A stretch of DNA of 64,000 nucleotides from Elusimicrobia bacterium GWF2_62_30 (GTDB lineage Bacteria > Elusimicrobiota > Elusimicrobia > Elusimicrobiales > UBA9959), in the NCBI GenBank assembly GCA_001799995.1, contig MGUK01000039.1, positions 1-64,000 on the forward strand, given 5' to 3'. This document shows positions 1-64,000 of the stretch, in pieces. The first letter of the stretch is position 1; every line of letters starts with the position of its first letter. A model generated the notes under the pieces. That model was not told where the DNA came from. It saw only the letters and a list, made by a program, of their open reading frames with translations, and did no database searches. Both the position numbers and the translations under genes were made by a program.

Positions 1-408
1 GACGACATCCTCCTGTTCAAAAAGCTCGACCTCGACATGGTCGGCATCGGGCCGTTCATAGCCAACCCCGACACCCCTCTCGGCACCGCCGAAAGCGGCG
101 CCCTCGACACCGCCCTGCGGATGGTAGCGCTGACCCGCATCGTGACCGTCAATACCCATATCCCGGCGACCACCGCCATGGGCAGCATCCATCCCCAGGG
201 CCGCCAGAAAGCCCTGCGCTGCGGCGCCAACGTGCTGATGCCAAATATCAGCCCCGTAGAGCACCGCGTGGACTACAGCCTGTACCCCGGCAAGATCTGC
301 TCCAACGAACACCCGGAACAGTGCGCCTCCTGCGTAGACGGCATACTGAGCACGCTGGGCCGGACCCGGGCCGAAGATTTCGGAGACAGCCTGAGGGAAT
401 CGATATGA
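1..408 (+). CDS. hydE: [FeFe] hydrogenase H-cluster radical SAM maturase HydE, C-terminal part (truncated by window start)
   Basis: Open frame from base 1 (DDILLFKKLDLDMVGIGPFIANPDTPL...); GIGPFI.NPDTPL and PNISP motifs typical of HydE; stop overlaps hydF start (ATGA). Confidence 0.88.
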   Translation, partial: DDILLFKKLDLDMVGIGPFIANPDTPLGTAESGALDTALRMVALTRIVTVNTHIPATTAMGSIHPQGRQKALRCGANVLMPNISPVEHRVDYSLYPGKICSNEHPEQCASCVDGILSTLGRTRAEDFGDSLRESI

Positions 409-1655
409 ACACCACGCCAAAAGCCTTGCGCCTGCAGATAGCCATCTTCGGCCGCACCAACGTCGGCAAATCCAGCGTGCTCAACATGCTGGCCGGCCAG
501 GACGTGGCCATCACCTCGCCCGTGCCCGGCACCACCACTGATACCGTCGAGAAATCGATGGAGCTTCTCCCGGTCGGCCCCGTGGTCTTTCTGGACACCG
601 CCGGCCTCGACGACAGGAGCGAGCTGGGCGCCCTGCGCACGGCCCGCGCCCGCAAGGTCTTCGACCGCGCCGAAGTAGCCATACTTGTCCTTGAGCCCGC
701 CTCCTGGGGGCCCTGGGAGGAGGAGGTAGTAAAGACCGCCGCCGCCAGGAATATCCCGGTGATACCGCTCATCAACAAAACCGACATCGCCGCCCCCTCG
801 GAAGAGGTGCTGGGCGCGCTCAAACGACATGGCCTGGACCCCGTCTCCTGTTCGGCCGCGGCCAGGGCCGGACGTGAACACGCCGTCGCTCAAGTAAAGG
901 AGCGCCTGCTGGCGCTGACCGGGAAGAACGCCGTCCCGCGCGCCATACTGGGCGACCTAGTGCCGCCCGGCGGCACCGCGCTCCTGATAATTCCGATAGA
1001 CAAGGAAGCCCCCAAAGGCCGGATAATCCTGCCGCAGGTGCAGGCCATGCGCGACCTGCTGGACCACGGCGCCATTTTCCTTACCGCCCGCGAGCACGAG
1101 TATCCGCAGGCCCTTGCCGCGCTGAAAGCGCCGCCGGCCCTGGTCGTGTGCGATTCGCAGGTGGTGGATTTCATGGTGAAGCACACCCCGCCCGGCGTGC
1201 CCTGCACCACGTTCTCAATCCTGTTCGCCCGCTTCAAAGGCGATCTGGCCGCTTACGCCGCCGGCGCCGCCGCCGTGCGCGCCCTGCGCCCCGGCGACCG
1301 TCTCGCCGTCCTTGAAGCCTGCAGCCACCACGCCATCGAGGACGACATCGGCCGCGTAAAGCTGCCGCGCTGGCTCAAGGAGACCGCCGGCGGGGAACTG
1401 AAGATCGATACTTTCGCGGGCAGGGACCTGCCGGCCGACCTGGCCGGCTATAAGCTGGCTATACAGTGCGGCGGGTGCATGCTGACGCGTACCGAGATCC
1501 TCAACCGCATGGCCAAAGCGGGCCAGGCGGGCATACCCATAACCAATTACGGGATGGCCATCTCCGAGTGCAACGGCGTGCTGGAACGCGTACTCTCGCC
1601 GTTCCCGGAAGCCCTGGCGGCCTACCGCGCCGGAAAGGCAGTTCCGGCGGTATAA
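405..1655 (+). CDS. hydF: [FeFe] hydrogenase H-cluster maturation GTPase HydF
   Basis: N-terminal GTPase (GRTNVGKSS, DTAGLDD, NKTD) and C-terminal CSHH...CGGC iron-sulfur motif; internal ATG at 405 overlaps hydE stop. Confidence 0.92.
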   Translation: MNTTPKALRLQIAIFGRTNVGKSSVLNMLAGQDVAITSPVPGTTTDTVEKSMELLPVGPVVFLDTAGLDDRSELGALRTARARKVFDRAEVAILVLEPASWGPWEEEVVKTAAARNIPVIPLINKTDIAAPSEEVLGALKRHGLDPVSCSAAARAGREHAVAQVKERLLALTGKNAVPRAILGDLVPPGGTALLIIPIDKEAPKGRIILPQVQAMRDLLDHGAIFLTAREHEYPQALAALKAPPALVVCDSQVVDFMVKHTPPGVPCTTFSILFARFKGDLAAYAAGAAAVRALRPGDRLAVLEACSHHAIEDDIGRVKLPRWLKETAGGELKIDTFAGRDLPADLAGYKLAIQCGGCMLTRTEILNRMAKAGQAGIPITNYGMAISECNGVLERVLSPFPEALAAYRAGKAVPAV

Positions 1656-1686
1656 AACGCCCGTTGATTCTGTATAATAATCGGGA

Positions 1687-2310
1687 ATGAAACCCGCCGT
1701 GATCCTGCGCTTAGTCTGGCTGCTCCCCTTAACCGCGGCCTTCCTCCTTTTCCTGCCGACGGCTCTCATCGCCATCTTCGTAGGTTTTTCCATCACCCAC
1801 CTTCTACTGACCGCCGGCATAGCCTACCCGCTGTACCGCGCCTGGAAAGACACCGTGCAGGCTATCAGGGGGAAAACAGAGCTCAACCTGAAGCGAAACC
1901 TGTACGCCGCCATAGCCGCGGCCGCGCTGGTGTTGCTCCTCACCCTGGCCATTATACCCAAGATGCTGGACCTGGTCCGTTACAGCGTTTCCGGCAGTCA
2001 GAAAGGGACCTTGGCCGAGATACGTACGGCCCTTGAGGGATACAAGCAGGCCAAAGGCGCGTACCCGGCGGAAGCCGCCGAAGTCGAGGCCATGGTTTCG
2101 GCGCCGGGACGCAAGGAACTCTGGGACACCCGGCTCAAGCTATACGAGCACCGGTCCACTAAGGCCATAAACGCTTACGCATCTGCAGAGGCGCGTGACA
2201 CCGGCAACTGGGCCTACGTTAACGACCCGGCCAGCCCTGACTTCGGCCGCTTCTATATCGACTGCACCCATACGGACCAGTATCACGGCCTGGCCTGGTC
2301 CACCTACTAA
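1687..2310 (+). CDS. Membrane protein with type II secretion/pilin-like C-terminal region
   Basis: Hydrophobic N-terminal segments, then LAEIRTALEGYKQAKGAYPAEAAE and a C-terminus DTGNWAYVNDPASPDFGRFYIDCTH like pseudopilin globular domains; resembles the ORF at 45373. Confidence 0.55.
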   Translation: MKPAVILRLVWLLPLTAAFLLFLPTALIAIFVGFSITHLLLTAGIAYPLYRAWKDTVQAIRGKTELNLKRNLYAAIAAAALVLLLTLAIIPKMLDLVRYSVSGSQKGTLAEIRTALEGYKQAKGAYPAEAAEVEAMVSAPGRKELWDTRLKLYEHRSTKAINAYASAEARDTGNWAYVNDPASPDFGRFYIDCTHTDQYHGLAWSTY

Positions 2311-2494
2311 CCCAAAAACTTGCGCCTCCCCGGCGCAGCCGACGACTGAAGGCTCTTATTTATAAACAGGACCTGCCTGCAAGGGCCCCCGCGGCATAGG
2401 TCTTCATCCATGCCGGGCCTGGGCCCTTAGCCTCCTGCGCGGACGGGAGGCAGGTGATAGAATATATTCGCAAGCGGTCAGAAAGAGGACTATT

Positions 2495-3670
2495 ATGAAA
2501 AAAACCATTTCACTCGCGGCAGTACTGGCGGCCCTGCTGGCGGCGGCCCCTTTCACGAACGCGGCCGACGGCTCCGAGTTCGGCGCTTCCGGCATAACCC
2601 TTTCCAATTCCGTTTACCAGGTCCCGGCGGTCTCCGGTCCCGGCGGCTCCGAGAAAGCGCAGAACCCCGTGCCCGCCCACGGCTACACGCCCGGCCAGCG
2701 GCAGGAAATGGCCGACCACAACGCCACGCTCCAGAAAACTTTCGTGAAGGGCCTCTCTCTTGACCGGGCCGAAGACAAGTACCGCCCTTACGCCGACTAC
2801 GAAGCGCCCGGCTACCTGATAATGAGCTCCGAGTTCAACTTCGACTCCCGCCAGCCCAAACTCGAGATGGCCAGCAAGCTGCCGGCCGACGGCACCCTGG
2901 TCATCTTCACCGACTATAACGACGCCGGCACCAAGGAAGGCATCCTGCGCGCCTACGAAGGCGTGGTGCCCCGCGCCCGCATTAAAGTTATTACCCTGCC
3001 CCGCGCCCGCCAGGGCTTCTGGGCCCGCGACGGCATACCGGTGCCTGTTATCGACAAGAGCAACAAGCTCGCCGTCATCGACGCGGTTTACGGCCACGGC
3101 TTCGAACCCGACGCCGAAATAGCCCGCCTCTTCGGCACCGGCCTCGAGAAACACCAGTACTATTTCGAAGGCGGCAACTTCCAGGCCAACCATTCCGGCA
3201 CCTGCATGATAGTCAACCACGGCGCCCACATAAGGATCCCCGACGAGATCTTTTCAGGCCTTTACGGCTGCAAGCAGCTGGTCCGCCTGCCCTTCGTGGA
3301 CGGCATCGGCCACGTTGACGAGCACGCCCGCTTCATCAGCGAGAAGGTCATCGTCACCGACATCCCCCAGTACAAGGACATACTGCAGGGCAAGGGCTTC
3401 ACCGTGCACATGCTGCCCAAGCCCGTCGGCTCGTATGAAACGTACGTCAACTCCCTTATCATGAACGACAAAGTTATCGTCCCCGTGTTCGGCAGGGACA
3501 CCGACGCGAAAGCCCTTGCCGTTTACGAAAGCCTGGGCCTGAAGGCCAGCGGAGCCAGCTCCCGCTCCCTCTCCAACCAGGGCCAGGGCTCGGTACACTG
3601 CATAACCATGACCTATCCCAAGGTCCCCGCCGCGGAGCTCATGAAGGCGCTGGGCGCCACGGAGCTGTAA
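2495..3670 (+). CDS. Secreted peptidylarginine deiminase / agmatine deiminase family protein
   Basis: Signal peptide (MKKTISLAAVLAALLAAAPFTNA) and PAD/agmatine deiminase-type motifs WARDGIPVP, EGGNFQAN, GHVDEHARF, CITMTYP. Confidence 0.8.
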   Translation: MKKTISLAAVLAALLAAAPFTNAADGSEFGASGITLSNSVYQVPAVSGPGGSEKAQNPVPAHGYTPGQRQEMADHNATLQKTFVKGLSLDRAEDKYRPYADYEAPGYLIMSSEFNFDSRQPKLEMASKLPADGTLVIFTDYNDAGTKEGILRAYEGVVPRARIKVITLPRARQGFWARDGIPVPVIDKSNKLAVIDAVYGHGFEPDAEIARLFGTGLEKHQYYFEGGNFQANHSGTCMIVNHGAHIRIPDEIFSGLYGCKQLVRLPFVDGIGHVDEHARFISEKVIVTDIPQYKDILQGKGFTVHMLPKPVGSYETYVNSLIMNDKVIVPVFGRDTDAKALAVYESLGLKASGASSRSLSNQGQGSVHCITMTYPKVPAAELMKALGATEL

Positions 3671-3675
3671 TCGCG

Positions 3676-4410
3676 ATGATGAATTCTTCCCGCCTCGTAA
3701 AACTGCTGCTGTCGGCCTGGCTGTGCGCTTTGTGCTCGCCAGGCCGCGCCGCGGAGACGGCAACGGAATATAAACTGCTGCTGGCCCCGGCCTCGTGGCG
3801 CGCGGCGGCCGCGGCCTACAAGCTTAACGCGCCCGACAAGGAACGCGACATATATTTTTACGATACCCAGGACCTGGCGCTTTACGCCCGGGGCCTGGTG
3901 CTGCGCGCCCGCGCCGGGAAGAAGAAGGGGGACACTACGGTGAAGTTCCGCCCGCCCCAGGGCCCGGTACCCGCCGACGTGTCCGCGCAGGATGGCTTTA
4001 AATGCGAGAACGACGCCACGCTCTCCGGGGCGACTAAATCCTGCTCGCTTACCGCGCCGCGCGAGCCGGCCGACATCGCCGCCGTGGCCGCCGGAGACCG
4101 CAAGCCGCGGCACCTGTTCACAGGCACGCAGCGGGCCTGGGCGGGGGAGATCTGGGAAGGCCTCAGGCCGCTCGGCCCGATCAAATCTTTTTCCTGGGAA
4201 GTGCCGCACCCGGCCCTGGACGCCCTGGCCTTCGAGCGCTGGGACCTGCCGGGCGGGCCATCCTACTACGAGGTTTCCTTTCGCGCCTCTTCCGGCGGCG
4301 AAGCCGGGCTTTCACTGCTGCTCAAGGAACTGGCGCAGCTGGGCATAAAACCTGCCGCGCGGCAGTCTTCAAAGACCCTGGCCGCTATGGAATTCTTCTC
4401 CCGGCCCTGA
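3676..4410 (+). CDS. Secreted CYTH-like domain protein
   Basis: Signal peptide-like N-terminus; TEYKLLL, DIYFYDTQDLALYARGLVLRAR and DTTVKFRP pattern of CYTH domains. Confidence 0.6.
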   Translation: MMNSSRLVKLLLSAWLCALCSPGRAAETATEYKLLLAPASWRAAAAAYKLNAPDKERDIYFYDTQDLALYARGLVLRARAGKKKGDTTVKFRPPQGPVPADVSAQDGFKCENDATLSGATKSCSLTAPREPADIAAVAAGDRKPRHLFTGTQRAWAGEIWEGLRPLGPIKSFSWEVPHPALDALAFERWDLPGGPSYYEVSFRASSGGEAGLSLLLKELAQLGIKPAARQSSKTLAAMEFFSRP

Positions 4411-4454
4411 GTTTCTGGCGCCGCCCGCCCCTAATAAGGCAAAATATCCGGGAT

Positions 4455-5150
4455 ATGACTATCCCGGCGTCCGCATACGCGCTCCTGGCGGCCAACCTGC
4501 TGCCCCTCGTCATGGCGGCGGGCGGCAACTGGGGCATCCGCGAGATACTGCCGCTGTACTGGTTCGAGTCGGCGATAATCGGTTCCTTCAATATTTTAAA
4601 AATACTGCTCGCCTCCGGCACGTTCGTGAAGGCCGGCGGAAAAGAGCCGGACAAGAACCCGTTCAATATTTCTCCTGAAGTTTTTTCGGCCCTGGGACTG
4701 GTCAACAGGGTCTTCACGGCCGCCTTCTTCACTTTCCACTTCGGAATGTTCATGTTCGTACACGGCGTTTTCCTGTTCGGCGTGATACTGGGCGGCGGCA
4801 AGTCGGCATCCGAATTCGACTGGCTGCCGGCCCTTTTGAACGTGAAATGGGGCGTGCTGGCCCTTTTCTGCAGCCACGCGGCGTCCTTCCTTATGAATTA
4901 TATCGGCGGGGGGGAATTCCGGACGGCCAGTCCGGGCGAGTGCATGGCGCAGCCGTATTCGCGCATCATAGTGATGCATCTCACCATACTTCTAGGCGCC
5001 TTCGTCTCCTTCATGTTCAAGGACCTGTCCGCGGTGATGGTGATCTTCGTGGCGCTAAAGATATTCGTGGACTTTAAAGCCCATTTAAAAGAACGCGCGA
5101 AAGCCGCGGCCCCCGCCGCCGCAACCCGGCCTCCCCCGGAAACAGTGTAA
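4455..5150 (+). CDS. DUF6498-like integral membrane protein
   Basis: Multiple hydrophobic segments; N-terminal NWGIREILPLYWFESAIIG.FNILKIL pattern. Confidence 0.55.
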   Translation: MTIPASAYALLAANLLPLVMAAGGNWGIREILPLYWFESAIIGSFNILKILLASGTFVKAGGKEPDKNPFNISPEVFSALGLVNRVFTAAFFTFHFGMFMFVHGVFLFGVILGGGKSASEFDWLPALLNVKWGVLALFCSHAASFLMNYIGGGEFRTASPGECMAQPYSRIIVMHLTILLGAFVSFMFKDLSAVMVIFVALKIFVDFKAHLKERAKAAAPAAATRPPPETV

Positions 5151-5170
5151 CCTTGCGGACGGGAATGCCG

Positions 5171-6652
5171 CTACGCGGCGGCTTCGTATAACTTCGCCAT
5201 GATCTTCACCATGGCAAGAGTGTCCTGCCCGCAGTAAACTTTCAGGTCCTGCCTGGTCTTTTTAACCTCGTCGGGGTTCAGCTTCCCGCGCACCATGGCG
5301 GCGTAGGCCAGTTGGGCGTCCGCGCCGTTGCCTATGGCAAGGCCTTCATAAGTCATCTCCGGCACCAGCTCCGGGAGCACTACCTTTATAGAACAGCGCC
5401 CCTTGAACTGCGGGAGCACGTAAAACTGCTGCCGGAAGGGTATCATCAGGTCCACAAGGCGGTCCGCGAAACCGGGCAGCCAGGTCCGCGACGCGGGAAA
5501 GTCTTCGGCCATTTCACGCATGCGCGCGGCCTCGAAGCCGGCGTTATAGGCCACAAGGGAACCTTTGGGCCCGATGCCCCTGCGCAAGGCCTCGATAAGG
5601 CCGGGGCGGGGGTCTTCATAAGAGTCTCCCAGGTATTCCAGCTGTTCCGGCTCCGCCCCTGGCGAAGCCTGCACATGGATAGAAACCTGGAAAGGTAGCT
5701 GCTGGTAAGGCCGGGAGCCGTTATACAGCGGGATGCCCGGCATCAGCGTTTCAAAATCCACATAATACAGCGGGTATTCAAGCGCGCTCAGGAAGGCCTT
5801 TATGGCGGGAGCGATCACCACCGGCCGGCCGGTGCGCTCCACGCGCTGGTAAAGGCGCTGCGCCTCGTTAAGTTCGAAATTATCGGGCACATCCGCGAAT
5901 TTCATTACGCCCATAAGGCGGAGGGTATTCTTCTTTTCCCACGAAAGCCGGGGGATGTCGAAGATGGAGGAATCCGGCAGCCCCTTCCAGCAATGGCCCC
6001 TGAACTCGCAGTCATAAGGATCGGAGCATTGGCGGCCGATGGGCGCTTCCGGGACGTCAGGGGAGGCGACGGTGCGCATGAACTTGCGCAGGTCCTGCTC
6101 CACTTCGGGACTGAGTTCCGCCGTCCGGGCGGTTATATCCTCGCGCCTGAATAGCTTCAGCGGGTCCACGGGCCCCTGCCTTATATAGGAAGCGTCGAGG
6201 AACATCAGCCAGCACTTGTTTATCTTAAGCCCGCCGCCCTCCAGCACATAACGCTGCACGGCGGCGTCGGAAAGGTGCTCTTCGTGCACAGCGGTAGAAC
6301 TCTTCACTTCAATAAGGTCCCAGGTGCCGTCGAAGTTGCGCTCAAGGATATCGCAACGCACCAGCGCGGCCCCGGCCGCGAAAGCGCCTTCGTAGATGAA
6401 GCGCGGCCCCTCTTTAACCAGCGCCGCGGTGCGCTTAAGGGCCAGGTGCAGCATGCGGTTGTCGTATTCCACCAGTTCGCCGCCGGGGTGGGCCCGGCGC
6501 GAAAGCTCGTCGACAGCCAGGCCCTCGTCGAGCAGGCGCTGCCGCGCGGCAGTGACGGTAGGCAGCAGGTCCTGCCTGTGGTTATAAAGCCACAGGCGCT
6601 TGGGGCACTGCAGCCCCATCATGTATTGGGTTTTGGAAATGCGCTTTGCCAT
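5171..6652 (-). CDS. DUF2779 domain protein (RecB/Cas4-like PD-(D/E)XK nuclease plus DnaQ-like exonuclease region)
   Basis: SKTQYMMGLQCPKRLW, IEVKSS, CSDPYDCEFRGHCW cysteines, YYVDFET, VAYNAGFEAARM, YCGQDTLAM. Confidence 0.8.
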   Translation of the reverse strand: MAKRISKTQYMMGLQCPKRLWLYNHRQDLLPTVTAARQRLLDEGLAVDELSRRAHPGGELVEYDNRMLHLALKRTAALVKEGPRFIYEGAFAAGAALVRCDILERNFDGTWDLIEVKSSTAVHEEHLSDAAVQRYVLEGGGLKINKCWLMFLDASYIRQGPVDPLKLFRREDITARTAELSPEVEQDLRKFMRTVASPDVPEAPIGRQCSDPYDCEFRGHCWKGLPDSSIFDIPRLSWEKKNTLRLMGVMKFADVPDNFELNEAQRLYQRVERTGRPVVIAPAIKAFLSALEYPLYYVDFETLMPGIPLYNGSRPYQQLPFQVSIHVQASPGAEPEQLEYLGDSYEDPRPGLIEALRRGIGPKGSLVAYNAGFEAARMREMAEDFPASRTWLPGFADRLVDLMIPFRQQFYVLPQFKGRCSIKVVLPELVPEMTYEGLAIGNGADAQLAYAAMVRGKLNPDEVKKTRQDLKVYCGQDTLAMVKIMAKLYEAAA

Positions 6653-6706
6653 GAGAATAGTTTAGCACAGCATCCCGACAGCGTAGTGTCGGGTCCGGCG
6701 GCGGAT

Positions 6707-7513
6707 TTATTTTACGGGCAGCCCCGAAAAAGCCCGCTTAAGCGCCTGAGCCGCCGGGGTACCCGGGTTATCCAGTACATAAAGCCTGCCGGCGTCGCCG
6801 GCTTCCACCATGGCCGGGTCGAACGGGACGCTGCCCAGGAAAGGCACGCTCATCTCTTTGGCGGCCTGCTCGCCGCCGCCGGTACGGAAGAGGGTTATTT
6901 CTTTGGCGCAGTGCGGGCAGCAGAAGGCGGTCATGTTCTCGAGTATGCCCAGCACCGGGATGCCCAGCGTTTTAAGGAAGTTCACCGCTTTGCGGGAATC
7001 CAGCAGGGCCACGGCCTGCCCGGTGGTCACCACGATAGCGCCGGTCATTTCCGGGATGAGCTGGCAGATGGTAAGGGGCTCGTCGCCGGTGCCGGGGGGG
7101 GCGTCTATCACCAGCGCGTCCAGGTCGCCCCATTTCACGTCGGAGAGGAACTGCTTGAGCACGCCGAGCTTCAGGGGCCCGCGCCAGATCACGGGCGTAT
7201 CCGCCTCCCGCATCACGGAGCCCATCGAGATCATTTTGAGGCCTGGCATCACTTCCAGCGGCTCTATCAGGGGGCCGTCCACGGCGTGCGCCTTGTTCTC
7301 CTGCCCCGTCATCCGGGCGGCGGAGGGGCCGTGTATATCGATATCCAGCAGGCCGGTCTTTTTGCCGGAAGCCGCCAGCAGCGCGGCCAGGCTCACCGCC
7401 ACCGTACTTTTGCCGACCCCGCCCTTATTGCTCATAACAAGTATTTTGGTCTTTATCCTGGCCATATTGGCCCGTACAAGGTCCTCTCGGTGATCGATAT
7501 GTACTTTATGCAT
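6707..7513 (-). CDS. Mrp/NBP35 family P-loop ATPase (Fe-S carrier-like)
   Basis: Deviant Walker A SNKGGVGKST, DIDIHGPS, DAPPGTGDEP, ENMTAFCCPHC; start chosen at MHKVHIDHRED. Confidence 0.88.
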   Translation of the reverse strand: MHKVHIDHREDLVRANMARIKTKILVMSNKGGVGKSTVAVSLAALLAASGKKTGLLDIDIHGPSAARMTGQENKAHAVDGPLIEPLEVMPGLKMISMGSVMREADTPVIWRGPLKLGVLKQFLSDVKWGDLDALVIDAPPGTGDEPLTICQLIPEMTGAIVVTTGQAVALLDSRKAVNFLKTLGIPVLGILENMTAFCCPHCAKEITLFRTGGGEQAAKEMSVPFLGSVPFDPAMVEAGDAGRLYVLDNPGTPAAQALKRAFSGLPVK

Positions 7514-7614
7514 GTTTTCTCCGGTAAAACCGCGGCGCCGCGCTGCTTTAATAATATAACTTTTTTTGTTATTATATTTAAACACCTGAATCGGCGGCTC
7601 ACAAGGAGTAAGGC

Positions 7615-8295
7615 ATGAAACCAATTCTTACTGCGGACAAGGCGGTGGAAGACATAAAGGACGGCTGCACGCTGATGGTAGCCGGCTTTATGGGCTGCGG
7701 CAACGCCTTCACGCTCATCGACGCCCTCATCAACAAGGGCACCAAGGGCATCAACCTCATTACCAGCGACACGGCTTACCCCGAAGTGGGAGTGGGCCGC
7801 CTCATCTGCCAGAACCGCGCCGCCACTCTCACCGCGTCGCATATCGGGACCAATCCAGTGAGCGGCCAGAAAATGAATTCCGGCGAGCTCAAGGTCACGC
7901 TGGTGCCGCAGGGCACCCTGGCCGAGCGTATGCGCTCGAAGGGCGCGGGCCTGGGCGGCGTACTGACCCCCACCGGCGTAGGCACCGCCGTGGAGGAGGG
8001 GAAACAGAAGCTCAATATCGGCGGCAAGGATTACCTGCTCGAGCTGCCGCTCGGCGCCGACTTCGCCTTCATCAAGGCCGAGATCGCCGACAAGTACGGC
8101 AACGCCTTCCTGCCCGGCGCCACCAAGAACATGGCCGTCTCCATGGCCATGGCCGCCGACCACGTGATAGTCGAAGCGGAAAAGATAGTGGAGCCCGGAG
8201 AGCTGGACCCGGAGAAGGTCACCATCCCCGGCGTGTTCGTCTCCGCCATCGTGAAGTCCACCCTGCCCGCCTCGAACGTGCAGGTAAAGCCCTAA
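7615..8295 (+). CDS. atoD: Acetate/butyrate-acetoacetate CoA-transferase, alpha subunit-like
   Basis: CoA-transferase family I subunit A pattern (DGCTLMVAGFMGCGNAFTLIDALI; PTGVGTAVEEGK); adjacent to subunit B. Confidence 0.88.
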   Translation: MKPILTADKAVEDIKDGCTLMVAGFMGCGNAFTLIDALINKGTKGINLITSDTAYPEVGVGRLICQNRAATLTASHIGTNPVSGQKMNSGELKVTLVPQGTLAERMRSKGAGLGGVLTPTGVGTAVEEGKQKLNIGGKDYLLELPLGADFAFIKAEIADKYGNAFLPGATKNMAVSMAMAADHVIVEAEKIVEPGELDPEKVTIPGVFVSAIVKSTLPASNVQVKP

Positions 8296-8306
8296 GGAGA
8301 ATTTTC

Positions 8307-8966
8307 ATGGACCCCAAAGAACTTAAAAGAGAGCGGCTGATAAAGCGCATAGCGCAGGAACTGCCCGACGGGGCGCTGGTGAACCTCGGCATAGGCATGC
8401 CCACCATGGTAGGCAACTACATCCCGGCCGGCCGCACCATACTGCTGCATTCCGAGAACGGCTTTACCGGCCTCGGCCCGGCCGCCCCGAAAGATAATTT
8501 CAGCCAGAGCGTGGTCAACGCCGGAGGCCAGCCGGTCACCATCGTGCCCGGCGGCGCCTTCTTCGATTCGGCGATGTCCTTCGCCATCATCCGCGGCGGC
8601 CACGTGGACTACACCGTGCTCGGCGCTCTTGAAGTGGACATGGAAGGCAACCTGGCCAACTACATGATCCCCGGCAAGATGGTGCCCGGCATGGGCGGCG
8701 CCATGGACCTCGTCGCCGGCGCCAAGAACGTCATCGTGGCCATGGAGCACGTCAACAAGAACGGCGCGCCCAAGATCCTCAAGAAATGCTCGCTGCCGCT
8801 CACCGCCAAAGGCGAGGTGGACCTCATCGTCACCGACATGGCCTTCATCCGCGTGACGAAGAAAGGCCTCGTCCTCGAGGAGATAGCCGAGGGCGTCACC
8901 ATTGAGGAAGTCGTTAAAGCGACCGAAGCCCCGCTGCACATAGCGGGCAAACTGGGAACTTTTTAA
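8307..8966 (+). CDS. atoA: Acetate/butyrate-acetoacetate CoA-transferase, beta subunit-like
   Basis: Subunit B motifs GALVNLGIGMPT, LHSENGFTGLGP, GGHVDYTVLGALEVD. Confidence 0.9.
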   Translation: MDPKELKRERLIKRIAQELPDGALVNLGIGMPTMVGNYIPAGRTILLHSENGFTGLGPAAPKDNFSQSVVNAGGQPVTIVPGGAFFDSAMSFAIIRGGHVDYTVLGALEVDMEGNLANYMIPGKMVPGMGGAMDLVAGAKNVIVAMEHVNKNGAPKILKKCSLPLTAKGEVDLIVTDMAFIRVTKKGLVLEEIAEGVTIEEVVKATEAPLHIAGKLGTF

Positions 8967-8975
8967 GGAGCTATC

Positions 8976-9791
8976 ATGGCAAACAAAATGGTTATCACCT
9001 GCGCCATCACCGGCGCCGAGACCACGAAGGCGCAGCAGCCCGCCCTCCCGGTAACCCCGGAAGAGCTCGCGAACGCCGCCGCCGAGGCCTGCGCCGCCGG
9101 CGCGGCCATAGTGCACCTGCATGCCCGCAACGACGACGGCTCGCCTACGGCCAGCGTGGACGTGTTCAAGAAGGCCATAGACCTGATCCGCAAGAAGTCC
9201 GACGTGGTGGTGGAGATCACCACCGGCGGCGCAGTAGGCATGACGCCCGAGGAGCGAATAGCGCCCGTGGCGCTGAAGCCCGACATGGCCTCGCTCGACT
9301 GCGGCACCGTTAACTTCGGCAACGACTATATCGTCAACACCCTGCCCATCATGCGGCAGTTCGCCTCGGAGATGAACAAGTACGGCGTGCGCCCCACGCT
9401 GGAATGCTTCGACGTCTCGCACGTGCAGTCCTCGCATATCCTGATAAAGGAAGGCCTGATAAAGCCGCCCTACCATTACGGCTTCGTGATGCAGGTGCCC
9501 GCAGCCCTGAGCCTCAGCGTCAAGACGCTGTCCTACATGATGGACCAGATGCCCCCGGAGAGCTACTTCACCGTGATGGGCATCGGCCGGGCGCATATCC
9601 CGGGCATCTGCGGGGCCATCGCCGCCGGCGGGTTCATCCGCGTGGGCTTCGAAGACAACATTTACTATTCCAAGGGCCGGCTGGCGAAATCCAACGCCGA
9701 GTTCGTGGAGCGGGCCGTGCGCTTCTCGCAGGAAGCGGGCCTGGAGATAGCCAAGCCTTCCGACGTCAGAGAGCTCTTTAAACTTAAATAA
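8976..9791 (+). CDS. kce: 3-keto-5-aminohexanoate cleavage enzyme (BKACE family)
   Basis: VITCAITGAETT, IVHLHARNDDGSPT, VEITTGG, GGFIRVGFEDNIYYSKG; context next to kdd and kamA. Confidence 0.92.
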   Translation: MANKMVITCAITGAETTKAQQPALPVTPEELANAAAEACAAGAAIVHLHARNDDGSPTASVDVFKKAIDLIRKKSDVVVEITTGGAVGMTPEERIAPVALKPDMASLDCGTVNFGNDYIVNTLPIMRQFASEMNKYGVRPTLECFDVSHVQSSHILIKEGLIKPPYHYGFVMQVPAALSLSVKTLSYMMDQMPPESYFTVMGIGRAHIPGICGAIAAGGFIRVGFEDNIYYSKGRLAKSNAEFVERAVRFSQEAGLEIAKPSDVRELFKLK

Positions 9792-9816
9792 CCCAGCATA
9801 AACCAAGGAGAACACA

Positions 9817-10884
9817 ATGCCCACACAGACCCAGGTAGAGATAAAAGCCAACGGCAACCCTTTCGGCTCGCACCGCGTGCTGGAGCCCAAGGGCGTACTG
9901 CCCCAGCCCGCGCTCCGCGTTGACAACAACATGGATTACATTTACGACAACGAGCTGCTGCTCGAGGTAGAGACCCTGAACATCGACTCCGCCAGCTTCA
10001 CGCAGATAAAAAAGGAATGCGGCGGCGACGAGGAAAAGATAAAGACCATGATCCTCAAGATCGTCGGAGAGCGCGGCAAGATGCAGAACCCCGTTACCGG
10101 CTCCGGGGGCATGTTCCGCGGCAAAGTGCTCAAGATCGGCCCCAAACTGGCCGGCAAGACCAACCTTAAAGAGGGCGACAAGATAGCCAGCCTCGTCTCC
10201 CTGTCCCTGACCCCGCTCAAGATCGAGAAGATCATCGGCATAAAGCCCGGCACCGAGCAGGTCAACGTGGTGGCCAAGGCCATCATCTTCGAGAGCGGCA
10301 TCTACGCCAAGCTCCCGACCGATATGCCCGAGACCCTGGCCCTGGCCGTGCTCGACGTGGCCGGCGCCCCCGCTCAGACCGCCAAGCTGGTGCGCCCCGG
10401 CAACACCGTGGTCATCATCGGCGCGGCCGGCAAGTCCGGCGTGCTGTGCGCCTACGAGGCCCGCAAGCGCGCCGGCGTCATGGGCAAGATCATCGGCATC
10501 ACCAGCTCCGACAGCGGCCTGGCCAAGATGAAGGAATACGGCTTCTGCCATGAATCCCTCAAGCTCGACGCCGGCAACGCGCTGGAATGCTACGAGGCTA
10601 TCAGCAAACTGACCAACGGCAAGCTGGCCGACGTCATCATCAACTGCGTCAACATCCCCAACACGGAGATGGCCTCCATCCTGATGTGCCGCGACGGCGG
10701 CATAGTGTACTTCTTCACCATGGCCACCTCGTTCACCAAGGCCGCGCTGGGCGCCGAGGGCGTGGGCAAGGACGTGGACATGATCATCGGCAACGGCTAC
10801 TGCAAGGACCACGCGGAGATCACGCTCAACATCCTGCGCGAATCCAAGCAGGTGCGCGACATCTACGAGAAGATCTACGCGTAA
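9817..10884 (+). CDS. kdd: L-erythro-3,5-diaminohexanoate dehydrogenase, copy 1
   Basis: NPFG.HRVLEPKGVLPQPA, VVIIGAAGKSGVLCAYEA; lysine fermentation context. Confidence 0.9.
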   Translation: MPTQTQVEIKANGNPFGSHRVLEPKGVLPQPALRVDNNMDYIYDNELLLEVETLNIDSASFTQIKKECGGDEEKIKTMILKIVGERGKMQNPVTGSGGMFRGKVLKIGPKLAGKTNLKEGDKIASLVSLSLTPLKIEKIIGIKPGTEQVNVVAKAIIFESGIYAKLPTDMPETLALAVLDVAGAPAQTAKLVRPGNTVVIIGAAGKSGVLCAYEARKRAGVMGKIIGITSSDSGLAKMKEYGFCHESLKLDAGNALECYEAISKLTNGKLADVIINCVNIPNTEMASILMCRDGGIVYFFTMATSFTKAALGAEGVGKDVDMIIGNGYCKDHAEITLNILRESKQVRDIYEKIYA

Positions 10885-10907
10885 CCCTTAACCTCCGGAG
10901 CCCCGCC

Positions 10908-11975
10908 ATGACGAACGCAGCATCGCCAGAGGTCAGGAAGGGCGGCAACCCCTTCGGCGCGCACCGTGTCCTGCAGCCGAAGGGGGACCTGCCCCAGCCT
11001 GCCCGGAAGCTGGACAACTGCATGGACTACATCTACGACAACGAGATCCTCGTCGACGTGGATACGCTCAACATCGACTCGGCCAGCTTCACCCAGATCA
11101 AGGCGGAAGCGGCCGGCGACGAAGAGAAGATAAAGAGCTCGATATTGTCCATCGTGGCCGAGCGCGGCAAGATGCAGAACCCGGTGACGGGTTCCGGCGG
11201 GATGTTCTACGGGCGCGTGGCCATGGTCGGCCCCGCCATGGAAGGCAAGACCGACCTGAAGCCCGGCGACAAGCTAGCGAGCCTGGTCTCGCTTTCGCTG
11301 ACGCCGCTGAAGATAGAGAAGATCCTGGGCCTGAAGAAAGGCACCGAGCAGGTGAACGTGCAGGCCAAGGCCATCCTGTTCGAGAGCGGCATCTACGCCA
11401 AGATCCCGACCGACATGCCAGAGAAGCTGGCGCTGGCCATCCTCGACGTGGCCGGCGCCCCGGCCCAGACCGCCAAGCTGGTGCGGCCCAACCAGGTGGT
11501 GGTGATAATCGGCGCGGGCGGCAAGAGCGGCATCCTGTGCGCCTACGAGGCAAGCAAGATAGCAGGCGTAGCCGGCATAGTGGTGGGCCTTGAGTACTCC
11601 AGGGAAGCCTGCGACAAAGTCAGGGAGTTCGGCTTCTGCGACCACGTGATACAGGCCAACGCCACCGACGCGCTGGACTGCCACAAAAAGATGATGGAAG
11701 CCACGGGCGGGAAGGAAGCCGACGTAGTGATAAACTGCGTCAACATCCCCAACACCGAGATGGCCTCGGTCCTGATGTGCAAGGACCAGGGGATAGTATA
11801 TTTCTTCAGCATGGCCACTTCGTTCACCAAAGCCGCGCTGGGGGCCGAGGGCGTAGGCAAGGATGTGACCATGCTGGTGGGCAACGGCTACACCCGGCAC
11901 CACGCCGAGACCACGCTGAACATACTCAGGGAAAGCCCCGCGATCAGGGCGGCTTACGAGAAACAGTTCGCTTAA
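10908..11975 (+). CDS. kdd: L-erythro-3,5-diaminohexanoate dehydrogenase, copy 2 (tandem paralogue)
   Basis: Closely similar to the preceding ORF along its full length; ATG at 10908. Confidence 0.9.
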   Translation: MTNAASPEVRKGGNPFGAHRVLQPKGDLPQPARKLDNCMDYIYDNEILVDVDTLNIDSASFTQIKAEAAGDEEKIKSSILSIVAERGKMQNPVTGSGGMFYGRVAMVGPAMEGKTDLKPGDKLASLVSLSLTPLKIEKILGLKKGTEQVNVQAKAILFESGIYAKIPTDMPEKLALAILDVAGAPAQTAKLVRPNQVVVIIGAGGKSGILCAYEASKIAGVAGIVVGLEYSREACDKVREFGFCDHVIQANATDALDCHKKMMEATGGKEADVVINCVNIPNTEMASVLMCKDQGIVYFFSMATSFTKAALGAEGVGKDVTMLVGNGYTRHHAETTLNILRESPAIRAAYEKQFA

Positions 11976-11995
11976 GGATTTTAAGGAGAAACATC

Positions 11996-13264
11996 ATGCG
12001 TGAATATCAGAAGGTGGACTACAAAGAAATACCGCTTTGGAAGAACGTGCCCGAAAGCGACTGGTGCGACTACCAGTGGCAGCTCAGCAACGTCATAAAG
12101 GATATCCCGACGCTGGAGAAGGTGGCCGTGCTCACCCCGCAGGAGAAGAACGACCTCAAGTCCTGCCTCAAGAAATTCACCATGGCCATAACGCCCTATT
12201 ACGCGGCGCTCATGGACAAGAAGGCCAGGAACTGCCCCGTGCGCATGCAGGCCATCCCCCGCGGCCTCGAACTCAGGCACGACGACTCCGATCTTTCCGA
12301 CCCGCTGCACGAGGACGTGGACTCGCCCGTGCCGGGCCTTACGCACCGCTACCCCGACCGGGTGCTGCTCCTGGTCACCAATATCTGCTCCATGAACTGC
12401 CGCCACTGCACGCGCCGCCGCCTGGTCGGGTTCAAAGATTCCAACATGTCGGGCGCCAACATAGAGAAGGCCATCGAGTATATCCGCAAGAACAAGGAGA
12501 TCCGCGACGTGCTGATCTCCGGCGGCGACCCGCTGGTGCTTACCGACGAGATGCTTGAGGGAATAATAAAAAAAGTGCGCGCCATCCCGCATGTGGAGAT
12601 CATCAGGCTGGGCACCCGCATGCCGGTGGTGCTCCCCATGCGCATCACCGACAACCTGGTGAGCATGCTCAAGAAGTACCATCCCATCTACGTTAACACG
12701 CATTTCAACCACCCGAAGGAACTGACGTCCGAGGCCCGCGAAGCCTGCCGCAAGCTGGCCGACGCCGGCATCCCGCTGGGCAACCAAAGCGTGCTGTTAA
12801 AAGGCATCAACGACTGCCCGCAGACCATGAAGAAGCTGGTGCACGAACTGCTGATGGCCCGCGTAAAGCCCTATTACATCTACCAGTGCGACCTCTCCGT
12901 CGGGATCAGCCACTTCCGGACTACCGTCTCGAAGGGCATAGAGATCGTGGAGAACCTGCGCGGCCACACCTCGGGCATGGCCGTCCCGACCTTCGTCGTG
13001 GACGCCCCCGGCGGCGGCGGCAAGACGCCGGTGATGCCGAACTACCTCATCTCCATGTCGGACAAGCGCGTGGTGCTGCGCAACTACGAAGGCGTGGTGA
13101 CCACCTATACCGAGCCGGAAGGCTACGTCGCCAACCACGACAACTGCTGGTATTGCGGCGACGACAAGTACAAGCCGATAGACGGCGTGGCCAAGCTCCT
13201 GAACGGCGAGAAGCTTACGCTGGAGCCCGCTAATCTGAAGCGCACGCGCAGGCACAAGAAGTAG
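11996..13264 (+). CDS. kamA: L-lysine 2,3-aminomutase
   Basis: Radical SAM CSMNCRHCTRRR; YIRKNKEIRDVLISGGDPL; PGGGGKTPVMPNY. Confidence 0.95.
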   Translation: MREYQKVDYKEIPLWKNVPESDWCDYQWQLSNVIKDIPTLEKVAVLTPQEKNDLKSCLKKFTMAITPYYAALMDKKARNCPVRMQAIPRGLELRHDDSDLSDPLHEDVDSPVPGLTHRYPDRVLLLVTNICSMNCRHCTRRRLVGFKDSNMSGANIEKAIEYIRKNKEIRDVLISGGDPLVLTDEMLEGIIKKVRAIPHVEIIRLGTRMPVVLPMRITDNLVSMLKKYHPIYVNTHFNHPKELTSEAREACRKLADAGIPLGNQSVLLKGINDCPQTMKKLVHELLMARVKPYYIYQCDLSVGISHFRTTVSKGIEIVENLRGHTSGMAVPTFVVDAPGGGGKTPVMPNYLISMSDKRVVLRNYEGVVTTYTEPEGYVANHDNCWYCGDDKYKPIDGVAKLLNGEKLTLEPANLKRTRRHKK

Positions 13265-13355
13265 ACAGGATCGGAAGTCGGAGATCCGGGTAAAAGAAAT
13301 GCAATTTCTATAACCGCGGTCTTCGACTTTCAGTTTAAGGATACCAGGCCCAGCT

Positions 13356-14216
13356 ATGGATTTCATCAAGGGATTGACGGACCGGACGGTGTTCATCGTC
13401 GGCTCTAAAAAGAACGCCGGCAAGACGACCTTCCTCAATTACGCCATGAGCCGCCTCCGCGGCAGCACCCGGCTGGCGGCCCTGAGCATCGGGGTCGACG
13501 GTGAAGCCTGCGACCAGATCTTCGGCAACCCCAAGCCGCAGGTCCGGGTCGAGGCGGGGGACCTCCTGCTCTGCGCCGATACTTCACTGAAGAACTCCGA
13601 CCTCTCTTTTGACATCCTCAACGTCTACCCGTTTTGCACCGCCCTGGGCCGGCCGCTGCTGCTGCGGGCGCGGCGCCGCGGGAAAGCCGAGATCTCCGGC
13701 CCGGAGAACAACCCGCAGCTGGCGGAGATATTAGCCGACATGCGCCGCCACGGGGCCGGCACGGTCTTTATTGACGGCGCGGTCGACCGCATCACCCAGG
13801 CGGCAGAGGGAGGGAACGCCTCCCTGGTCTACGTGGCCAAAGTAGAGCCGGAGAATCTCATTTCCTCGGCTTCGGCGCTGAAACTCCTCTGGGCCGCTTC
13901 CCGCGCCCCGCTCTGGAAGCCCGGCAGCAAGAGCAGGGAACCGGTGCTCTTCGCGGAAGGGGCGCTTACCGCCGGCAAGATCCCGCCAAAGAACGAAAAA
14001 GGCACGCTGGTCATAGAAGACCCCACCAAGTTGTTCCTTTCCTGGCAGGAATGGCAGGCTCTTAACGCGCGGATGGACGTGCGCTTCACGCGCAGGCCCG
14101 ACTTAGCCGCGTTTATAGTCAATTTGTATAATATCTCCAGGGCGGACTTCGAGAAGAACCTCGCCCTGCCGGCCCTCGCCGAAAGGATCATCTACAACCC
14201 GTACGCCCTGGGTTGA
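13356..14216 (+). CDS. P-loop protein of lysine 5,6-aminomutase clusters (KamB-like)
   Basis: Walker A GSKKNAGKTTF; located between kamA and a MutS-like gene, upstream of kamDE. Confidence 0.6.
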   Translation: MDFIKGLTDRTVFIVGSKKNAGKTTFLNYAMSRLRGSTRLAALSIGVDGEACDQIFGNPKPQVRVEAGDLLLCADTSLKNSDLSFDILNVYPFCTALGRPLLLRARRRGKAEISGPENNPQLAEILADMRRHGAGTVFIDGAVDRITQAAEGGNASLVYVAKVEPENLISSASALKLLWAASRAPLWKPGSKSREPVLFAEGALTAGKIPPKNEKGTLVIEDPTKLFLSWQEWQALNARMDVRFTRRPDLAAFIVNLYNISRADFEKNLALPALAERIIYNPYALG

Positions 14217-14223
14217 AGTTCGA

Positions 14224-15819
14224 ATGGAAAAAGCGCGCGCTTTCGCGGAATTCGAGGCCTTCTACGACCTGTTCAGGCCGCTGACCCCTTATGGCCGGGT
14301 CTACAGGGAAAAGCGCCCGTTCTTCTCCGACGCCGCCGCGCTCAAGGAAGAATACGACCTTACGGCCGCGGCCGGCGCCTTCCTGGCCGCGAACCGCCAC
14401 AGGGCCGACCGCCTGCGCTTCCACCTGCGCAACCTGCCGCAGCTGGACCTCCCGGCTCCGGAGAACAGCGGCGCCGCGGGACTGTTCCTGGCCAGGAAAT
14501 TCCTTTCGAACGCCAAAGAGATCTTTGCCCTGCTGCCCGCGCCGCTGCGCGCCAGGTTCTCCGCGCGCTGGGAATCTTCCGGCCTGCTGGACCTCCTCGA
14601 CAAGGGCGGGAAGGGCGAAGCCTTCCATATAGCGGACGCCTACTGCCCGGACCTGGCCGCCGAACGCGCCCGGATAGCCGCGTGCGACCTGGCCCTGAAG
14701 CGCCTGCTCGAGAAGAGACATAAAGCCCTGCGCGAACGCTGGGGCCTGGATTTTTCGGACAGGGAATTCCTGGTGGTGGAAGAAAAGACCGCCGCGCGCT
14801 TCTCCGGCGCTCCCGAGCTCTTCGTGGAACCTTTCGACGCGGGCCATGTCACGGTCAAGCCGGTATCCGGCCCGGAATACATGGAAACGGTTTCGGTCCG
14901 CGACCGTCACCGGGCGGCCGAGCAGGAGCTGGAGGCCGCCGTAGTGAAAAAACTCTCGGCCGCCGTGCAAGCGGAAAAGCGCTCGTTCCAGGCTTACGCC
15001 CAGGCTATTGAAAAGATAGACATAGCCGCGGAACGCGCGCGGCTGGCCGGCGAGCTGGAGATGACCAGGCCCGTCATGAGCAAGCGCCCGGCGGCGATCC
15101 GGCTGGTGAAGGCCCGCTTCCTCCCGCTGGAAGCGAAGCTGCGCGAGGCCGGCCTGAAGTACACCCCGCTCAACGCGGATTTCCCGCGGCGCGTGAACAT
15201 AATTTACGGTTCCAACATGGGGGGGAAGACCGTAGCCCTCAAGACCCTCGCCTTCCTGCAGCTGGCCGCGCAGAGCGGGTTCTTCGTGCCGGCCGCCAGG
15301 TTCGAGACCTGCCTTTTCGACACCCTGGCCTTCATCGGCGGGTCGGAGATGGAGACGGCCGGCGGCCTAAGCGGGTTCGGCCTTGAAATGAACGAGTTTT
15401 CCGCGGCTTACTACGGGCTCAGGAACGGCAGTACGCTGCTGCTGATGGATGAGTTCGCCAGGACCACCAATTCGCAAGAGGCGGCCGCCCTGCTGAGCGC
15501 CATACTGAGCGACCTGGAGACCAGGCCCGGCGCGGCGGCGTTCCTGGCCACGCATTTCTCGGGGCTGCGGACCGGCAAGGGCTCGGCCAGCTTCATGATG
15601 CGCGGCTTCGATACCGAAGCTTTCAACAAGTTCTTTTCCGCCAAGCCCGCCTGCGGCCTGGACGAGAAGCTGCGCATGATAAACCGCTTCATGCGCTATG
15701 AGCTGCGCCAGGGCGCGGCCGGCGCCGAGGCCCGCGACGCGCTAAAGATCGCCGGCATACTCGGAGTCAGCAAAGCTATCATCAATAAAGCCCAGGATTT
15801 TATGGAGGAGAAAAAATGA
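14224..15819 (+). CDS. MutS-family ATPase of lysine 5,6-aminomutase clusters (KamC-like)
   Basis: MutS domain V signature NIIYGSNMGGKTVALKTLAFLQL, LLLMDEFARTTNSQEAAALL, FLATHFSGL; next to kamD. Confidence 0.75.
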   Translation: MEKARAFAEFEAFYDLFRPLTPYGRVYREKRPFFSDAAALKEEYDLTAAAGAFLAANRHRADRLRFHLRNLPQLDLPAPENSGAAGLFLARKFLSNAKEIFALLPAPLRARFSARWESSGLLDLLDKGGKGEAFHIADAYCPDLAAERARIAACDLALKRLLEKRHKALRERWGLDFSDREFLVVEEKTAARFSGAPELFVEPFDAGHVTVKPVSGPEYMETVSVRDRHRAAEQELEAAVVKKLSAAVQAEKRSFQAYAQAIEKIDIAAERARLAGELEMTRPVMSKRPAAIRLVKARFLPLEAKLREAGLKYTPLNADFPRRVNIIYGSNMGGKTVALKTLAFLQLAAQSGFFVPAARFETCLFDTLAFIGGSEMETAGGLSGFGLEMNEFSAAYYGLRNGSTLLLMDEFARTTNSQEAAALLSAILSDLETRPGAAAFLATHFSGLRTGKGSASFMMRGFDTEAFNKFFSAKPACGLDEKLRMINRFMRYELRQGAAGAEARDALKIAGILGVSKAIINKAQDFMEEKK

Positions 15820-17405
15820 CACCCGCAAAAAGCAAGCTCGGGCTTTCAAAGCCCAAGACGGCGAAGGCGCGCGCGCTGGCGGCCGAGATCGTGGCCCCCG
15901 TGCAGGAATTCATCGACAAGCACACTACCATAACGATAGAGCGGGCCACGCTGCGGCTGCTCGGGGCGGACGGCGCCAATTCCGACGGGATCCCGGTCCC
16001 CAACCTGATCGCGCAGCAGTGCGGCGGCAGGCTCTCCGGCGGCGCCGCCGTGTACTATATCAACGCGCTCACAAAACTTTCCAAGACCCCGGCCGAACTC
16101 AACGCGGAGATCGCGAAAGGCCTCGACATCTCCAAGATCGAGCTCACGGACCTCAAGCACATACAGAAAAAGGCGGGGGAGCTCGTTAAAGGGCTGGACG
16201 CGCGCATTACCGCCAACGTCTCCCACCGGAACGCCAAGCTTTCCCAGTACAAGGCCAACGTAAGATCCCCGCTGATCTACGTCATCGTGGCCACCGGCAA
16301 CATCTACGAGGACGTAAAACAGGCCCAGTCCGCGGCCCTGGGAGGCGCGGACATCATCGCCGTGATCCGCACCACCGCCCAGAGCCTGTTGGATTACGTG
16401 CCCTACGGCGCCACCACAGAGGGCTTCGGCGGCACCTACGCCACCCAGGAGAATTTCCGGATCATGCGCGCCGCGCTGGACGAAGTGGTGGACAAGGAAA
16501 AGCGCTACATCCGCCTGGTCAACTACTGCTCCGGCCTCTGCATGCCGGAGATCGCGGCCATGGGCGCCATGGAACGCCTGGACATGATGCTCAACGACTC
16601 CATGTACGGGATACTTTTCCGCGACATCAACATGTACCGCACGTTCACGGACCAGTACTTCTCCCGCATGATCAACACCGCGGCCGACATCATCATCAAC
16701 ACCGGCGAGGACAATTACCTCACAACTTCGGACGCCGTCGAGAAAGCCCATACCGTGCTGGCCAGCCAGTTCCTGAACGAGAAGTTCGCCGCCAACGCCG
16801 GCATGCCCAACCGCCTGATGGGCCTGGGTCACGCCTTCGAGATCAACCCCGAAGTGAAGAACGGCTTCCTGTACGAATACGCGCAGGCGCTGATGGCCCG
16901 GGAGATCTTCCCCGAGCACCCGCTCAAGTACATGCCCCCTACAAAGTTCATGACCGGCGACATCTTCAAGGGCTACGCGATGAACACGCTGTTCAACTTC
17001 GTCAGCAAAGCCACCGACCAGGGCATCCACCTGCTGGGTATGCTCACGGAAGCCATCCACACCCCGTACCTGCAGGACAGGCACCTCGCCATCGAGAACG
17101 CGCTGTACGTGCACAACACGATGGAGGGCTTCATCGACGAGATCGAGTTCAAGAAGGACGGCATCATGGCGCGGCGGGCCCGGCAGGTGCTGGACGAGAC
17201 CATGGAAATGCTCTCCCAGGTAAAGAAACACGGCCTGTTCACGGCGATAGAGACCGGGATGTTCGCCGAGATAAAGCGGCCCCGCGACGGGGGAAAAGGC
17301 TTCGACGGGGTCTACGAAAAATCCCCCGACTACTGGAACCCGGTGGAAGACTACCTGAAGAACAAGCTGGGCGTAAAAGCCGCGCCGGCAGGTACGGCGC
17401 GCTAG
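15816..17405 (+). CDS. kamD: Lysine 5,6-aminomutase alpha subunit
   Basis: KSKLGLSKPK; YGATTEGFGGTYATQENFRIMR; overlaps preceding ORF by 4 nt; followed by kamE. Confidence 0.93.
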   Translation: MTPAKSKLGLSKPKTAKARALAAEIVAPVQEFIDKHTTITIERATLRLLGADGANSDGIPVPNLIAQQCGGRLSGGAAVYYINALTKLSKTPAELNAEIAKGLDISKIELTDLKHIQKKAGELVKGLDARITANVSHRNAKLSQYKANVRSPLIYVIVATGNIYEDVKQAQSAALGGADIIAVIRTTAQSLLDYVPYGATTEGFGGTYATQENFRIMRAALDEVVDKEKRYIRLVNYCSGLCMPEIAAMGAMERLDMMLNDSMYGILFRDINMYRTFTDQYFSRMINTAADIIINTGEDNYLTTSDAVEKAHTVLASQFLNEKFAANAGMPNRLMGLGHAFEINPEVKNGFLYEYAQALMAREIFPEHPLKYMPPTKFMTGDIFKGYAMNTLFNFVSKATDQGIHLLGMLTEAIHTPYLQDRHLAIENALYVHNTMEGFIDEIEFKKDGIMARRARQVLDETMEMLSQVKKHGLFTAIETGMFAEIKRPRDGGKGFDGVYEKSPDYWNPVEDYLKNKLGVKAAPAGTAR

Positions 17406-17420
17406 TCCGGGAGACCCACT

Positions 17421-18158
17421 ATGATAATAAAACCTTACGGCGACACATCCAACGACGGGGCGGTACAGCTTTCCTTCACGCTGCCCGTCAAGAACTGCGG
17501 CAGGGCTAAAGAAGCCGCCAAGCTCTACGTGCAGAAGCTGGGCTTCCGCAAAGTGGACGTGGTGCACGCCGCGCCCCTTTCCGACGAGTTCACCTTCTTC
17601 GTGGCCTACGGCAAGACCGAGGTGGGCATAGACTACGACAAGGTGGAATACGCCGAGGCCGTGGACAAGTACATGTCCATGGACGAGGTGAACGACTTCA
17701 TAAAGACGCATTTCAAGCGCAAGATCGTCATCGTCGGCGCCTGCACCGGCACCGACGCCCATACCGTGGGCATCGACGCCATCATGAACATGAAGGGCTA
17801 CAACCACCACTTCGGCCTGGAGCGCTACCCCATGATAGAGGCCCTGAACATGGGGTCCCAGGTGCCTAACGAGAAGATCCTGGCCAAAGCCAAAGAGCTC
17901 AAGGCCGACGCCGTGCTGGTGTCGCAGATAGTGACCCAGAAGGACGTGCACATCAAGAACCTCACAGAGCTGATAGAGCTGGCCGAGGCCGAGAAGGTGC
18001 GCGGCAAGATGCTGCTGGTGATGGGCGGCCCGCGCGTCAACAACAAGCTGGCCAAGGAGCTGGGCTACGACGCCGGCTTCGGCACCGGCACCTACGCCGA
18101 GCACGTGGCAACCTTCGTAGTAAAGAAACTGTACGACAGGATGACGACCGCGAAATAG
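17421..18158 (+). CDS. kamE: Lysine 5,6-aminomutase beta subunit (B12/PLP binding)
   Basis: Cobalamin motif GACTGTDAHTVGIDAIMNMKG; MVKPYGDTxNDG-like N-terminus. Confidence 0.93.
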   Translation: MIIKPYGDTSNDGAVQLSFTLPVKNCGRAKEAAKLYVQKLGFRKVDVVHAAPLSDEFTFFVAYGKTEVGIDYDKVEYAEAVDKYMSMDEVNDFIKTHFKRKIVIVGACTGTDAHTVGIDAIMNMKGYNHHFGLERYPMIEALNMGSQVPNEKILAKAKELKADAVLVSQIVTQKDVHIKNLTELIELAEAEKVRGKMLLVMGGPRVNNKLAKELGYDAGFGTGTYAEHVATFVVKKLYDRMTTAK

Positions 18159-18170
18159 CTTCGGTATCCG

Positions 18171-18298
18171 GAGCCGGACACGTGGTCCGGAACGCAAACC
18201 GCGCTCGGCACACCGTGCCTCGCTCATCCTCCGGCCTCGGCGCTATGCAAGCCTCGGCCTACGGAAGGGTTTGCTAACCCGGACCACATGCCCGGCTC
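18171..18298. repeat. Intergenic structured element, copy A (terminal inverted repeats, internal hairpin)
   Basis: GAGCCGGACACGTGGTCCGGAACGCAAACC at the left end pairs with GGGTTTGCTAACCCGGACCACATGCCCGGCTC at the right; internal GGCACACCGTGCC hairpin. Confidence 0.75.
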
Positions 18299-18312
18299 AG
18301 AAGCCTCAGGGT

Positions 18313-18433
18313 GACCGGTGTGTTGGTTCGGAGGGCGTCACGGACCGAAGCCGCTTGCGTAGCGCGGCGAGGGAGTGGCGAGCGGCGCGCACGGTGTGCG
18401 CGACCGCGTGCCCGATGGGCCAACATACCGGTC
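18313..18433. repeat. Intergenic structured element, copy B, related to copy A in opposite orientation
   Basis: Ends GACCGGTGTGTTGG and CCAACATACCGGTC are inverted repeats; core CTTGCGTAGCGC...GAGCGG...GCACGGTGTGC matches the reverse complement of copy A (CTTGCATAGCGC...GAGCGA...GCACGGTGTGC). Confidence 0.72.
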
Positions 18434-18475
18434 GCCCGCATGATATAGTGGTTAATAAGAATAAGGAGCGAACAA

Positions 18476-19720
18476 ATGGCTGAACATCTTAAACTGGACA
18501 ATTCGGACAGGCTTTATAAGGAAGCGCAGGAACTGATACCCGGCGGCATGATGGGCATACGCAGGCCCTACAACTTCGTCCCCGGCGAATACCCCATCTT
18601 CTTCGACTCCGCCAAGGGCGGCAAGGTCACCGACGCCGACGGCAACGAGTACATCGACATGCTCTGCGCCTACGGCCCCATCATCATCGGCCACCGCGAG
18701 CGCGAGATAGACGCCGCCGTCATCAAGCAGATCAAGGAAAAAGGCTTCTGCATGTCCATCGTGCAGGAGATCCAGAACACCCTGGCGAAAAAGGTCATCT
18801 CCCTGGTGCCCTCCGCCGAGAAAGTGGTTTTCGCCAAGACCGGCTCCGACGCCACCACGCTCGCCACCCGCATAGCGCGCAGCTTCACCGGCAAGACCAA
18901 GATCATCCGCTGCGGCTACCACGGCTGGCACGACTGGTGCGTGGAGAACAAGGGCGGCGTGCTCCCCAAAGCTTACGAGGACACCCTGGAATTCGAATAC
19001 AACGACCTGCAGGGCCTGGAAGACCTGTTCAAAAAGTATCCCTCCGAAGTGGCCGGCATCATAATCACCCCGCTGGGACATCCCAACGCGCACGAAGTGG
19101 AAATGCCCAAGGCGGGCTTCCTGGAAGGCGTCAGGAAGCTGGCCGAACAGTACGGCGCCGTGCTCGTCTTCGACGAGATCCGCACGGGCTTCCGCGTCAG
19201 CCTGGGCGGCGCGCAGAAGTTCTTCGGCGTCACGCCGCACATGTCCGTGTTCGGCAAGGCCATGGCCAACGGCTACGAGATAAGCATGGTGGCCGGCCGC
19301 AAAGACATAATGGACGTGCTGATAAGCAAAGCCTTCGTCAGCTCCACCTACTTCAACAACACCCTGGCCATGGTGGCCTCGCTCAAGACCATCGAGCTGT
19401 TGGAGCGCGACAACATGCTCGACGTTATCGCCAAGCGCGGCCAGGCCTTCTGCAACAAGGTCCGCAGGCATGTGAAGGCCAGCGGGCTGGCCGTCAAGTT
19501 CACCGGCGAACCGTGGATGCCCTACATCACCTTCGACAAGGACGAGACCGGCGCCTACAAGAAGAACCGCGTAAAGTTCTACACCGAGCTTATCCGCCGC
19601 AAGGTGTTCCTGCAGCCTTATCACCACGGCTATGTGGCCTACAGGCATTCTTCCCGGGACCTTGCCTACGCCGCCGACATGATAGCGGAGTCGCTCGCAG
19701 AAGTTAAGAAGGCGGCCTGA
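18476..19720 (+). CDS. kat: Class III aminotransferase, probable 3-aminobutyryl-CoA aminotransferase
   Basis: GSA-aminomutase-like class III PLP fold (ELIPGGMMGIRRPYNFVPGEYPIFF, LVFDEIRTGFR, FGKAMANGYEIS); sits directly after the lysine fermentation genes. Confidence 0.7.
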   Translation: MAEHLKLDNSDRLYKEAQELIPGGMMGIRRPYNFVPGEYPIFFDSAKGGKVTDADGNEYIDMLCAYGPIIIGHREREIDAAVIKQIKEKGFCMSIVQEIQNTLAKKVISLVPSAEKVVFAKTGSDATTLATRIARSFTGKTKIIRCGYHGWHDWCVENKGGVLPKAYEDTLEFEYNDLQGLEDLFKKYPSEVAGIIITPLGHPNAHEVEMPKAGFLEGVRKLAEQYGAVLVFDEIRTGFRVSLGGAQKFFGVTPHMSVFGKAMANGYEISMVAGRKDIMDVLISKAFVSSTYFNNTLAMVASLKTIELLERDNMLDVIAKRGQAFCNKVRRHVKASGLAVKFTGEPWMPYITFDKDETGAYKKNRVKFYTELIRRKVFLQPYHHGYVAYRHSSRDLAYAADMIAESLAEVKKAA

Positions 19721-19726
19721 GCGCCG

Positions 19727-19770
19727 CCGGTTACGGCGGTCGGGAACGCTTCCCGGCTGCCGTCAGCCGG
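19727..19770. other. Long imperfect hairpin downstream of the aminotransferase gene
   Basis: GCCGGTTACGGCGGTCGGGAA-CGCT-TCCCGGCTGCCGTCAGCCGG; no T tract. Confidence 0.6.
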
Positions 19771-19801
19771 TATTTGGGACTAGCCGGGGGTTTGCGGGGA
19801 C

Positions 19802-20647
19802 ATGAAAAAAAAGCTGCTGCCTTGGGCCGCAAAGGCCTGGAAGATAACGCGTCTTTCCGCCCGTAGATTCATCGAGATCGACGGGGGGGAGAGGGCTTCG
19901 GCTTTCGCTTACAGCGCGTTCTTCTCGCTTTTTCCGATGCTGGTACTTATAGTGGCCCTGGCCTCCACTTTCGTGGACAGGAGCACCGCCGCCAGCATGG
20001 TCATAACCGACCTGAAGAAATACGTGCCCCTCAGCGGCGAAATGCAGAACTACATCTTCAACACCATCTCGCTGGTGATAAGCTCGCGCGGCGAAGCCAG
20101 CCTGATAGCCTTCCTGATGCTGTTCTGGGCCGCCACCCAGTTCTTTACCACGCTGGTACTTGCCGCCAACCGCGCCTGGGGCGTAACGGGGCAGAGGTGG
20201 TGGCATCTCCCCATGAAGAACATAAGCCTGCTCGGGATAATGATCCTGGCCGTGCTCACTGGTATCGTCGGGCCGGCCATGCTGAGGCTGGCGAGCCTGA
20301 AAACGCTCAAAGCCCTGGTCCTGCTCCCTTGGGCGGAAAAACTGTGGCTGTTCATCGTGCCCTGGATCCTGGTATTCATGAGCCTGCTTATCTTCTACAG
20401 GCTCGCACCGGTACGGAAGACAAAGCTTTCCGAGGTCTGGCTTCCGGCCCTGCTCGCGACCATCATGATGTACTGGGCACAGGTGTTCTTCGTCTACTAC
20501 CTGAAGCATTTCGCTGCCCTTAGCGCCGTCTACGGGGCTTTTGGCGGGATAATAGCGCTTATGCTCTGGATCTATATTTCAGGCGTGGTTTTCATCTTCT
20601 GCGCCTGTCTCTGCGCCGCGCAAGCCTCCCTGGCAGAACAGACCTGA
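19802..20647 (+). CDS. YihY/virulence factor BrkB family membrane protein
   Basis: ERASAFAYSAFFSLFPMLVLIVALAS; LSAVYGAFGGIIALMLWIYISGVVFIFCA. Confidence 0.88.
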   Translation: MKKKLLPWAAKAWKITRLSARRFIEIDGGERASAFAYSAFFSLFPMLVLIVALASTFVDRSTAASMVITDLKKYVPLSGEMQNYIFNTISLVISSRGEASLIAFLMLFWAATQFFTTLVLAANRAWGVTGQRWWHLPMKNISLLGIMILAVLTGIVGPAMLRLASLKTLKALVLLPWAEKLWLFIVPWILVFMSLLIFYRLAPVRKTKLSEVWLPALLATIMMYWAQVFFVYYLKHFAALSAVYGAFGGIIALMLWIYISGVVFIFCACLCAAQASLAEQT

Positions 20648-20650
20648 CCC

Positions 20651-21847
20651 ATGCGCCTCAAACCCCTGATCATCCACATCATCACAAGGCTGGAGCCCGG
20701 CGGCTCCAGCCGCAACACGGTGGACAGCTGTGCTTCGCAGTCTAAAGACTTCGACGTGATACTGCTCCACGGACCGCATCCCGGCACGGAGCAGCTTTTA
20801 AAACTGCTGCCTCCCGCCGTGAACTGCATCGAGATAAGATACCTTCAGCGCGAGCTCTCGCCGTTAAAGGACCTGAAAGCGCTGCTGGAACTTAGCAAAG
20901 AACTCCGCGAGCTGGCGCCCGATATCGTACACACGCACACTTCCAAGGCGGGAGCGCTGGGGCGCCTTGCCGCCAGGGCGGCCGGCCTGCTCTCAAAAAA
21001 GCCGGCCATCGTGGTGCACACCCCGCACGGCCACCTGCTATACGGGTATTACGGGCCGGTAAAGACGGCGGTCTTCCGCCTGGCCGAAAGGTTCCTTTCC
21101 AGGTTCACCGATCATTTCATCGCCCTCACCCCCGGCGAACTGAACGAATCCGTCGCCGCCGGCCTGGGCCGCCGCGAGCAGTGGGTGGTGGTGCACAGCG
21201 GCGTGGATTTCACGCCGCCTGCGGTGCCCGCGCGCAAACCGGACCTTGGCATAGAGAAGGACGAGCTGGCCGTCGGCACCGTGGCCCGGCTGGAGCCGGT
21301 AAAAGGCGTGGAATATTTCATCCGTGCGGCGGCGCTCCTTAAAGCCCGCGGCCTTGCGGCCAAGGCGCGCTTCGTCGTGATAGGCGACGGGGAACTGGAA
21401 ACACAGTTGCGGAACCTCTCGGACGACCTGGGGCTGGGCGACCGTGTCATCTTTACCGGCTTTCGCCGGGACGTAGCGGCCCTGCTGTCCGCGCTGGACG
21501 TTTACGTGCAGCCTTCCCTTAATGAGGGTATGGGCCGCGCCCCTTTGGAAGCCCAGGCCCGCGGCGTGCCGGTAGTTGTAAGCCGCGTATGCGGCCTGCC
21601 GGACGTGATCCGCGAGGGGGAAACCGGGTTCGCCGTAAATCCCGGCGACCCGGACGAACTGGCCGACAAGCTGGGGCTGCTCCTGCTCTCGCCGGAACTG
21701 CGCGCCCGCATGGGCAAAGCGGCGGCGGAATGGGCGTCCGCCAAGGACGAGACGGGCTTCCCGCACTTCGGCGTGGAAAGCATGAACGCCCGCCTGGAAA
21801 GTTTCTACCGGAAAACGCTGCGCGACGCGGGAAAAGCCGGGGTATAA
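20651..21847 (+). CDS. Glycosyltransferase family 4
   Basis: HIITRLEPGGSSRNT, IVHTHTSKAGALGRLAAR, VQPSLNEGMGRAPLEAQARGVPVV. Confidence 0.88.
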   Translation: MRLKPLIIHIITRLEPGGSSRNTVDSCASQSKDFDVILLHGPHPGTEQLLKLLPPAVNCIEIRYLQRELSPLKDLKALLELSKELRELAPDIVHTHTSKAGALGRLAARAAGLLSKKPAIVVHTPHGHLLYGYYGPVKTAVFRLAERFLSRFTDHFIALTPGELNESVAAGLGRREQWVVVHSGVDFTPPAVPARKPDLGIEKDELAVGTVARLEPVKGVEYFIRAAALLKARGLAAKARFVVIGDGELETQLRNLSDDLGLGDRVIFTGFRRDVAALLSALDVYVQPSLNEGMGRAPLEAQARGVPVVVSRVCGLPDVIREGETGFAVNPGDPDELADKLGLLLLSPELRARMGKAAAEWASAKDETGFPHFGVESMNARLESFYRKTLRDAGKAGV

Positions 21848-22004
21848 ATCCCCGTTATTTTTTGTTATACTTTTTATGTAGCTTTAGGCTCTGTTCACCG
21901 TTCACGCAGCGCGCGACTTTCCGGCAGCCCGACACGAAGCCCTTCTTCCAAGCCGAGCGATACCCGCCGAGCCAGCCCGCCGCAATATTAACCCCGGAGG
22001 TTCT

Positions 22005-22208
22005 ATGCCAAAGATGGAAGTCGACGTAGACAAATGCAAAGGCTGTTACCTTTGCATCCAGGTCTGTCCCAAAAAATGCATTGAAAGATCCGATAAATTC
22101 TCCAAGACCGGCTATTACCCGGCCATGGATTCCAAAGAAGGCTGCTGCATAGCCTGCCAGAGCTGCGCCCGCATCTGCCCCGACCTGGCGATCCGGGTCT
22201 ATAAATAA
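22005..22208 (+). CDS. 2-oxoacid:ferredoxin oxidoreductase, delta (2[4Fe-4S] ferredoxin) subunit
   Basis: CKGCYLCIQVCPKKC and CIACQSCARICPD; start of a four-gene OFOR operon. Confidence 0.88.
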   Translation: MPKMEVDVDKCKGCYLCIQVCPKKCIERSDKFSKTGYYPAMDSKEGCCIACQSCARICPDLAIRVYK

Positions 22209-22220
22209 GGAGAAGACACC

Positions 22221-23309
22221 ATGGCTGAAAAAAAATTAATGAAAGGCAACGAAGCCCTGGCAGAAGGCGCGATCCGCGCCGGCTGCCGCTTCTTCGCCGG
22301 TTACCCCATCACTCCCCAGAACGAAGTCCCGGAATATATGTCCTGGCGTCTGCCGCAGGTGAACGGCGCGTTCGTGCAGGCCGAGAGCGAAGTCTCGGCC
22401 ATCAACATGGTCTACGGCGCCGCCGCCACCGGCGTACGCTGCATGACCTCCTCCTCCAGCCCGGGCATCAGCCTCAAGCAGGAAGGCATCTCTTACTGCG
22501 CCGGCGCCGACCTGCCCGTCTTCATAGGCAACGTAATGCGCGGCGGCCCGGGCCTGGGCAACATAGCCGGCGCCCAGGGAGACTACTGGCAGGCCACGCG
22601 CGGCGGCGGCCACGGCGACTACCGCACCTTCGTAATGGCGCCCAACTCCGTCACCGAGATGGCGAACTTCCCGCACAAATGTTTTGAAGTGTCCTTCAAG
22701 TACCGCATCCCGTCCATGGTACTGGCCGACGGCATCATCGGCCAGATGATGGAACCCGTGGAATTCAAGCACCCCGAAGTGGACGTTAAAACCCTCGTGG
22801 AGCCCGACTGGGCCATCGGCGTCAACGGCGGCAGGGCCAAGCGCATAGTGAAGTCCTATGACCTGCGTGAAGGCTACCTGGAAGTAATGGTGAACGAGCG
22901 CGTGAAGCGATACAAGCAGATAGAAGCCAGTGAGACCCTGTACGAGGAAAAGATGATGGACGACGCCGAAATAGCCATAGTGGCTTACGGCACCTCTGCC
23001 CGCGTCTCCGTGGCCGCCATGAAGCTGGCCCGCGAAAAAGGCCTGAAGGTCGGCCTGTTCCGCCCGATAACCCTGTGGCCCTTCCCCAAAGCCCGCCTGG
23101 TGGAGCTCTCCAAGCGCGTGAAGAAGTTCCTGGTAGTGGAGATGAGCCTCGGCCAGATGGTGGAGGACGTACAGCTGGCCCTCAACGGCCGCGCGGAAGT
23201 GCACCTGCACGCCAAGCCCGGCGCCTCCGTAATGACCGCCGACGAAGTTTACCGCACGATGGACAACATCGTAAAAAAGGGGGCCAAAGAATATGCAGCT
23301 GCTAAATAA
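22221..23309 (+). CDS. 2-oxoacid:ferredoxin oxidoreductase, alpha subunit (VorB/KorA-type)
   Basis: FFAGYPITPQNEVPEYMSWRLP; GGPGLGNIAGAQGDYWQATRGGGHGDYR. Confidence 0.9.
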   Translation: MAEKKLMKGNEALAEGAIRAGCRFFAGYPITPQNEVPEYMSWRLPQVNGAFVQAESEVSAINMVYGAAATGVRCMTSSSSPGISLKQEGISYCAGADLPVFIGNVMRGGPGLGNIAGAQGDYWQATRGGGHGDYRTFVMAPNSVTEMANFPHKCFEVSFKYRIPSMVLADGIIGQMMEPVEFKHPEVDVKTLVEPDWAIGVNGGRAKRIVKSYDLREGYLEVMVNERVKRYKQIEASETLYEEKMMDDAEIAIVAYGTSARVSVAAMKLAREKGLKVGLFRPITLWPFPKARLVELSKRVKKFLVVEMSLGQMVEDVQLALNGRAEVHLHAKPGASVMTADEVYRTMDNIVKKGAKEYAAAK

Positions 23310-24054
23310 GAAACCAGAATCGCTTCTCGACGTGAAGATGCATTACTGCCCCGGCTGCGGGCACGGCATCATCCACCGCCTGGTGGCCGAGGTCATGGAC
23401 GAGCTGGGCATCCGGAGCCGCACCATCGGCGTGGCGCCCGTAGGCTGCGCGGTCTTCGCGGACACCTACTTCAACTGCGACATGATCCAGGGCCCGCACG
23501 GCCGCGGCCCCGCCGAAGCCACCGGCATCAAGCGCGCCAAGCCCGACAGCATAGTGTTCTCCTACCAGGGCGACGGCGACCTGGCCTCCATCGGCATGGC
23601 AGAGATAGTGCACGCCGCCATCCGCTCCGAGAACATAACGGTGATCTTCGTGAACAACGCCATCTACGGCATGACCGGCGGCCAGATGGCTCCGACCACG
23701 CTGATAGGCCAGAAGGCCACCACCTGCGTGGACGGCCGCACCGCCAAGCAGGCCGGCTATCCCATTAAGATGAGCGAGATGCTCGCCACCATCGACGGCG
23801 CCACCTACCTGGAGCGCACCACGGTGCATACCGCCCCGGGCGTGCTCAAGACCAAAAGCGCCATAAGGAAGGCCTTCCAGAACCAGATAGACGGGAAAGG
23901 CTTCTCGCTGGTGGAAATACTGAGCATGTGCCCCACCAACTGGGGCACCCGCCTGGACAACCCTTCGGAAGCCACCAAGTTCGTGGCTGAAGGCATGCTG
24001 CCCGTCTTCCCGCTCGGCGTCTACAAGGACGCCTGCGCGGCCGACAAGAAATAA
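23293..24054 (+). CDS. 2-oxoacid:ferredoxin oxidoreductase, beta subunit (TPP-binding)
   Basis: HYCPGCGHGIIHRL; GDGDLASIGMAEIVHAA; NNAIYGMTGGQMAPTT. Confidence 0.92.
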   Translation: MQLLNKKPESLLDVKMHYCPGCGHGIIHRLVAEVMDELGIRSRTIGVAPVGCAVFADTYFNCDMIQGPHGRGPAEATGIKRAKPDSIVFSYQGDGDLASIGMAEIVHAAIRSENITVIFVNNAIYGMTGGQMAPTTLIGQKATTCVDGRTAKQAGYPIKMSEMLATIDGATYLERTTVHTAPGVLKTKSAIRKAFQNQIDGKGFSLVEILSMCPTNWGTRLDNPSEATKFVAEGMLPVFPLGVYKDACAADKK

Positions 24055-24068
24055 CGGAGGACTTTAAA

Positions 24069-24608
24069 ATGTACCAAGGCATAAAGATATCCGGTTTCGG
24101 CGGACAGGGAGTGATCTCCGCCGGCTACCTGCTGGCCCAGGCCGGCATGATGGAGGGGAAAGAAGTGAGCTTCTTCCCGGCGTACGGCGCGGAGATGCGC
24201 GGCGGCACGGCTAACTGCTCGGTGGTAGTGGCCTCCGACGAGGTCACCACCCCGATAGTCACGTCCCCCGACACGGCCATAGTGCTCAACGAGCCGTCGC
24301 TGGCGAAATTCGAACCGACGGTAAAGCCCGGCGGCCTGCTGATCATCAACAGCTCGCTGGTGAACTCCAAGGCCACCCGCACGGACATAAAGGTCATTTA
24401 CGTGCCCTGCAACCAGGTCGCGGGCGAACTCGGCAACGCCAAGATAATGAACATGGTCGCCCTGGGCGCTTTCGCCGCGGCTACCGGCGCGATAACCATC
24501 GACGCCATAGCCAAGGCCCTGCCCAAGGTGTACAAGAAGCTAAAGCCCGAAGTGATAGAACTCAACGTTAAAGCCCTTAAGCGCGGGGCGGAGTTCAAGC
24601 TGAACTGA
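24069..24608 (+). CDS. 2-oxoacid:ferredoxin oxidoreductase, gamma subunit
   Basis: GFGGQGVISAGYLLAQAGM; FFPAYGAEMRGGTANCSVV. Confidence 0.9.
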   Translation: MYQGIKISGFGGQGVISAGYLLAQAGMMEGKEVSFFPAYGAEMRGGTANCSVVVASDEVTTPIVTSPDTAIVLNEPSLAKFEPTVKPGGLLIINSSLVNSKATRTDIKVIYVPCNQVAGELGNAKIMNMVALGAFAAATGAITIDAIAKALPKVYKKLKPEVIELNVKALKRGAEFKLN

Positions 24609-24628
24609 GCGCGGCAAAAGTAAAAGAT

Positions 24629-24660
24629 AAAAGCCCGGCTTTATGCCGGGCTTTTATTTT
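24629..24660 (+). terminator. Rho-independent terminator after the OFOR operon
   Basis: AAAAGCCCGGC-tttat-GCCGGGCTTTTATTTT. Confidence 0.9.
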
Positions 24661-24730
24661 CCCGGGCGCTTAAAGTATTGTATTATTACTTCAGCCGGCG
24701 GCCGGGCCCGCCGCAGGGGAATAATAACAG

Positions 24731-25549
24731 ATGCCGAAAATACTGGCGGTAGAGGACAATCCCGCTATACTGGATTTCTACAAGGAATTCTTCGTCGAGT
24801 CGGGCTTCGAGATAGAGACCGCCGAGGACGCTTTGTCCGCCATTACCAAATACCAGCTGTTCAAGCCCGACGTGATAATCCTGGACCTGGATATCCCCGC
24901 GGGCGGGGGGATGCAGGTCTTCGAAAGGCTCCGCAGCACCTTCAACGACCCCGTGCCCATCATCTTTTCCACCGGCAAGCCGGAAAAACTGCCCCGCCTG
25001 GAGAATCTCCACAACGCTTCCGGGCTGCCCAAGCCCGTGGACCCCGAGAAGCTGCTGGCCGAGGTAAAGAAGCTGACGGCCGGCGTCATAAAAATAGTGC
25101 CGCAGATGAACCCGGTCCCTCCGCCGCCCCCGTCCCCGGCGCTGCTCCAGAAGGCCGCCTCGGGGCAGCCGCCGGCCGCCGCCGCGGTCCCGGCGAAGAT
25201 ACTTGTGGTGGACGACGACCTGACCCTGCTGGAGCTCTACAAGGATTTCCTCGGGAGCGCCGGCTTCGAAGTGCAGACCGCCGAGGACGCCATAGGCGCG
25301 CTGACCAGGTTCCAGGAGTTCAAGCCCGCGCTCGTCATCCTCGACGTAGATATGCCGGCCGGCGGAGGCAAAAAGGTGTTCGAGCGCCTGCGCATACAAC
25401 TCGCCTCTCCCACGCCCATCATCTTCTCCACCGGCAACACCGAATCGGTGCAGGCCCTGGAAAGGAACCTCAACGTCGTGGTGCTGAAAAAACCCCTGGT
25501 CCCGGCCACGATCGTAGAGGCCATCCGCAAGCTCCTCAAACTTTCCTGA
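24731..25549 (+). CDS. Two-receiver (REC-REC) response regulator
   Basis: Two CheY-like units (KILAVEDNPAILDFY...DVIILDLDIP...FSTG...PKPV and KILVVDDDLTLLELY...LVILDVDMP...FSTG...KKPL) joined by a Pro-rich linker; no output domain. Confidence 0.85.
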   Translation: MPKILAVEDNPAILDFYKEFFVESGFEIETAEDALSAITKYQLFKPDVIILDLDIPAGGGMQVFERLRSTFNDPVPIIFSTGKPEKLPRLENLHNASGLPKPVDPEKLLAEVKKLTAGVIKIVPQMNPVPPPPPSPALLQKAASGQPPAAAAVPAKILVVDDDLTLLELYKDFLGSAGFEVQTAEDAIGALTRFQEFKPALVILDVDMPAGGGKKVFERLRIQLASPTPIIFSTGNTESVQALERNLNVVVLKKPLVPATIVEAIRKLLKLS

Positions 25550-25616
25550 CCCGGCGACAACGCCGGACCTTCAACAATTCCCTTCCTGCCGCCGTATTTT
25601 ATAGAATAGGTATGTC

Positions 25617-27398
25617 ATGCATCACGGCGACCCCAACGACGACGGCCAGGATCCTAAAGAGAAGATCAACTACAAGGCCACCTTCCGCCTGCTGGCCGGC
25701 CTGATCAGTACGCGCAAGGGCCCGTTCCTCCTCGCCTTCGTCTACATGGCCTCAGCCACCCTCCTGAACCTCTTTATCCCTATGATAGCGAAGTTCGTGA
25801 TAGACACGGCGATCCCTGGAAAGGATCCGAAAGCGCTGCTGCTGGCCGCCGCCGTCTATATCGTCACCACGCTGCTTTTCCTGTACTTCAACTATCTGCA
25901 GGTCCTCCAGCTGGCCAAGGCCGGCCAGGACTTGATAGTGGACCTCAAGCAGCGCATCCTCACCCACATACTTTCGCTGGATCTGGAGTTTTACTCCTCC
26001 ATGCCGGTCGGCCGCCTTAATGCGCGGGTGCAGTCGGACACCAGCACGCTTTACGCCCTCTTCACCAACACCGTCATAACCATCGTAAACGACGCCCTGA
26101 TGTTCGGGGTGGTCTTCTGCGTGATGGCCTTCTTCAACCTCAAGCTGACGCTGATGCTGGTGCCGATGTTCCCGGTGCTGGCGCTCCTCGGCTGGGTCTT
26201 CGTCACGGTCACCTCGCCCATGTTCGTCAAGGTCCGGAAAATAGCCGCGGAGATCCCCGGGTTCCTGACGGAACAGTTCAACGGCATCGGGGTGCTGCAG
26301 GCCTTCAGCCGCGAGGCTGACACCGCGGCCAAAATGGAGGAACTGAACCGCCGGAAGTTCACCGCGGATATAAACGTAGAGATCTACACGGTGGTCTTCT
26401 TCCTCAGCATCGTGTTCCTGCACCCGGCGTCCACCGCGGCCGTCTTCCACTACGGCGGCCGGATGGTGATAGACAACAAGATGACGGTGGGCGTGATCCT
26501 GCTGTTCGTCATGTACCTCGGCAACCTCTTCGAGCCTATCTTCCGCTTTTCCGAACACCTCAGCGTTATACAGCGCTCCTTCTCGGCCGGGCACAGGATA
26601 GCGAAGATACTCGCGCTCAGGCCGGCCCTTACGGAACCGGCGAAGCCCCATTACCTGACCAGCGTCCGCGACTCCATAGATTTCCGCAACGTCTGGATGC
26701 GCTACAAAGAGGATTCCGGCTGGGTGCTCAAGGACGTTTCCTTCAAGCTGCCGCGCGGCAAAAGCCTGGCCATACTCGGCGAGACCGGAGGCGGCAAGAC
26801 CACGGTGACCAGCCTGTTGTTCCGCTTCTACGACTTTCAGAAAGGCCATATCGAGATAGACGGGACGGATATACGGAGCCTCAGCCTGGGCTCGCTGCGC
26901 GCGGCCATAGGGCTGGTGCAGCAGGACATCTACCTGTTCCCCGGCACGGTGATGGATAACCTGAAGCTGATGGACACCTCCATCCCCGACAACCGCGTCC
27001 ACGACGCCATCCGGCTGATGGGCATAGAGGGTTTCTTCAAGAAGCACCCGCTCGACAAGAAAGTGCAGGAGAAAGGCGCTAATCTCTCCATCGGTGAGAA
27101 GCAGGTGATCTCGCTGGCCCGCGCCATGGTGCTGGACCAGGAGGTGCTGGTGCTCGACGAGGCCACCTCGAACATGGACCCGCACACCGAACGCCTGATC
27201 ACGACGGCCATAAAGAATCTGCTCCGGCATAAGACGGTGATAATAATCGCGCACCGCCTGTCCACCGTGAGGAACGCTGACCGGGTAATGATGATCTCGG
27301 GCGGAGAAGTGAAGGAGCTCGGCACGCACGACGAACTGCTCGCGCAGGGCGGCCTTTATTCCAAGTACTACCGCCTCCAGTTCGGGGAGGGCGGATGA
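25617..27398 (+). CDS. ABC exporter half-transporter (TMD-NBD), subunit 1
   Basis: Walker A GETGGGKTT, signature LSIGEKQ, Walker B VLVLDEATS. Confidence 0.9.
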   Translation: MHHGDPNDDGQDPKEKINYKATFRLLAGLISTRKGPFLLAFVYMASATLLNLFIPMIAKFVIDTAIPGKDPKALLLAAAVYIVTTLLFLYFNYLQVLQLAKAGQDLIVDLKQRILTHILSLDLEFYSSMPVGRLNARVQSDTSTLYALFTNTVITIVNDALMFGVVFCVMAFFNLKLTLMLVPMFPVLALLGWVFVTVTSPMFVKVRKIAAEIPGFLTEQFNGIGVLQAFSREADTAAKMEELNRRKFTADINVEIYTVVFFLSIVFLHPASTAAVFHYGGRMVIDNKMTVGVILLFVMYLGNLFEPIFRFSEHLSVIQRSFSAGHRIAKILALRPALTEPAKPHYLTSVRDSIDFRNVWMRYKEDSGWVLKDVSFKLPRGKSLAILGETGGGKTTVTSLLFRFYDFQKGHIEIDGTDIRSLSLGSLRAAIGLVQQDIYLFPGTVMDNLKLMDTSIPDNRVHDAIRLMGIEGFFKKHPLDKKVQEKGANLSIGEKQVISLARAMVLDQEVLVLDEATSNMDPHTERLITTAIKNLLRHKTVIIIAHRLSTVRNADRVMMISGGEVKELGTHDELLAQGGLYSKYYRLQFGEGG

Positions 27399-29146
27399 TC
27401 TTCACGCTGAAGTGGCTCCTGCCCTACTGGCGCCGGCATGCCGTGCGCATGGTCGCCATCGTGGTTTTCGGCATGATCAGCGCGGCGCTGCACGCCTATA
27501 ACCCGCTGCTGATAAAGAACATCGTCAACGGCCTTAGCGGCAGCCCCGACCCGGAGTACCTCCGCCACAACGTGCTGCTGATCCTCGGCGTCGGCTTCGG
27601 GCTGTTCGCGACCAACCTGATCGCGCAGCGCAACAGGGCGTGGATGAACGTGCGCCTCGAATGGGAGATCCGCCGCGACGCGTTCAACCACGTCGTCACG
27701 ATGGACCGCAACTTCTTTCACCGCTTCACCACCGGCGACCTCGTGGCCCGCCTCTCGGACGACATTTCCGAGAAGATCTCCTGGTTCGGCTGCTCGGGCG
27801 TCTTCCGCTTCGTGCAGGCCTGCTTCACGCTGACGGCGGCCGTGGGCATGATGCTTTACCTGAACCCGGCCTTCTCGCTCTGCGTGCTGCTGCCGCTGCC
27901 GCTCGTGCTGTTCTTCTCCATAAAGACCGGCCGCCTCCTCAGCGGCAAATACAAGGAGCTGCAGGAATCCATCACCAACCTTTTCGACTTCCTGGAGACC
28001 TGCTTTACCGGCATCCGCGTGATCAAGGCCAACGCCAAGGAACCCTCGCAGCTGATGTACTTCAAAACCAGGACCGCCGCCCAGCGCGAGGCCGAGATCG
28101 CCACCGCGAAGCTGCAGGTCTTCTTCTCCTACTTCTGGAGCGAGGCCGGCTTCGTCTCCATAGCGCTGCTGTACGCCGCCGGCGGCCTGATGGTGATAAA
28201 CGGCCGCGCCACGCTGGGCGAACTCATAGCCTTCCAGTTCTACGCCAGCATGGTCGTCCAGCCGCTCATGGACATAAGCCAGTTCGTAGTGGCCGGCAAC
28301 CGCGCCGGCGTCTCGATAGCGCGCGTCAACGAGCTGCTGACGGCCCGTTCCTCGCTGAGATCGGGGCTGGGCGATATGACCACCCCTGACCACATCACCA
28401 CGCTGGAATTCTGCGGGGCCGGCCTGAAAAGCCCCAAGGGCGACAGCATGCTGGTGAAGGACATAACCTTCAAGGCCGAGCGCGGACAGCGCGTGGCCGT
28501 AGTCGGCAAGATCGGCTGCGGCAAGTCCACCCTGCTGTCGCTGGCTCTGCGCCTGAGCGAGCATGACGAGGGCAAGATGCTGGTGAACGACACCGACATC
28601 CGCAAATGGAACCTGCACATTTTCAGGGAGCGCGTGGGCTACACCGCGCAGGAGGCGTCCATCTTCAGCGGCACCCTGCGCGAGAACATACTCATGGACC
28701 GCACTTTCGGAGTGAAGCCGGGGATGCTCGAGAAGGCCCTGGAGACCGCGCAGCTCGCGCACGAGCTGAAAAAATTCCCTAAAGGCCTGGACACCGTGGT
28801 GGGCACGCGGGGCTTCGCCCTTTCCGGCGGCCAGAAGCAGCGCGTTGCCATTGCCCGCGCGCTGCTGACCGGACCCGACGTACTGCTGCTCGACGACGCC
28901 ACCAGCGCGATGGACGCGCAGACCGAAGATCAGTTCTGGAAAGCCTTCCGCAGGGAGCACCCGGACGCGCTCTGCCTGGCCGTCACGCACCGCGCAAAGA
29001 CCATCGAAACCTCGGACCTGATACTGGTCCTGGAGGAGGGGCGCCTGGCGGAGCAGGGCACCCACGCCGAACTCATGGCCATGAACGGCCTGTACAGGCA
29101 GATCTACGAAAGAAAGAAGCTGGAAGAAGAGATAGGCGGCAAATAG
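27395..29146 (+). CDS. ABC exporter half-transporter (TMD-NBD), subunit 2
   Basis: Walker A GKIGCGKST, signature LSGGQKQR, Walker B VLLLDDATS; 4-nt overlap with subunit 1. Confidence 0.9.
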   Translation: MIFTLKWLLPYWRRHAVRMVAIVVFGMISAALHAYNPLLIKNIVNGLSGSPDPEYLRHNVLLILGVGFGLFATNLIAQRNRAWMNVRLEWEIRRDAFNHVVTMDRNFFHRFTTGDLVARLSDDISEKISWFGCSGVFRFVQACFTLTAAVGMMLYLNPAFSLCVLLPLPLVLFFSIKTGRLLSGKYKELQESITNLFDFLETCFTGIRVIKANAKEPSQLMYFKTRTAAQREAEIATAKLQVFFSYFWSEAGFVSIALLYAAGGLMVINGRATLGELIAFQFYASMVVQPLMDISQFVVAGNRAGVSIARVNELLTARSSLRSGLGDMTTPDHITTLEFCGAGLKSPKGDSMLVKDITFKAERGQRVAVVGKIGCGKSTLLSLALRLSEHDEGKMLVNDTDIRKWNLHIFRERVGYTAQEASIFSGTLRENILMDRTFGVKPGMLEKALETAQLAHELKKFPKGLDTVVGTRGFALSGGQKQRVAIARALLTGPDVLLLDDATSAMDAQTEDQFWKAFRREHPDALCLAVTHRAKTIETSDLILVLEEGRLAEQGTHAELMAMNGLYRQIYERKKLEEEIGGK

Positions 29147-29154
29147 GCCGGGCG

Positions 29155-30066
29155 CTACAGGAACTTCAGCATCGCCCAGTCGTAGAGGTAAAGCAGCGGG
29201 AAGAAAGCCAGCGTCGAGAAGAGTATGCTCTGCGAGACCAGGTCCGCGTCGAAGTCGAATTCCCTGGCCACGACGTAGTTCATGACCGCCACCGGCATGG
29301 CGACCTGCAGGAAGACCACCCTGGCGGAAAGCCCGCCGAACCCCGTCAAACCCGAAAGCAGAAGGAAGAACAGCGGCATGAGCAGCAGCTTGAAGCCGCT
29401 GAGCAGCGCTATGCGCGGCAGGTTATGCCGCACGCGCTTGCCGTAAAGGCCCACGCCTATGGTGAACAGGGACAGGGGCAGCGTGGTCCGGCCGATGTCG
29501 CCAAGCGCCTGGTGGACCAGGCCCGGCAGGCGCAGCCCCGAGCCGGCGAGGAGCAGCCCCGCCACCGAAGACCAGAGGATGACGTTGCGGGTTATCAGCC
29601 GCAGGAACTGCGCCGGGGGACAGACCTTGTCGCAGATCAGCGTCATGATCAAGAAGCCGAAAGTGAAGACGAAGATGTTCTGCAGCGAGGCCACTATGGC
29701 CGCGTAGCCCAGGGCCTGCTCGCCCAAGCGCATGGCCGAGACCGGGAAACCGAAATAGACGGTATTGCCGAGCGCGGAAACTATGACCAGCGTGCGGGCA
29801 AAGCGCCAGTCCACCGCCCCGGCCTTCCACAGGGCGACGGCCGCGAGCATAACGCCCAGGAGCGGCAGGGTATTGCCGGCGATGAACTGCCAGCCGAGCC
29901 CCGCCAGGGGCGTATCCGCAATTTTAACGATGATCAGCGCCGGCAGCGCGAGGTAATACAGGTACTGGTTGAACGCCTTTTCGGCGCCTTCCTGCACTAT
30001 GCCGTACTTCCGGAACAGCCACCCGGCGGACAGGATAAGCAGTAGATTGGCGATTATCGGCGTCAT
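29155..30066 (-). CDS. AEC (auxin efflux carrier) family transporter
   Basis: Ten-TM-like hydrophobic profile; FNQYLYYLALPALIIVKIAD, FGFPVSAMRLGEQALGYAAIVASLQNI. Confidence 0.85.
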   Translation of the reverse strand: MTPIIANLLLILSAGWLFRKYGIVQEGAEKAFNQYLYYLALPALIIVKIADTPLAGLGWQFIAGNTLPLLGVMLAAVALWKAGAVDWRFARTLVIVSALGNTVYFGFPVSAMRLGEQALGYAAIVASLQNIFVFTFGFLIMTLICDKVCPPAQFLRLITRNVILWSSVAGLLLAGSGLRLPGLVHQALGDIGRTTLPLSLFTIGVGLYGKRVRHNLPRIALLSGFKLLLMPLFFLLLSGLTGFGGLSARVVFLQVAMPVAVMNYVVAREFDFDADLVSQSILFSTLAFFPLLYLYDWAMLKFL

Positions 30067-30077
30067 GGGTCGGCCAG

Positions 30078-31730
30078 CTAAAGGAAAAGCAGCACGATCA
30101 GCTGCGCCGAGATCACGCGCATTATCATGACCAGCGGGTACACCGTGGCGTAGGACATGGCAGAAAGGTTGGAGGGAGCCATGGCATTGGCGAAAGCGAG
30201 CGCGGGCGGATCGGTCATGGAACCGGCCAGAGCCCCGCAGAGGGACATGTAGTTAAGCTTGAGTTTGGCCTTGGCGAGAATACCGACGATGATGATGGGC
30301 AGCACGGTAATAAGGAACGAGAACAGCACGATGTAGGCGCCGTTGCCGTTAAGCAGCGTCTCGAAGAATTTGCCGCCGGCCTTGAGCCCGACGCAGGAAA
30401 GGAACAGCACTATCCCCAGCTCCCGCAGCATCAGGTTGCCGGCGGGGGGGAGGTACCAGTTCAGCGGGCCGATATGCTGGATATAGCTGAGGACTATGGC
30501 CATTATCAGCGGGCCGCCCGCCAGGCCGAGCCGCACGGGCGTAGAGAGGCCGGGGAGCGCTATCGGGATGGAGCCGAGGATCACGCCGGCCGCGATGCCG
30601 ATGAAGGCCGGGATCAACTGCGGGTGATTGAGGTCCTTCGGGGAATTGCCCAGCGTCTGGGCCGCCTTGGCGACGGAGGCCTCCTCGCCCACGATCACCA
30701 GGTTGTCGGCGAACTGCAGCACGTAGGAATCCGAGACCAGGAATTCCACGTCGGCGCGGGCGGCGCGCGTGGCCACCACGTCGTACTTGCCCTCCAGGTT
30801 TATCTCCTCCAGCGTCTTGCCTATAACTTCCTTATGGGTCACCACCACGCGGGAATGGATGATGCGGCTGGGCAGCTTCTTCAGGTCCATCTCGCTCCTG
30901 GCGCCCACGACCAGCATGAACTTATTTACGTTCTCCTCTTTACCCACGGCGAGCAGGACGTCGCCGGAATGGACGACCGTATCGTCGTGCGCGAGGCCGA
31001 GCTGCCCGGCGTGATAGATGCGGGAGATAACCACGCCCAGCTCGTTCAGGGCGGGGATATCTTTTACCTTGAGGCCCTCCAGGTTCCTGTTCTCCACCAC
31101 TACGCTGGCGTTTATGAACCCGGAAGAAGCCTTCTCGGACTGCACCTGCAGCATATCCTGTTCGGCCTCGGTTTTGAAAAGGCGCCGGATAAGGATCATC
31201 GTCAGAATGATGCCCATTATCGCGCCGGGGTAGGCCAGCGCATAGCCGATGGAGGCGCTGTTCGCGGCATCGGGGCTTACCGCGCCCAGCGCCTGCTGCG
31301 CGGCGGCCAGGGAGGGAGTATTGGTAACGGCCCCGGAGTACATGCCGACGGCCGTGGCGATATCGAACCCGGCCAGCCGGCTGACCAGCACCGTCAGCAG
31401 CACCCCGCCGAGCACCACGGCGGCGGCCAGCAGGTTGAGGCGGATGCCTTCCTTGCGGAAGGAGGAAAAAAAGCCCGGGCCGACCTGCGTGCCTATGGAA
31501 TAGACGAAAAGGATAAGACCGAAATCGCGCAGGAACTCCAGCGTCTCGTGGTTTATCTCCAGGCCGAAATGGCCGAAGAGTATGCCGGAGAAGAGCACGC
31601 CCGCTATCCCGAGGTTGATGCTGAAGAATTTAATATTGCCTAGCGCCAGCCCGGCCGCGGCCACCAGCATGATGACGAAGACCGACCAGGCCACGGACTG
31701 CGGGGAAAACAGCAAAGCGAAGTGATCCAT
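30078..31730 (-). CDS. Aspartate:alanine exchanger (AspT/YidE-type) family transporter with TrkA-C domains
   Basis: Two TM blocks flanking two RCK-C-like domains; LILFVYSIGTQVGPGFFSSFRKEG; MTDPPALAFAN. Confidence 0.88.
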   Translation of the reverse strand: MDHFALLFSPQSVAWSVFVIMLVAAAGLALGNIKFFSINLGIAGVLFSGILFGHFGLEINHETLEFLRDFGLILFVYSIGTQVGPGFFSSFRKEGIRLNLLAAAVVLGGVLLTVLVSRLAGFDIATAVGMYSGAVTNTPSLAAAQQALGAVSPDAANSASIGYALAYPGAIMGIILTMILIRRLFKTEAEQDMLQVQSEKASSGFINASVVVENRNLEGLKVKDIPALNELGVVISRIYHAGQLGLAHDDTVVHSGDVLLAVGKEENVNKFMLVVGARSEMDLKKLPSRIIHSRVVVTHKEVIGKTLEEINLEGKYDVVATRAARADVEFLVSDSYVLQFADNLVIVGEEASVAKAAQTLGNSPKDLNHPQLIPAFIGIAAGVILGSIPIALPGLSTPVRLGLAGGPLIMAIVLSYIQHIGPLNWYLPPAGNLMLRELGIVLFLSCVGLKAGGKFFETLLNGNGAYIVLFSFLITVLPIIIVGILAKAKLKLNYMSLCGALAGSMTDPPALAFANAMAPSNLSAMSYATVYPLVMIMRVISAQLIVLLFL

Positions 31731-31923
31731 AAGTTCTCCGGGCGCTCAAGAAGGAACACTTATTTTAGCAAAATCCGCGCGGACGCGCCCCCGCGGAGGA
31801 GGAAGAGTGCGGCGGCGGACACCGCATGTCGTTTTTACGTCGGAGAAAGAATTTTAACATCGTTCTCTTTTTTGTATTATATTTCTGACTTAATAATTGC
31901 GGTTCTTTCAGGAGGTAAGGCAA

Positions 31924-33381
31924 ATGATCGACTTCAACAAACGCATACTCTTTATCGGTTACGGCTCGGTGGCGCAGTGCGCCCTGCCCATGCTTTTTAA
32001 GCTTTTAAAGGTTCCGGCCAGGAACATCACGGTGATGGATTTCGAGGATAAGCGCGAAGCGCTCAAACCCATGCTGGCCAAAGGCGTCAAGTTCGTGCGG
32101 CAGCAGGTCACCAAACAGAACATGGGGCCGCTGCTGGCCAAGTATCTTTCCGCCGGCGATTTACTCATAGACCTGGCCTGGAACATCGACGCGTGCGAGA
32201 TCCTGCAGTGGTGCCACGACCGCGGCGTGCTCTATATCAACACCTCCACCGAGCTGTGGGATCCCTACAAGGGCGCCGTCGACAAACACCCGACGGAGCG
32301 CACCCTCTACGTCAGGCACATGGCCTTGCGCAAGATGATCGCCAAGTGGAAGACCCCCGGCCCGACGGCCGTCATCGAGCACGGCGCCAACCCCGGCCTG
32401 ATCTCCCATTTCGCCAAGAAAGGCCTGATCGACATCGCCAACAGCCTGATAGCCGACAGGAAAGCCAAAGGCGCCAGGGCTGAAAAGCTGCGCCAGCTGA
32501 TAAACGATCAGACCTTCAACGAGCTCGCCAAAGAGATCGGCGTGAAAGTGATACATGTCAGCGAGCGCGACACGCAGATAACCAACAAGCCCAAACAGGT
32601 GAACGAATTCGTCAACACCTGGAGCGTTGAGGGCTTCCGCGAGGAAGGCGTGGCGCCGGCCGAACTGGGCTGGGGCACGCATGAGAAGACCCTGCCCCCG
32701 ATGGCCTGCCAGCACAAGACCGGCCCCAAGAACCAGATCTGCCTGGCCCGCATGGGCATGAACACCTGGATCTCCACCTGGGTACCCGACTACTGCATCC
32801 ACGGCATGCTGGTCCGCCACGGCGAGGCCTTCACCCTCTCCGACAGGCTGACGGTCTGGAAGAAAGGCAAGGCCGTGTACCGCCCCACCGTGCATTACGC
32901 CTACTGCCCGTCTGATTCGGCGATAGCTTCCCTCAACGAGCTGCGCGGCTACGACTACGCGCTGCAGCCCAAGCTGCGCATCCTCGGCGACGAGATCATC
33001 AGCGGCTACGATACCCTCGGCACACTGCTGATGGGCCACGAATACAACGCCTGGTGGACCGGCACGATCCTGGGCATAGAAGAATCGCGCAAGCTGATCC
33101 CTCACCAGAACGCCACCACCATCCAGGTAGCCATCGGCGTGCTCTCCGCGGCCATGTGGATGATAGAGAACCCGGAAAAGGGCTTTAACGTGCCCGAGGA
33201 CCTGCCGCACGACTACATCCTCAAGATAGCCAAGCCCTGGATCGGCAAGCTGCATTCGGCGAAGTCCGACTGGACCCCGCTGAAGCATTACACCAACGCC
33301 TTCAAGGGGTACAACAACCCCTACATCGACAAGAAGGACCCGTGGCAGTTCAAGAACTTCCTGATCACGGACTCGGACTAA
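31924..33381 (+). CDS. hss: Homospermidine synthase (saccharopine dehydrogenase fold)
   Basis: RILFIGYGSVAQCALPML, MDFEDKREALKPML, VIEHGANPGLISHFAKKGL, MLVRHGEAF. Confidence 0.85.
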   Translation: MIDFNKRILFIGYGSVAQCALPMLFKLLKVPARNITVMDFEDKREALKPMLAKGVKFVRQQVTKQNMGPLLAKYLSAGDLLIDLAWNIDACEILQWCHDRGVLYINTSTELWDPYKGAVDKHPTERTLYVRHMALRKMIAKWKTPGPTAVIEHGANPGLISHFAKKGLIDIANSLIADRKAKGARAEKLRQLINDQTFNELAKEIGVKVIHVSERDTQITNKPKQVNEFVNTWSVEGFREEGVAPAELGWGTHEKTLPPMACQHKTGPKNQICLARMGMNTWISTWVPDYCIHGMLVRHGEAFTLSDRLTVWKKGKAVYRPTVHYAYCPSDSAIASLNELRGYDYALQPKLRILGDEIISGYDTLGTLLMGHEYNAWWTGTILGIEESRKLIPHQNATTIQVAIGVLSAAMWMIENPEKGFNVPEDLPHDYILKIAKPWIGKLHSAKSDWTPLKHYTNAFKGYNNPYIDKKDPWQFKNFLITDSD

Positions 33382-33435
33382 TTGGAATTCGGAAATAACA
33401 TTAACGGGAAACCGGAGGAACACCAGACAAGGCAT

Positions 33436-34584
33436 ATGATAACGAAAAAACAGATGCAGGACCTAGCGAAGAAGCACGGCACGCCGCTCTTCATCATGGA
33501 CCACGACGAGATACGCAAGAACTACGCGCAGTTCAAGAAATACCTGCCGCGCGTGCAGGCCTACTACGCGGTGAAGGCCGAGCCCATGCCGGAGATCGTG
33601 CGCACGCTCTACAAGGCGGGCGCCAGCTTCGACGTGGCCTCCATGCCGGAGTTCATGATAGTCCACGAGAACATCAAGAATATGCCGGACAAGAAGCGCC
33701 AGGACTGGATCTGGGACAAGATCATCTACGCCAATCCGATAAAGCCCAACGAAACCCTCACGCAGCTGGACAAGTACCGCCCGCTGGTCACTTTCGACAA
33801 CCTCGAGGAGATCAAGAAGATAAAGAAGTACGCCCCGCATGCCGGCCTGTGCCTGCGCATCAGGGTGCCCAACACCGGCGCCGTGGTGGAGCTGTCCTCC
33901 AAGTTCGGCGCGTCCCCCGGCGAAGCCGTGGACCTCATCCTCGAGGCCGTCAGGCAGGGCCTCGGCGTCGAAGGCCTCAGCTTCCACGTGGGCAGCCAGA
34001 CCACCAACTTCGAGAACTTCGTGCAGGCCATCAACCTGGCCGCGGACATCTTCAAGGAAGCCAAAGAGCGCGGCTACGACAAGATGAACCTGCTCGACAT
34101 CGGCGGCGGCTTCCCGGCCCCGTACGACGCCACCGTGAAGCCTTTCCAGGAGCTGGCCAAGAAGATCAACGCCGAGATAGAGCGCCTGTTCCCGGACCCG
34201 AAGATAGAGATCCTGGCCGAGCCGGGCCGCTTCATGATAGCGACCGCCGGCACCTCGGTGGTGCGCATAAACGGCAAGACGGTGCGCGACGGAAAGACCT
34301 GCTACTACGTCAACGACGGCGTATATCACACCTTCTCCGGCATCATCTTCGACCACCAGCACTGCCACCTCTTCCCTTTCCGCAAGGGCAAGAAGCCGGA
34401 GATCTGCGGCGTGTTCGGCCCCACCTGCGACGCGCTCGACGTGATCTCGATGTCCGAGAACCTGCCGACGGACCTGCAGCTGGGCGAGCTGATGTACAGC
34501 CCCAACATGGGCGCGTACAGCCACGCCTCGTCCACCTGGTTCAACGGCTTCCCGCCGGCCAAAGTGGTACACATAAACAAGTAA
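33436..34584 (+). CDS. PLP-dependent ornithine/lysine/diaminopimelate-type decarboxylase (fold III)
   Basis: YYAVKAEP PLP-lysine motif, GLSFHVGSQTTN, LDIGGGFPAPYD, EPGRF, CGVFGPTCDALDVI. Confidence 0.88.
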   Translation: MITKKQMQDLAKKHGTPLFIMDHDEIRKNYAQFKKYLPRVQAYYAVKAEPMPEIVRTLYKAGASFDVASMPEFMIVHENIKNMPDKKRQDWIWDKIIYANPIKPNETLTQLDKYRPLVTFDNLEEIKKIKKYAPHAGLCLRIRVPNTGAVVELSSKFGASPGEAVDLILEAVRQGLGVEGLSFHVGSQTTNFENFVQAINLAADIFKEAKERGYDKMNLLDIGGGFPAPYDATVKPFQELAKKINAEIERLFPDPKIEILAEPGRFMIATAGTSVVRINGKTVRDGKTCYYVNDGVYHTFSGIIFDHQHCHLFPFRKGKKPEICGVFGPTCDALDVISMSENLPTDLQLGELMYSPNMGAYSHASSTWFNGFPPAKVVHINK

Positions 34585-34610
34585 ACGCGATAACCGTAAA
34601 CCCGGAAACC

Positions 34611-34648
34611 ATTAACCCGCATCCTGCCTGCGCAGGGTGCGGGTTAAT
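34611..34648. terminator. Strong hairpin after the decarboxylase gene, candidate terminator
   Basis: ATTAACCCGCA ... TGCGGGTTAAT (11 bp) with inner CCTGC/GCAGG; weak T tract. Confidence 0.55.
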
Positions 34649-34702
34649 ACAAAATCGGGCACCCGGAAGAACGCAGCCGCAGGCGAGGGGACTGGGGAAA
34701 TT

Positions 34703-35878
34703 ATGCGCCGCACGAGATCACTGTTGTTATCCGCCGTTTGCCTGTTCTATACGGGCACCTCTTCAGCCGCCTCTTTGACGGTCCAAGTGGCCAAAACAGC
34801 GAAGAAGTTCTCCGATTCCGCCGCCGCCCTCGGGCTCAGCTCCGCAACCGTTGCGATATTCCAGTTCGAAGCAGACAAAGAACTCTCCAGGAAAAAGGCC
34901 AACTTCGCGGTCACTGAACTGCTTACCCATCACATCCTGGCACAGAAGACACTGCAGGTCACGGAAAGAACCCAGCTTTCAGCCGTACTTAGAGAACAGC
35001 GCCTTGGATTATCCGGAGCATTAGACGCGAAGACCGCGTCCGGTGTGGGGCAGATACTCGGCGCCCGGCTGCTAGTACTAGGGAATGTTGTTAAACTGGG
35101 GAAATCCTACCAGATAGTCGCAAAACTTGTGGATTCTAAGACAGCTGAGATTATAGCCTCTGAGGTCGTAGAAGTTCCGGCAGAAACCTTTAACAAAGAC
35201 GCAGCGCCATACCTGGTCCTTGTCCCGAAATCTCAGGCTATCGGCGCCTTTGTAACAGGCAATTATGGTTTCGTAACCACTAGGAATTCACCCACCGTTA
35301 CATACAACTCCGCTAGTGTAGTCCCAAGCAACCCTGACGCCCATAGCATTTCCACCGGGTGGGGGTTGCGATACTGGCCGGCAGATGACTACATGATAGA
35401 AGCCTCGTACTCCAGGTTCAAACTTAGTGGCGGACGTGTATATACAATATTAAATGCCACATCAGTCGACTCAAAACAGCCTCCTCTGGTCGCACTTAGC
35501 GGGTATGCCATTCAGCTAACCGTCAACCGCATTTTCGCCATCTCGCAAGTGTTCCGCTTTCATATAGGAGCTGGTGCTCTAAATGTACTAGCGACTATGC
35601 CAACAACGACGGGTAGAACCAATGGGTATTGGAATGTCTCTGTCCAATACACCTCAGAACCACTTAGCTATCTCGCCCCCATATTACGAACCGGTCTCGA
35701 ATGGAAACCCCAGGAGCGCATTGGTTTTGGAATATTCGGCAGCTATAGTCTGCTAAGAAGAACCGTAGTACAAAAAGTTATTCTGGATGACGGGACAAAC
35801 CCCACGCAGACAAGTAGCGTATGGGAAGCTGAATTGTCGCCGTTTGCACTGGAAACGACATTGTCGCTATATTTTTGA
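34703..35878 (+). CDS. Secreted CsgG/FlgO-like domain protein with C-terminal beta-barrel-like region
   Basis: SSATVAIFQFEADKELSRKKANFAVTELLTHHIL...GQILGARLLVLGNVVKLGKSYQIVAKLVDSKTAEII; C-terminus ...LETTLSLYF. Confidence 0.65.
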   Translation: MRRTRSLLLSAVCLFYTGTSSAASLTVQVAKTAKKFSDSAAALGLSSATVAIFQFEADKELSRKKANFAVTELLTHHILAQKTLQVTERTQLSAVLREQRLGLSGALDAKTASGVGQILGARLLVLGNVVKLGKSYQIVAKLVDSKTAEIIASEVVEVPAETFNKDAAPYLVLVPKSQAIGAFVTGNYGFVTTRNSPTVTYNSASVVPSNPDAHSISTGWGLRYWPADDYMIEASYSRFKLSGGRVYTILNATSVDSKQPPLVALSGYAIQLTVNRIFAISQVFRFHIGAGALNVLATMPTTTGRTNGYWNVSVQYTSEPLSYLAPILRTGLEWKPQERIGFGIFGSYSLLRRTVVQKVILDDGTNPTQTSSVWEAELSPFALETTLSLYF

Positions 35879-35902
35879 TGCAAGAATTCAACAGGAGACA
35901 AC

Positions 35903-37171
35903 ATGATAGCTAAAGCCGAAAATCGCAGCCCCTGGGCCTACGTGCCCACCACTTATTTCGCCGAGGGCCTGCCCTACATGATAGTCAACGCCCTGGCCGT
36001 CATCGTCTACAAGAAGATGGGCGTCTCCAACACGCTCATCGCTTTCTGGACCAGCTGGCTGTACCTGCCTTGGGTCATAAAGATGCTCTGGGGCCCCCTC
36101 ATCGACATGTACGCCACCAAGCGTTCCTGGATAATAGCCACCCAGGCGCTCATGACCGCCGCCATCGCCTTCGCCGCCCTCTCGCTCAAGACCCCTCACT
36201 TCCTGTACGTCTCCATGATCTGCTTCATGGGGGTGGCTTTCCTCTCGGCCACGCACGACATCGCCGTGGACGGCTTCTATATGCTGTCCATGGACGACAA
36301 GAAGCAGGCCTTCTTCGTGGGCATCAGGGCCTTCTGCTACCGGCTCGCCATGCTGTTCAGCTCCGGCGTGCTGGTCATGCTCGCAGGCAGGATTGAGAGC
36401 GCTACCGGCAATATCCAGAACAGCTGGACGGTGGTGCTGCTCCTCGCCGCCGCCGTCATGGGCCTGCTGGCCGTCTACCACAAGGTGTTCCTGCCCTACC
36501 CCGCAGTGGACAGGCCCGACGAGGCCAAGGCCGGGCAGCTCTCCGAGTTCGGCCAGATCTTCGCCGCCTATTTCAAAATGGAGGGCGTCGGCCTGGGCGT
36601 GGCCTTTATCCTGCTTTACCGCTTCGGCGAGGCCATGCTGCTGAAGCTGGCGGCGCCGTTCCTGCTGGACAAGGCGGAGGCGGGCGGTATGGCCTTTACC
36701 ACCACCCAGGTGGGCGTAGCCTACGGCACCATCGGCCTGATCTGCCTTATTATAGGGGGACTGCTGGGCGGCTGGCTTATCTCTAAGTTCGGCTTGCGGC
36801 GCTGCATCTGGCCGCTCGCGCTGGCCCTTAACGCGCCGGATCTGGTCTACGTCTACATGTCCTTCCATACGGACCTGCCGCCCACCTTCGTGTACGGCCT
36901 GGTGGCGGTGGAACAGTTCGGCTACGGCCTCGGCACCACGGCCTTCATGTTCTACATGATGCAGCTTACCGGCGAGCGCTACAAGACAGCCCACTTCGCC
37001 ATTTCCACCGGAATCATGGCGCTCGGCATGATGCTGCCGGGCTTCATCAGCGGCAAGCTGCAGGCCGTGGCGGGCTACCCCAAGTTCTTCATTATAGTCT
37101 GCCTGGCCACCCTGCCGGGCATGCTCCTGATCCCCCTGCTCAAGTACAAGGAAGAGCTTAAAAGGGCCTAA
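35903..37171 (+). CDS. MFS transporter, AmpG/PAT-like
   Basis: 12-TM-like profile; VPTTYFAEGLPYMIVN, LPWVIKMLWGPLID, ATHDIAVDGFYM. Confidence 0.82.
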   Translation: MIAKAENRSPWAYVPTTYFAEGLPYMIVNALAVIVYKKMGVSNTLIAFWTSWLYLPWVIKMLWGPLIDMYATKRSWIIATQALMTAAIAFAALSLKTPHFLYVSMICFMGVAFLSATHDIAVDGFYMLSMDDKKQAFFVGIRAFCYRLAMLFSSGVLVMLAGRIESATGNIQNSWTVVLLLAAAVMGLLAVYHKVFLPYPAVDRPDEAKAGQLSEFGQIFAAYFKMEGVGLGVAFILLYRFGEAMLLKLAAPFLLDKAEAGGMAFTTTQVGVAYGTIGLICLIIGGLLGGWLISKFGLRRCIWPLALALNAPDLVYVYMSFHTDLPPTFVYGLVAVEQFGYGLGTTAFMFYMMQLTGERYKTAHFAISTGIMALGMMLPGFISGKLQAVAGYPKFFIIVCLATLPGMLLIPLLKYKEELKRA

Positions 37172-37197
37172 GCACGGGGTATCCGCCTCTTACAACG

Positions 37198-37226
37198 AAA
37201 AAGCCCGCGCTCGCGGGCTTTTTCAT
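37198..37226. terminator. Bidirectional Rho-independent terminator between convergent genes
   Basis: AAAAAGCCCGCG-ct-CGCGGGCTTTTT. Confidence 0.92.
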
Positions 37227-37244
37227 GGGCGGGCGTTGCCGGCG

Positions 37245-38156
37245 CTAGCGATTTTCCGGGTGGTAGTGGGTGTAGATCTTGCGGATGTGATGGAACTTGT
37301 CGTAGAGCGTCTTTTCCGCGCGGGTGGCTATCCGGTCCCCCATGCTGACGGCGAGGTCGCCGTCCACGCAGAACTTTATATTGACCATGAAATGCGGGCC
37401 GAAGCGGTGCGCGTGGACCTCTTCCACCTTCAGCACGCCCTCCACGCCGGCCAGCGCCTCGCGGATCTGCGCGTCCAGTTCTTTGCCGGGCACGGTGTCC
37501 ATCAGCTCCATGGCCGCCTCTTTGAGGATGCCGACGCCGGTCTTGAGGATGAACAAGGCCACTACGGCGCCGGCCAGCGGGTCCACCCAGGCGTACCCGG
37601 CCAGCGCCAGGATTATGCCGACCGCCGCCGAAGCTGAAGCCATGATATCGTTGACATGGTCCTTGGCCAGCGCCGCTATCACCGGGTTGCCGGTGGACCT
37701 GCCGATGCTGCGCGTCTTAATGGCCAGGCCGATCTTGAGCGCTATCGTGAACAGCGCGGTCCAGAGCGCGTAGATGGAGATCCTGTTGGCCTCCGCCAGG
37801 CCCTTGTACAGGTGCCAGCCGCGGTCGGCGGAATCCCAGAAGATGGCCACGCCGGTGGTGATGATGAAGGCGCCCACCACCAGGGCCGCTATGGTCTCGA
37901 ACTGGGCGTGGCCGTAGGGGTGCTCGTCGTCCGCCGGCTGGCGCGAGAGCTTCACGAAGATCTTGACCGCGATGTAATAGATGAAATCCGAGGTGGAATT
38001 GATGCCGTCGGCCAGCAGGGCCGCGCTGTGGCCGACGATGCCGACTGTGGTCTTGAGCAGCGCCAGGAAGATATTGGAATACAGCCCGATATCCACGGCA
38101 AAATCGCAGGCGTCGTTGCGTCCTTCCGTCATGTCCCTAGCGCGTTCTTCGTTCAT
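37245..38156 (-). CDS. Cation diffusion facilitator (CDF) family transporter
   Basis: HSAALLADGINSTSDFIYYIAV, DDEHPYGHAQFETIAALVVG, KDHVNDIMAS; C-terminal cytoplasmic domain. Confidence 0.92.
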   Translation of the reverse strand: MNEERARDMTEGRNDACDFAVDIGLYSNIFLALLKTTVGIVGHSAALLADGINSTSDFIYYIAVKIFVKLSRQPADDEHPYGHAQFETIAALVVGAFIITTGVAIFWDSADRGWHLYKGLAEANRISIYALWTALFTIALKIGLAIKTRSIGRSTGNPVIAALAKDHVNDIMASASAAVGIILALAGYAWVDPLAGAVVALFILKTGVGILKEAAMELMDTVPGKELDAQIREALAGVEGVLKVEEVHAHRFGPHFMVNIKFCVDGDLAVSMGDRIATRAEKTLYDKFHHIRKIYTHYHPENR

Positions 38157-38173
38157 AAAGCCCGTCCCAAATA

Positions 38174-38216
38174 AAAAGCCCGCCTGAATTCCTTTTTAAG
38201 AAACCCAGGCGGGCCT
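38174..38216 (-). terminator. Rho-independent terminator of the ferredoxin gene (minus strand)
   Basis: GCCCGCCTG...CAGGCGGGC stem; on the minus strand it is followed by TTTTTAT. Confidence 0.8.
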
Positions 38217-38246
38217 GTGCGTCCCAAGGGGGACGGCTTAGCTATT

Positions 38247-38429
38247 TTATTCGCACTTAATGCACTGCACGGGGCAGTTGGCGGCGGCGGTCTTGCAGGC
38301 GTCCTCTTTGCCGGCGGGAACCGCGCCCTTCGAAACGGCCTTGTCGGCGTTCATCTCGAACACTTCGGGGCAATCATTGGCGCAAAGGCCGCAGCCGATG
38401 CAGGAAGCGGTGTCTATTGTAGCTTTCAT
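38247..38429 (-). CDS. Short 4Fe-4S ferredoxin
   Basis: CIGCGLCANDCPEVF plus a distal CP (NCPVQCIKCE); 60 aa. Confidence 0.88.
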   Translation of the reverse strand: MKATIDTASCIGCGLCANDCPEVFEMNADKAVSKGAVPAGKEDACKTAAANCPVQCIKCE

Positions 38430-38564
38430 GTTAAAACCTCCGTAAAGATAGTTCCGAAATCAGCAAGTAAATTATACCTAAACTCCGGCCGCCGCTCAAG
38501 GCTATGCCGGGTACCGTATAAAAGCGCTATGCGCGCCAGACGGCCAAGACGACGATAGTCAACC

Positions 38565-39665
38565 CTATTCGCTGATGCGGTTCTCGGTGGCCTTGTCGAA
38601 GACGTGCATGTTCTTATAGTTGAAGCAGAGCTGCACGCCGCTGCCCGGGCTGCGGTCGAAGAAAGCTTCCACGGTGGCGAGCAGGCGCTGTCCGCCGACC
38701 TTGATATAGAGGTTCTCGCGGTGGCCCAGCAGCTCGCAGACCTCCAGCACGCCCTCTATCTTGTCTGAGCACTTCTCGCCGGCCTCGCGGCCCACTACCA
38801 CGTCATCGGGGCGCACGCCCACCGCCACTTCCTGGCCGTCGCGGACCTTGTTAGCCGGCAGCAGGTAGGGGGGGATGGAAAGTTTTATGTCGGGGCTTGT
38901 GAACATCACTTTGTCGCCTTCGAGGGAAAGCTTGCCGTGCATGAAGTTCATCGTGGGGCTGCCGATGAAGCCGGCCACGAAGAGGTTGGCGGGCTTGCGG
39001 TACACCTCGATGGGGGAGCCCACCTGCTGCACTATGCCCTTGTTCATGATGACGATGCGGCCCGCCAGCGTCATGGCCTCCACCTGGTCGTGCGTGACGT
39101 AAATTATAGTGGCGTTCAGGCGCTGGTAGAGCTTGGCTATCTCCACGCGCATCTCCTCGCGCAGCTTGGCGTCCAGGTTGGAGAGGGGCTCGTCGAACAG
39201 GAACACCTTGGGCTTGCGCACGATGGCGCGGCCTATGGCCACGCGCTGGCGCTGGCCGCCGGAAAGCTGCTTGGGCATGCGCGCGAGGAAGCTCTTGAGC
39301 TGCAGGATCGTCGCGGCCTCTTCCACGCGCGCGTCGATCTCGGCCTTGTCGGTCTTCCGGAGGCGCAGCGCGAAACTCATGTTCTGCTCCACCGTCATGT
39401 GCGGGTACAGAGCGTAATCCTGGAAGACCATGGCGATCTGGCGCTTGGAGGGATGCAGCTCGTTCACGCGCAGGCCGTCTATCAGGATGTCGCCGCCGGT
39501 CACGTCCTCCAGGCCGGCCAGCATGCGCAGCAGCGTGGTCTTGCCGCAGCCGGAAGGGCCGACGATCACGACGAACTCGTGGTCCTTGATGTCGACGTCC
39601 ACGCCGTTGAGCACGGTGTTGTCGTTGAATTTTTTTACGATGCCTTTAAATTCTACCGAAGCCAT
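38565..39665 (-). CDS. Sugar ABC transporter ATP-binding protein (MalK/UgpC family)
   Basis: [51 protein letters not shown]-terminal TOBE. Confidence 0.93.
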
Positions 39666-39668
39666 AGA

Positions 39669-40523
39669 TTATCCTTTCACGCTGCCCAGCGTCAGCCCCG
39701 AGATGAGCCATTTGGACGAATAGAGGAATACGCAGAGCACGGGGATCGTCACCAGCATGGAACCGGCGGCGAACATGCCCCACTGAGTGATGTACTGTCC
39801 CTGCAGCTCGAACAGGCCGAGCGTCCAGGTATACTGCTTCGCGCTGAAGAGCACCACGCGCGCTACCAGGTATTCGTTCCAGGCGGTGGTGAAATTGAAC
39901 AGGAAAGCGATACTGAGCGCCGGCGTGGACAGCGGCAGGATGATGCGCCAGAAGGCGCCCACCTGGCTGGTGCCGTCGACAAGCGCGGCCTCTTCGAGGG
40001 AGCGGGGGATAGTGTCGTAGTAGCCCTTGAGGATCCAGATGCTGAACGGCAGCGACGACACCGAATAGGCGATGATCATGCCCAGGTAGGTGTTCATCAG
40101 GTTGAGCTTCATGATCATCAAAAACAGCGGCAGGATGAGCATGCCGGCTGGGATCATCTGGCTGGAAAGCAGCAGGATCAGCCCGGCCTTCTTGCCGGGG
40201 AAACGGAAACGGGAGAACGCGTAGGCCGCCGTGGAGGCCAGCGACACGCCTATAAAGGAGGTGGCCAGGGTTATGATGAGCGAGTTCCACAGCCAGCGCA
40301 GGAACATCGTGTCCTTGAGGAGGCTGGCATAGGCGGTAAAGGTGGCGCCCGCCGGGACCAGGGAAAGATCGGTGGAGAAAAGCTTATCGCCGGGGCGCAG
40401 CGAGATGGAGAAGATGCGCAGCAGCGGGTAGACGCAGATGGCCGCGCTGATTATGATCACCGCGTGGATGAGGAAGAATTTCAGCTGCTTCTTCCTTTCG
40501 ATGGACAGGCGTTCTTTGTTCAT
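39669..40523 (-). CDS. Sugar ABC transporter permease (MalG-like)
   Basis: EAA motif EEAALVDGTSQVGAFWRIILPLSTPAL. Confidence 0.9.
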   Translation of the reverse strand: MNKERLSIERKKQLKFFLIHAVIIISAAICVYPLLRIFSISLRPGDKLFSTDLSLVPAGATFTAYASLLKDTMFLRWLWNSLIITLATSFIGVSLASTAAYAFSRFRFPGKKAGLILLLSSQMIPAGMLILPLFLMIMKLNLMNTYLGMIIAYSVSSLPFSIWILKGYYDTIPRSLEEAALVDGTSQVGAFWRIILPLSTPALSIAFLFNFTTAWNEYLVARVVLFSAKQYTWTLGLFELQGQYITQWGMFAAGSMLVTIPVLCVFLYSSKWLISGLTLGSVKG

Positions 40524-40526
40524 AAT

Positions 40527-41714
40527 TTACCTGTCCTCCTTGGCCGCGTCGAACCCGTGCAGGTACGTGACCGAGATGAAGAACAGCAGGGCGAAGACCA
40601 CGATGGCGAAGGCCGCGGAATAGCTGTAGCGGTTGTAGGTGAAGGCCGCCTTGTAGAGGGCGGACACCAGGATGTCGGCCTGTTCGGTGCCGCCCGACTG
40701 CCCGGTCACCAGGTAGATCACGTTGATGTTATTGAAGGTCCAGACGGTGCCCAGCGTCACGGCGGGCATCATCACCGGGCGGATAAGCGGCACGGTGATG
40801 AAGCGCAGCTTCTGCAGGTAAGAGGCGCCGTCGATGTCGGCCGCGTCGTAATAGGAGCTGGAGATGGACTGCAGGCCGCCCAGGATCACCACCATCATGA
40901 ACGGGATGCCCAGCCAGATGTTTATCAGCGTGCAGGTGACCAGCGGGTAGTCGGAGAGCCACTGCACCGGGCCGATGCCGAGCTGCGTAAGGAAAGGCAT
41001 GGCCTCTGTAAGTTTGGTCAGGACGATATTAACGAAGCCGTTCTGGGAATGGAATTCGCCGCGCATGGCCAGCACCGCCACCACCTGCGGCATGGCCCAC
41101 GGGATCACCAGCAGCGTGCGGTACACCCCTTTCCAGCGGATGTTATTGTTAAGCAGCAGCGCCAGCGCGAAACCGCCGGCCACGTGGAAGAAGACGTTGG
41201 TGAAGGTCCACAGGAGCGTGCGGCCCAGCAGCGCCCAGAACGAGACCTCGGACAGGGGGGAAGTGGTGAAGACCTTGATGTACTGGTCTATCCCTACGAA
41301 AGGCAGGCGGCCGGTGTTCTTCCACATCATTATCGTGGTCAGTTTCAGGTCGTGGAAGGAAAGGTAGATCTCGAAGACGAACGGGTACACCAGCAGCAGG
41401 GCCAGGCCGACGAAGGCGGGGGCCAGCAGCAGGTAAGGCACGGTATGGCGGCCCTGCACGAGGTAGCGGAAGGCGGCCGCGATGGCGGCTTCGGCCAGGA
41501 GGAAATATACCCAGAGCTGGAAGGTATAGCCGCCGAGCAACTGCCCGAAGACCGCCAGCGCCAGGGCCGGCATGACGGCCAGCGCGGCGGGAAAGAACCA
41601 CTTCCGGTCGTAATACTGGAAGTGGTAATAGAAATAGCCCTCGAGCGCGCCCACGCCGAGCGAGATCAGCAATATGAACCAGACCACTTCTTGTATAGAT
41701 TTAAGGATTTCCAT
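40527..41714 (-). CDS. Sugar ABC transporter permease (MalF-like) with extra N-terminal TM region
   Basis: YDAADIDGASYLQKLRFITVPLIRPVM; PYLLLAPAFVGLALLLVYPFVFEIYLSF. Confidence 0.88.
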   Translation of the reverse strand: MEILKSIQEVVWFILLISLGVGALEGYFYYHFQYYDRKWFFPAALAVMPALALAVFGQLLGGYTFQLWVYFLLAEAAIAAAFRYLVQGRHTVPYLLLAPAFVGLALLLVYPFVFEIYLSFHDLKLTTIMMWKNTGRLPFVGIDQYIKVFTTSPLSEVSFWALLGRTLLWTFTNVFFHVAGGFALALLLNNNIRWKGVYRTLLVIPWAMPQVVAVLAMRGEFHSQNGFVNIVLTKLTEAMPFLTQLGIGPVQWLSDYPLVTCTLINIWLGIPFMMVVILGGLQSISSSYYDAADIDGASYLQKLRFITVPLIRPVMMPAVTLGTVWTFNNINVIYLVTGQSGGTEQADILVSALYKAAFTYNRYSYSAAFAIVVFALLFFISVTYLHGFDAAKEDR

Positions 41715-42932
41715 TTACCGGTTCATCTCTTCTATTTTTTTTACGGTGTTATCCTGCATCTTGCGGATGGCTTCATCCACCGGCAGCTTCTTCGTGGTGG
41801 CCAGCCCCATGTAGTTCCGGGCGGAATCCCAGACGGCGCGCATTTCGGTGGCCATAGGCATCGGCCTGCCTTTAAGGATCTGGTCCAGGGAGATGCGCGA
41901 AACCTCGTCGGAGGTTATCTCTTTGGCCGCGCCGGCGGCGGTCAGGGCGGGCAGGCGCGTAAGCGTCTGGTACTGTTTCACCTGGTTCTCTTTCGAGGTG
42001 TAAAATTCGAGCAGGCGCTTAATCATCGCCATCTTCTCCGGCTTGGCGCCGGCGCTGAGCATGAAATATTTGCCGCTGACCATCGGGGAGGGCCAGCGCC
42101 CGGTGGAGGAAAGCTTGGGGATCACGCACAGGCCGAAATCCTGTTTGAAATGTTTCTGGTAGCCGGAGATAGCCCAGTCGCCGTTTATGATGAACGCCGC
42201 CTTGCCTTCCTTAAATAGCGAGTCCATGCAGTTGTAATCGCATTCCATCGGCACGTACTTCTTTTCGTATTTCAGGTCCAGGTAGAAATTGAGCGTGTCG
42301 CGCATCGGCTTGGAATCCAGCTGCGGGGTCTTGCCGTCCATCGGCCAGCCGCCGAAAGCGCCGAGCCAGGGCATCAGCCAGAAAGGCTCGCCCATATCGA
42401 AGGCTATGCAGCGGTCGAGCTTCAGCGTTTTGGCCGGGCCCGCGCAGAAGGAGAAAAGCTCGTCGGTAGACTTCGGGGGGGATTTGACGAACTTCTTATT
42501 GTAGAACATCATCAGGTGGTTGCCGTTGGAAACCGGCACGCCCCACTGGTGCCCGTCCAGGGTGATGGCCTCCACCACCGGCTTGTTGAAGCGGGAAAAA
42601 TCGAAGAGCTTCTCCACCGGGACGATGAAACCGGAGATCGCGTAAAGCCCGGCGGTGTCGGAAGGGCCAAGCAGCAGGTCCGGCGGGACGCCGGCCAGGG
42701 AGGCGGCCTGGAACTGCTGGCGCAGGTCCTCGGTCTGGTAATGGGTGCGGACTATCTCTATCCCCGCGTTCTCGGGGAGTTTTTTGAAGGCTTCAAAAAC
42801 GGAGTCGATGTAGGGGGCGACCTGGGCGTCTTCCTGTTCCCAGACCACTATGGTTTTGGAGGTGTCGGATGTAGGGCGGGCGCAGGCGGTGCATGCTGCC
42901 AGACACACGATGAGGAAATAGATCTTTTTCAC
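41715..42932 (-). CDS. Extracellular sugar-binding lipoprotein (MalE-like)
   Basis: Lipobox-like LAACTAC; family 1 solute-binding pattern (IVVWEQEDAQVAPYIDSVFEAF; GKAAFIINGDWAISGY). Confidence 0.87.
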   Translation of the reverse strand: MKKIYFLIVCLAACTACARPTSDTSKTIVVWEQEDAQVAPYIDSVFEAFKKLPENAGIEIVRTHYQTEDLRQQFQAASLAGVPPDLLLGPSDTAGLYAISGFIVPVEKLFDFSRFNKPVVEAITLDGHQWGVPVSNGNHLMMFYNKKFVKSPPKSTDELFSFCAGPAKTLKLDRCIAFDMGEPFWLMPWLGAFGGWPMDGKTPQLDSKPMRDTLNFYLDLKYEKKYVPMECDYNCMDSLFKEGKAAFIINGDWAISGYQKHFKQDFGLCVIPKLSSTGRWPSPMVSGKYFMLSAGAKPEKMAMIKRLLEFYTSKENQVKQYQTLTRLPALTAAGAAKEITSDEVSRISLDQILKGRPMPMATEMRAVWDSARNYMGLATTKKLPVDEAIRKMQDNTVKKIEEMNR

Positions 42933-43070
42933 CCTGCCCCTTTTCCGCTCCTGAAAATGTGCCGCCTTCCGGCCGGCTTCTATTAAAGAATTCTAACAAA
43001 TTTGAGCCGGTAAAAGACAAGGCCGGGCGGCTATTTTTAGATATAATAAAGCTACATTCAGCACACGTCC

Positions 43071-43862
43071 ATGAAAGCCACCCCCGCAAATCAAAAGCTG
43101 TTCTGGGACGGCAGGGCCCGGAACTATCCCCTGCCGTTCGAACGCTCCACTCTTTCCAAAACGCGGCGCATCCTGCGCCTGCTGGGAAAAATGGGCGCTG
43201 AGTTCCGCGGCAGGGATATCCTGGATATAGGCTGCGGCACGGGCGTCTATGCGCTCGCGCTGGCGCGGGGAGCGGGGAAGGTAACCGGAGTGGATTCCTC
43301 TCCCGCTATGCTGCGCGTCTTCAGGGCGCAGCAGAAAGCCTCCGGCATCAAGAACGCGCGCTGCCTGGCCGCCGCCTGGGGGAAATTACCCGCGGCCCGG
43401 GTGAAAGGGAAATTCGACATAGCCCTTGCCTCCATGACCATGGCCATCAAGGACCGCGCCGACGTGCTGAAGATGGAGGCGGCCGCCTGGGAGCGGTGCG
43501 TCTATATAGGCTGGGCCGGGGTGCGCCGCAACCCGCTGCTGGAAAAGGTTTACTCGGGGCACGGGCTGAAGTACAGGGCGCCGGAGGGCGCCGGGCCCGT
43601 CCTGAAAATTCTCAAAGAACTCGGCCGCACGCCGCGGGTGAAGTTCATAACCGACAGCTGGACGAAAAGCGCCGCGCCGGCGGAAACCCTGCGCGACATA
43701 GCGCTGAATATGAAAGTAAACGGGGCTGTCCTGAAGGAAGCCTGGGTCTCGGAGCTGCTCAGGAAAAGGACCAGGGGCGGCAAAGTGAAACAGCGGACCA
43801 CGGTAAGAAAAGCTCTTATAACCTGGTCGCCGCCTGGGCCAGGGAAGCGGCCGGTTCCTTAA
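43071..43862 (+). CDS. Class I SAM-dependent methyltransferase
   Basis: DILDIGCGTGVYALALARGAGKVTGVDSSPAML. Confidence 0.85.
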   Translation: MKATPANQKLFWDGRARNYPLPFERSTLSKTRRILRLLGKMGAEFRGRDILDIGCGTGVYALALARGAGKVTGVDSSPAMLRVFRAQQKASGIKNARCLAAAWGKLPAARVKGKFDIALASMTMAIKDRADVLKMEAAAWERCVYIGWAGVRRNPLLEKVYSGHGLKYRAPEGAGPVLKILKELGRTPRVKFITDSWTKSAAPAETLRDIALNMKVNGAVLKEAWVSELLRKRTRGGKVKQRTTVRKALITWSPPGPGKRPVP

Positions 43863-43923
43863 ATCCTCCACAGGTCTTCCGCGCCGCCAGCCCGTCTTGA
43901 CATCCCCGGAGCCGGCGCAGGGC

Positions 43924-45276
43924 TCAGCTCTTAATCTCCGCGGGCGGGGGGACCGCCACTTTCAGCAGGGCCGGTTTCTTAGCGCACTGTTTGGCGAAAG
44001 CGTCGTCGCGCAGTTTGTTGCGGTAAGCCGGGTGCTGGAAGGTGTAGTCGAAGCGCGTATGGATGTCGTAGCTGCCGTTCATCAGGCCCGCCACGTCCTC
44101 CACGAAGACCATCTCCTCGTCGGTGGGGATCACGAACACCTTCACCTTGGAAGTTTTGCTCGAGATCTCGGTCTCAGCGTTGCGGGTCTTGGAAATATCG
44201 TTCTTCTCCGTGTCCAGTTTTATGCCCATGAACTCCAGCCCGGTGAGCGCGCCGGCGCGGGTCAGGGGGCCCATCTCGCCGACGCCGGCGGTGAAGACCA
44301 CCGCGTCGATGCCGCCCACCTCGGCCGCGTAAGCGCCGATATATTTCTTTATGCGGTTGGCTTCCATGTCCAGCGCCAGCTGGGCGCGCTTGTCGCCCTG
44401 CTCGGCGGACATTTCCACGTCGCGCGCGTCGCTGAACTTGCCGGTGATGGCGAGCTTGCCGGATTTCTTATTGAGGATGGCGTCCATCTCGCCCGGGTTG
44501 AGGCTCTCGCGGGCCATCACGTAGAGCGGGATGGCCGGGTCGTGATCTCCGGCGCGGGTGCCCATCACCAGGCCCTCGAGGGGTGTGAAACCCATGCTGG
44601 TGTCGTAGGAAAGGCCGTTGCGGACCGCGTTGACCGAGGCGCCGTTGCCGATATGGCAGATGACGAGGTTGGTCTTGAAGGGGTCTTTACCCAGCAGCAC
44701 GGCGGCGCGTTTAGCGTTGTACAGGAACGAGGTGCCGTGGAAGCCGTAGCGCCGTATGGCGTACTTCTCGTACCACTCGCGGGGCAGGGCGTACATATAG
44801 GAGGACTCAGGCATGGTCTGGTGCCAGGCCGTGTCCATGATGGCCATGTGCGGGATGGAGGGCATCAGCGCGCGGGCGGCCTCTATGCCCTGGATGTTCG
44901 GCGGGTTATGCAACGGGGCCAGCGAGGCCAGCTCGCGGAAAGTCTCTACTACTTTGTCGTCGATGATGACGGATTTCACGAACTTCTCGCCGCCGTGGAC
45001 CACGCGGTGGCCGACGGCGGTGATGGCGGTGAGGCTCTCCAGCACGCCGTGCTCCTTGTGCGTCAGCGTGTCGATGACCAGCTTTATGGCGTCCTTGTGC
45101 GTGGGACAATCCTGGTTAACCACGACTTTTTCGTTGCCGGGGGTCTCATGGCTGACGAAAGCCCCGCCTATGCCGACGCGCTCCACAACGCCGGAGGCGA
45201 GGGGGCTTTTGGCCTTCCAGTCGAAAAGAGAATACTTGACGGATGAGCTTCCGCAGTTAAGGCACAATATTTTCAT
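43924..45276 (-). CDS. ackA: Acetate kinase
   Basis: MKILCLNCGSSSVKYSLFD; GHRVVHGGEKF; FHGTSFLYN; CHIGNGASVNAVRNGLSYDTSMGFTPLEG. Confidence 0.93.
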   Translation of the reverse strand: MKILCLNCGSSSVKYSLFDWKAKSPLASGVVERVGIGGAFVSHETPGNEKVVVNQDCPTHKDAIKLVIDTLTHKEHGVLESLTAITAVGHRVVHGGEKFVKSVIIDDKVVETFRELASLAPLHNPPNIQGIEAARALMPSIPHMAIMDTAWHQTMPESSYMYALPREWYEKYAIRRYGFHGTSFLYNAKRAAVLLGKDPFKTNLVICHIGNGASVNAVRNGLSYDTSMGFTPLEGLVMGTRAGDHDPAIPLYVMARESLNPGEMDAILNKKSGKLAITGKFSDARDVEMSAEQGDKRAQLALDMEANRIKKYIGAYAAEVGGIDAVVFTAGVGEMGPLTRAGALTGLEFMGIKLDTEKNDISKTRNAETEISSKTSKVKVFVIPTDEEMVFVEDVAGLMNGSYDIHTRFDYTFQHPAYRNKLRDDAFAKQCAKKPALLKVAVPPPAEIKS

Positions 45277-45372
45277 AAAGTTAATCCTCGGAGACTAGAA
45301 TAATGCGCGGGAACGACCGCACAATTATTCTACAAAATTCCGCGCCGGCGTTTATTTTGGTAATATTCCCAT

Positions 45373-45756
45373 ATGAGGATACGGATGATCTCGGCCTTCC
45401 TGCTGGCCGCGCTGGCCGCCGCGGGAACGGCGTACCTGCGGACGTCCATGCCTGCCGCGGAAGTGGTGCGCAAGCTCTCAGGGGTACGCCTCGCGCTCGC
45501 TTTTTACCGCGTGGAGCACAAGAACTTCCCCGCTTCCTTCTCCGAAGTCATCACCTCGGGAAAGCTGGAGGGAGTGCCCGACCTCAAGCTGTACGGGCAT
45601 TTCAAGTCCGCAAAAGTCAGGCCCGTAAGCTCGTTCACCATAAAGGACACCGGCGGCTGGACGTACGTGAACGCCCCGGCCGATCCCCAGTTCGGGCTGC
45701 TGTACATAGACTGCTCGCATGCGGATGAGAAAGGCAGGTTCTGGAGCGAATTCTGA
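45373..45756 (+). CDS. Small pilin/pseudopilin-like protein
   Basis: N-terminal hydrophobic helix, LALAFYRVEHKNFPASFSEVI, C-terminus DTGGWTYVNAPADPQFGLLYIDCSH like the ORF at 1687. Confidence 0.55.
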   Translation: MRIRMISAFLLAALAAAGTAYLRTSMPAAEVVRKLSGVRLALAFYRVEHKNFPASFSEVITSGKLEGVPDLKLYGHFKSAKVRPVSSFTIKDTGGWTYVNAPADPQFGLLYIDCSHADEKGRFWSEF

Positions 45757-45766
45757 CCCCGGGGCT

Positions 45767-46804
45767 TTAACCCAGGGCGTCCTCGTATAACCCCATCAGG
45801 ATATTGCAGACCACCGGCAGCGACATGTTGTTGTGAACATAGTCGAAGGCCGTCTTCGACATCGTGTGGCAGATAGGCGGGTTGTTGATGAGGTGCACCA
45901 CGGCCCGGGTATAGGAGAGCACGTCACCGGGCTCGACTATCAGCCCGCTGCGCTCGTTGATGGTAAAATCGCTCAGCCCGCGCAGGCGCGGTATCACGCA
46001 GGCTACTCCCGACGCCTGAGCCTCGATCAGCGACAGGGACATGCCCTCCCGGGCGGCGGTCTTCGCGTAAATGTGCATCATCGCCATCACTTCCGGCATA
46101 TCGTTGCGCTCCCACAGCACGTCCACCTTGTGGCTGATGTCCAGTTTGCGGGCCAGGTCGCGGATGCGCTCGTCCTTCTGCCCCACAAGGAGGAAATTGG
46201 TATTGGGCTGCACCGCCAGCACCTCTTTGGCCATAAGCAGGAAAAGTTCCTGCTCCTTGAAAGTGGGGTCCATGCTGACGGTCCCGACCCGGTAGGGGCG
46301 CTTGAGGAACATGGCCGGCTTTATCAGCATGGCGCTTTCCCAGCGGCCGGTGTTTATGGCGGGGGGGACCATGAAGACCTTGCGCTGGTTCACGCCGAAC
46401 TTATAGAACTCCTCCTGGACGGAATTGCAGGCGGCCACGTAGCGGTCGATATACGGTTCCAGGCCGGCCAGCTTTTCGAACGCGCGCTGGCCGCCCAGCT
46501 TCATCTGCGTCACGAAGATCTTCGACGAAGCCCGGGCTTTCTTAAGCGCCAGCGGGTTTAGCGCGGAGGGGTTGTAGAAATGGACGATGTCCCAGCCTTC
46601 CGTCTCGAAAAAACCGAATTTTACGCCGAGGGTTATCGGGCGCGCGTTGATCTTCAGCTTCTGGCATTCCTCGTAGAGCCGGCTCTTCTTGTTGCACAGG
46701 ACGGCGGCGTTATGCCCCGTCTTAAGGAAGCGGGCGGCCGTATGAAGGGCCTGGTAGGAGACGATGTCCCAGTCCTCGCTGTCGCAGATGTTGAGGATGT
46801 TCAC
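45767..46804 (-). CDS. Glycosyltransferase family 4
   Basis: RVGTVSMDPTFKEQELFLLMA, FLLVGQKDERIRDLA, REGMSLSLIEAQASGVACVIPRL. Confidence 0.82.
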   Translation of the reverse strand: MNILNICDSEDWDIVSYQALHTAARFLKTGHNAAVLCNKKSRLYEECQKLKINARPITLGVKFGFFETEGWDIVHFYNPSALNPLALKKARASSKIFVTQMKLGGQRAFEKLAGLEPYIDRYVAACNSVQEEFYKFGVNQRKVFMVPPAINTGRWESAMLIKPAMFLKRPYRVGTVSMDPTFKEQELFLLMAKEVLAVQPNTNFLLVGQKDERIRDLARKLDISHKVDVLWERNDMPEVMAMMHIYAKTAAREGMSLSLIEAQASGVACVIPRLRGLSDFTINERSGLIVEPGDVLSYTRAVVHLINNPPICHTMSKTAFDYVHNNMSLPVVCNILMGLYEDALG

Positions 46805-47547
46805 CTTTTTGAGGTTCTCCCTTTAAGTTTTTCCAGCTCCCGCGCCGCGTTGCGCAGATAGGCAGGGTCCTTCGTCGTCACCAGGATGTCCGCGTAGATG
46901 GCCGCGGCCGCGGCGTAATTGCCGGCGCGCTTGTTCAGGAAAGCGGCGAGCTGCTTGAGCATCACGGGGCAGTCCGGGTCCTTCAGCATCGGGGCTATGG
47001 CCGAAGCCACCGCGTTCGGGTCCTTCGCTTTTGTATACCCTATAGCCGCCAGCACGGAAAGGTATTTCCATTCCTTCGGGGAATATCTCAGCCCGTAATT
47101 CAGCACGGCTTCGGCTTCGTCCGGGCGCTCCAGGTTGAAAGCGAGGGAGGCCGCGCTGTAAAGGCAGGCCGCGGTAAAACCGGGGTCAAGCTGGAGGATA
47201 TGCAGGGACATGGGCAGGAAGTCGGGATACCTGCCCTTGCCGAAATCGGCGCCATGGTGGCAGTGATGTCCCGGCTTCCCGTGGCTTTCCAGCTCCTCTT
47301 GTTCCTCGTCGTCCGATAGTTCCCGGGTGCCGTAATACTGCATCAGGCGCACGAACCACAGGTCGGCGAAGAGCCGCCGCGCGCCAAAAGCCAGCGCGAA
47401 CATATCCGCCGGGGCCCCGCCGCCTGCTTGCTTGATCTCGCCGGGAGGAGGGAACTGCGTGCGGTACCCCCGGAAGGCGGCCGAAGAGCCGGCGCCCCAG
47501 GCCAGGAGCGCCGCGAGCAGCAGGAATAGGCCGGCTCGCTTTTCCAT
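46801..47547 (-). CDS. Membrane-anchored TPR-like protein with His-rich segment
   Basis: N-terminal TM (MEKRAGLFLLLAALLAWGAGSS), ESHGKPGHHCHH segment, TPR-like helical repeats; overlaps both neighbours. Confidence 0.6.
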   Translation of the reverse strand: MEKRAGLFLLLAALLAWGAGSSAAFRGYRTQFPPPGEIKQAGGGAPADMFALAFGARRLFADLWFVRLMQYYGTRELSDDEEQEELESHGKPGHHCHHGADFGKGRYPDFLPMSLHILQLDPGFTAACLYSAASLAFNLERPDEAEAVLNYGLRYSPKEWKYLSVLAAIGYTKAKDPNAVASAIAPMLKDPDCPVMLKQLAAFLNKRAGNYAAAAAIYADILVTTKDPAYLRNAARELEKLKGRTSKR

Positions 47548-48311
47548 CAGAATTCCTTGCGCCGCAGCAGCCATAGCGCGGCCAGGTATGAGCCGCCGAC
47601 CCAGGCGGCTGCGGAAACGAAGGCCGGGGCGCCCAGCACGCAGGCGGAGCCCGAAACATCCCGGGCGTTGAAAAGCTGCAGGTTCGGGATCAGCCATACG
47701 GCAGCGTTAAGAGCGGTGCCCTTAAGGCCGCCCGCCTGGTCCGCCAGGAACCGCGTTTCCGGCACGAAATGCCCCAGGGTCCACAGGATGCCGGAGATGA
47801 CCAGCGTGGAGACCGGGGAAGTTGAGAACAGGGAGACGAAAAAAGCGAAAGAGGTTATCACCGCCAGTTTCAGGAAGGAGCCGCCCAGCGCCCAGGCGTA
47901 GAAGGGCGGGACGCCGAACCCCCTGAAGGACAGCAGGAGCAGGTGCATCAGCCCCATGACCGCGAGCATGAATGCGGAAGTGAGCAGCACGCCGGCCAGT
48001 TTCCCGGCCAGGTAGCTCCAGCGCGGTACCGGCCGGGAGAATACCAGGTAGATAGTCTTGGTTTCCGCCTCCTTGAGCAGCGAGGAGGAAGCGGAGAACA
48101 GCGCGTAAGCCAGGGCCGTAAGCTCGATGAGGGCCAGGCCCATGTCCGCCAGCACCCGGCCTTCCTGGTCCACCGCCATTACCCCGGCGAGCACGGAGGC
48201 GTAGATGGAAGTAAAAGCGAACACGGCGAAGAGGGTGAAGAAGCGGTTGCGCACGCTTTCCCTGAAGGAGTTGGAGGCGACCGCGGCGGCCGCGTACAGG
48301 GTATTTTTCAT
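47547..48311 (-). CDS. ABC-2 type transporter permease
   Basis: Six-TM-like profile; FRESVRNRFFTLFAVFA, KTIYLVFSRPVPRWSYLAGKL. Confidence 0.82.
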   Translation of the reverse strand: MKNTLYAAAAVASNSFRESVRNRFFTLFAVFAFTSIYASVLAGVMAVDQEGRVLADMGLALIELTALAYALFSASSSLLKEAETKTIYLVFSRPVPRWSYLAGKLAGVLLTSAFMLAVMGLMHLLLLSFRGFGVPPFYAWALGGSFLKLAVITSFAFFVSLFSTSPVSTLVISGILWTLGHFVPETRFLADQAGGLKGTALNAAVWLIPNLQLFNARDVSGSACVLGAPAFVSAAAWVGGSYLAALWLLRRKEF

Positions 48312-49045
48312 TTCACCGTCTCCACGAAAATGGCTTCAAGGCCCCCGGGCGCGGCTTCCCATTCCGCGCGCGTCACCGTGCGGGCGAGGCTGCCGCGGAC
48401 CATGATCAGCACGCGGGAGCACAGCTTCTCCACTTCGGAGATGCTGTGGGAAGAAAGAAAGATGGTGCAGCCGTCGGCGTTAAGGGCGGCCAGCAGGCCG
48501 CGGATGTCGTGGATGGCCAGCGGGTCCAGGCCGCTTACCGGCTCGTCGAGGACCAGCAGCCGCGGCTTGTGGAGCAGCGCCTGGGCGAGCCCGAGCCGCT
48601 GGAGCATGCCCTTGGAGAATTCGGAGATGCGCTTGCCGGCGTGGGGTTCGAGGCCGGTGCGCCGGAGGGCGCCCTCTACGCCCGCGGCCAGATCCGGCCC
48701 GCCAAGCCCCGAAAGGCGCCCGTAATAGGCGAGCACCGCCCCCGGTGATTCCTGGGGAGAGAAATACGGCAGTTCTGGCAGGAAGCCCACGCTCCCCTTT
48801 GCCGCCCGGCTGGTGGGGGGGAGCCCGAAGATCTCTACGGAGCCTGCGGTGGGGAACAGCAGGCCGGTGATCAGCTTCATTATCGTGGTCTTGCCCGCCC
48901 CGTTAAGGCCGAGCAAGCCGGTAACCTCGCCGGCGGGGATCTCGAAGGAGAGCTCTTTGACCGCGGTATGGTACACGGCGCCCAGGAGCTGGGGGCGCCT
49001 GTAGGTCTTTTCCACGCCGCGGAAGGAAACGGTCGGCCCGGTCAT
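48308..49045 (-). CDS. ABC transporter ATP-binding protein
   Basis: GLLGLNGAGKTTIMKLITGL, FSKGMLQRLGLAQALLHKPRLLVLDEPVSGLDP. Confidence 0.92.
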   Translation of the reverse strand: MTGPTVSFRGVEKTYRRPQLLGAVYHTAVKELSFEIPAGEVTGLLGLNGAGKTTIMKLITGLLFPTAGSVEIFGLPPTSRAAKGSVGFLPELPYFSPQESPGAVLAYYGRLSGLGGPDLAAGVEGALRRTGLEPHAGKRISEFSKGMLQRLGLAQALLHKPRLLVLDEPVSGLDPLAIHDIRGLLAALNADGCTIFLSSHSISEVEKLCSRVLIMVRGSLARTVTRAEWEAAPGGLEAIFVETVK

Positions 49046-50841
49046 CTGATTATTTTCTTCTCTTCCGCTTTCTGCCGCTTCACTTCCTCCTGTATCCTGT
49101 CGATCGGGATCTCGCCCATCTTCAGGAACAGCGTGTGGAACTTGCGCAGGTCGAAATATTTGGCCTCGGTACGCTCGTAATAGCGGCGCATTTCAAGTAT
49201 CCTGTCGAGCCCGTAGACGTACGAGAAGCCGTCGGTCGGCGTGTGGGAAAGCTTCAGCACCTCGTTGTCCGCCTGCGTCTTGGTCATGAAAAGATTTTCC
49301 TGGAAGAACTCCGCGGCTTCCGTCTTGGTCCATTTCCTGGTATGCAGCGCCGTATCGGCATAGGCGCGGGCGCAGCGCAGCGCGCGCACGTAGCAGCGCA
49401 GGAAGCGGGACCAGTACGAAGAATAGAAGCCCATTTCCTCGGCCAGCAGCTCGGCGTAGCAGGCCCAGCCGTTGGTAACTACCGGCTGATGCGAAGCGCG
49501 GCGGATGCGGGAACGGTTGGAAGAGGCCTGGAAGCTGTGCAGGTGCAGCCCCGGCATAATGGCGTAGGCCGTAAGCAGCTCTATCTGCGAATAATTGAAC
49601 CCGGCGGCCAGCACTTTCTCTTTAGCCGCTTCCGGGGTCCCGTCGGGGGGAAGCAGCACGAAAAGCTCGGAGATGCGGGTATCGTCCAGCGAGAAGGAAG
49701 GAGCGTAGAAGACGTAAGGCAGCACCGACGCCATGAACCCGGGCATGCGCTTTATCAGCAGGCGCTGGCGGGGGAACTCCACCACCTTGTGCTCGTCGAA
49801 GTGCTGGTAGGCCCTGTCCATCTCGTCCTGGAAGACTTTAAGCACGTCGGTAGCCGGCGGGTGCTCCTTGGGAAGCTTCTCCATCACCCCTTTCCAGCCT
49901 TTTTCCCTGGCGAGCAGCGCGTCGACGCTCAGCGCTTCCTTAGCAAGCTCCTTCATCGCCGTCTTGAAGGCCGCTTTGGAATGGGAATAGGCCGCGCCGG
50001 GCGTCATATCCAGGGAGTGCAGGCGCTCCAGGTAAAAGCCGTACTCGGCGGAACCGGAGCGGAAATCCCCGTCGGAAACCGGCAGGATGTCCTTTTCCAG
50101 GAAAGCCGCGTACCTGACGAGCGCCGCCTTGACCTTCTCCATGGTATCGTCCACCTGCGTTTTTAGCAGGGGGTCGTACCTGGTGTAGGTGCGGAAAACC
50201 GCGACGAAATCGGAGATATTATTGAGGGAATCGTTGGACTGCTTTATGGCCTGGCGCGTCCAGATCTCAGGCGGCCGGGAAAGGTTCCTCTCGGCCTGCT
50301 CCAGCACGGCGGGCAGGGACTTCAGGCGGGAGAGCGCGTTGGCGGCGCGGGTGTTGTAATCCTCGTAGTCCTTGCTCATCATCTGGAAGACGAGAAAAAG
50401 CGGTTCCAGGTAGTACTGGGGCCGCTTGCCGAGCCGGTCGAGGTTCTCCATCTCGTAGATGTCGACCTCCATCATGTGGTTCAGCGCTTCGTGGTCCACC
50501 TTCTGGGCCGGGTACATGGGGGCTTTATTGACGGCCAGGAGCTTGGTGCGCAGGTTGCGGAGCGCGGCCAGGTGCTTGCCGACCCGTTCCGGGGTGCGGG
50601 AGGTCAGGTAGGAGTCGGCGCCGTGCAGGCCCATGCGGGTGGCGTTCTCCGGATCGAACATCTGGACCGTGGCCAGGTACTGCTCGAAGATCTCGTTAAG
50701 CTTGGTGTTCTCCAGGGTGCCCTGGATATCCTCGGTGGTCAGCGTATCCTCGTAGGCGGGGACGGCGGGGGGCAAGCAGAGGGCGGCGGCGGACAAAAGT
50801 ATACCTATGGAAAACTTTCGTCCGCTAAGTGAAGTTTTCAT
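49042..50841 (-). CDS. DUF885 family protein (M32-like fold), probably metal-site degenerate
   Basis: DUF885 architecture (TPERVGKHLAALRNLRTKL, LDDTRISELFVLLPPDG) but AYAIMPGLHLHSFQ and NGWACYAELLAEEMGF instead of HExxPGHxxQ / EGWA-type motifs; signal peptide. Confidence 0.7.
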   Translation of the reverse strand: MKTSLSGRKFSIGILLSAAALCLPPAVPAYEDTLTTEDIQGTLENTKLNEIFEQYLATVQMFDPENATRMGLHGADSYLTSRTPERVGKHLAALRNLRTKLLAVNKAPMYPAQKVDHEALNHMMEVDIYEMENLDRLGKRPQYYLEPLFLVFQMMSKDYEDYNTRAANALSRLKSLPAVLEQAERNLSRPPEIWTRQAIKQSNDSLNNISDFVAVFRTYTRYDPLLKTQVDDTMEKVKAALVRYAAFLEKDILPVSDGDFRSGSAEYGFYLERLHSLDMTPGAAYSHSKAAFKTAMKELAKEALSVDALLAREKGWKGVMEKLPKEHPPATDVLKVFQDEMDRAYQHFDEHKVVEFPRQRLLIKRMPGFMASVLPYVFYAPSFSLDDTRISELFVLLPPDGTPEAAKEKVLAAGFNYSQIELLTAYAIMPGLHLHSFQASSNRSRIRRASHQPVVTNGWACYAELLAEEMGFYSSYWSRFLRCYVRALRCARAYADTALHTRKWTKTEAAEFFQENLFMTKTQADNEVLKLSHTPTDGFSYVYGLDRILEMRRYYERTEAKYFDLRKFHTLFLKMGEIPIDRIQEEVKRQKAEEKKIIR

Positions 50842-50884
50842 GGAACAAACCTCTTTGACGCGGCCGGTCCTGCCCGGCCGGGAT

Positions 50885-53254
<2,370 letters not shown>

Positions 53255-53297
53255 GTAAAAATATCTCCAGCAGCAACCGAGGGGGAGAGGCCCCGTA

Positions 53298-53903
53298 TTA
53301 TTTCTTTTTGAAATCCAGTACGCCGTCGATGATGCCGTAGTCCTTGGCCTCGGAGGCGGAGAGGTAAAAATTCCTTTCCATGTCCGCGCGCATCTTTTCG
53401 GGAGACTTGCCGCAGTGCTTGGACAGGATCTCGATAAGGCGGGTCTTGTTCTCCTGCATCTCGCGGCTCTCTATCTCGATGTCGGTGGCCTGACCTGAAA
53501 TGCCGCCGCCGAAAATGAGGGGCTGGTGGATCATTATCCGGGCATTGGGCAGCGCGTAGCGCTTGCCCTTGGAGCCGGCGGCCAGCAGCACGGCGCCGAA
53601 GCTCATGGCCATGCCCATGCAGATGGTGGAGATGGGGGCCTTGATGAACTGCATCGTGTCGTACACGGCGAGGCCCGCGGTGACCATGCCGCCGGGGGAG
53701 TTGATGTAAAGATTGATATCTTTATCCGGGTCCTCGGCGTCGAGATACAGCAGCTGGGCTATCACCGTATTGGCCGAAGCCGTGGAGACCGCGCCCTCGG
53801 GATCGCCGAAGAAAATGATCCGGTCTTTCAGCAGGCGCGAGAAGATGTCGTAGGACACCATCGAGCCCTGGTTCCATTTTTCAAGAATTGTAGGTATTAT
53901 CAT
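53298..53903 (-). CDS. clpP: ATP-dependent Clp protease proteolytic subunit
   Basis: [65 protein letters not shown]. Confidence 0.95.
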
Positions 53904-53925
53904 AGTTCCTCCCGGTTCTAAAACT

Positions 53926-55197
53926 TCAGGCCTGGGCCTTCTCTTCCTTGATCACCGCTTTTCCCTTGACCAGGTCCATGGTCTTGTTCTCCACCATGGA
54001 AGCCCTGATATATTCCCTGCGCTTCTCGAAAAGGTCGCGGCCTTTCGTTTTCTCGTCTTCCGTGTTAAGGCGCGCCAGCACCTTGTCCAGCTCCGCGCCC
54101 AGCTCGGCGTCGGTCGCCTCTATCTTTTCCTTCTTGGCGATGTGGTGCAGTATATAGGTAAGGGAAAGGTTGCGCTCGGCCACCGGGCGCAGGCGCTCCA
54201 GCAGCGCGTCGTCGGCGATGTTCTGGTCGGGGGGGAGGCGCTTCTTATAAAGTTCCACCAGCTCCTGGGCCTCCTCCTTCACCAGCGTCGGGGGGAGGGT
54301 GAACGGGTTGCTCTTTATCAGCGCGTCCTCTATCTGGCCGAGCAGGTCCTTCTCGGTCTTTTCGGCCGCGTTGTGCTCGAGCATTTTGCGCACGTTGGAC
54401 TTTAATTCCTCCACCGTCTTTACGCCCGCTTCCTTCAGGAAATTCTCGTCCAGCTCGGGGACCACCTTTTCCTTTATCTCGACGACGACCACTTTAAAAA
54501 GGGCCTTCTTGTCGCCGAAAGGGGCGGTGAACTCCCGGGTCTCGCCTTTCTTGGCGCCGATCACGGCCTCGGCCAGGCCGGCGATGGTCTGCGGGGTGGA
54601 GAGATCCACGATCTCGCCTTTAACTTCGCCGCCGGGCACTTTCACGCCGTTCTCCCAGGTCTCGTAATCCACTATCACAAAATGGTTCTTCGCCACCGGC
54701 GCGGCCTCCGGGACGGGTTTGAGGTAGGCGTTATATTCGCGCACCTGGTTGATATACTTCTCGACGTCCGCGTCCTCTATTTTTTTCGTGCGGCGCGTAG
54801 CGGCGATCTTCTCGTAGCCTTTCGGCTCTATCACCGGGGAACATTCGAACTGCAGTTCGAAGGACATCGCGCGGCCCGGTTCGTACTTGAGGCTCTTGAC
54901 GAGCGGGGCCACGACGGGATTTATGGCGGCGCCCTTGATTATTTCCGGCAGCGCGGCCTTCGCCGAGATATCGAGCACCTCGTCCTTCACCATGGAAGGG
55001 AACTGTTCCTTGATCATCGAAAGCGGGACCTTCCCGACGCGGAAACCCGGGAGGGTCACCACGCTCTGAAGGCGCACCAGCGCCTCCTGCGAAGCTTCTC
55101 CCAGTATTTTGTCGTCGAGCGTGACCGAGAAGACGTGCACGCAGCCGTCCTGTTTGACTTTTTTTATCTTGTCGTTGAAGCCTAAAGTAATGCCCAT
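53926..55197 (-). CDS. tig: Trigger factor
   Basis: [22 protein letters not shown]-like central domain; start chosen at [10 protein letters not shown] with upstream GGAGG. Confidence 0.9.
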
Positions 55198-55238
55198 GAT
55201 TCCTCCGCCTTTAATTTGCTGGATCAAAACTGCATTAT

Positions 55239-55321
55239 GTCGGGACGGGGACTTGAACCCCGACGGGTGTAACCCCACATGGTCCTAAGCCATGCGCGTC
55301 TGCCAATTCCGCCATCCCGAC
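55239..55321 (-). tRNA. tRNA-Leu(UAG)
   Basis: Minus strand folds as a class II cloverleaf, gtcggga...tcccgac acceptor, anticodon loop CTTAGGA, T-loop GTTCAAGTC; 83 nt. Confidence 0.93.
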
Positions 55322-55433
55322 CCGGAAAACCGGCCAAAAAAAAAGAGCAATGAGTAATTGAGTTTTCCGGGAAGGCAGACCCTTCGCCCTGTACTCGCCA
55401 GATATTACCCACTACTCTCGCCGAAAAACTGTT

Positions 55434-55505
55434 TGGGCCATACGGGATTCGAACCTGTAACCTTGCGCTTAAGAGGCGCCTGCTCTACCGTTGAGCTAAT
55501 GGCCC
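55434..55505 (-). tRNA. tRNA-Lys(CUU)
   Basis: Minus strand gggccat...atggccc acceptor, anticodon loop CTCTTAA, T-loop GGTTCGAATCC; 72 nt. Confidence 0.92.
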
Positions 55506-55621
55506 GCGTATTTATTATACATAAAACTTTCCGTAGATTTCAAAATCTTCCTCAAAAAAACGCCGCGCGCCGCCCGGCACGGCCTTGTTAGCCGGGACCG
55601 CTAATTGCTACATTTACTGTA

Positions 55622-57664
55622 ATGATAAAGAAATACCTTATCCTCTGTTTTGCCGCGGCCCTCTGCTCCCCCGCGGCGGACCTGCGCGCGCAGGAAGACC
55701 TGGGAAAGCTCTATTCCGACTCTTCCGCGCAGTGGCTGGACGGCCGGCCGGAAGACGCCGCCGGCGCGCTCAAATACGTCGCGTACCGCGCCACCGATAC
55801 CGCCCTCACGCTGGCGGCGATGAAAGACCTCGCGGTCCTGTTCGCCGAGGCGGGCAAGAACAGCGAAGCGCTGGCTCACCTCGCGAAGGCCGAGATCCTG
55901 GCGCCGGAAGATTTCTACGTGCAGTTCGAAAAGGGCTGGAACCTCCTTTGCCTTGAAAAAGACCAGGACGCGCGCGCCGCGTTCGAAAAGTCCCTCACTC
56001 TTACCGCCGACCCGTCGCTGGTCATCCAGACCCGCTTCGCGCTGGCCCTGACGGAGGCCAGGCTCTCGGGTCCGGCCGCCGCGGTGGACCAGCTGCGGTC
56101 CGTCTACACCCGCTATCCTTACCTGCTCTCCCCGTCGGCGCAGATGATGGCCTTCTACCTGGAGAAGATGAAAAAAAAGCCGCACGCGCTGAACTTCATG
56201 AAAGAAGCCCTTTCCTACGATCCGCGCAACCTGCAGGCGGAAATAGACCTGGCGCGCCTCTACGAGGAGACCGGGTTCAATATGCCGGCCTGGCAGACCT
56301 ACTACACGCTTTACGACCTGGACCCGGAGGAGCCCGCGTTCAGCGAGAAGATCAAAAAACTCTCCAAATATGTAAAAGGGAAAGCGGAAGACCTGCTCTA
56401 CTGGGCGCGCATGGCCTGGCCGGCGCATAAGAACCCGATAGGCGCGGTATCCGGCCCGTCGATAAAGATCGCCCTGTACGCCGGGCGCGGCGGCGCGCCC
56501 GCGGCCGTCAAAAGCTTCAGCTTCATCGTCACCTCCGATTTCGACATGATGGACGCGCGCCTCGGGCGGATCTTCACCGGCCGGAGCGGCGTGCAATGGA
56601 CCTTCGCTTACAACGAGATGAACCGTCTCTACGAATTACGGGACAACTCCGGGGCGGTGACCCATACCACGGCGAACAACGTGAGGATAGTGCCCAAGTC
56701 GGCCACCGCGGTCATACTTATTAAGAGCCCGGAGCTGCCGGAAGCGCACGGCGTCAACCGCAGCGACAAGGAAGTGGCAGGCGAAGTCCTGATCCTGACG
56801 CGCGAAAAAGGCTTCTGGCTTATAAACGAAACCGCGGCCGAATATCTGGTCAGCCCGGTGACCGCTTCCCTTTCCGACAGGAACAAGCTGCCCGAGTATA
56901 TGAAGGCCCTGGCGGTAACGGTACGCACGCGCCTGGCCTGGCTGGCGGCTTCGGTGCGCCACGAAAGCCGTGAGTACCAGCTTTGCGATTCGGCCCACTG
57001 CCTGGTCTACCCCGGCCTGCAGGCGGAGAATGACGCGTCGGCGGAGGCCGCGAAGGCGACACGAGGCGAGGTGCTGCAGCTGGCCGGCGCCACGGCCCCG
57101 GCGGAATTCCACCGGGCGTGCGGCGGGATCACCCGCGAGGGGGTCAACGATTCAGGCCGCCCGGCGGTCAAAACTACGCCTTTCGGGATCTACTCCAGGA
57201 GAGTGGAGGCCCCGCCCGACGGGCTGTTCTGCATGCCCGAGGACAAGACCGAAAGCGCTGACGTCTCCTGGACGCTGATGCTCGCCCCCAAATGGATAGA
57301 ATCGCGCCTGAACCGGAAATACAAGGTAGGCTACCTTAAGGCCCTGGTCCCGCTGGCGCGGGAAGCGGACGGGCGCATAAGATCGATGAGGGCGGAGGGA
57401 ACCGCCGGGACCGCGGTCATAGAAGGGCCCGCCGCGATAGCCGAAATGCTGACCGCCGGCACCCTGCGCTCGACGCTGTTCAGCATCCGCCCCATCTACC
57501 GCGGCAAATTCCCCGAGTTCTTCATGCTGCGCGGCACCGGGACCGGCGACGGCACCGGACTGTGCCTGATGGGCGGGCGCGGGATGGCGAAGAACCTGGG
57601 CGCCAAATACCTGGCGATACTTTCCCGGTATTATCCCTACTATAAGGTAAAGAAGGTCCGCTGA
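55622..57664 (+). CDS. SpoIID/LytB-domain protein with N-terminal TPR-like region
   Basis: TPR-like helices at the N-terminus; C-terminal ATRGEVLQ...FHRACGGITREG...FMLRGTGTGDGTGLCLMGGRGMAKNLGAKYLAILSRYYP. Confidence 0.8.
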   Translation: MIKKYLILCFAAALCSPAADLRAQEDLGKLYSDSSAQWLDGRPEDAAGALKYVAYRATDTALTLAAMKDLAVLFAEAGKNSEALAHLAKAEILAPEDFYVQFEKGWNLLCLEKDQDARAAFEKSLTLTADPSLVIQTRFALALTEARLSGPAAAVDQLRSVYTRYPYLLSPSAQMMAFYLEKMKKKPHALNFMKEALSYDPRNLQAEIDLARLYEETGFNMPAWQTYYTLYDLDPEEPAFSEKIKKLSKYVKGKAEDLLYWARMAWPAHKNPIGAVSGPSIKIALYAGRGGAPAAVKSFSFIVTSDFDMMDARLGRIFTGRSGVQWTFAYNEMNRLYELRDNSGAVTHTTANNVRIVPKSATAVILIKSPELPEAHGVNRSDKEVAGEVLILTREKGFWLINETAAEYLVSPVTASLSDRNKLPEYMKALAVTVRTRLAWLAASVRHESREYQLCDSAHCLVYPGLQAENDASAEAAKATRGEVLQLAGATAPAEFHRACGGITREGVNDSGRPAVKTTPFGIYSRRVEAPPDGLFCMPEDKTESADVSWTLMLAPKWIESRLNRKYKVGYLKALVPLAREADGRIRSMRAEGTAGTAVIEGPAAIAEMLTAGTLRSTLFSIRPIYRGKFPEFFMLRGTGTGDGTGLCLMGGRGMAKNLGAKYLAILSRYYPYYKVKKVR

Positions 57665-57673
57665 CCCCCGGCT

Positions 57674-58810
57674 ATGGTAAAGGTAGTGCACATAATAACG
57701 CGGCTGGATTTCGGGGGGGCGCAGGGCAACACTCTCTACACGGCCTCGCACCTGGACCGCGCGCGGTTCGACGCGGCGCTGTGGACCGGCGCGGGCGGCC
57801 TGCTCGACGAGAAGGCGCCCCGGGGCCTGCTTACGCACGTAACCGGCCTCGGCCGCGAAATAAATCCCTTCCACGACCTTCTCGCGCTGTACCGCCTCTA
57901 CCGCCTGCTCAGGCGCTCGGCTCCCGACGTTGTGCACACCCATTCCTCCAAGGCCGGCATCCTCGGCCGCCTGGCCGCCGCCGCGGCGCGCGTGCCGGTG
58001 GTCGTACACACCTTCCACGGTTTCGGCTTCCACCCGTTGCAGAGCCCGCTCAAGCGCGGCTTCTTCATCCTGCTGGAAAAGTTCTGCGCTCTGTTCAGCG
58101 ACGCGCTGATCTTCGTCTCCCGGGATAACATGGAAACGGCGCGGGCCGCTGGCATCGGCTCCCCGGAAAAATACAGGCTGATCCGCAGCGGGGTAAAACT
58201 TGCCGGCTACCCCGCGCAGGTCTCCCGGGCGGAAAAGCGCGCCGCCCTCGGGCTGCCGGAGTCCGCCCTGGTCGTAACCGCCATCGGCAACGCCAAGCCG
58301 CAGAAGAACCCCGGCGATTTCATAAAGGCCGCGGCGCGCCTGCTGCCGTCCCGCCCGGACGCGCGCTTCGTTTTCGTCGGCGGCGGGGAGGCGCTGGAAG
58401 CGCTGCGCGCCGAGACCGCCGCGCTCGGCCTCGCGGACCGCTGCCTCTTTACCGGCTGGAGGGAGGACTCCGGCGAAATACTGGCGGCCTCTGATATTTT
58501 CGCGCTCACCTCGCTGTGGGAAGGCCTCCCGCGCAGCCTGGTGGAAGCCATGAAGACCGGCCTGCCCTCCGTGTGCTACCGCGCCGACGGAGTGGCGGAC
58601 ATCCTTAAAGCCGGCCTTAACGGCTTCCCCGTAGAAAAAGGCGACCTGGACGGCTTCTGCTCCTCGCTCGCCCGGGTAATGGACGACGGGGCGCTGCGCG
58701 CGCGCCTTGCCGCCGGCGCGGCGGGAACGGACCTCGCCGAATTCGATATCGATACCATGGTGAAACAACAGGAAGAACTTTACACCGCCCTGCTGGCGGC
58801 CCGGAAATAA
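57674..58810 (+). CDS. Glycosyltransferase family 4
   Basis: VHIITRLDFGGAQGNTLYTA, VHTHSSKAGILGRLAAA, LTSLWEGLPRSLVEAMKTGLPSVCY. Confidence 0.9.
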   Translation: MVKVVHIITRLDFGGAQGNTLYTASHLDRARFDAALWTGAGGLLDEKAPRGLLTHVTGLGREINPFHDLLALYRLYRLLRRSAPDVVHTHSSKAGILGRLAAAAARVPVVVHTFHGFGFHPLQSPLKRGFFILLEKFCALFSDALIFVSRDNMETARAAGIGSPEKYRLIRSGVKLAGYPAQVSRAEKRAALGLPESALVVTAIGNAKPQKNPGDFIKAAARLLPSRPDARFVFVGGGEALEALRAETAALGLADRCLFTGWREDSGEILAASDIFALTSLWEGLPRSLVEAMKTGLPSVCYRADGVADILKAGLNGFPVEKGDLDGFCSSLARVMDDGALRARLAAGAAGTDLAEFDIDTMVKQQEELYTALLAARK

Positions 58811-58813
58811 TTT

Positions 58814-59764
58814 ATGACAAAGCTCTCCGTAGTTATCCCGGTACTGAACGAAGCGGAGGCCCTGCCGCGCCTCGCCCGCGAACTTACGGCGGCCCTCGAT
58901 TCGCTCGGCCTGCCCTGCGAAGCTATCTGGGTGGACGACGGCAGCACCGACGGCTCCTTCGCCGCGCTCAGGGAACTGGCCGCCGCCGACGCGCGCCACA
59001 AGGCCCTGCGCCTTTCGCGCAACTGCGGCCAGACGGCGGCCCTGGCGGCCGGCATAGCCGAAGCCTCCGGTGAATGGATAGTCACGCTCGACGCGGACGG
59101 GCAGAACGATCCGGCCGACATCGCGGCGCTCCTGGCCCGGGCCCGCTCGGGCTACGACGTGGTGAGCGGCTGGCGCAAGGACCGGCACGACGCTTTTTTC
59201 TCCCGCATCCTCCCGTCGCGCGCGGCCAACGCGGTGATCTCCGCGGTCACCGGGGTGCAGCTGCACGATTTCGGCTGCACGCTGAAGATCTACCGGGCCT
59301 CCCTGCTCAAAAGCGTGGACCTTTACGGGGAAATGCACCGCTTCCTCCCCGCCCTGCTCAACTACGCCGGCGCTTCCATCTCCGAGCTGGAAGTCAACCA
59401 CAGGCCCCGCGAGACCGGCCGTTCTAAATACGGCCTGGCCCGCACCTTCAAGGTGCTGCTGGACCTCCTCACCGTTAAATTCATGGGCGAGTTCATAACC
59501 AAGCCCATCTATCTTTTCGGGGGGATCAGCCTGGCCCTCCTGGCCGCTTCAGCGGCGATGGCCTGCTACACCCTCTATAACAAGTTCTTCAACCATATCT
59601 TCGTGAAGGACCAGCCGCTCTTCCTGGTGGCGATCTTCTTCGCCCTGGTAGCGGCGCAGTTCGCCTTCATGGGACTGATAGCCGAAGTGCTGATCCGCAC
59701 CTACCACAGCGCCAACCGCAAACCGCCGTACACCGTGGCCGAAAGGTCCCAGGCCGTTGACTAA
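58814..59764 (+). CDS. Glycosyltransferase family 2 (ArnC/DPM1-like) with C-terminal TM helices
   Basis: LSVVIPVLNEAEALPRLARELTA, WVDDGSTDGSFAAL, TLDADGQNDPADI; two TM helices. Confidence 0.92.
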   Translation: MTKLSVVIPVLNEAEALPRLARELTAALDSLGLPCEAIWVDDGSTDGSFAALRELAAADARHKALRLSRNCGQTAALAAGIAEASGEWIVTLDADGQNDPADIAALLARARSGYDVVSGWRKDRHDAFFSRILPSRAANAVISAVTGVQLHDFGCTLKIYRASLLKSVDLYGEMHRFLPALLNYAGASISELEVNHRPRETGRSKYGLARTFKVLLDLLTVKFMGEFITKPIYLFGGISLALLAASAAMACYTLYNKFFNHIFVKDQPLFLVAIFFALVAAQFAFMGLIAEVLIRTYHSANRKPPYTVAERSQAVD

Positions 59765-59794
59765 ACCCCGCAGAGTTGATATCTTATACCCGGC

Positions 59795-60292
59795 ATGCAC
59801 GCAAAAGACCCGCTGATATTTAAAGCCCTGGAGATACGCGAAAGCCGGGGGCTGGACATTTCCCTGTCGCCGCCCCTGGAGTTCTACGCCGACGCTTTCA
59901 CGGAGCCGGGCACGCTGAAAAGCCTCAAGGTCACCCTGTCGTTCTCCGTCGGGGGGGACGAGCTGCTCCTGACCGGACGGACGGACGCGGAACTGGCCCT
60001 GCGCTGCGCCCGCTGCGACGCGCCGATAGCCCGCCGCCTTTCCGACACTTTTGACGAGGCATACCCGGATTCAGTAGAATATATAGATACGCGCGATATT
60101 ATCAGGGAGACCGTGGCCCTGCTCGCGCCGCTGAAAGTTTTGTGTTCCGAAACCTGCAAGGGACGGTGCCCGCTGTGCGGTGTTGACCGCAACGCGACGC
60201 CCTGCACCTGCAGCATGGACAAGGCGACTCCTTTCGAGGCGCTCAAAGGCCTCAAGATCAGGAAGCCCGACGATAAAGGACGCAAACAGTAA
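59795..60292 (+). CDS. DUF177 (YceD-like) protein
   Basis: LRCARCDAPIARRL...CSETCKGRCPLCGVDRNATPCTC; immediately upstream of rpmF. Confidence 0.88.
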   Translation: MHAKDPLIFKALEIRESRGLDISLSPPLEFYADAFTEPGTLKSLKVTLSFSVGGDELLLTGRTDAELALRCARCDAPIARRLSDTFDEAYPDSVEYIDTRDIIRETVALLAPLKVLCSETCKGRCPLCGVDRNATPCTCSMDKATPFEALKGLKIRKPDDKGRKQ

Positions 60293-60308
60293 AAAAGAGG
60301 AATAGAAA

Positions 60309-60521
60309 ATGCCGAATCCCAAAAGAAAACATACCCGTTCCCGCAGAGATTCACGCCGCTCCCAGAACTGGAAGCTGGAAGTGAAAGAACTTGTACCCTG
60401 CGGCCAGTGCGGCGCGCTCCGCATCCCGCACCGCGTCTGCCCGTCCTGCGGCTTCTATAACGGCAAGCTCGAAGTGGCCAAGAAAGCCCCGAAGCAGGAA
60501 GAAGGCGAAGAAAAGAAATAA
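60309..60521 (+). CDS. rpmF: 50S ribosomal protein L32
   Basis: MPNPKRKHTRSRRDSRRSQNWK; CGQCG...HRVCPSCGFYNGK. Confidence 0.95.
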   Translation: MPNPKRKHTRSRRDSRRSQNWKLEVKELVPCGQCGALRIPHRVCPSCGFYNGKLEVAKKAPKQEEGEEKK

Positions 60522-60530
60522 CGACGAGAT

Positions 60531-61577
60531 ATGCGAATAGCGCTCGACGCTCACGGCGGAGATTTCGGACTGAAGCCGAACCTGGAAGGCGCCCTGCTGG
60601 CGGCTAAAAAGCTGCCGCACGAAGTGATCCTGGTAGGCCGCGATCCCGAGATACGGGAGGAACTGCGCCGCCTCGGCGCGGAGAATCCCGAGCGCATCAG
60701 CATAGTGCACGCGCCCCAGCTGATAGACATGGGAAGCGACCCGGTAGCCGAATGCCGGGCCAAGCAGGACTCCACGCTCATGGTCGGCGCGGGCCTGGTG
60801 CACGAGGGCAAGGCGGACGCGTTCATCTCCGCGGGGAACTCCGGCGCCATCATGGTCGCCTCCCTGCTGAAGATAAAGCGCATCCCCGGAGTGATACGCC
60901 CGGCCATAGCCGCGCCGCTTCCCACGCTGAGAGGCACGACGCTGCTGCTGGACGCCGGCGCCAACATGGACTGCAAGCCCTGGCACCTGGCGCAGTTCGC
61001 CGTGATGGGCTCCCTCTACATGAAGGCGATCTTCAAAGTGGAAAATCCCACGGTAGGCCTGCTCTCCATCGGCGAGGAAGAGACCAAGGGCAATGCGCTG
61101 GTGCAGGAAACGCTGCCGCTGATAAAGGCCGTGGGAGTCAACTTCCATGGCCCCGTAGAGGGGAGGGATATCCCCGCGGGCCTGACCGACGTGATAGTGG
61201 CCGACGGCTTTACCGGCAACGTGGCGCTGAAACTTTACGAAGGCGCCGCCAAGACGATCTTTAAAATGCTCAAGGACCAGATACAGCGCAAGTTCACCTA
61301 CAAGATAGGCGCGATGCTGATGCGCAAGCTCTTCACGGACATGAAGAAGAAAATGAACGTGGACGAGCTGGGGGGCGCGATGCTCCTGGGCGTGAACGGC
61401 GTGGTGCTGGTCTGCCACGGCAAGGTCAGCCCCAATACGATCTTTCACTCGGTGCGCGTCGCCGGCGAAATGGCGGAGTCCGGCCTGGTGCCGCACATAC
61501 GCAAGCAGATAGAACTCGTGAGAGACCAGATCTCCGCGGCCAAAGACGAAGACGCTTCCGGCGCGGAGGTCAAATGA
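60531..61577 (+). CDS. plsX: Phosphate acyltransferase PlsX
   Basis: MRIALDAHGGDFG; AFISAGNSGAIMVASLL; NVGEE-like LSIGEEETKGN; DGFTGNVALKLYEG. Confidence 0.95.
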   Translation: MRIALDAHGGDFGLKPNLEGALLAAKKLPHEVILVGRDPEIREELRRLGAENPERISIVHAPQLIDMGSDPVAECRAKQDSTLMVGAGLVHEGKADAFISAGNSGAIMVASLLKIKRIPGVIRPAIAAPLPTLRGTTLLLDAGANMDCKPWHLAQFAVMGSLYMKAIFKVENPTVGLLSIGEEETKGNALVQETLPLIKAVGVNFHGPVEGRDIPAGLTDVIVADGFTGNVALKLYEGAAKTIFKMLKDQIQRKFTYKIGAMLMRKLFTDMKKKMNVDELGGAMLLGVNGVVLVCHGKVSPNTIFHSVRVAGEMAESGLVPHIRKQIELVRDQISAAKDEDASGAEVK

Positions 61578-62320
61578 AGGCGCTGGAAGGGAAAACGGCC
61601 CTGATAACGGGCTCGGCCCGCGGCATAGGTTTTGAGATAGCCACGCTGTTCGCCGCCGAGGGGGCCTCGGTGGCAGTAGCCGACCTTTCCGAGGAAGCCT
61701 CGAAAGCCGCCGCGGCCGACATAGCCGCTAAGACGGGCGCCAAGACCCTCGGGCTCGGCCTCGACGTCTCGAAAGAGGCGGATTGCGAGAGAGCGGTGGA
61801 AGAAGCGGTGAAAGCTTTCGGCAAACTGGACGTGCTGGTAAACAACGCCGGGATAACGAAGGACAACCTCGTCCTGCGCATGAAGGAAGCGGATTTCGAC
61901 GCGGTGATGTCGGTGAACCTCAAAGGGGCCTTCCTGATGTCGAAGGCGGCCGCCAAACTTATGCTGAAAGCCCGGACCGGCCGCATCATAAATATTTCCT
62001 CGGTGGTCGGGCAGAGCGGCCAGGCGGGCCAGGCAAACTATTCGGCCTCGAAGGCCGGCCTCATCGGCCTCACCAAGTCGCTGGCGCGGGAATTCGCGCC
62101 GCGCCAGGTGCTCGTCAACGCGGTGGCCCCGGGCTTCATACGCACCCGCATGACCGAAGGGCTCAAGGAAGAGGCGAAAACGAAAGTTTACGAGATGATC
62201 CCGCTGGGCCGCATGGGCGAACCGGCGGAAGTAGCTAAAGCCGCGCTGTTCCTGGCGGGCGACGGTTCCGCTTACGTTACGGGCCAGGTGCTGGCCGTGA
62301 ACGGCGGGCTGTACATGTAA
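61574..62320 (+). CDS. fabG: 3-oxoacyl-ACP reductase FabG
   Basis: TGSARGIGFEIA, NNAGITKDNLVLRMK, YSASKAGLIGLTKSLAREFA, VNAVAPGFI. Confidence 0.93.
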   Translation: MKALEGKTALITGSARGIGFEIATLFAAEGASVAVADLSEEASKAAAADIAAKTGAKTLGLGLDVSKEADCERAVEEAVKAFGKLDVLVNNAGITKDNLVLRMKEADFDAVMSVNLKGAFLMSKAAAKLMLKARTGRIINISSVVGQSGQAGQANYSASKAGLIGLTKSLAREFAPRQVLVNAVAPGFIRTRMTEGLKEEAKTKVYEMIPLGRMGEPAEVAKAALFLAGDGSAYVTGQVLAVNGGLYM

Positions 62321-62359
62321 ATTTCTGCGGACCCATACTATCAGCAGGAGGGCAACGTA

Positions 62360-62614
62360 ATGGCAGTGACCGAAAACCTGGAAGAAAGAGTCAAGAAGAT
62401 AATCATCGAGCAGCTTGCCGTGGATTCATCCGAAGTCGTGGAAAAGGCGCAGTTCGTGCAGGACCTTGGCGCCGATTCCCTCGACACCGTTGAACTGGTC
62501 ATGGCGCTCGAAGAGGAATTCGACATCGAGATCCCGGACGAAGACGCCGAGAAGATCAAGACCGTCGGCGAAGCGATCAGCTACATAAAAGACAAGGCCG
62601 GAAAGAAAGACTGA
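62360..62614 (+). CDS. acpP: Acyl carrier protein
   Basis: [33 protein letters not shown]. Confidence 0.96.
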
Positions 62615-62628
62615 TTTCCCGCGCGGAA

Positions 62629-63312
62629 ATGGCTTTTCTTGAAGAAGTAATAGGATACAAATTCAGGAACCCGAAGCTGCTGGAAGAAGCTCTCACGCAT
62701 AAGTCACATTCTGCGGAGAGCGGTTCGCCCAGCGACAATGAACGCCTGGAATTCCTGGGCGACAGTGTGCTCGGCCTGATCGTATCCTATTATCTTTTCC
62801 GGACCCACCCGGACAAGGACGAGGGCTTCCTGTCAAAAGCGAAATCCGCGCTGGTCTCGCGGGCCAACCTGGCCCGCCTGGCCGCCGGGATGGGGCTTGG
62901 CGAACACCTCTTCCTGGGCACAGGCGAGTACCAGAGCGGCGGCAAAAGCCGCCACAGCATACTGGCCAACGCCCTTGAAGCCGTGCTCGGCGCGGTCTAC
63001 CTCGACGGCGGGCTTGCCGCCGCCGAAAAGATGGCCGCCCCGTGGCTCACCGCGCTGCCGGAGAACCTGGAGGCCGACCACAAGAGCGAATTGCAGGAGT
63101 ATATCCAGAAACGCCACAAGCAGCCTCCGGATTACGAGCTGATGGAAGAGGAAGGGCCGGAGCACAACAAGCGCTTCACCGTCCGGGTCTGCATAGGCAG
63201 GAAAACGCTCGGCCTGGGCGGCGGCAAAAACAAGAAAGAGGCCCACCAGGCCGCCGCCAAGAACGCTCTGGAATACCTGCGCAGCCACGAGGTCAGGGGA
63301 GATGAGCTCTAA
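62629..63312 (+). CDS. rnc: Ribonuclease III
   Basis: NERLEFLGDSVLGLIVSYYLF; FEAVLGAVYLDGG-like; C-terminal dsRBD. Confidence 0.95.
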   Translation: MAFLEEVIGYKFRNPKLLEEALTHKSHSAESGSPSDNERLEFLGDSVLGLIVSYYLFRTHPDKDEGFLSKAKSALVSRANLARLAAGMGLGEHLFLGTGEYQSGGKSRHSILANALEAVLGAVYLDGGLAAAEKMAAPWLTALPENLEADHKSELQEYIQKRHKQPPDYELMEEEGPEHNKRFTVRVCIGRKTLGLGGGKNKKEAHQAAAKNALEYLRSHEVRGDEL

Positions 63313-63922
63313 ATCCCGCGGCGGCATATCCCCCGGCAGCGGGGAGAAAGAACACAACGACAGAACCTTCGACGGGCTTGCGCTGAAAGGCAAGGCCGTA
63401 ACCTCCAAACACTTTTCCGGCTGCGTTTTCAGGAACTGCGACCTGACCGGGCTCACGTTCCGCTTCTGTAAATTTACGGACTGCCGCTTCGAAAGCTGCA
63501 ACCTCAGCCTGCTGAAGGTGCCCGGGACCGTTTTCAGCGGCGTCTCGTTCAAGGATTCCAAGCTGGTGGGGGTGGACTGGACGCAGGCTTCCTGGCCCAA
63601 AATAAAGCTGGCGGCGCCCCTCGCTTTCGCAGGCTGCCTGCTCAACGATTCCAATTTCCTGGGCCTTGCCCTGGCCGGCACGGCCATGACCGGCTGTCTC
63701 GCCCGGGACGCGGACCTGCGGGAAGCGGACCTGGCCGGTTCGGACCTGACAAAGACGGATTTCTCGGGCGCGCTTTTTTCGAACACGAACCTGGCGGGGG
63801 CCGACCTCACGGGGGCGCGCAACTACGCCATACGCATCTCGGAGAACAAGGTAAAGGACGCGAAGTTCTCCCTGCCGGAAGCCATGGACCTGCTCTACTG
63901 CCTGGACATAAAAATAGTATAA
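63302..63922 (+). CDS. Pentapeptide repeat protein
   Basis: A(D/N)LxxA-type repeats (ADLREADLAGSDLTKTDFSGALFSNTNLAGADLTGA); overlaps the rnc 3' end. Confidence 0.85.
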   Translation: MSSKSRGGISPGSGEKEHNDRTFDGLALKGKAVTSKHFSGCVFRNCDLTGLTFRFCKFTDCRFESCNLSLLKVPGTVFSGVSFKDSKLVGVDWTQASWPKIKLAAPLAFAGCLLNDSNFLGLALAGTAMTGCLARDADLREADLAGSDLTKTDFSGALFSNTNLAGADLTGARNYAIRISENKVKDAKFSLPEAMDLLYCLDIKIV

Positions 63923-63940
63923 GGACGAACGGGCCGCCAT

Positions 63941-64000
63941 ATGAAAAACCACGCGATCTTAACTCTCCTTGCCGTACTTTTCCTCGCCGCCCCGGCGCGG
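63941..64000 (+). CDS. Start of a secreted protein (truncated by window end)
   Basis: ATG followed by MKNHAILTLLAVLFLAAPAR, signal peptide-like. Confidence 0.4.
   Translation, partial: MKNHAILTLLAVLFLAAPAR

Follow-up and report, generated by a model that had tools for sequence, protein, structure and literature searches.

A Family of Intergenic Palindromes With Uniform Cores and Variable, Complementary Arms in Elusimicrobia

The two hairpin elements located between a kamE-like gene and an aminotransferase gene of Elusimicrobia bacterium GWF2_62_30 are real, and they are members of one dispersed repeat family whose elements are palindromic, non-coding, intergenic and about 125 nt long. The reading that we prefer, with a probability of roughly 0.58, is that these are old REP/BIME-like palindromes, the arms of which would have been rewritten by replication template switching while their cores would have been homogenized by gene conversion. 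Here, the window designates the whole stretch of DNA that was analyzed, i.e., 64,000 nucleotides (contig MGUK01000039.1, positions 1 to 64,000).

Results

Copy A (18171..18298) belongs to the A-type subfamily. It has its sense on the minus strand and runs antisense to the kam operon; the element is defined by its arms, its fold and a covariance-model match (C39:18175-18296(-), 125 bits, E 1.1e-23). The outer arm of the stem P1, which varies among copies, covers 20 nt (18171..18190) and is 90% complementary to its partner arm (18279..18298), the mismatches being G.U on the minus strand. According to the fold, hairpin P3 (18207..18219, minus strand) reads GGCACGGTGTGCC on the sense strand and contains an invariant CACGGTGTG core, and hairpin P2 (18228..18268, minus strand) presents tandem G.A mismatches around CTTGCATAGCGC, with a helix 3 that covaries. 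Copy B (18309..18437), of the B-type subfamily, has its sense on the plus strand, divergent to copy A, and is defined in the same way by arms, fold and covariance-model match (C39:18309-18435(+), E 1.2e-7). Terminal repeats had been described for this copy from the sequence alone; they do exist, but the proposed 14 bp was too short, as the P1 arms (18309..18326 and 18420..18437) pair over 18 nt with 89% complementarity. Hairpins P2 (GCCGCTTGCGTAGCGCGGC, 18350..18368) and P3 (GCGGCGCGCACGGTGTGCGCGACCGC, 18382..18407) of copy B were both placed on the plus strand by the fold. The upstream neighbor of the pair is the kamE-like gene (17421..18158, plus strand, Pfam OAM_dimer and B12-binding), and the downstream neighbor is a class-III aminotransferase gene (18476..19720, plus strand, Pfam Aminotran_3).

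The sequence-only reading had seen in these two copies related, structured elements of opposite orientation, with a reverse-complemented A core that aligned with the B core. Our data bear this out: the cores align in opposite orientation through common blocks of 13 nt and 11 nt, the 11-nt block being the GCACGGTGTGC hairpin with 100% identity. Compared with shuffles, fold stability z was -5.8 (plus strand) and -7.0 (minus strand) for copy A, and -7.2 (plus strand) and -3.9 (minus strand) for copy B, with 0/200 shuffles equally stable; the arms, the matching cores and these z values of -3.9 to -7.2 confirm the elements.

BLAST detected 47 A-like and 43 B-like places in the genome of origin. A covariance model built from 18 copies gave 115 matches in this 2.9-Mb genome, corresponding to at least 103 distinct loci once 12 same-place matches on the opposite strand were subtracted. 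The same model revealed copies in 31/31 other genomes of the genus searched, a single match in a different genus of the family, and zero copies in 24 genomes from another family of the order. Across a sample of the phylum, 34/295 genomes were positive, all from one family and distributed over five genera (the genus of origin and four others). All genomes compared are Elusimicrobia metagenome-assembled genomes, in which repeats can be mis-joined. The element matches no known family in Rfam, the plasmid and phage sequences searched contained zero copies, and the literature searched for Elusimicrobia repeats or structured RNAs held nothing relevant. Further copies are thus clearly numerous in the genome of origin and in its relatives, and the observation that ends differ while cores match, made at first on copies A and B only, turned out to be correct genome-wide and to be the key property of the family. 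The phylum is little studied, and the libraries searched contain no description of this large repeat family.

The element folds as a three-way junction, in which the long outer stem P1 opens into two conserved hairpins. P2 is centered on CTTGCRTAGCGC, flanked in copy A by the tandem G.A mismatches, and P3 consists of CACGGTGTG with a three-base loop. In A-type copies, a core of about 88 nt is nearly identical, while almost every copy has different 15-25 bp arms around it; these arms nevertheless remain complementary. An alignment of 61 distinct sequences from many genomes, which was fitted to the structure and hence leans towards it, showed 98.2% of paired cells, vs. 77.7% after shuffling and at most 55% after sliding. 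In the same alignment, double changes were present in 23/27 pairs, with 275 doubly changed cells vs. 57.6 in shuffles. Chance as the source of this pairing is untenable, given the effect size and the slide control. Using RNAalifold on alignments that were not fitted to the structure, double changes were found in 14/29 pairs and, for the B-type alignment, in 24/40 pairs. The covariation that had been proposed for examination in the family is therefore strong and exceeds both shuffle and slide controls, as for a conserved folded element.

Some copies depart from the common architecture. An extra hairpin beside P2 (GAGCGAAGCGAC or TTCGCGAAGCGAA) makes a core length variant of L054 and L059, in the genome of origin, and of L253, in genome G062. 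Furthermore, a longer common 3' extension GACYGGGCATCTYGCGG, together with ACYGGA on the 5' side, is carried by L002, L016, L022, L033, L037, L038, L044, and L059; these copies possibly represent an older full-length form or a common flanking repeat.

The way in which arms change was followed in sister genomes, at seven correctly matched orthologous copies representing 460 pairs (L214/L213 and L240/L218, matched at the wrong place, were left out). Mirrored double substitutions numbered 19 in these pairs, including 14 transversions, whereas the per-site rate predicts about 3 double changes of any kind. Single changes in the same pairs kept pairing in 19 cases and broke it in 18. One orthologous couple (L221/L225) accumulates five mirrored changes within 17 bp. 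In the broad alignment, 12 outer P1 pairs comprise 176 doubly changed cells with about 2% of G.U cells, and the arms mostly change from one Watson-Crick pair to another. Mirrored arm changes with such scarce G.U are not predicted by stepwise RNA compensation and are predicted by replication template switching.

The cores behave differently from the arms. At shared sites, their identity to the ortholog is about 70-92%, and most cores have at least ten paralogs with 97-100% identity. For 32/35 sampled cores, the nearest relative was found in the same genome, which is also the genome that supplies most sequences. Judging from this similarity, within-genome uniformity of cores would fit gene conversion or core replacement. 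One core has also been inverted: L239 (genome G061) and L255 (its sister G062) have collinear flanks and opposite core orientation, and they alone share one P3 variant among the copies examined in these two genomes. This is the one clear inversion in about 10 sister-species sites; where more distant species differ in orientation, a flip or a replacement may be the cause.

Discussion

We propose that most copies would be old residents of fixed intergenic sites, and that their original spread would have required a trans-acting enzyme. Their arms would since have been altered by DNA-replication template switching between inverted repeats: when one arm serves as the template for the other, both sides acquire a mutation together, and the same process would be able to invert the segment between the arms. 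Such a process has been documented, as template switching homogenizes inverted-repeat arms and inverts spacers (PMC8604942), and creates and maintains hairpins (PMC8794818). Gene conversion between copies, or core replacement, would keep the cores of one genome alike, as their similarity suggests. The effect on neighbor genes is the least certain step of this proposal; it would probably arise from a strong hairpin located at the 3' ends of mRNAs, as proposed for REPs, which would either protect the upstream message or insulate. Three observations temper this reading. The fact that only one clear inversion separates the sister species counts against template switching, recent insertion of new copies beside or replacing old ones would look similar to gene conversion, and template switching alone does not predict the purine-purine bias of mismatches on the sense strand (see below), which points to selection acting on one folded strand.

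The alternative that survives best is an active MITE, i.e., a non-autonomous transposon mobilized by a transposase recognizing the hairpin arms, in which core identity would reflect recent bursts and the arms would be acquired or altered at insertion. High copy number, cores that are 97-100% identical and a size of about 125 bp with terminal inverted repeats argue for it, but the arms are not conserved among copies, and therefore offer no common terminal recognition sequence. The history of the sites also speaks for long residence. For 7/18 best-scoring copies of other species, the genome of origin has a filled site with orthologous flanks on both sides (P 4e-6 to 9e-4 at an intergenic occupancy of 4-9.5% and 0.012 at 15%, these occupancies being our own estimates), and about 13/16 checked sites are common to the sister genomes G061 and G062. 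A single presence/absence case is known, a site filled in G062 and devoid of insert in G061 (L217/L223). Although it favors mobility, it could also stem from a deletion, and CGGCTCCGAAC, which may belong to an element end, is retained. The same comparison had first suggested an "inverted target duplication" of a fixed 7 bp, which was dropped, as CGAAC, an end common to many copies, persists in the empty allele.

Two signs of transposition had been suggested for search. The longest common word at element flanks was 3.33 vs. 3.27 in shuffles, and no target-site duplication was recovered beyond a 2-nt excess, which corresponds to a GA/GA context. Concerning a transposase with matching ends, the search was made for the Y1 family. 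The genome of origin possesses two Y1 transposase genes, and both are flanked by other palindromes; moreover, Y1 transposases are absent from five element-rich genomes (G003, G015, G023, G025, and G031, with 51, 46, 24, 49, and 41 copies, respectively). Mobilization by RAYT was rejected on these two grounds. The two Y1_Tnp genes (L061 on C70 and L062 on C94) carry their own repeats, GGGACAGTATAC and GGGGTCAGACCC, and a related GGGGTCAGGTC palindrome is present in G062 (L265) where G061 has the element (L228). The hypothesis of a REP- or MITE-like pair put forward in the sequence-only reading thus stands with regard to dispersed intergenic palindromes arranged in inverted pairs, and fails with regard to target duplication and RAYT dependence. 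Overall, we regard an active MITE as unlikely. Another arrangement was observed in G062 (L220/L227, C91:48451-49995), where two divergent copies are separated by 1.3 kb containing ORFs of 269 and 115 aa; the corresponding site in the sister G061 has a single copy (L226).

A cis-acting structured RNA, whose transcript hairpin would stabilize the upstream mRNA or separate the expression of operon genes, and whose compensatory changes would reflect selection on RNA pairing, appears improbable. It has in its favor the strong covariation, the very stable folds, purine-purine mismatches tolerated on one strand, and the position of the elements relative to genes. For 85 copies with usable flanks (genes being called by a simple purpose-made gene finder), flanking genes were convergent in 29 cases, co-directional in 50 and divergent in 6, which shows that divergent regions are avoided, and the nearest gene end was a 3' end in 61 of the 85. 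However, among co-directional contexts the element was sense in 27 and antisense in 23, and its orientation differs between species at the same site. In addition, G.U, the usual intermediate of RNA compensation, is scarce in outer P1, most double changes are transversions, and no T-tract followed the arms in the copies read.

The junction between kamE and the aminotransferase gene (kat) is instructive in this respect. Nine relatives (L137, L138, L139, L145-L148, L150, and L210) have there only a short spacer with the ribosome-binding site and no hairpin, and copies with differing arms and in either orientation are found at L134, L140, L141, L142, L143, and L144. This argues against an RNA that separates kamE and kat expression, as had been suggested: although the fold is conserved, nine relatives lack the element at this junction, and where it occurs it can point either way relative to the operon. 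Occupants of the junction also differ between species, an observation that an active MITE would accommodate, since L135, L136, and L208 have a different palindrome at this place. The latter represents a second, unrelated family, in which the core CGTCCCGCAGGGACGGGGGAACCGCGCAACGGTTCCC is conserved and the complementary arms vary. Downstream of kamE, L133 presents about 1.8 kb of other sequence before the aminotransferase gene.

A further possibility is that the folded single strand of DNA itself is the substrate of an enzyme. Mismatches in the stems of the sense strand were purine-purine in 193 cases and pyrimidine-pyrimidine in 77, with A.G/G.A dominant. Counted per copy, 58 copies lean to purine-purine and 8 the other way, and a sign test overstates the significance as the copies are related. 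The bias persists whether elements are sense, antisense or convergent to genes. This points to a role of the folded sense strand, either ssDNA or its own RNA, that does not depend on the transcript of the neighboring gene. Pairing of copies is strict as well: among neighbors less than 250 bp apart, 13/14 pairs were divergent (<- ->) and none convergent (P = 1.6e-7 against 1/4), copies A and B of the window forming one such tight pair. The only non-divergent neighboring pair seen is held by a three-copy array (-, -, +) at G000:C58:31238-31693 (L006, L082). The bias, the divergent pairing and the one core flip would all suit an attC-like recombination substrate, in which the sense strand folds as ssDNA and a putative recombinase inserts, exchanges or flips cores. 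But no enzyme is linked to the element (the transposase search covering the Y1 family), there is no conserved end sequence, and template switching with gene conversion already accounts for the behavior of arms and cores; we thus hold this attC-like reading to be very improbable. Put in terms of a putative recombinase using the folded sense strand to flip and exchange cores and to copy them from one fixed site to another, the idea is quite improbable. If true, it would mean a genome-wide set of invertible, mutually homogenized DNA switches at gene ends.

Finally, insertion of the core into the loop of a hairpin that was already present, e.g., a terminator, giving each copy its own arms, would explain near-identical cores within unrelated yet complementary 15-25 bp arms, but it is scarcely credible, as the empty kamE-kat junctions hold no hairpin, the copies read show no T-tract after their arms, and arms at orthologous sites change gradually by mirrored substitutions.

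Under template switching combined with gene conversion, the reading that we retain, covariation, which is normally taken as proof of a functional RNA, is here better explained, at least partly, by a DNA replication process. Covariation in repeats should thus not be read as RNA function without caution. With up to about 100 copies per genome in dozens of species, the family would also permit direct counts of template-switch and core-inversion events.

Comparison with Known Systems

REP/BIME elements are hairpins of 20-40 bp, of the GTAG and CGTC super-families, with many intergenic copies, often as inverted dimers, and they sit mainly between co-directional and convergent genes (PMC3733652). 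The Elusimicrobia family is alike in being a high-copy intergenic palindrome (103 loci) at convergent and co-directional sites (29/50/6 for convergent, co-directional and divergent) with inverted grouping (13/14 pairs). It differs in its three-way junction of about 125 nt in place of a short hairpin, and in its ends, which are variable, with a subset GGA...GA(A/C), and in which no GTAG/CGTC tag was seen; in addition, it flanks no RAYT gene and its arms vary from copy to copy. Bacterial MITEs (ERIC, RUP, NEMIS, Nezha) measure 70-300 bp with 15-30 bp TIRs (PMC3733652). The family resembles them by a size within this range, by its terminal inverted repeats, and by being non-coding, intergenic and stably folded, but almost every copy has terminal repeats of its own, no target duplication was found and, for the Y1 family searched, no transposase is linked.

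Inverted repeats subject to template switching (PMC8604942; PMC8794818) share with the family the homogenization of arms, multi-base compensatory change and inversion of the spacer. The systems described in these two studies are single short repeats in yeast genes, on the one hand, and RNA genes, on the other. Here, by contrast, we deal with a family of about 100 copies having a structured spacer of roughly 90 nt. Integron attC sites are imperfect palindromes in which one folded strand matters, the ends are kept and the middle varies; their hallmarks are conserved RYYYAAC/GTTRRRY ends and a linked IntI. The present element, of comparable size, is likewise an imperfect palindrome of which one folded strand may matter, but the family does the reverse of attC, since it is the ends that vary between copies.

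Taken together, the family works like REP/BIME by position, copy number and inverted pairing, and resembles MITEs by size and terminal repeats. We filed it in neither class because the defining tests fail, namely the end tag and RAYT for the former, and conserved terminal repeats and target duplication for the latter. Compared with known bacterial REP elements, its shape and its way of evolving are unusual.
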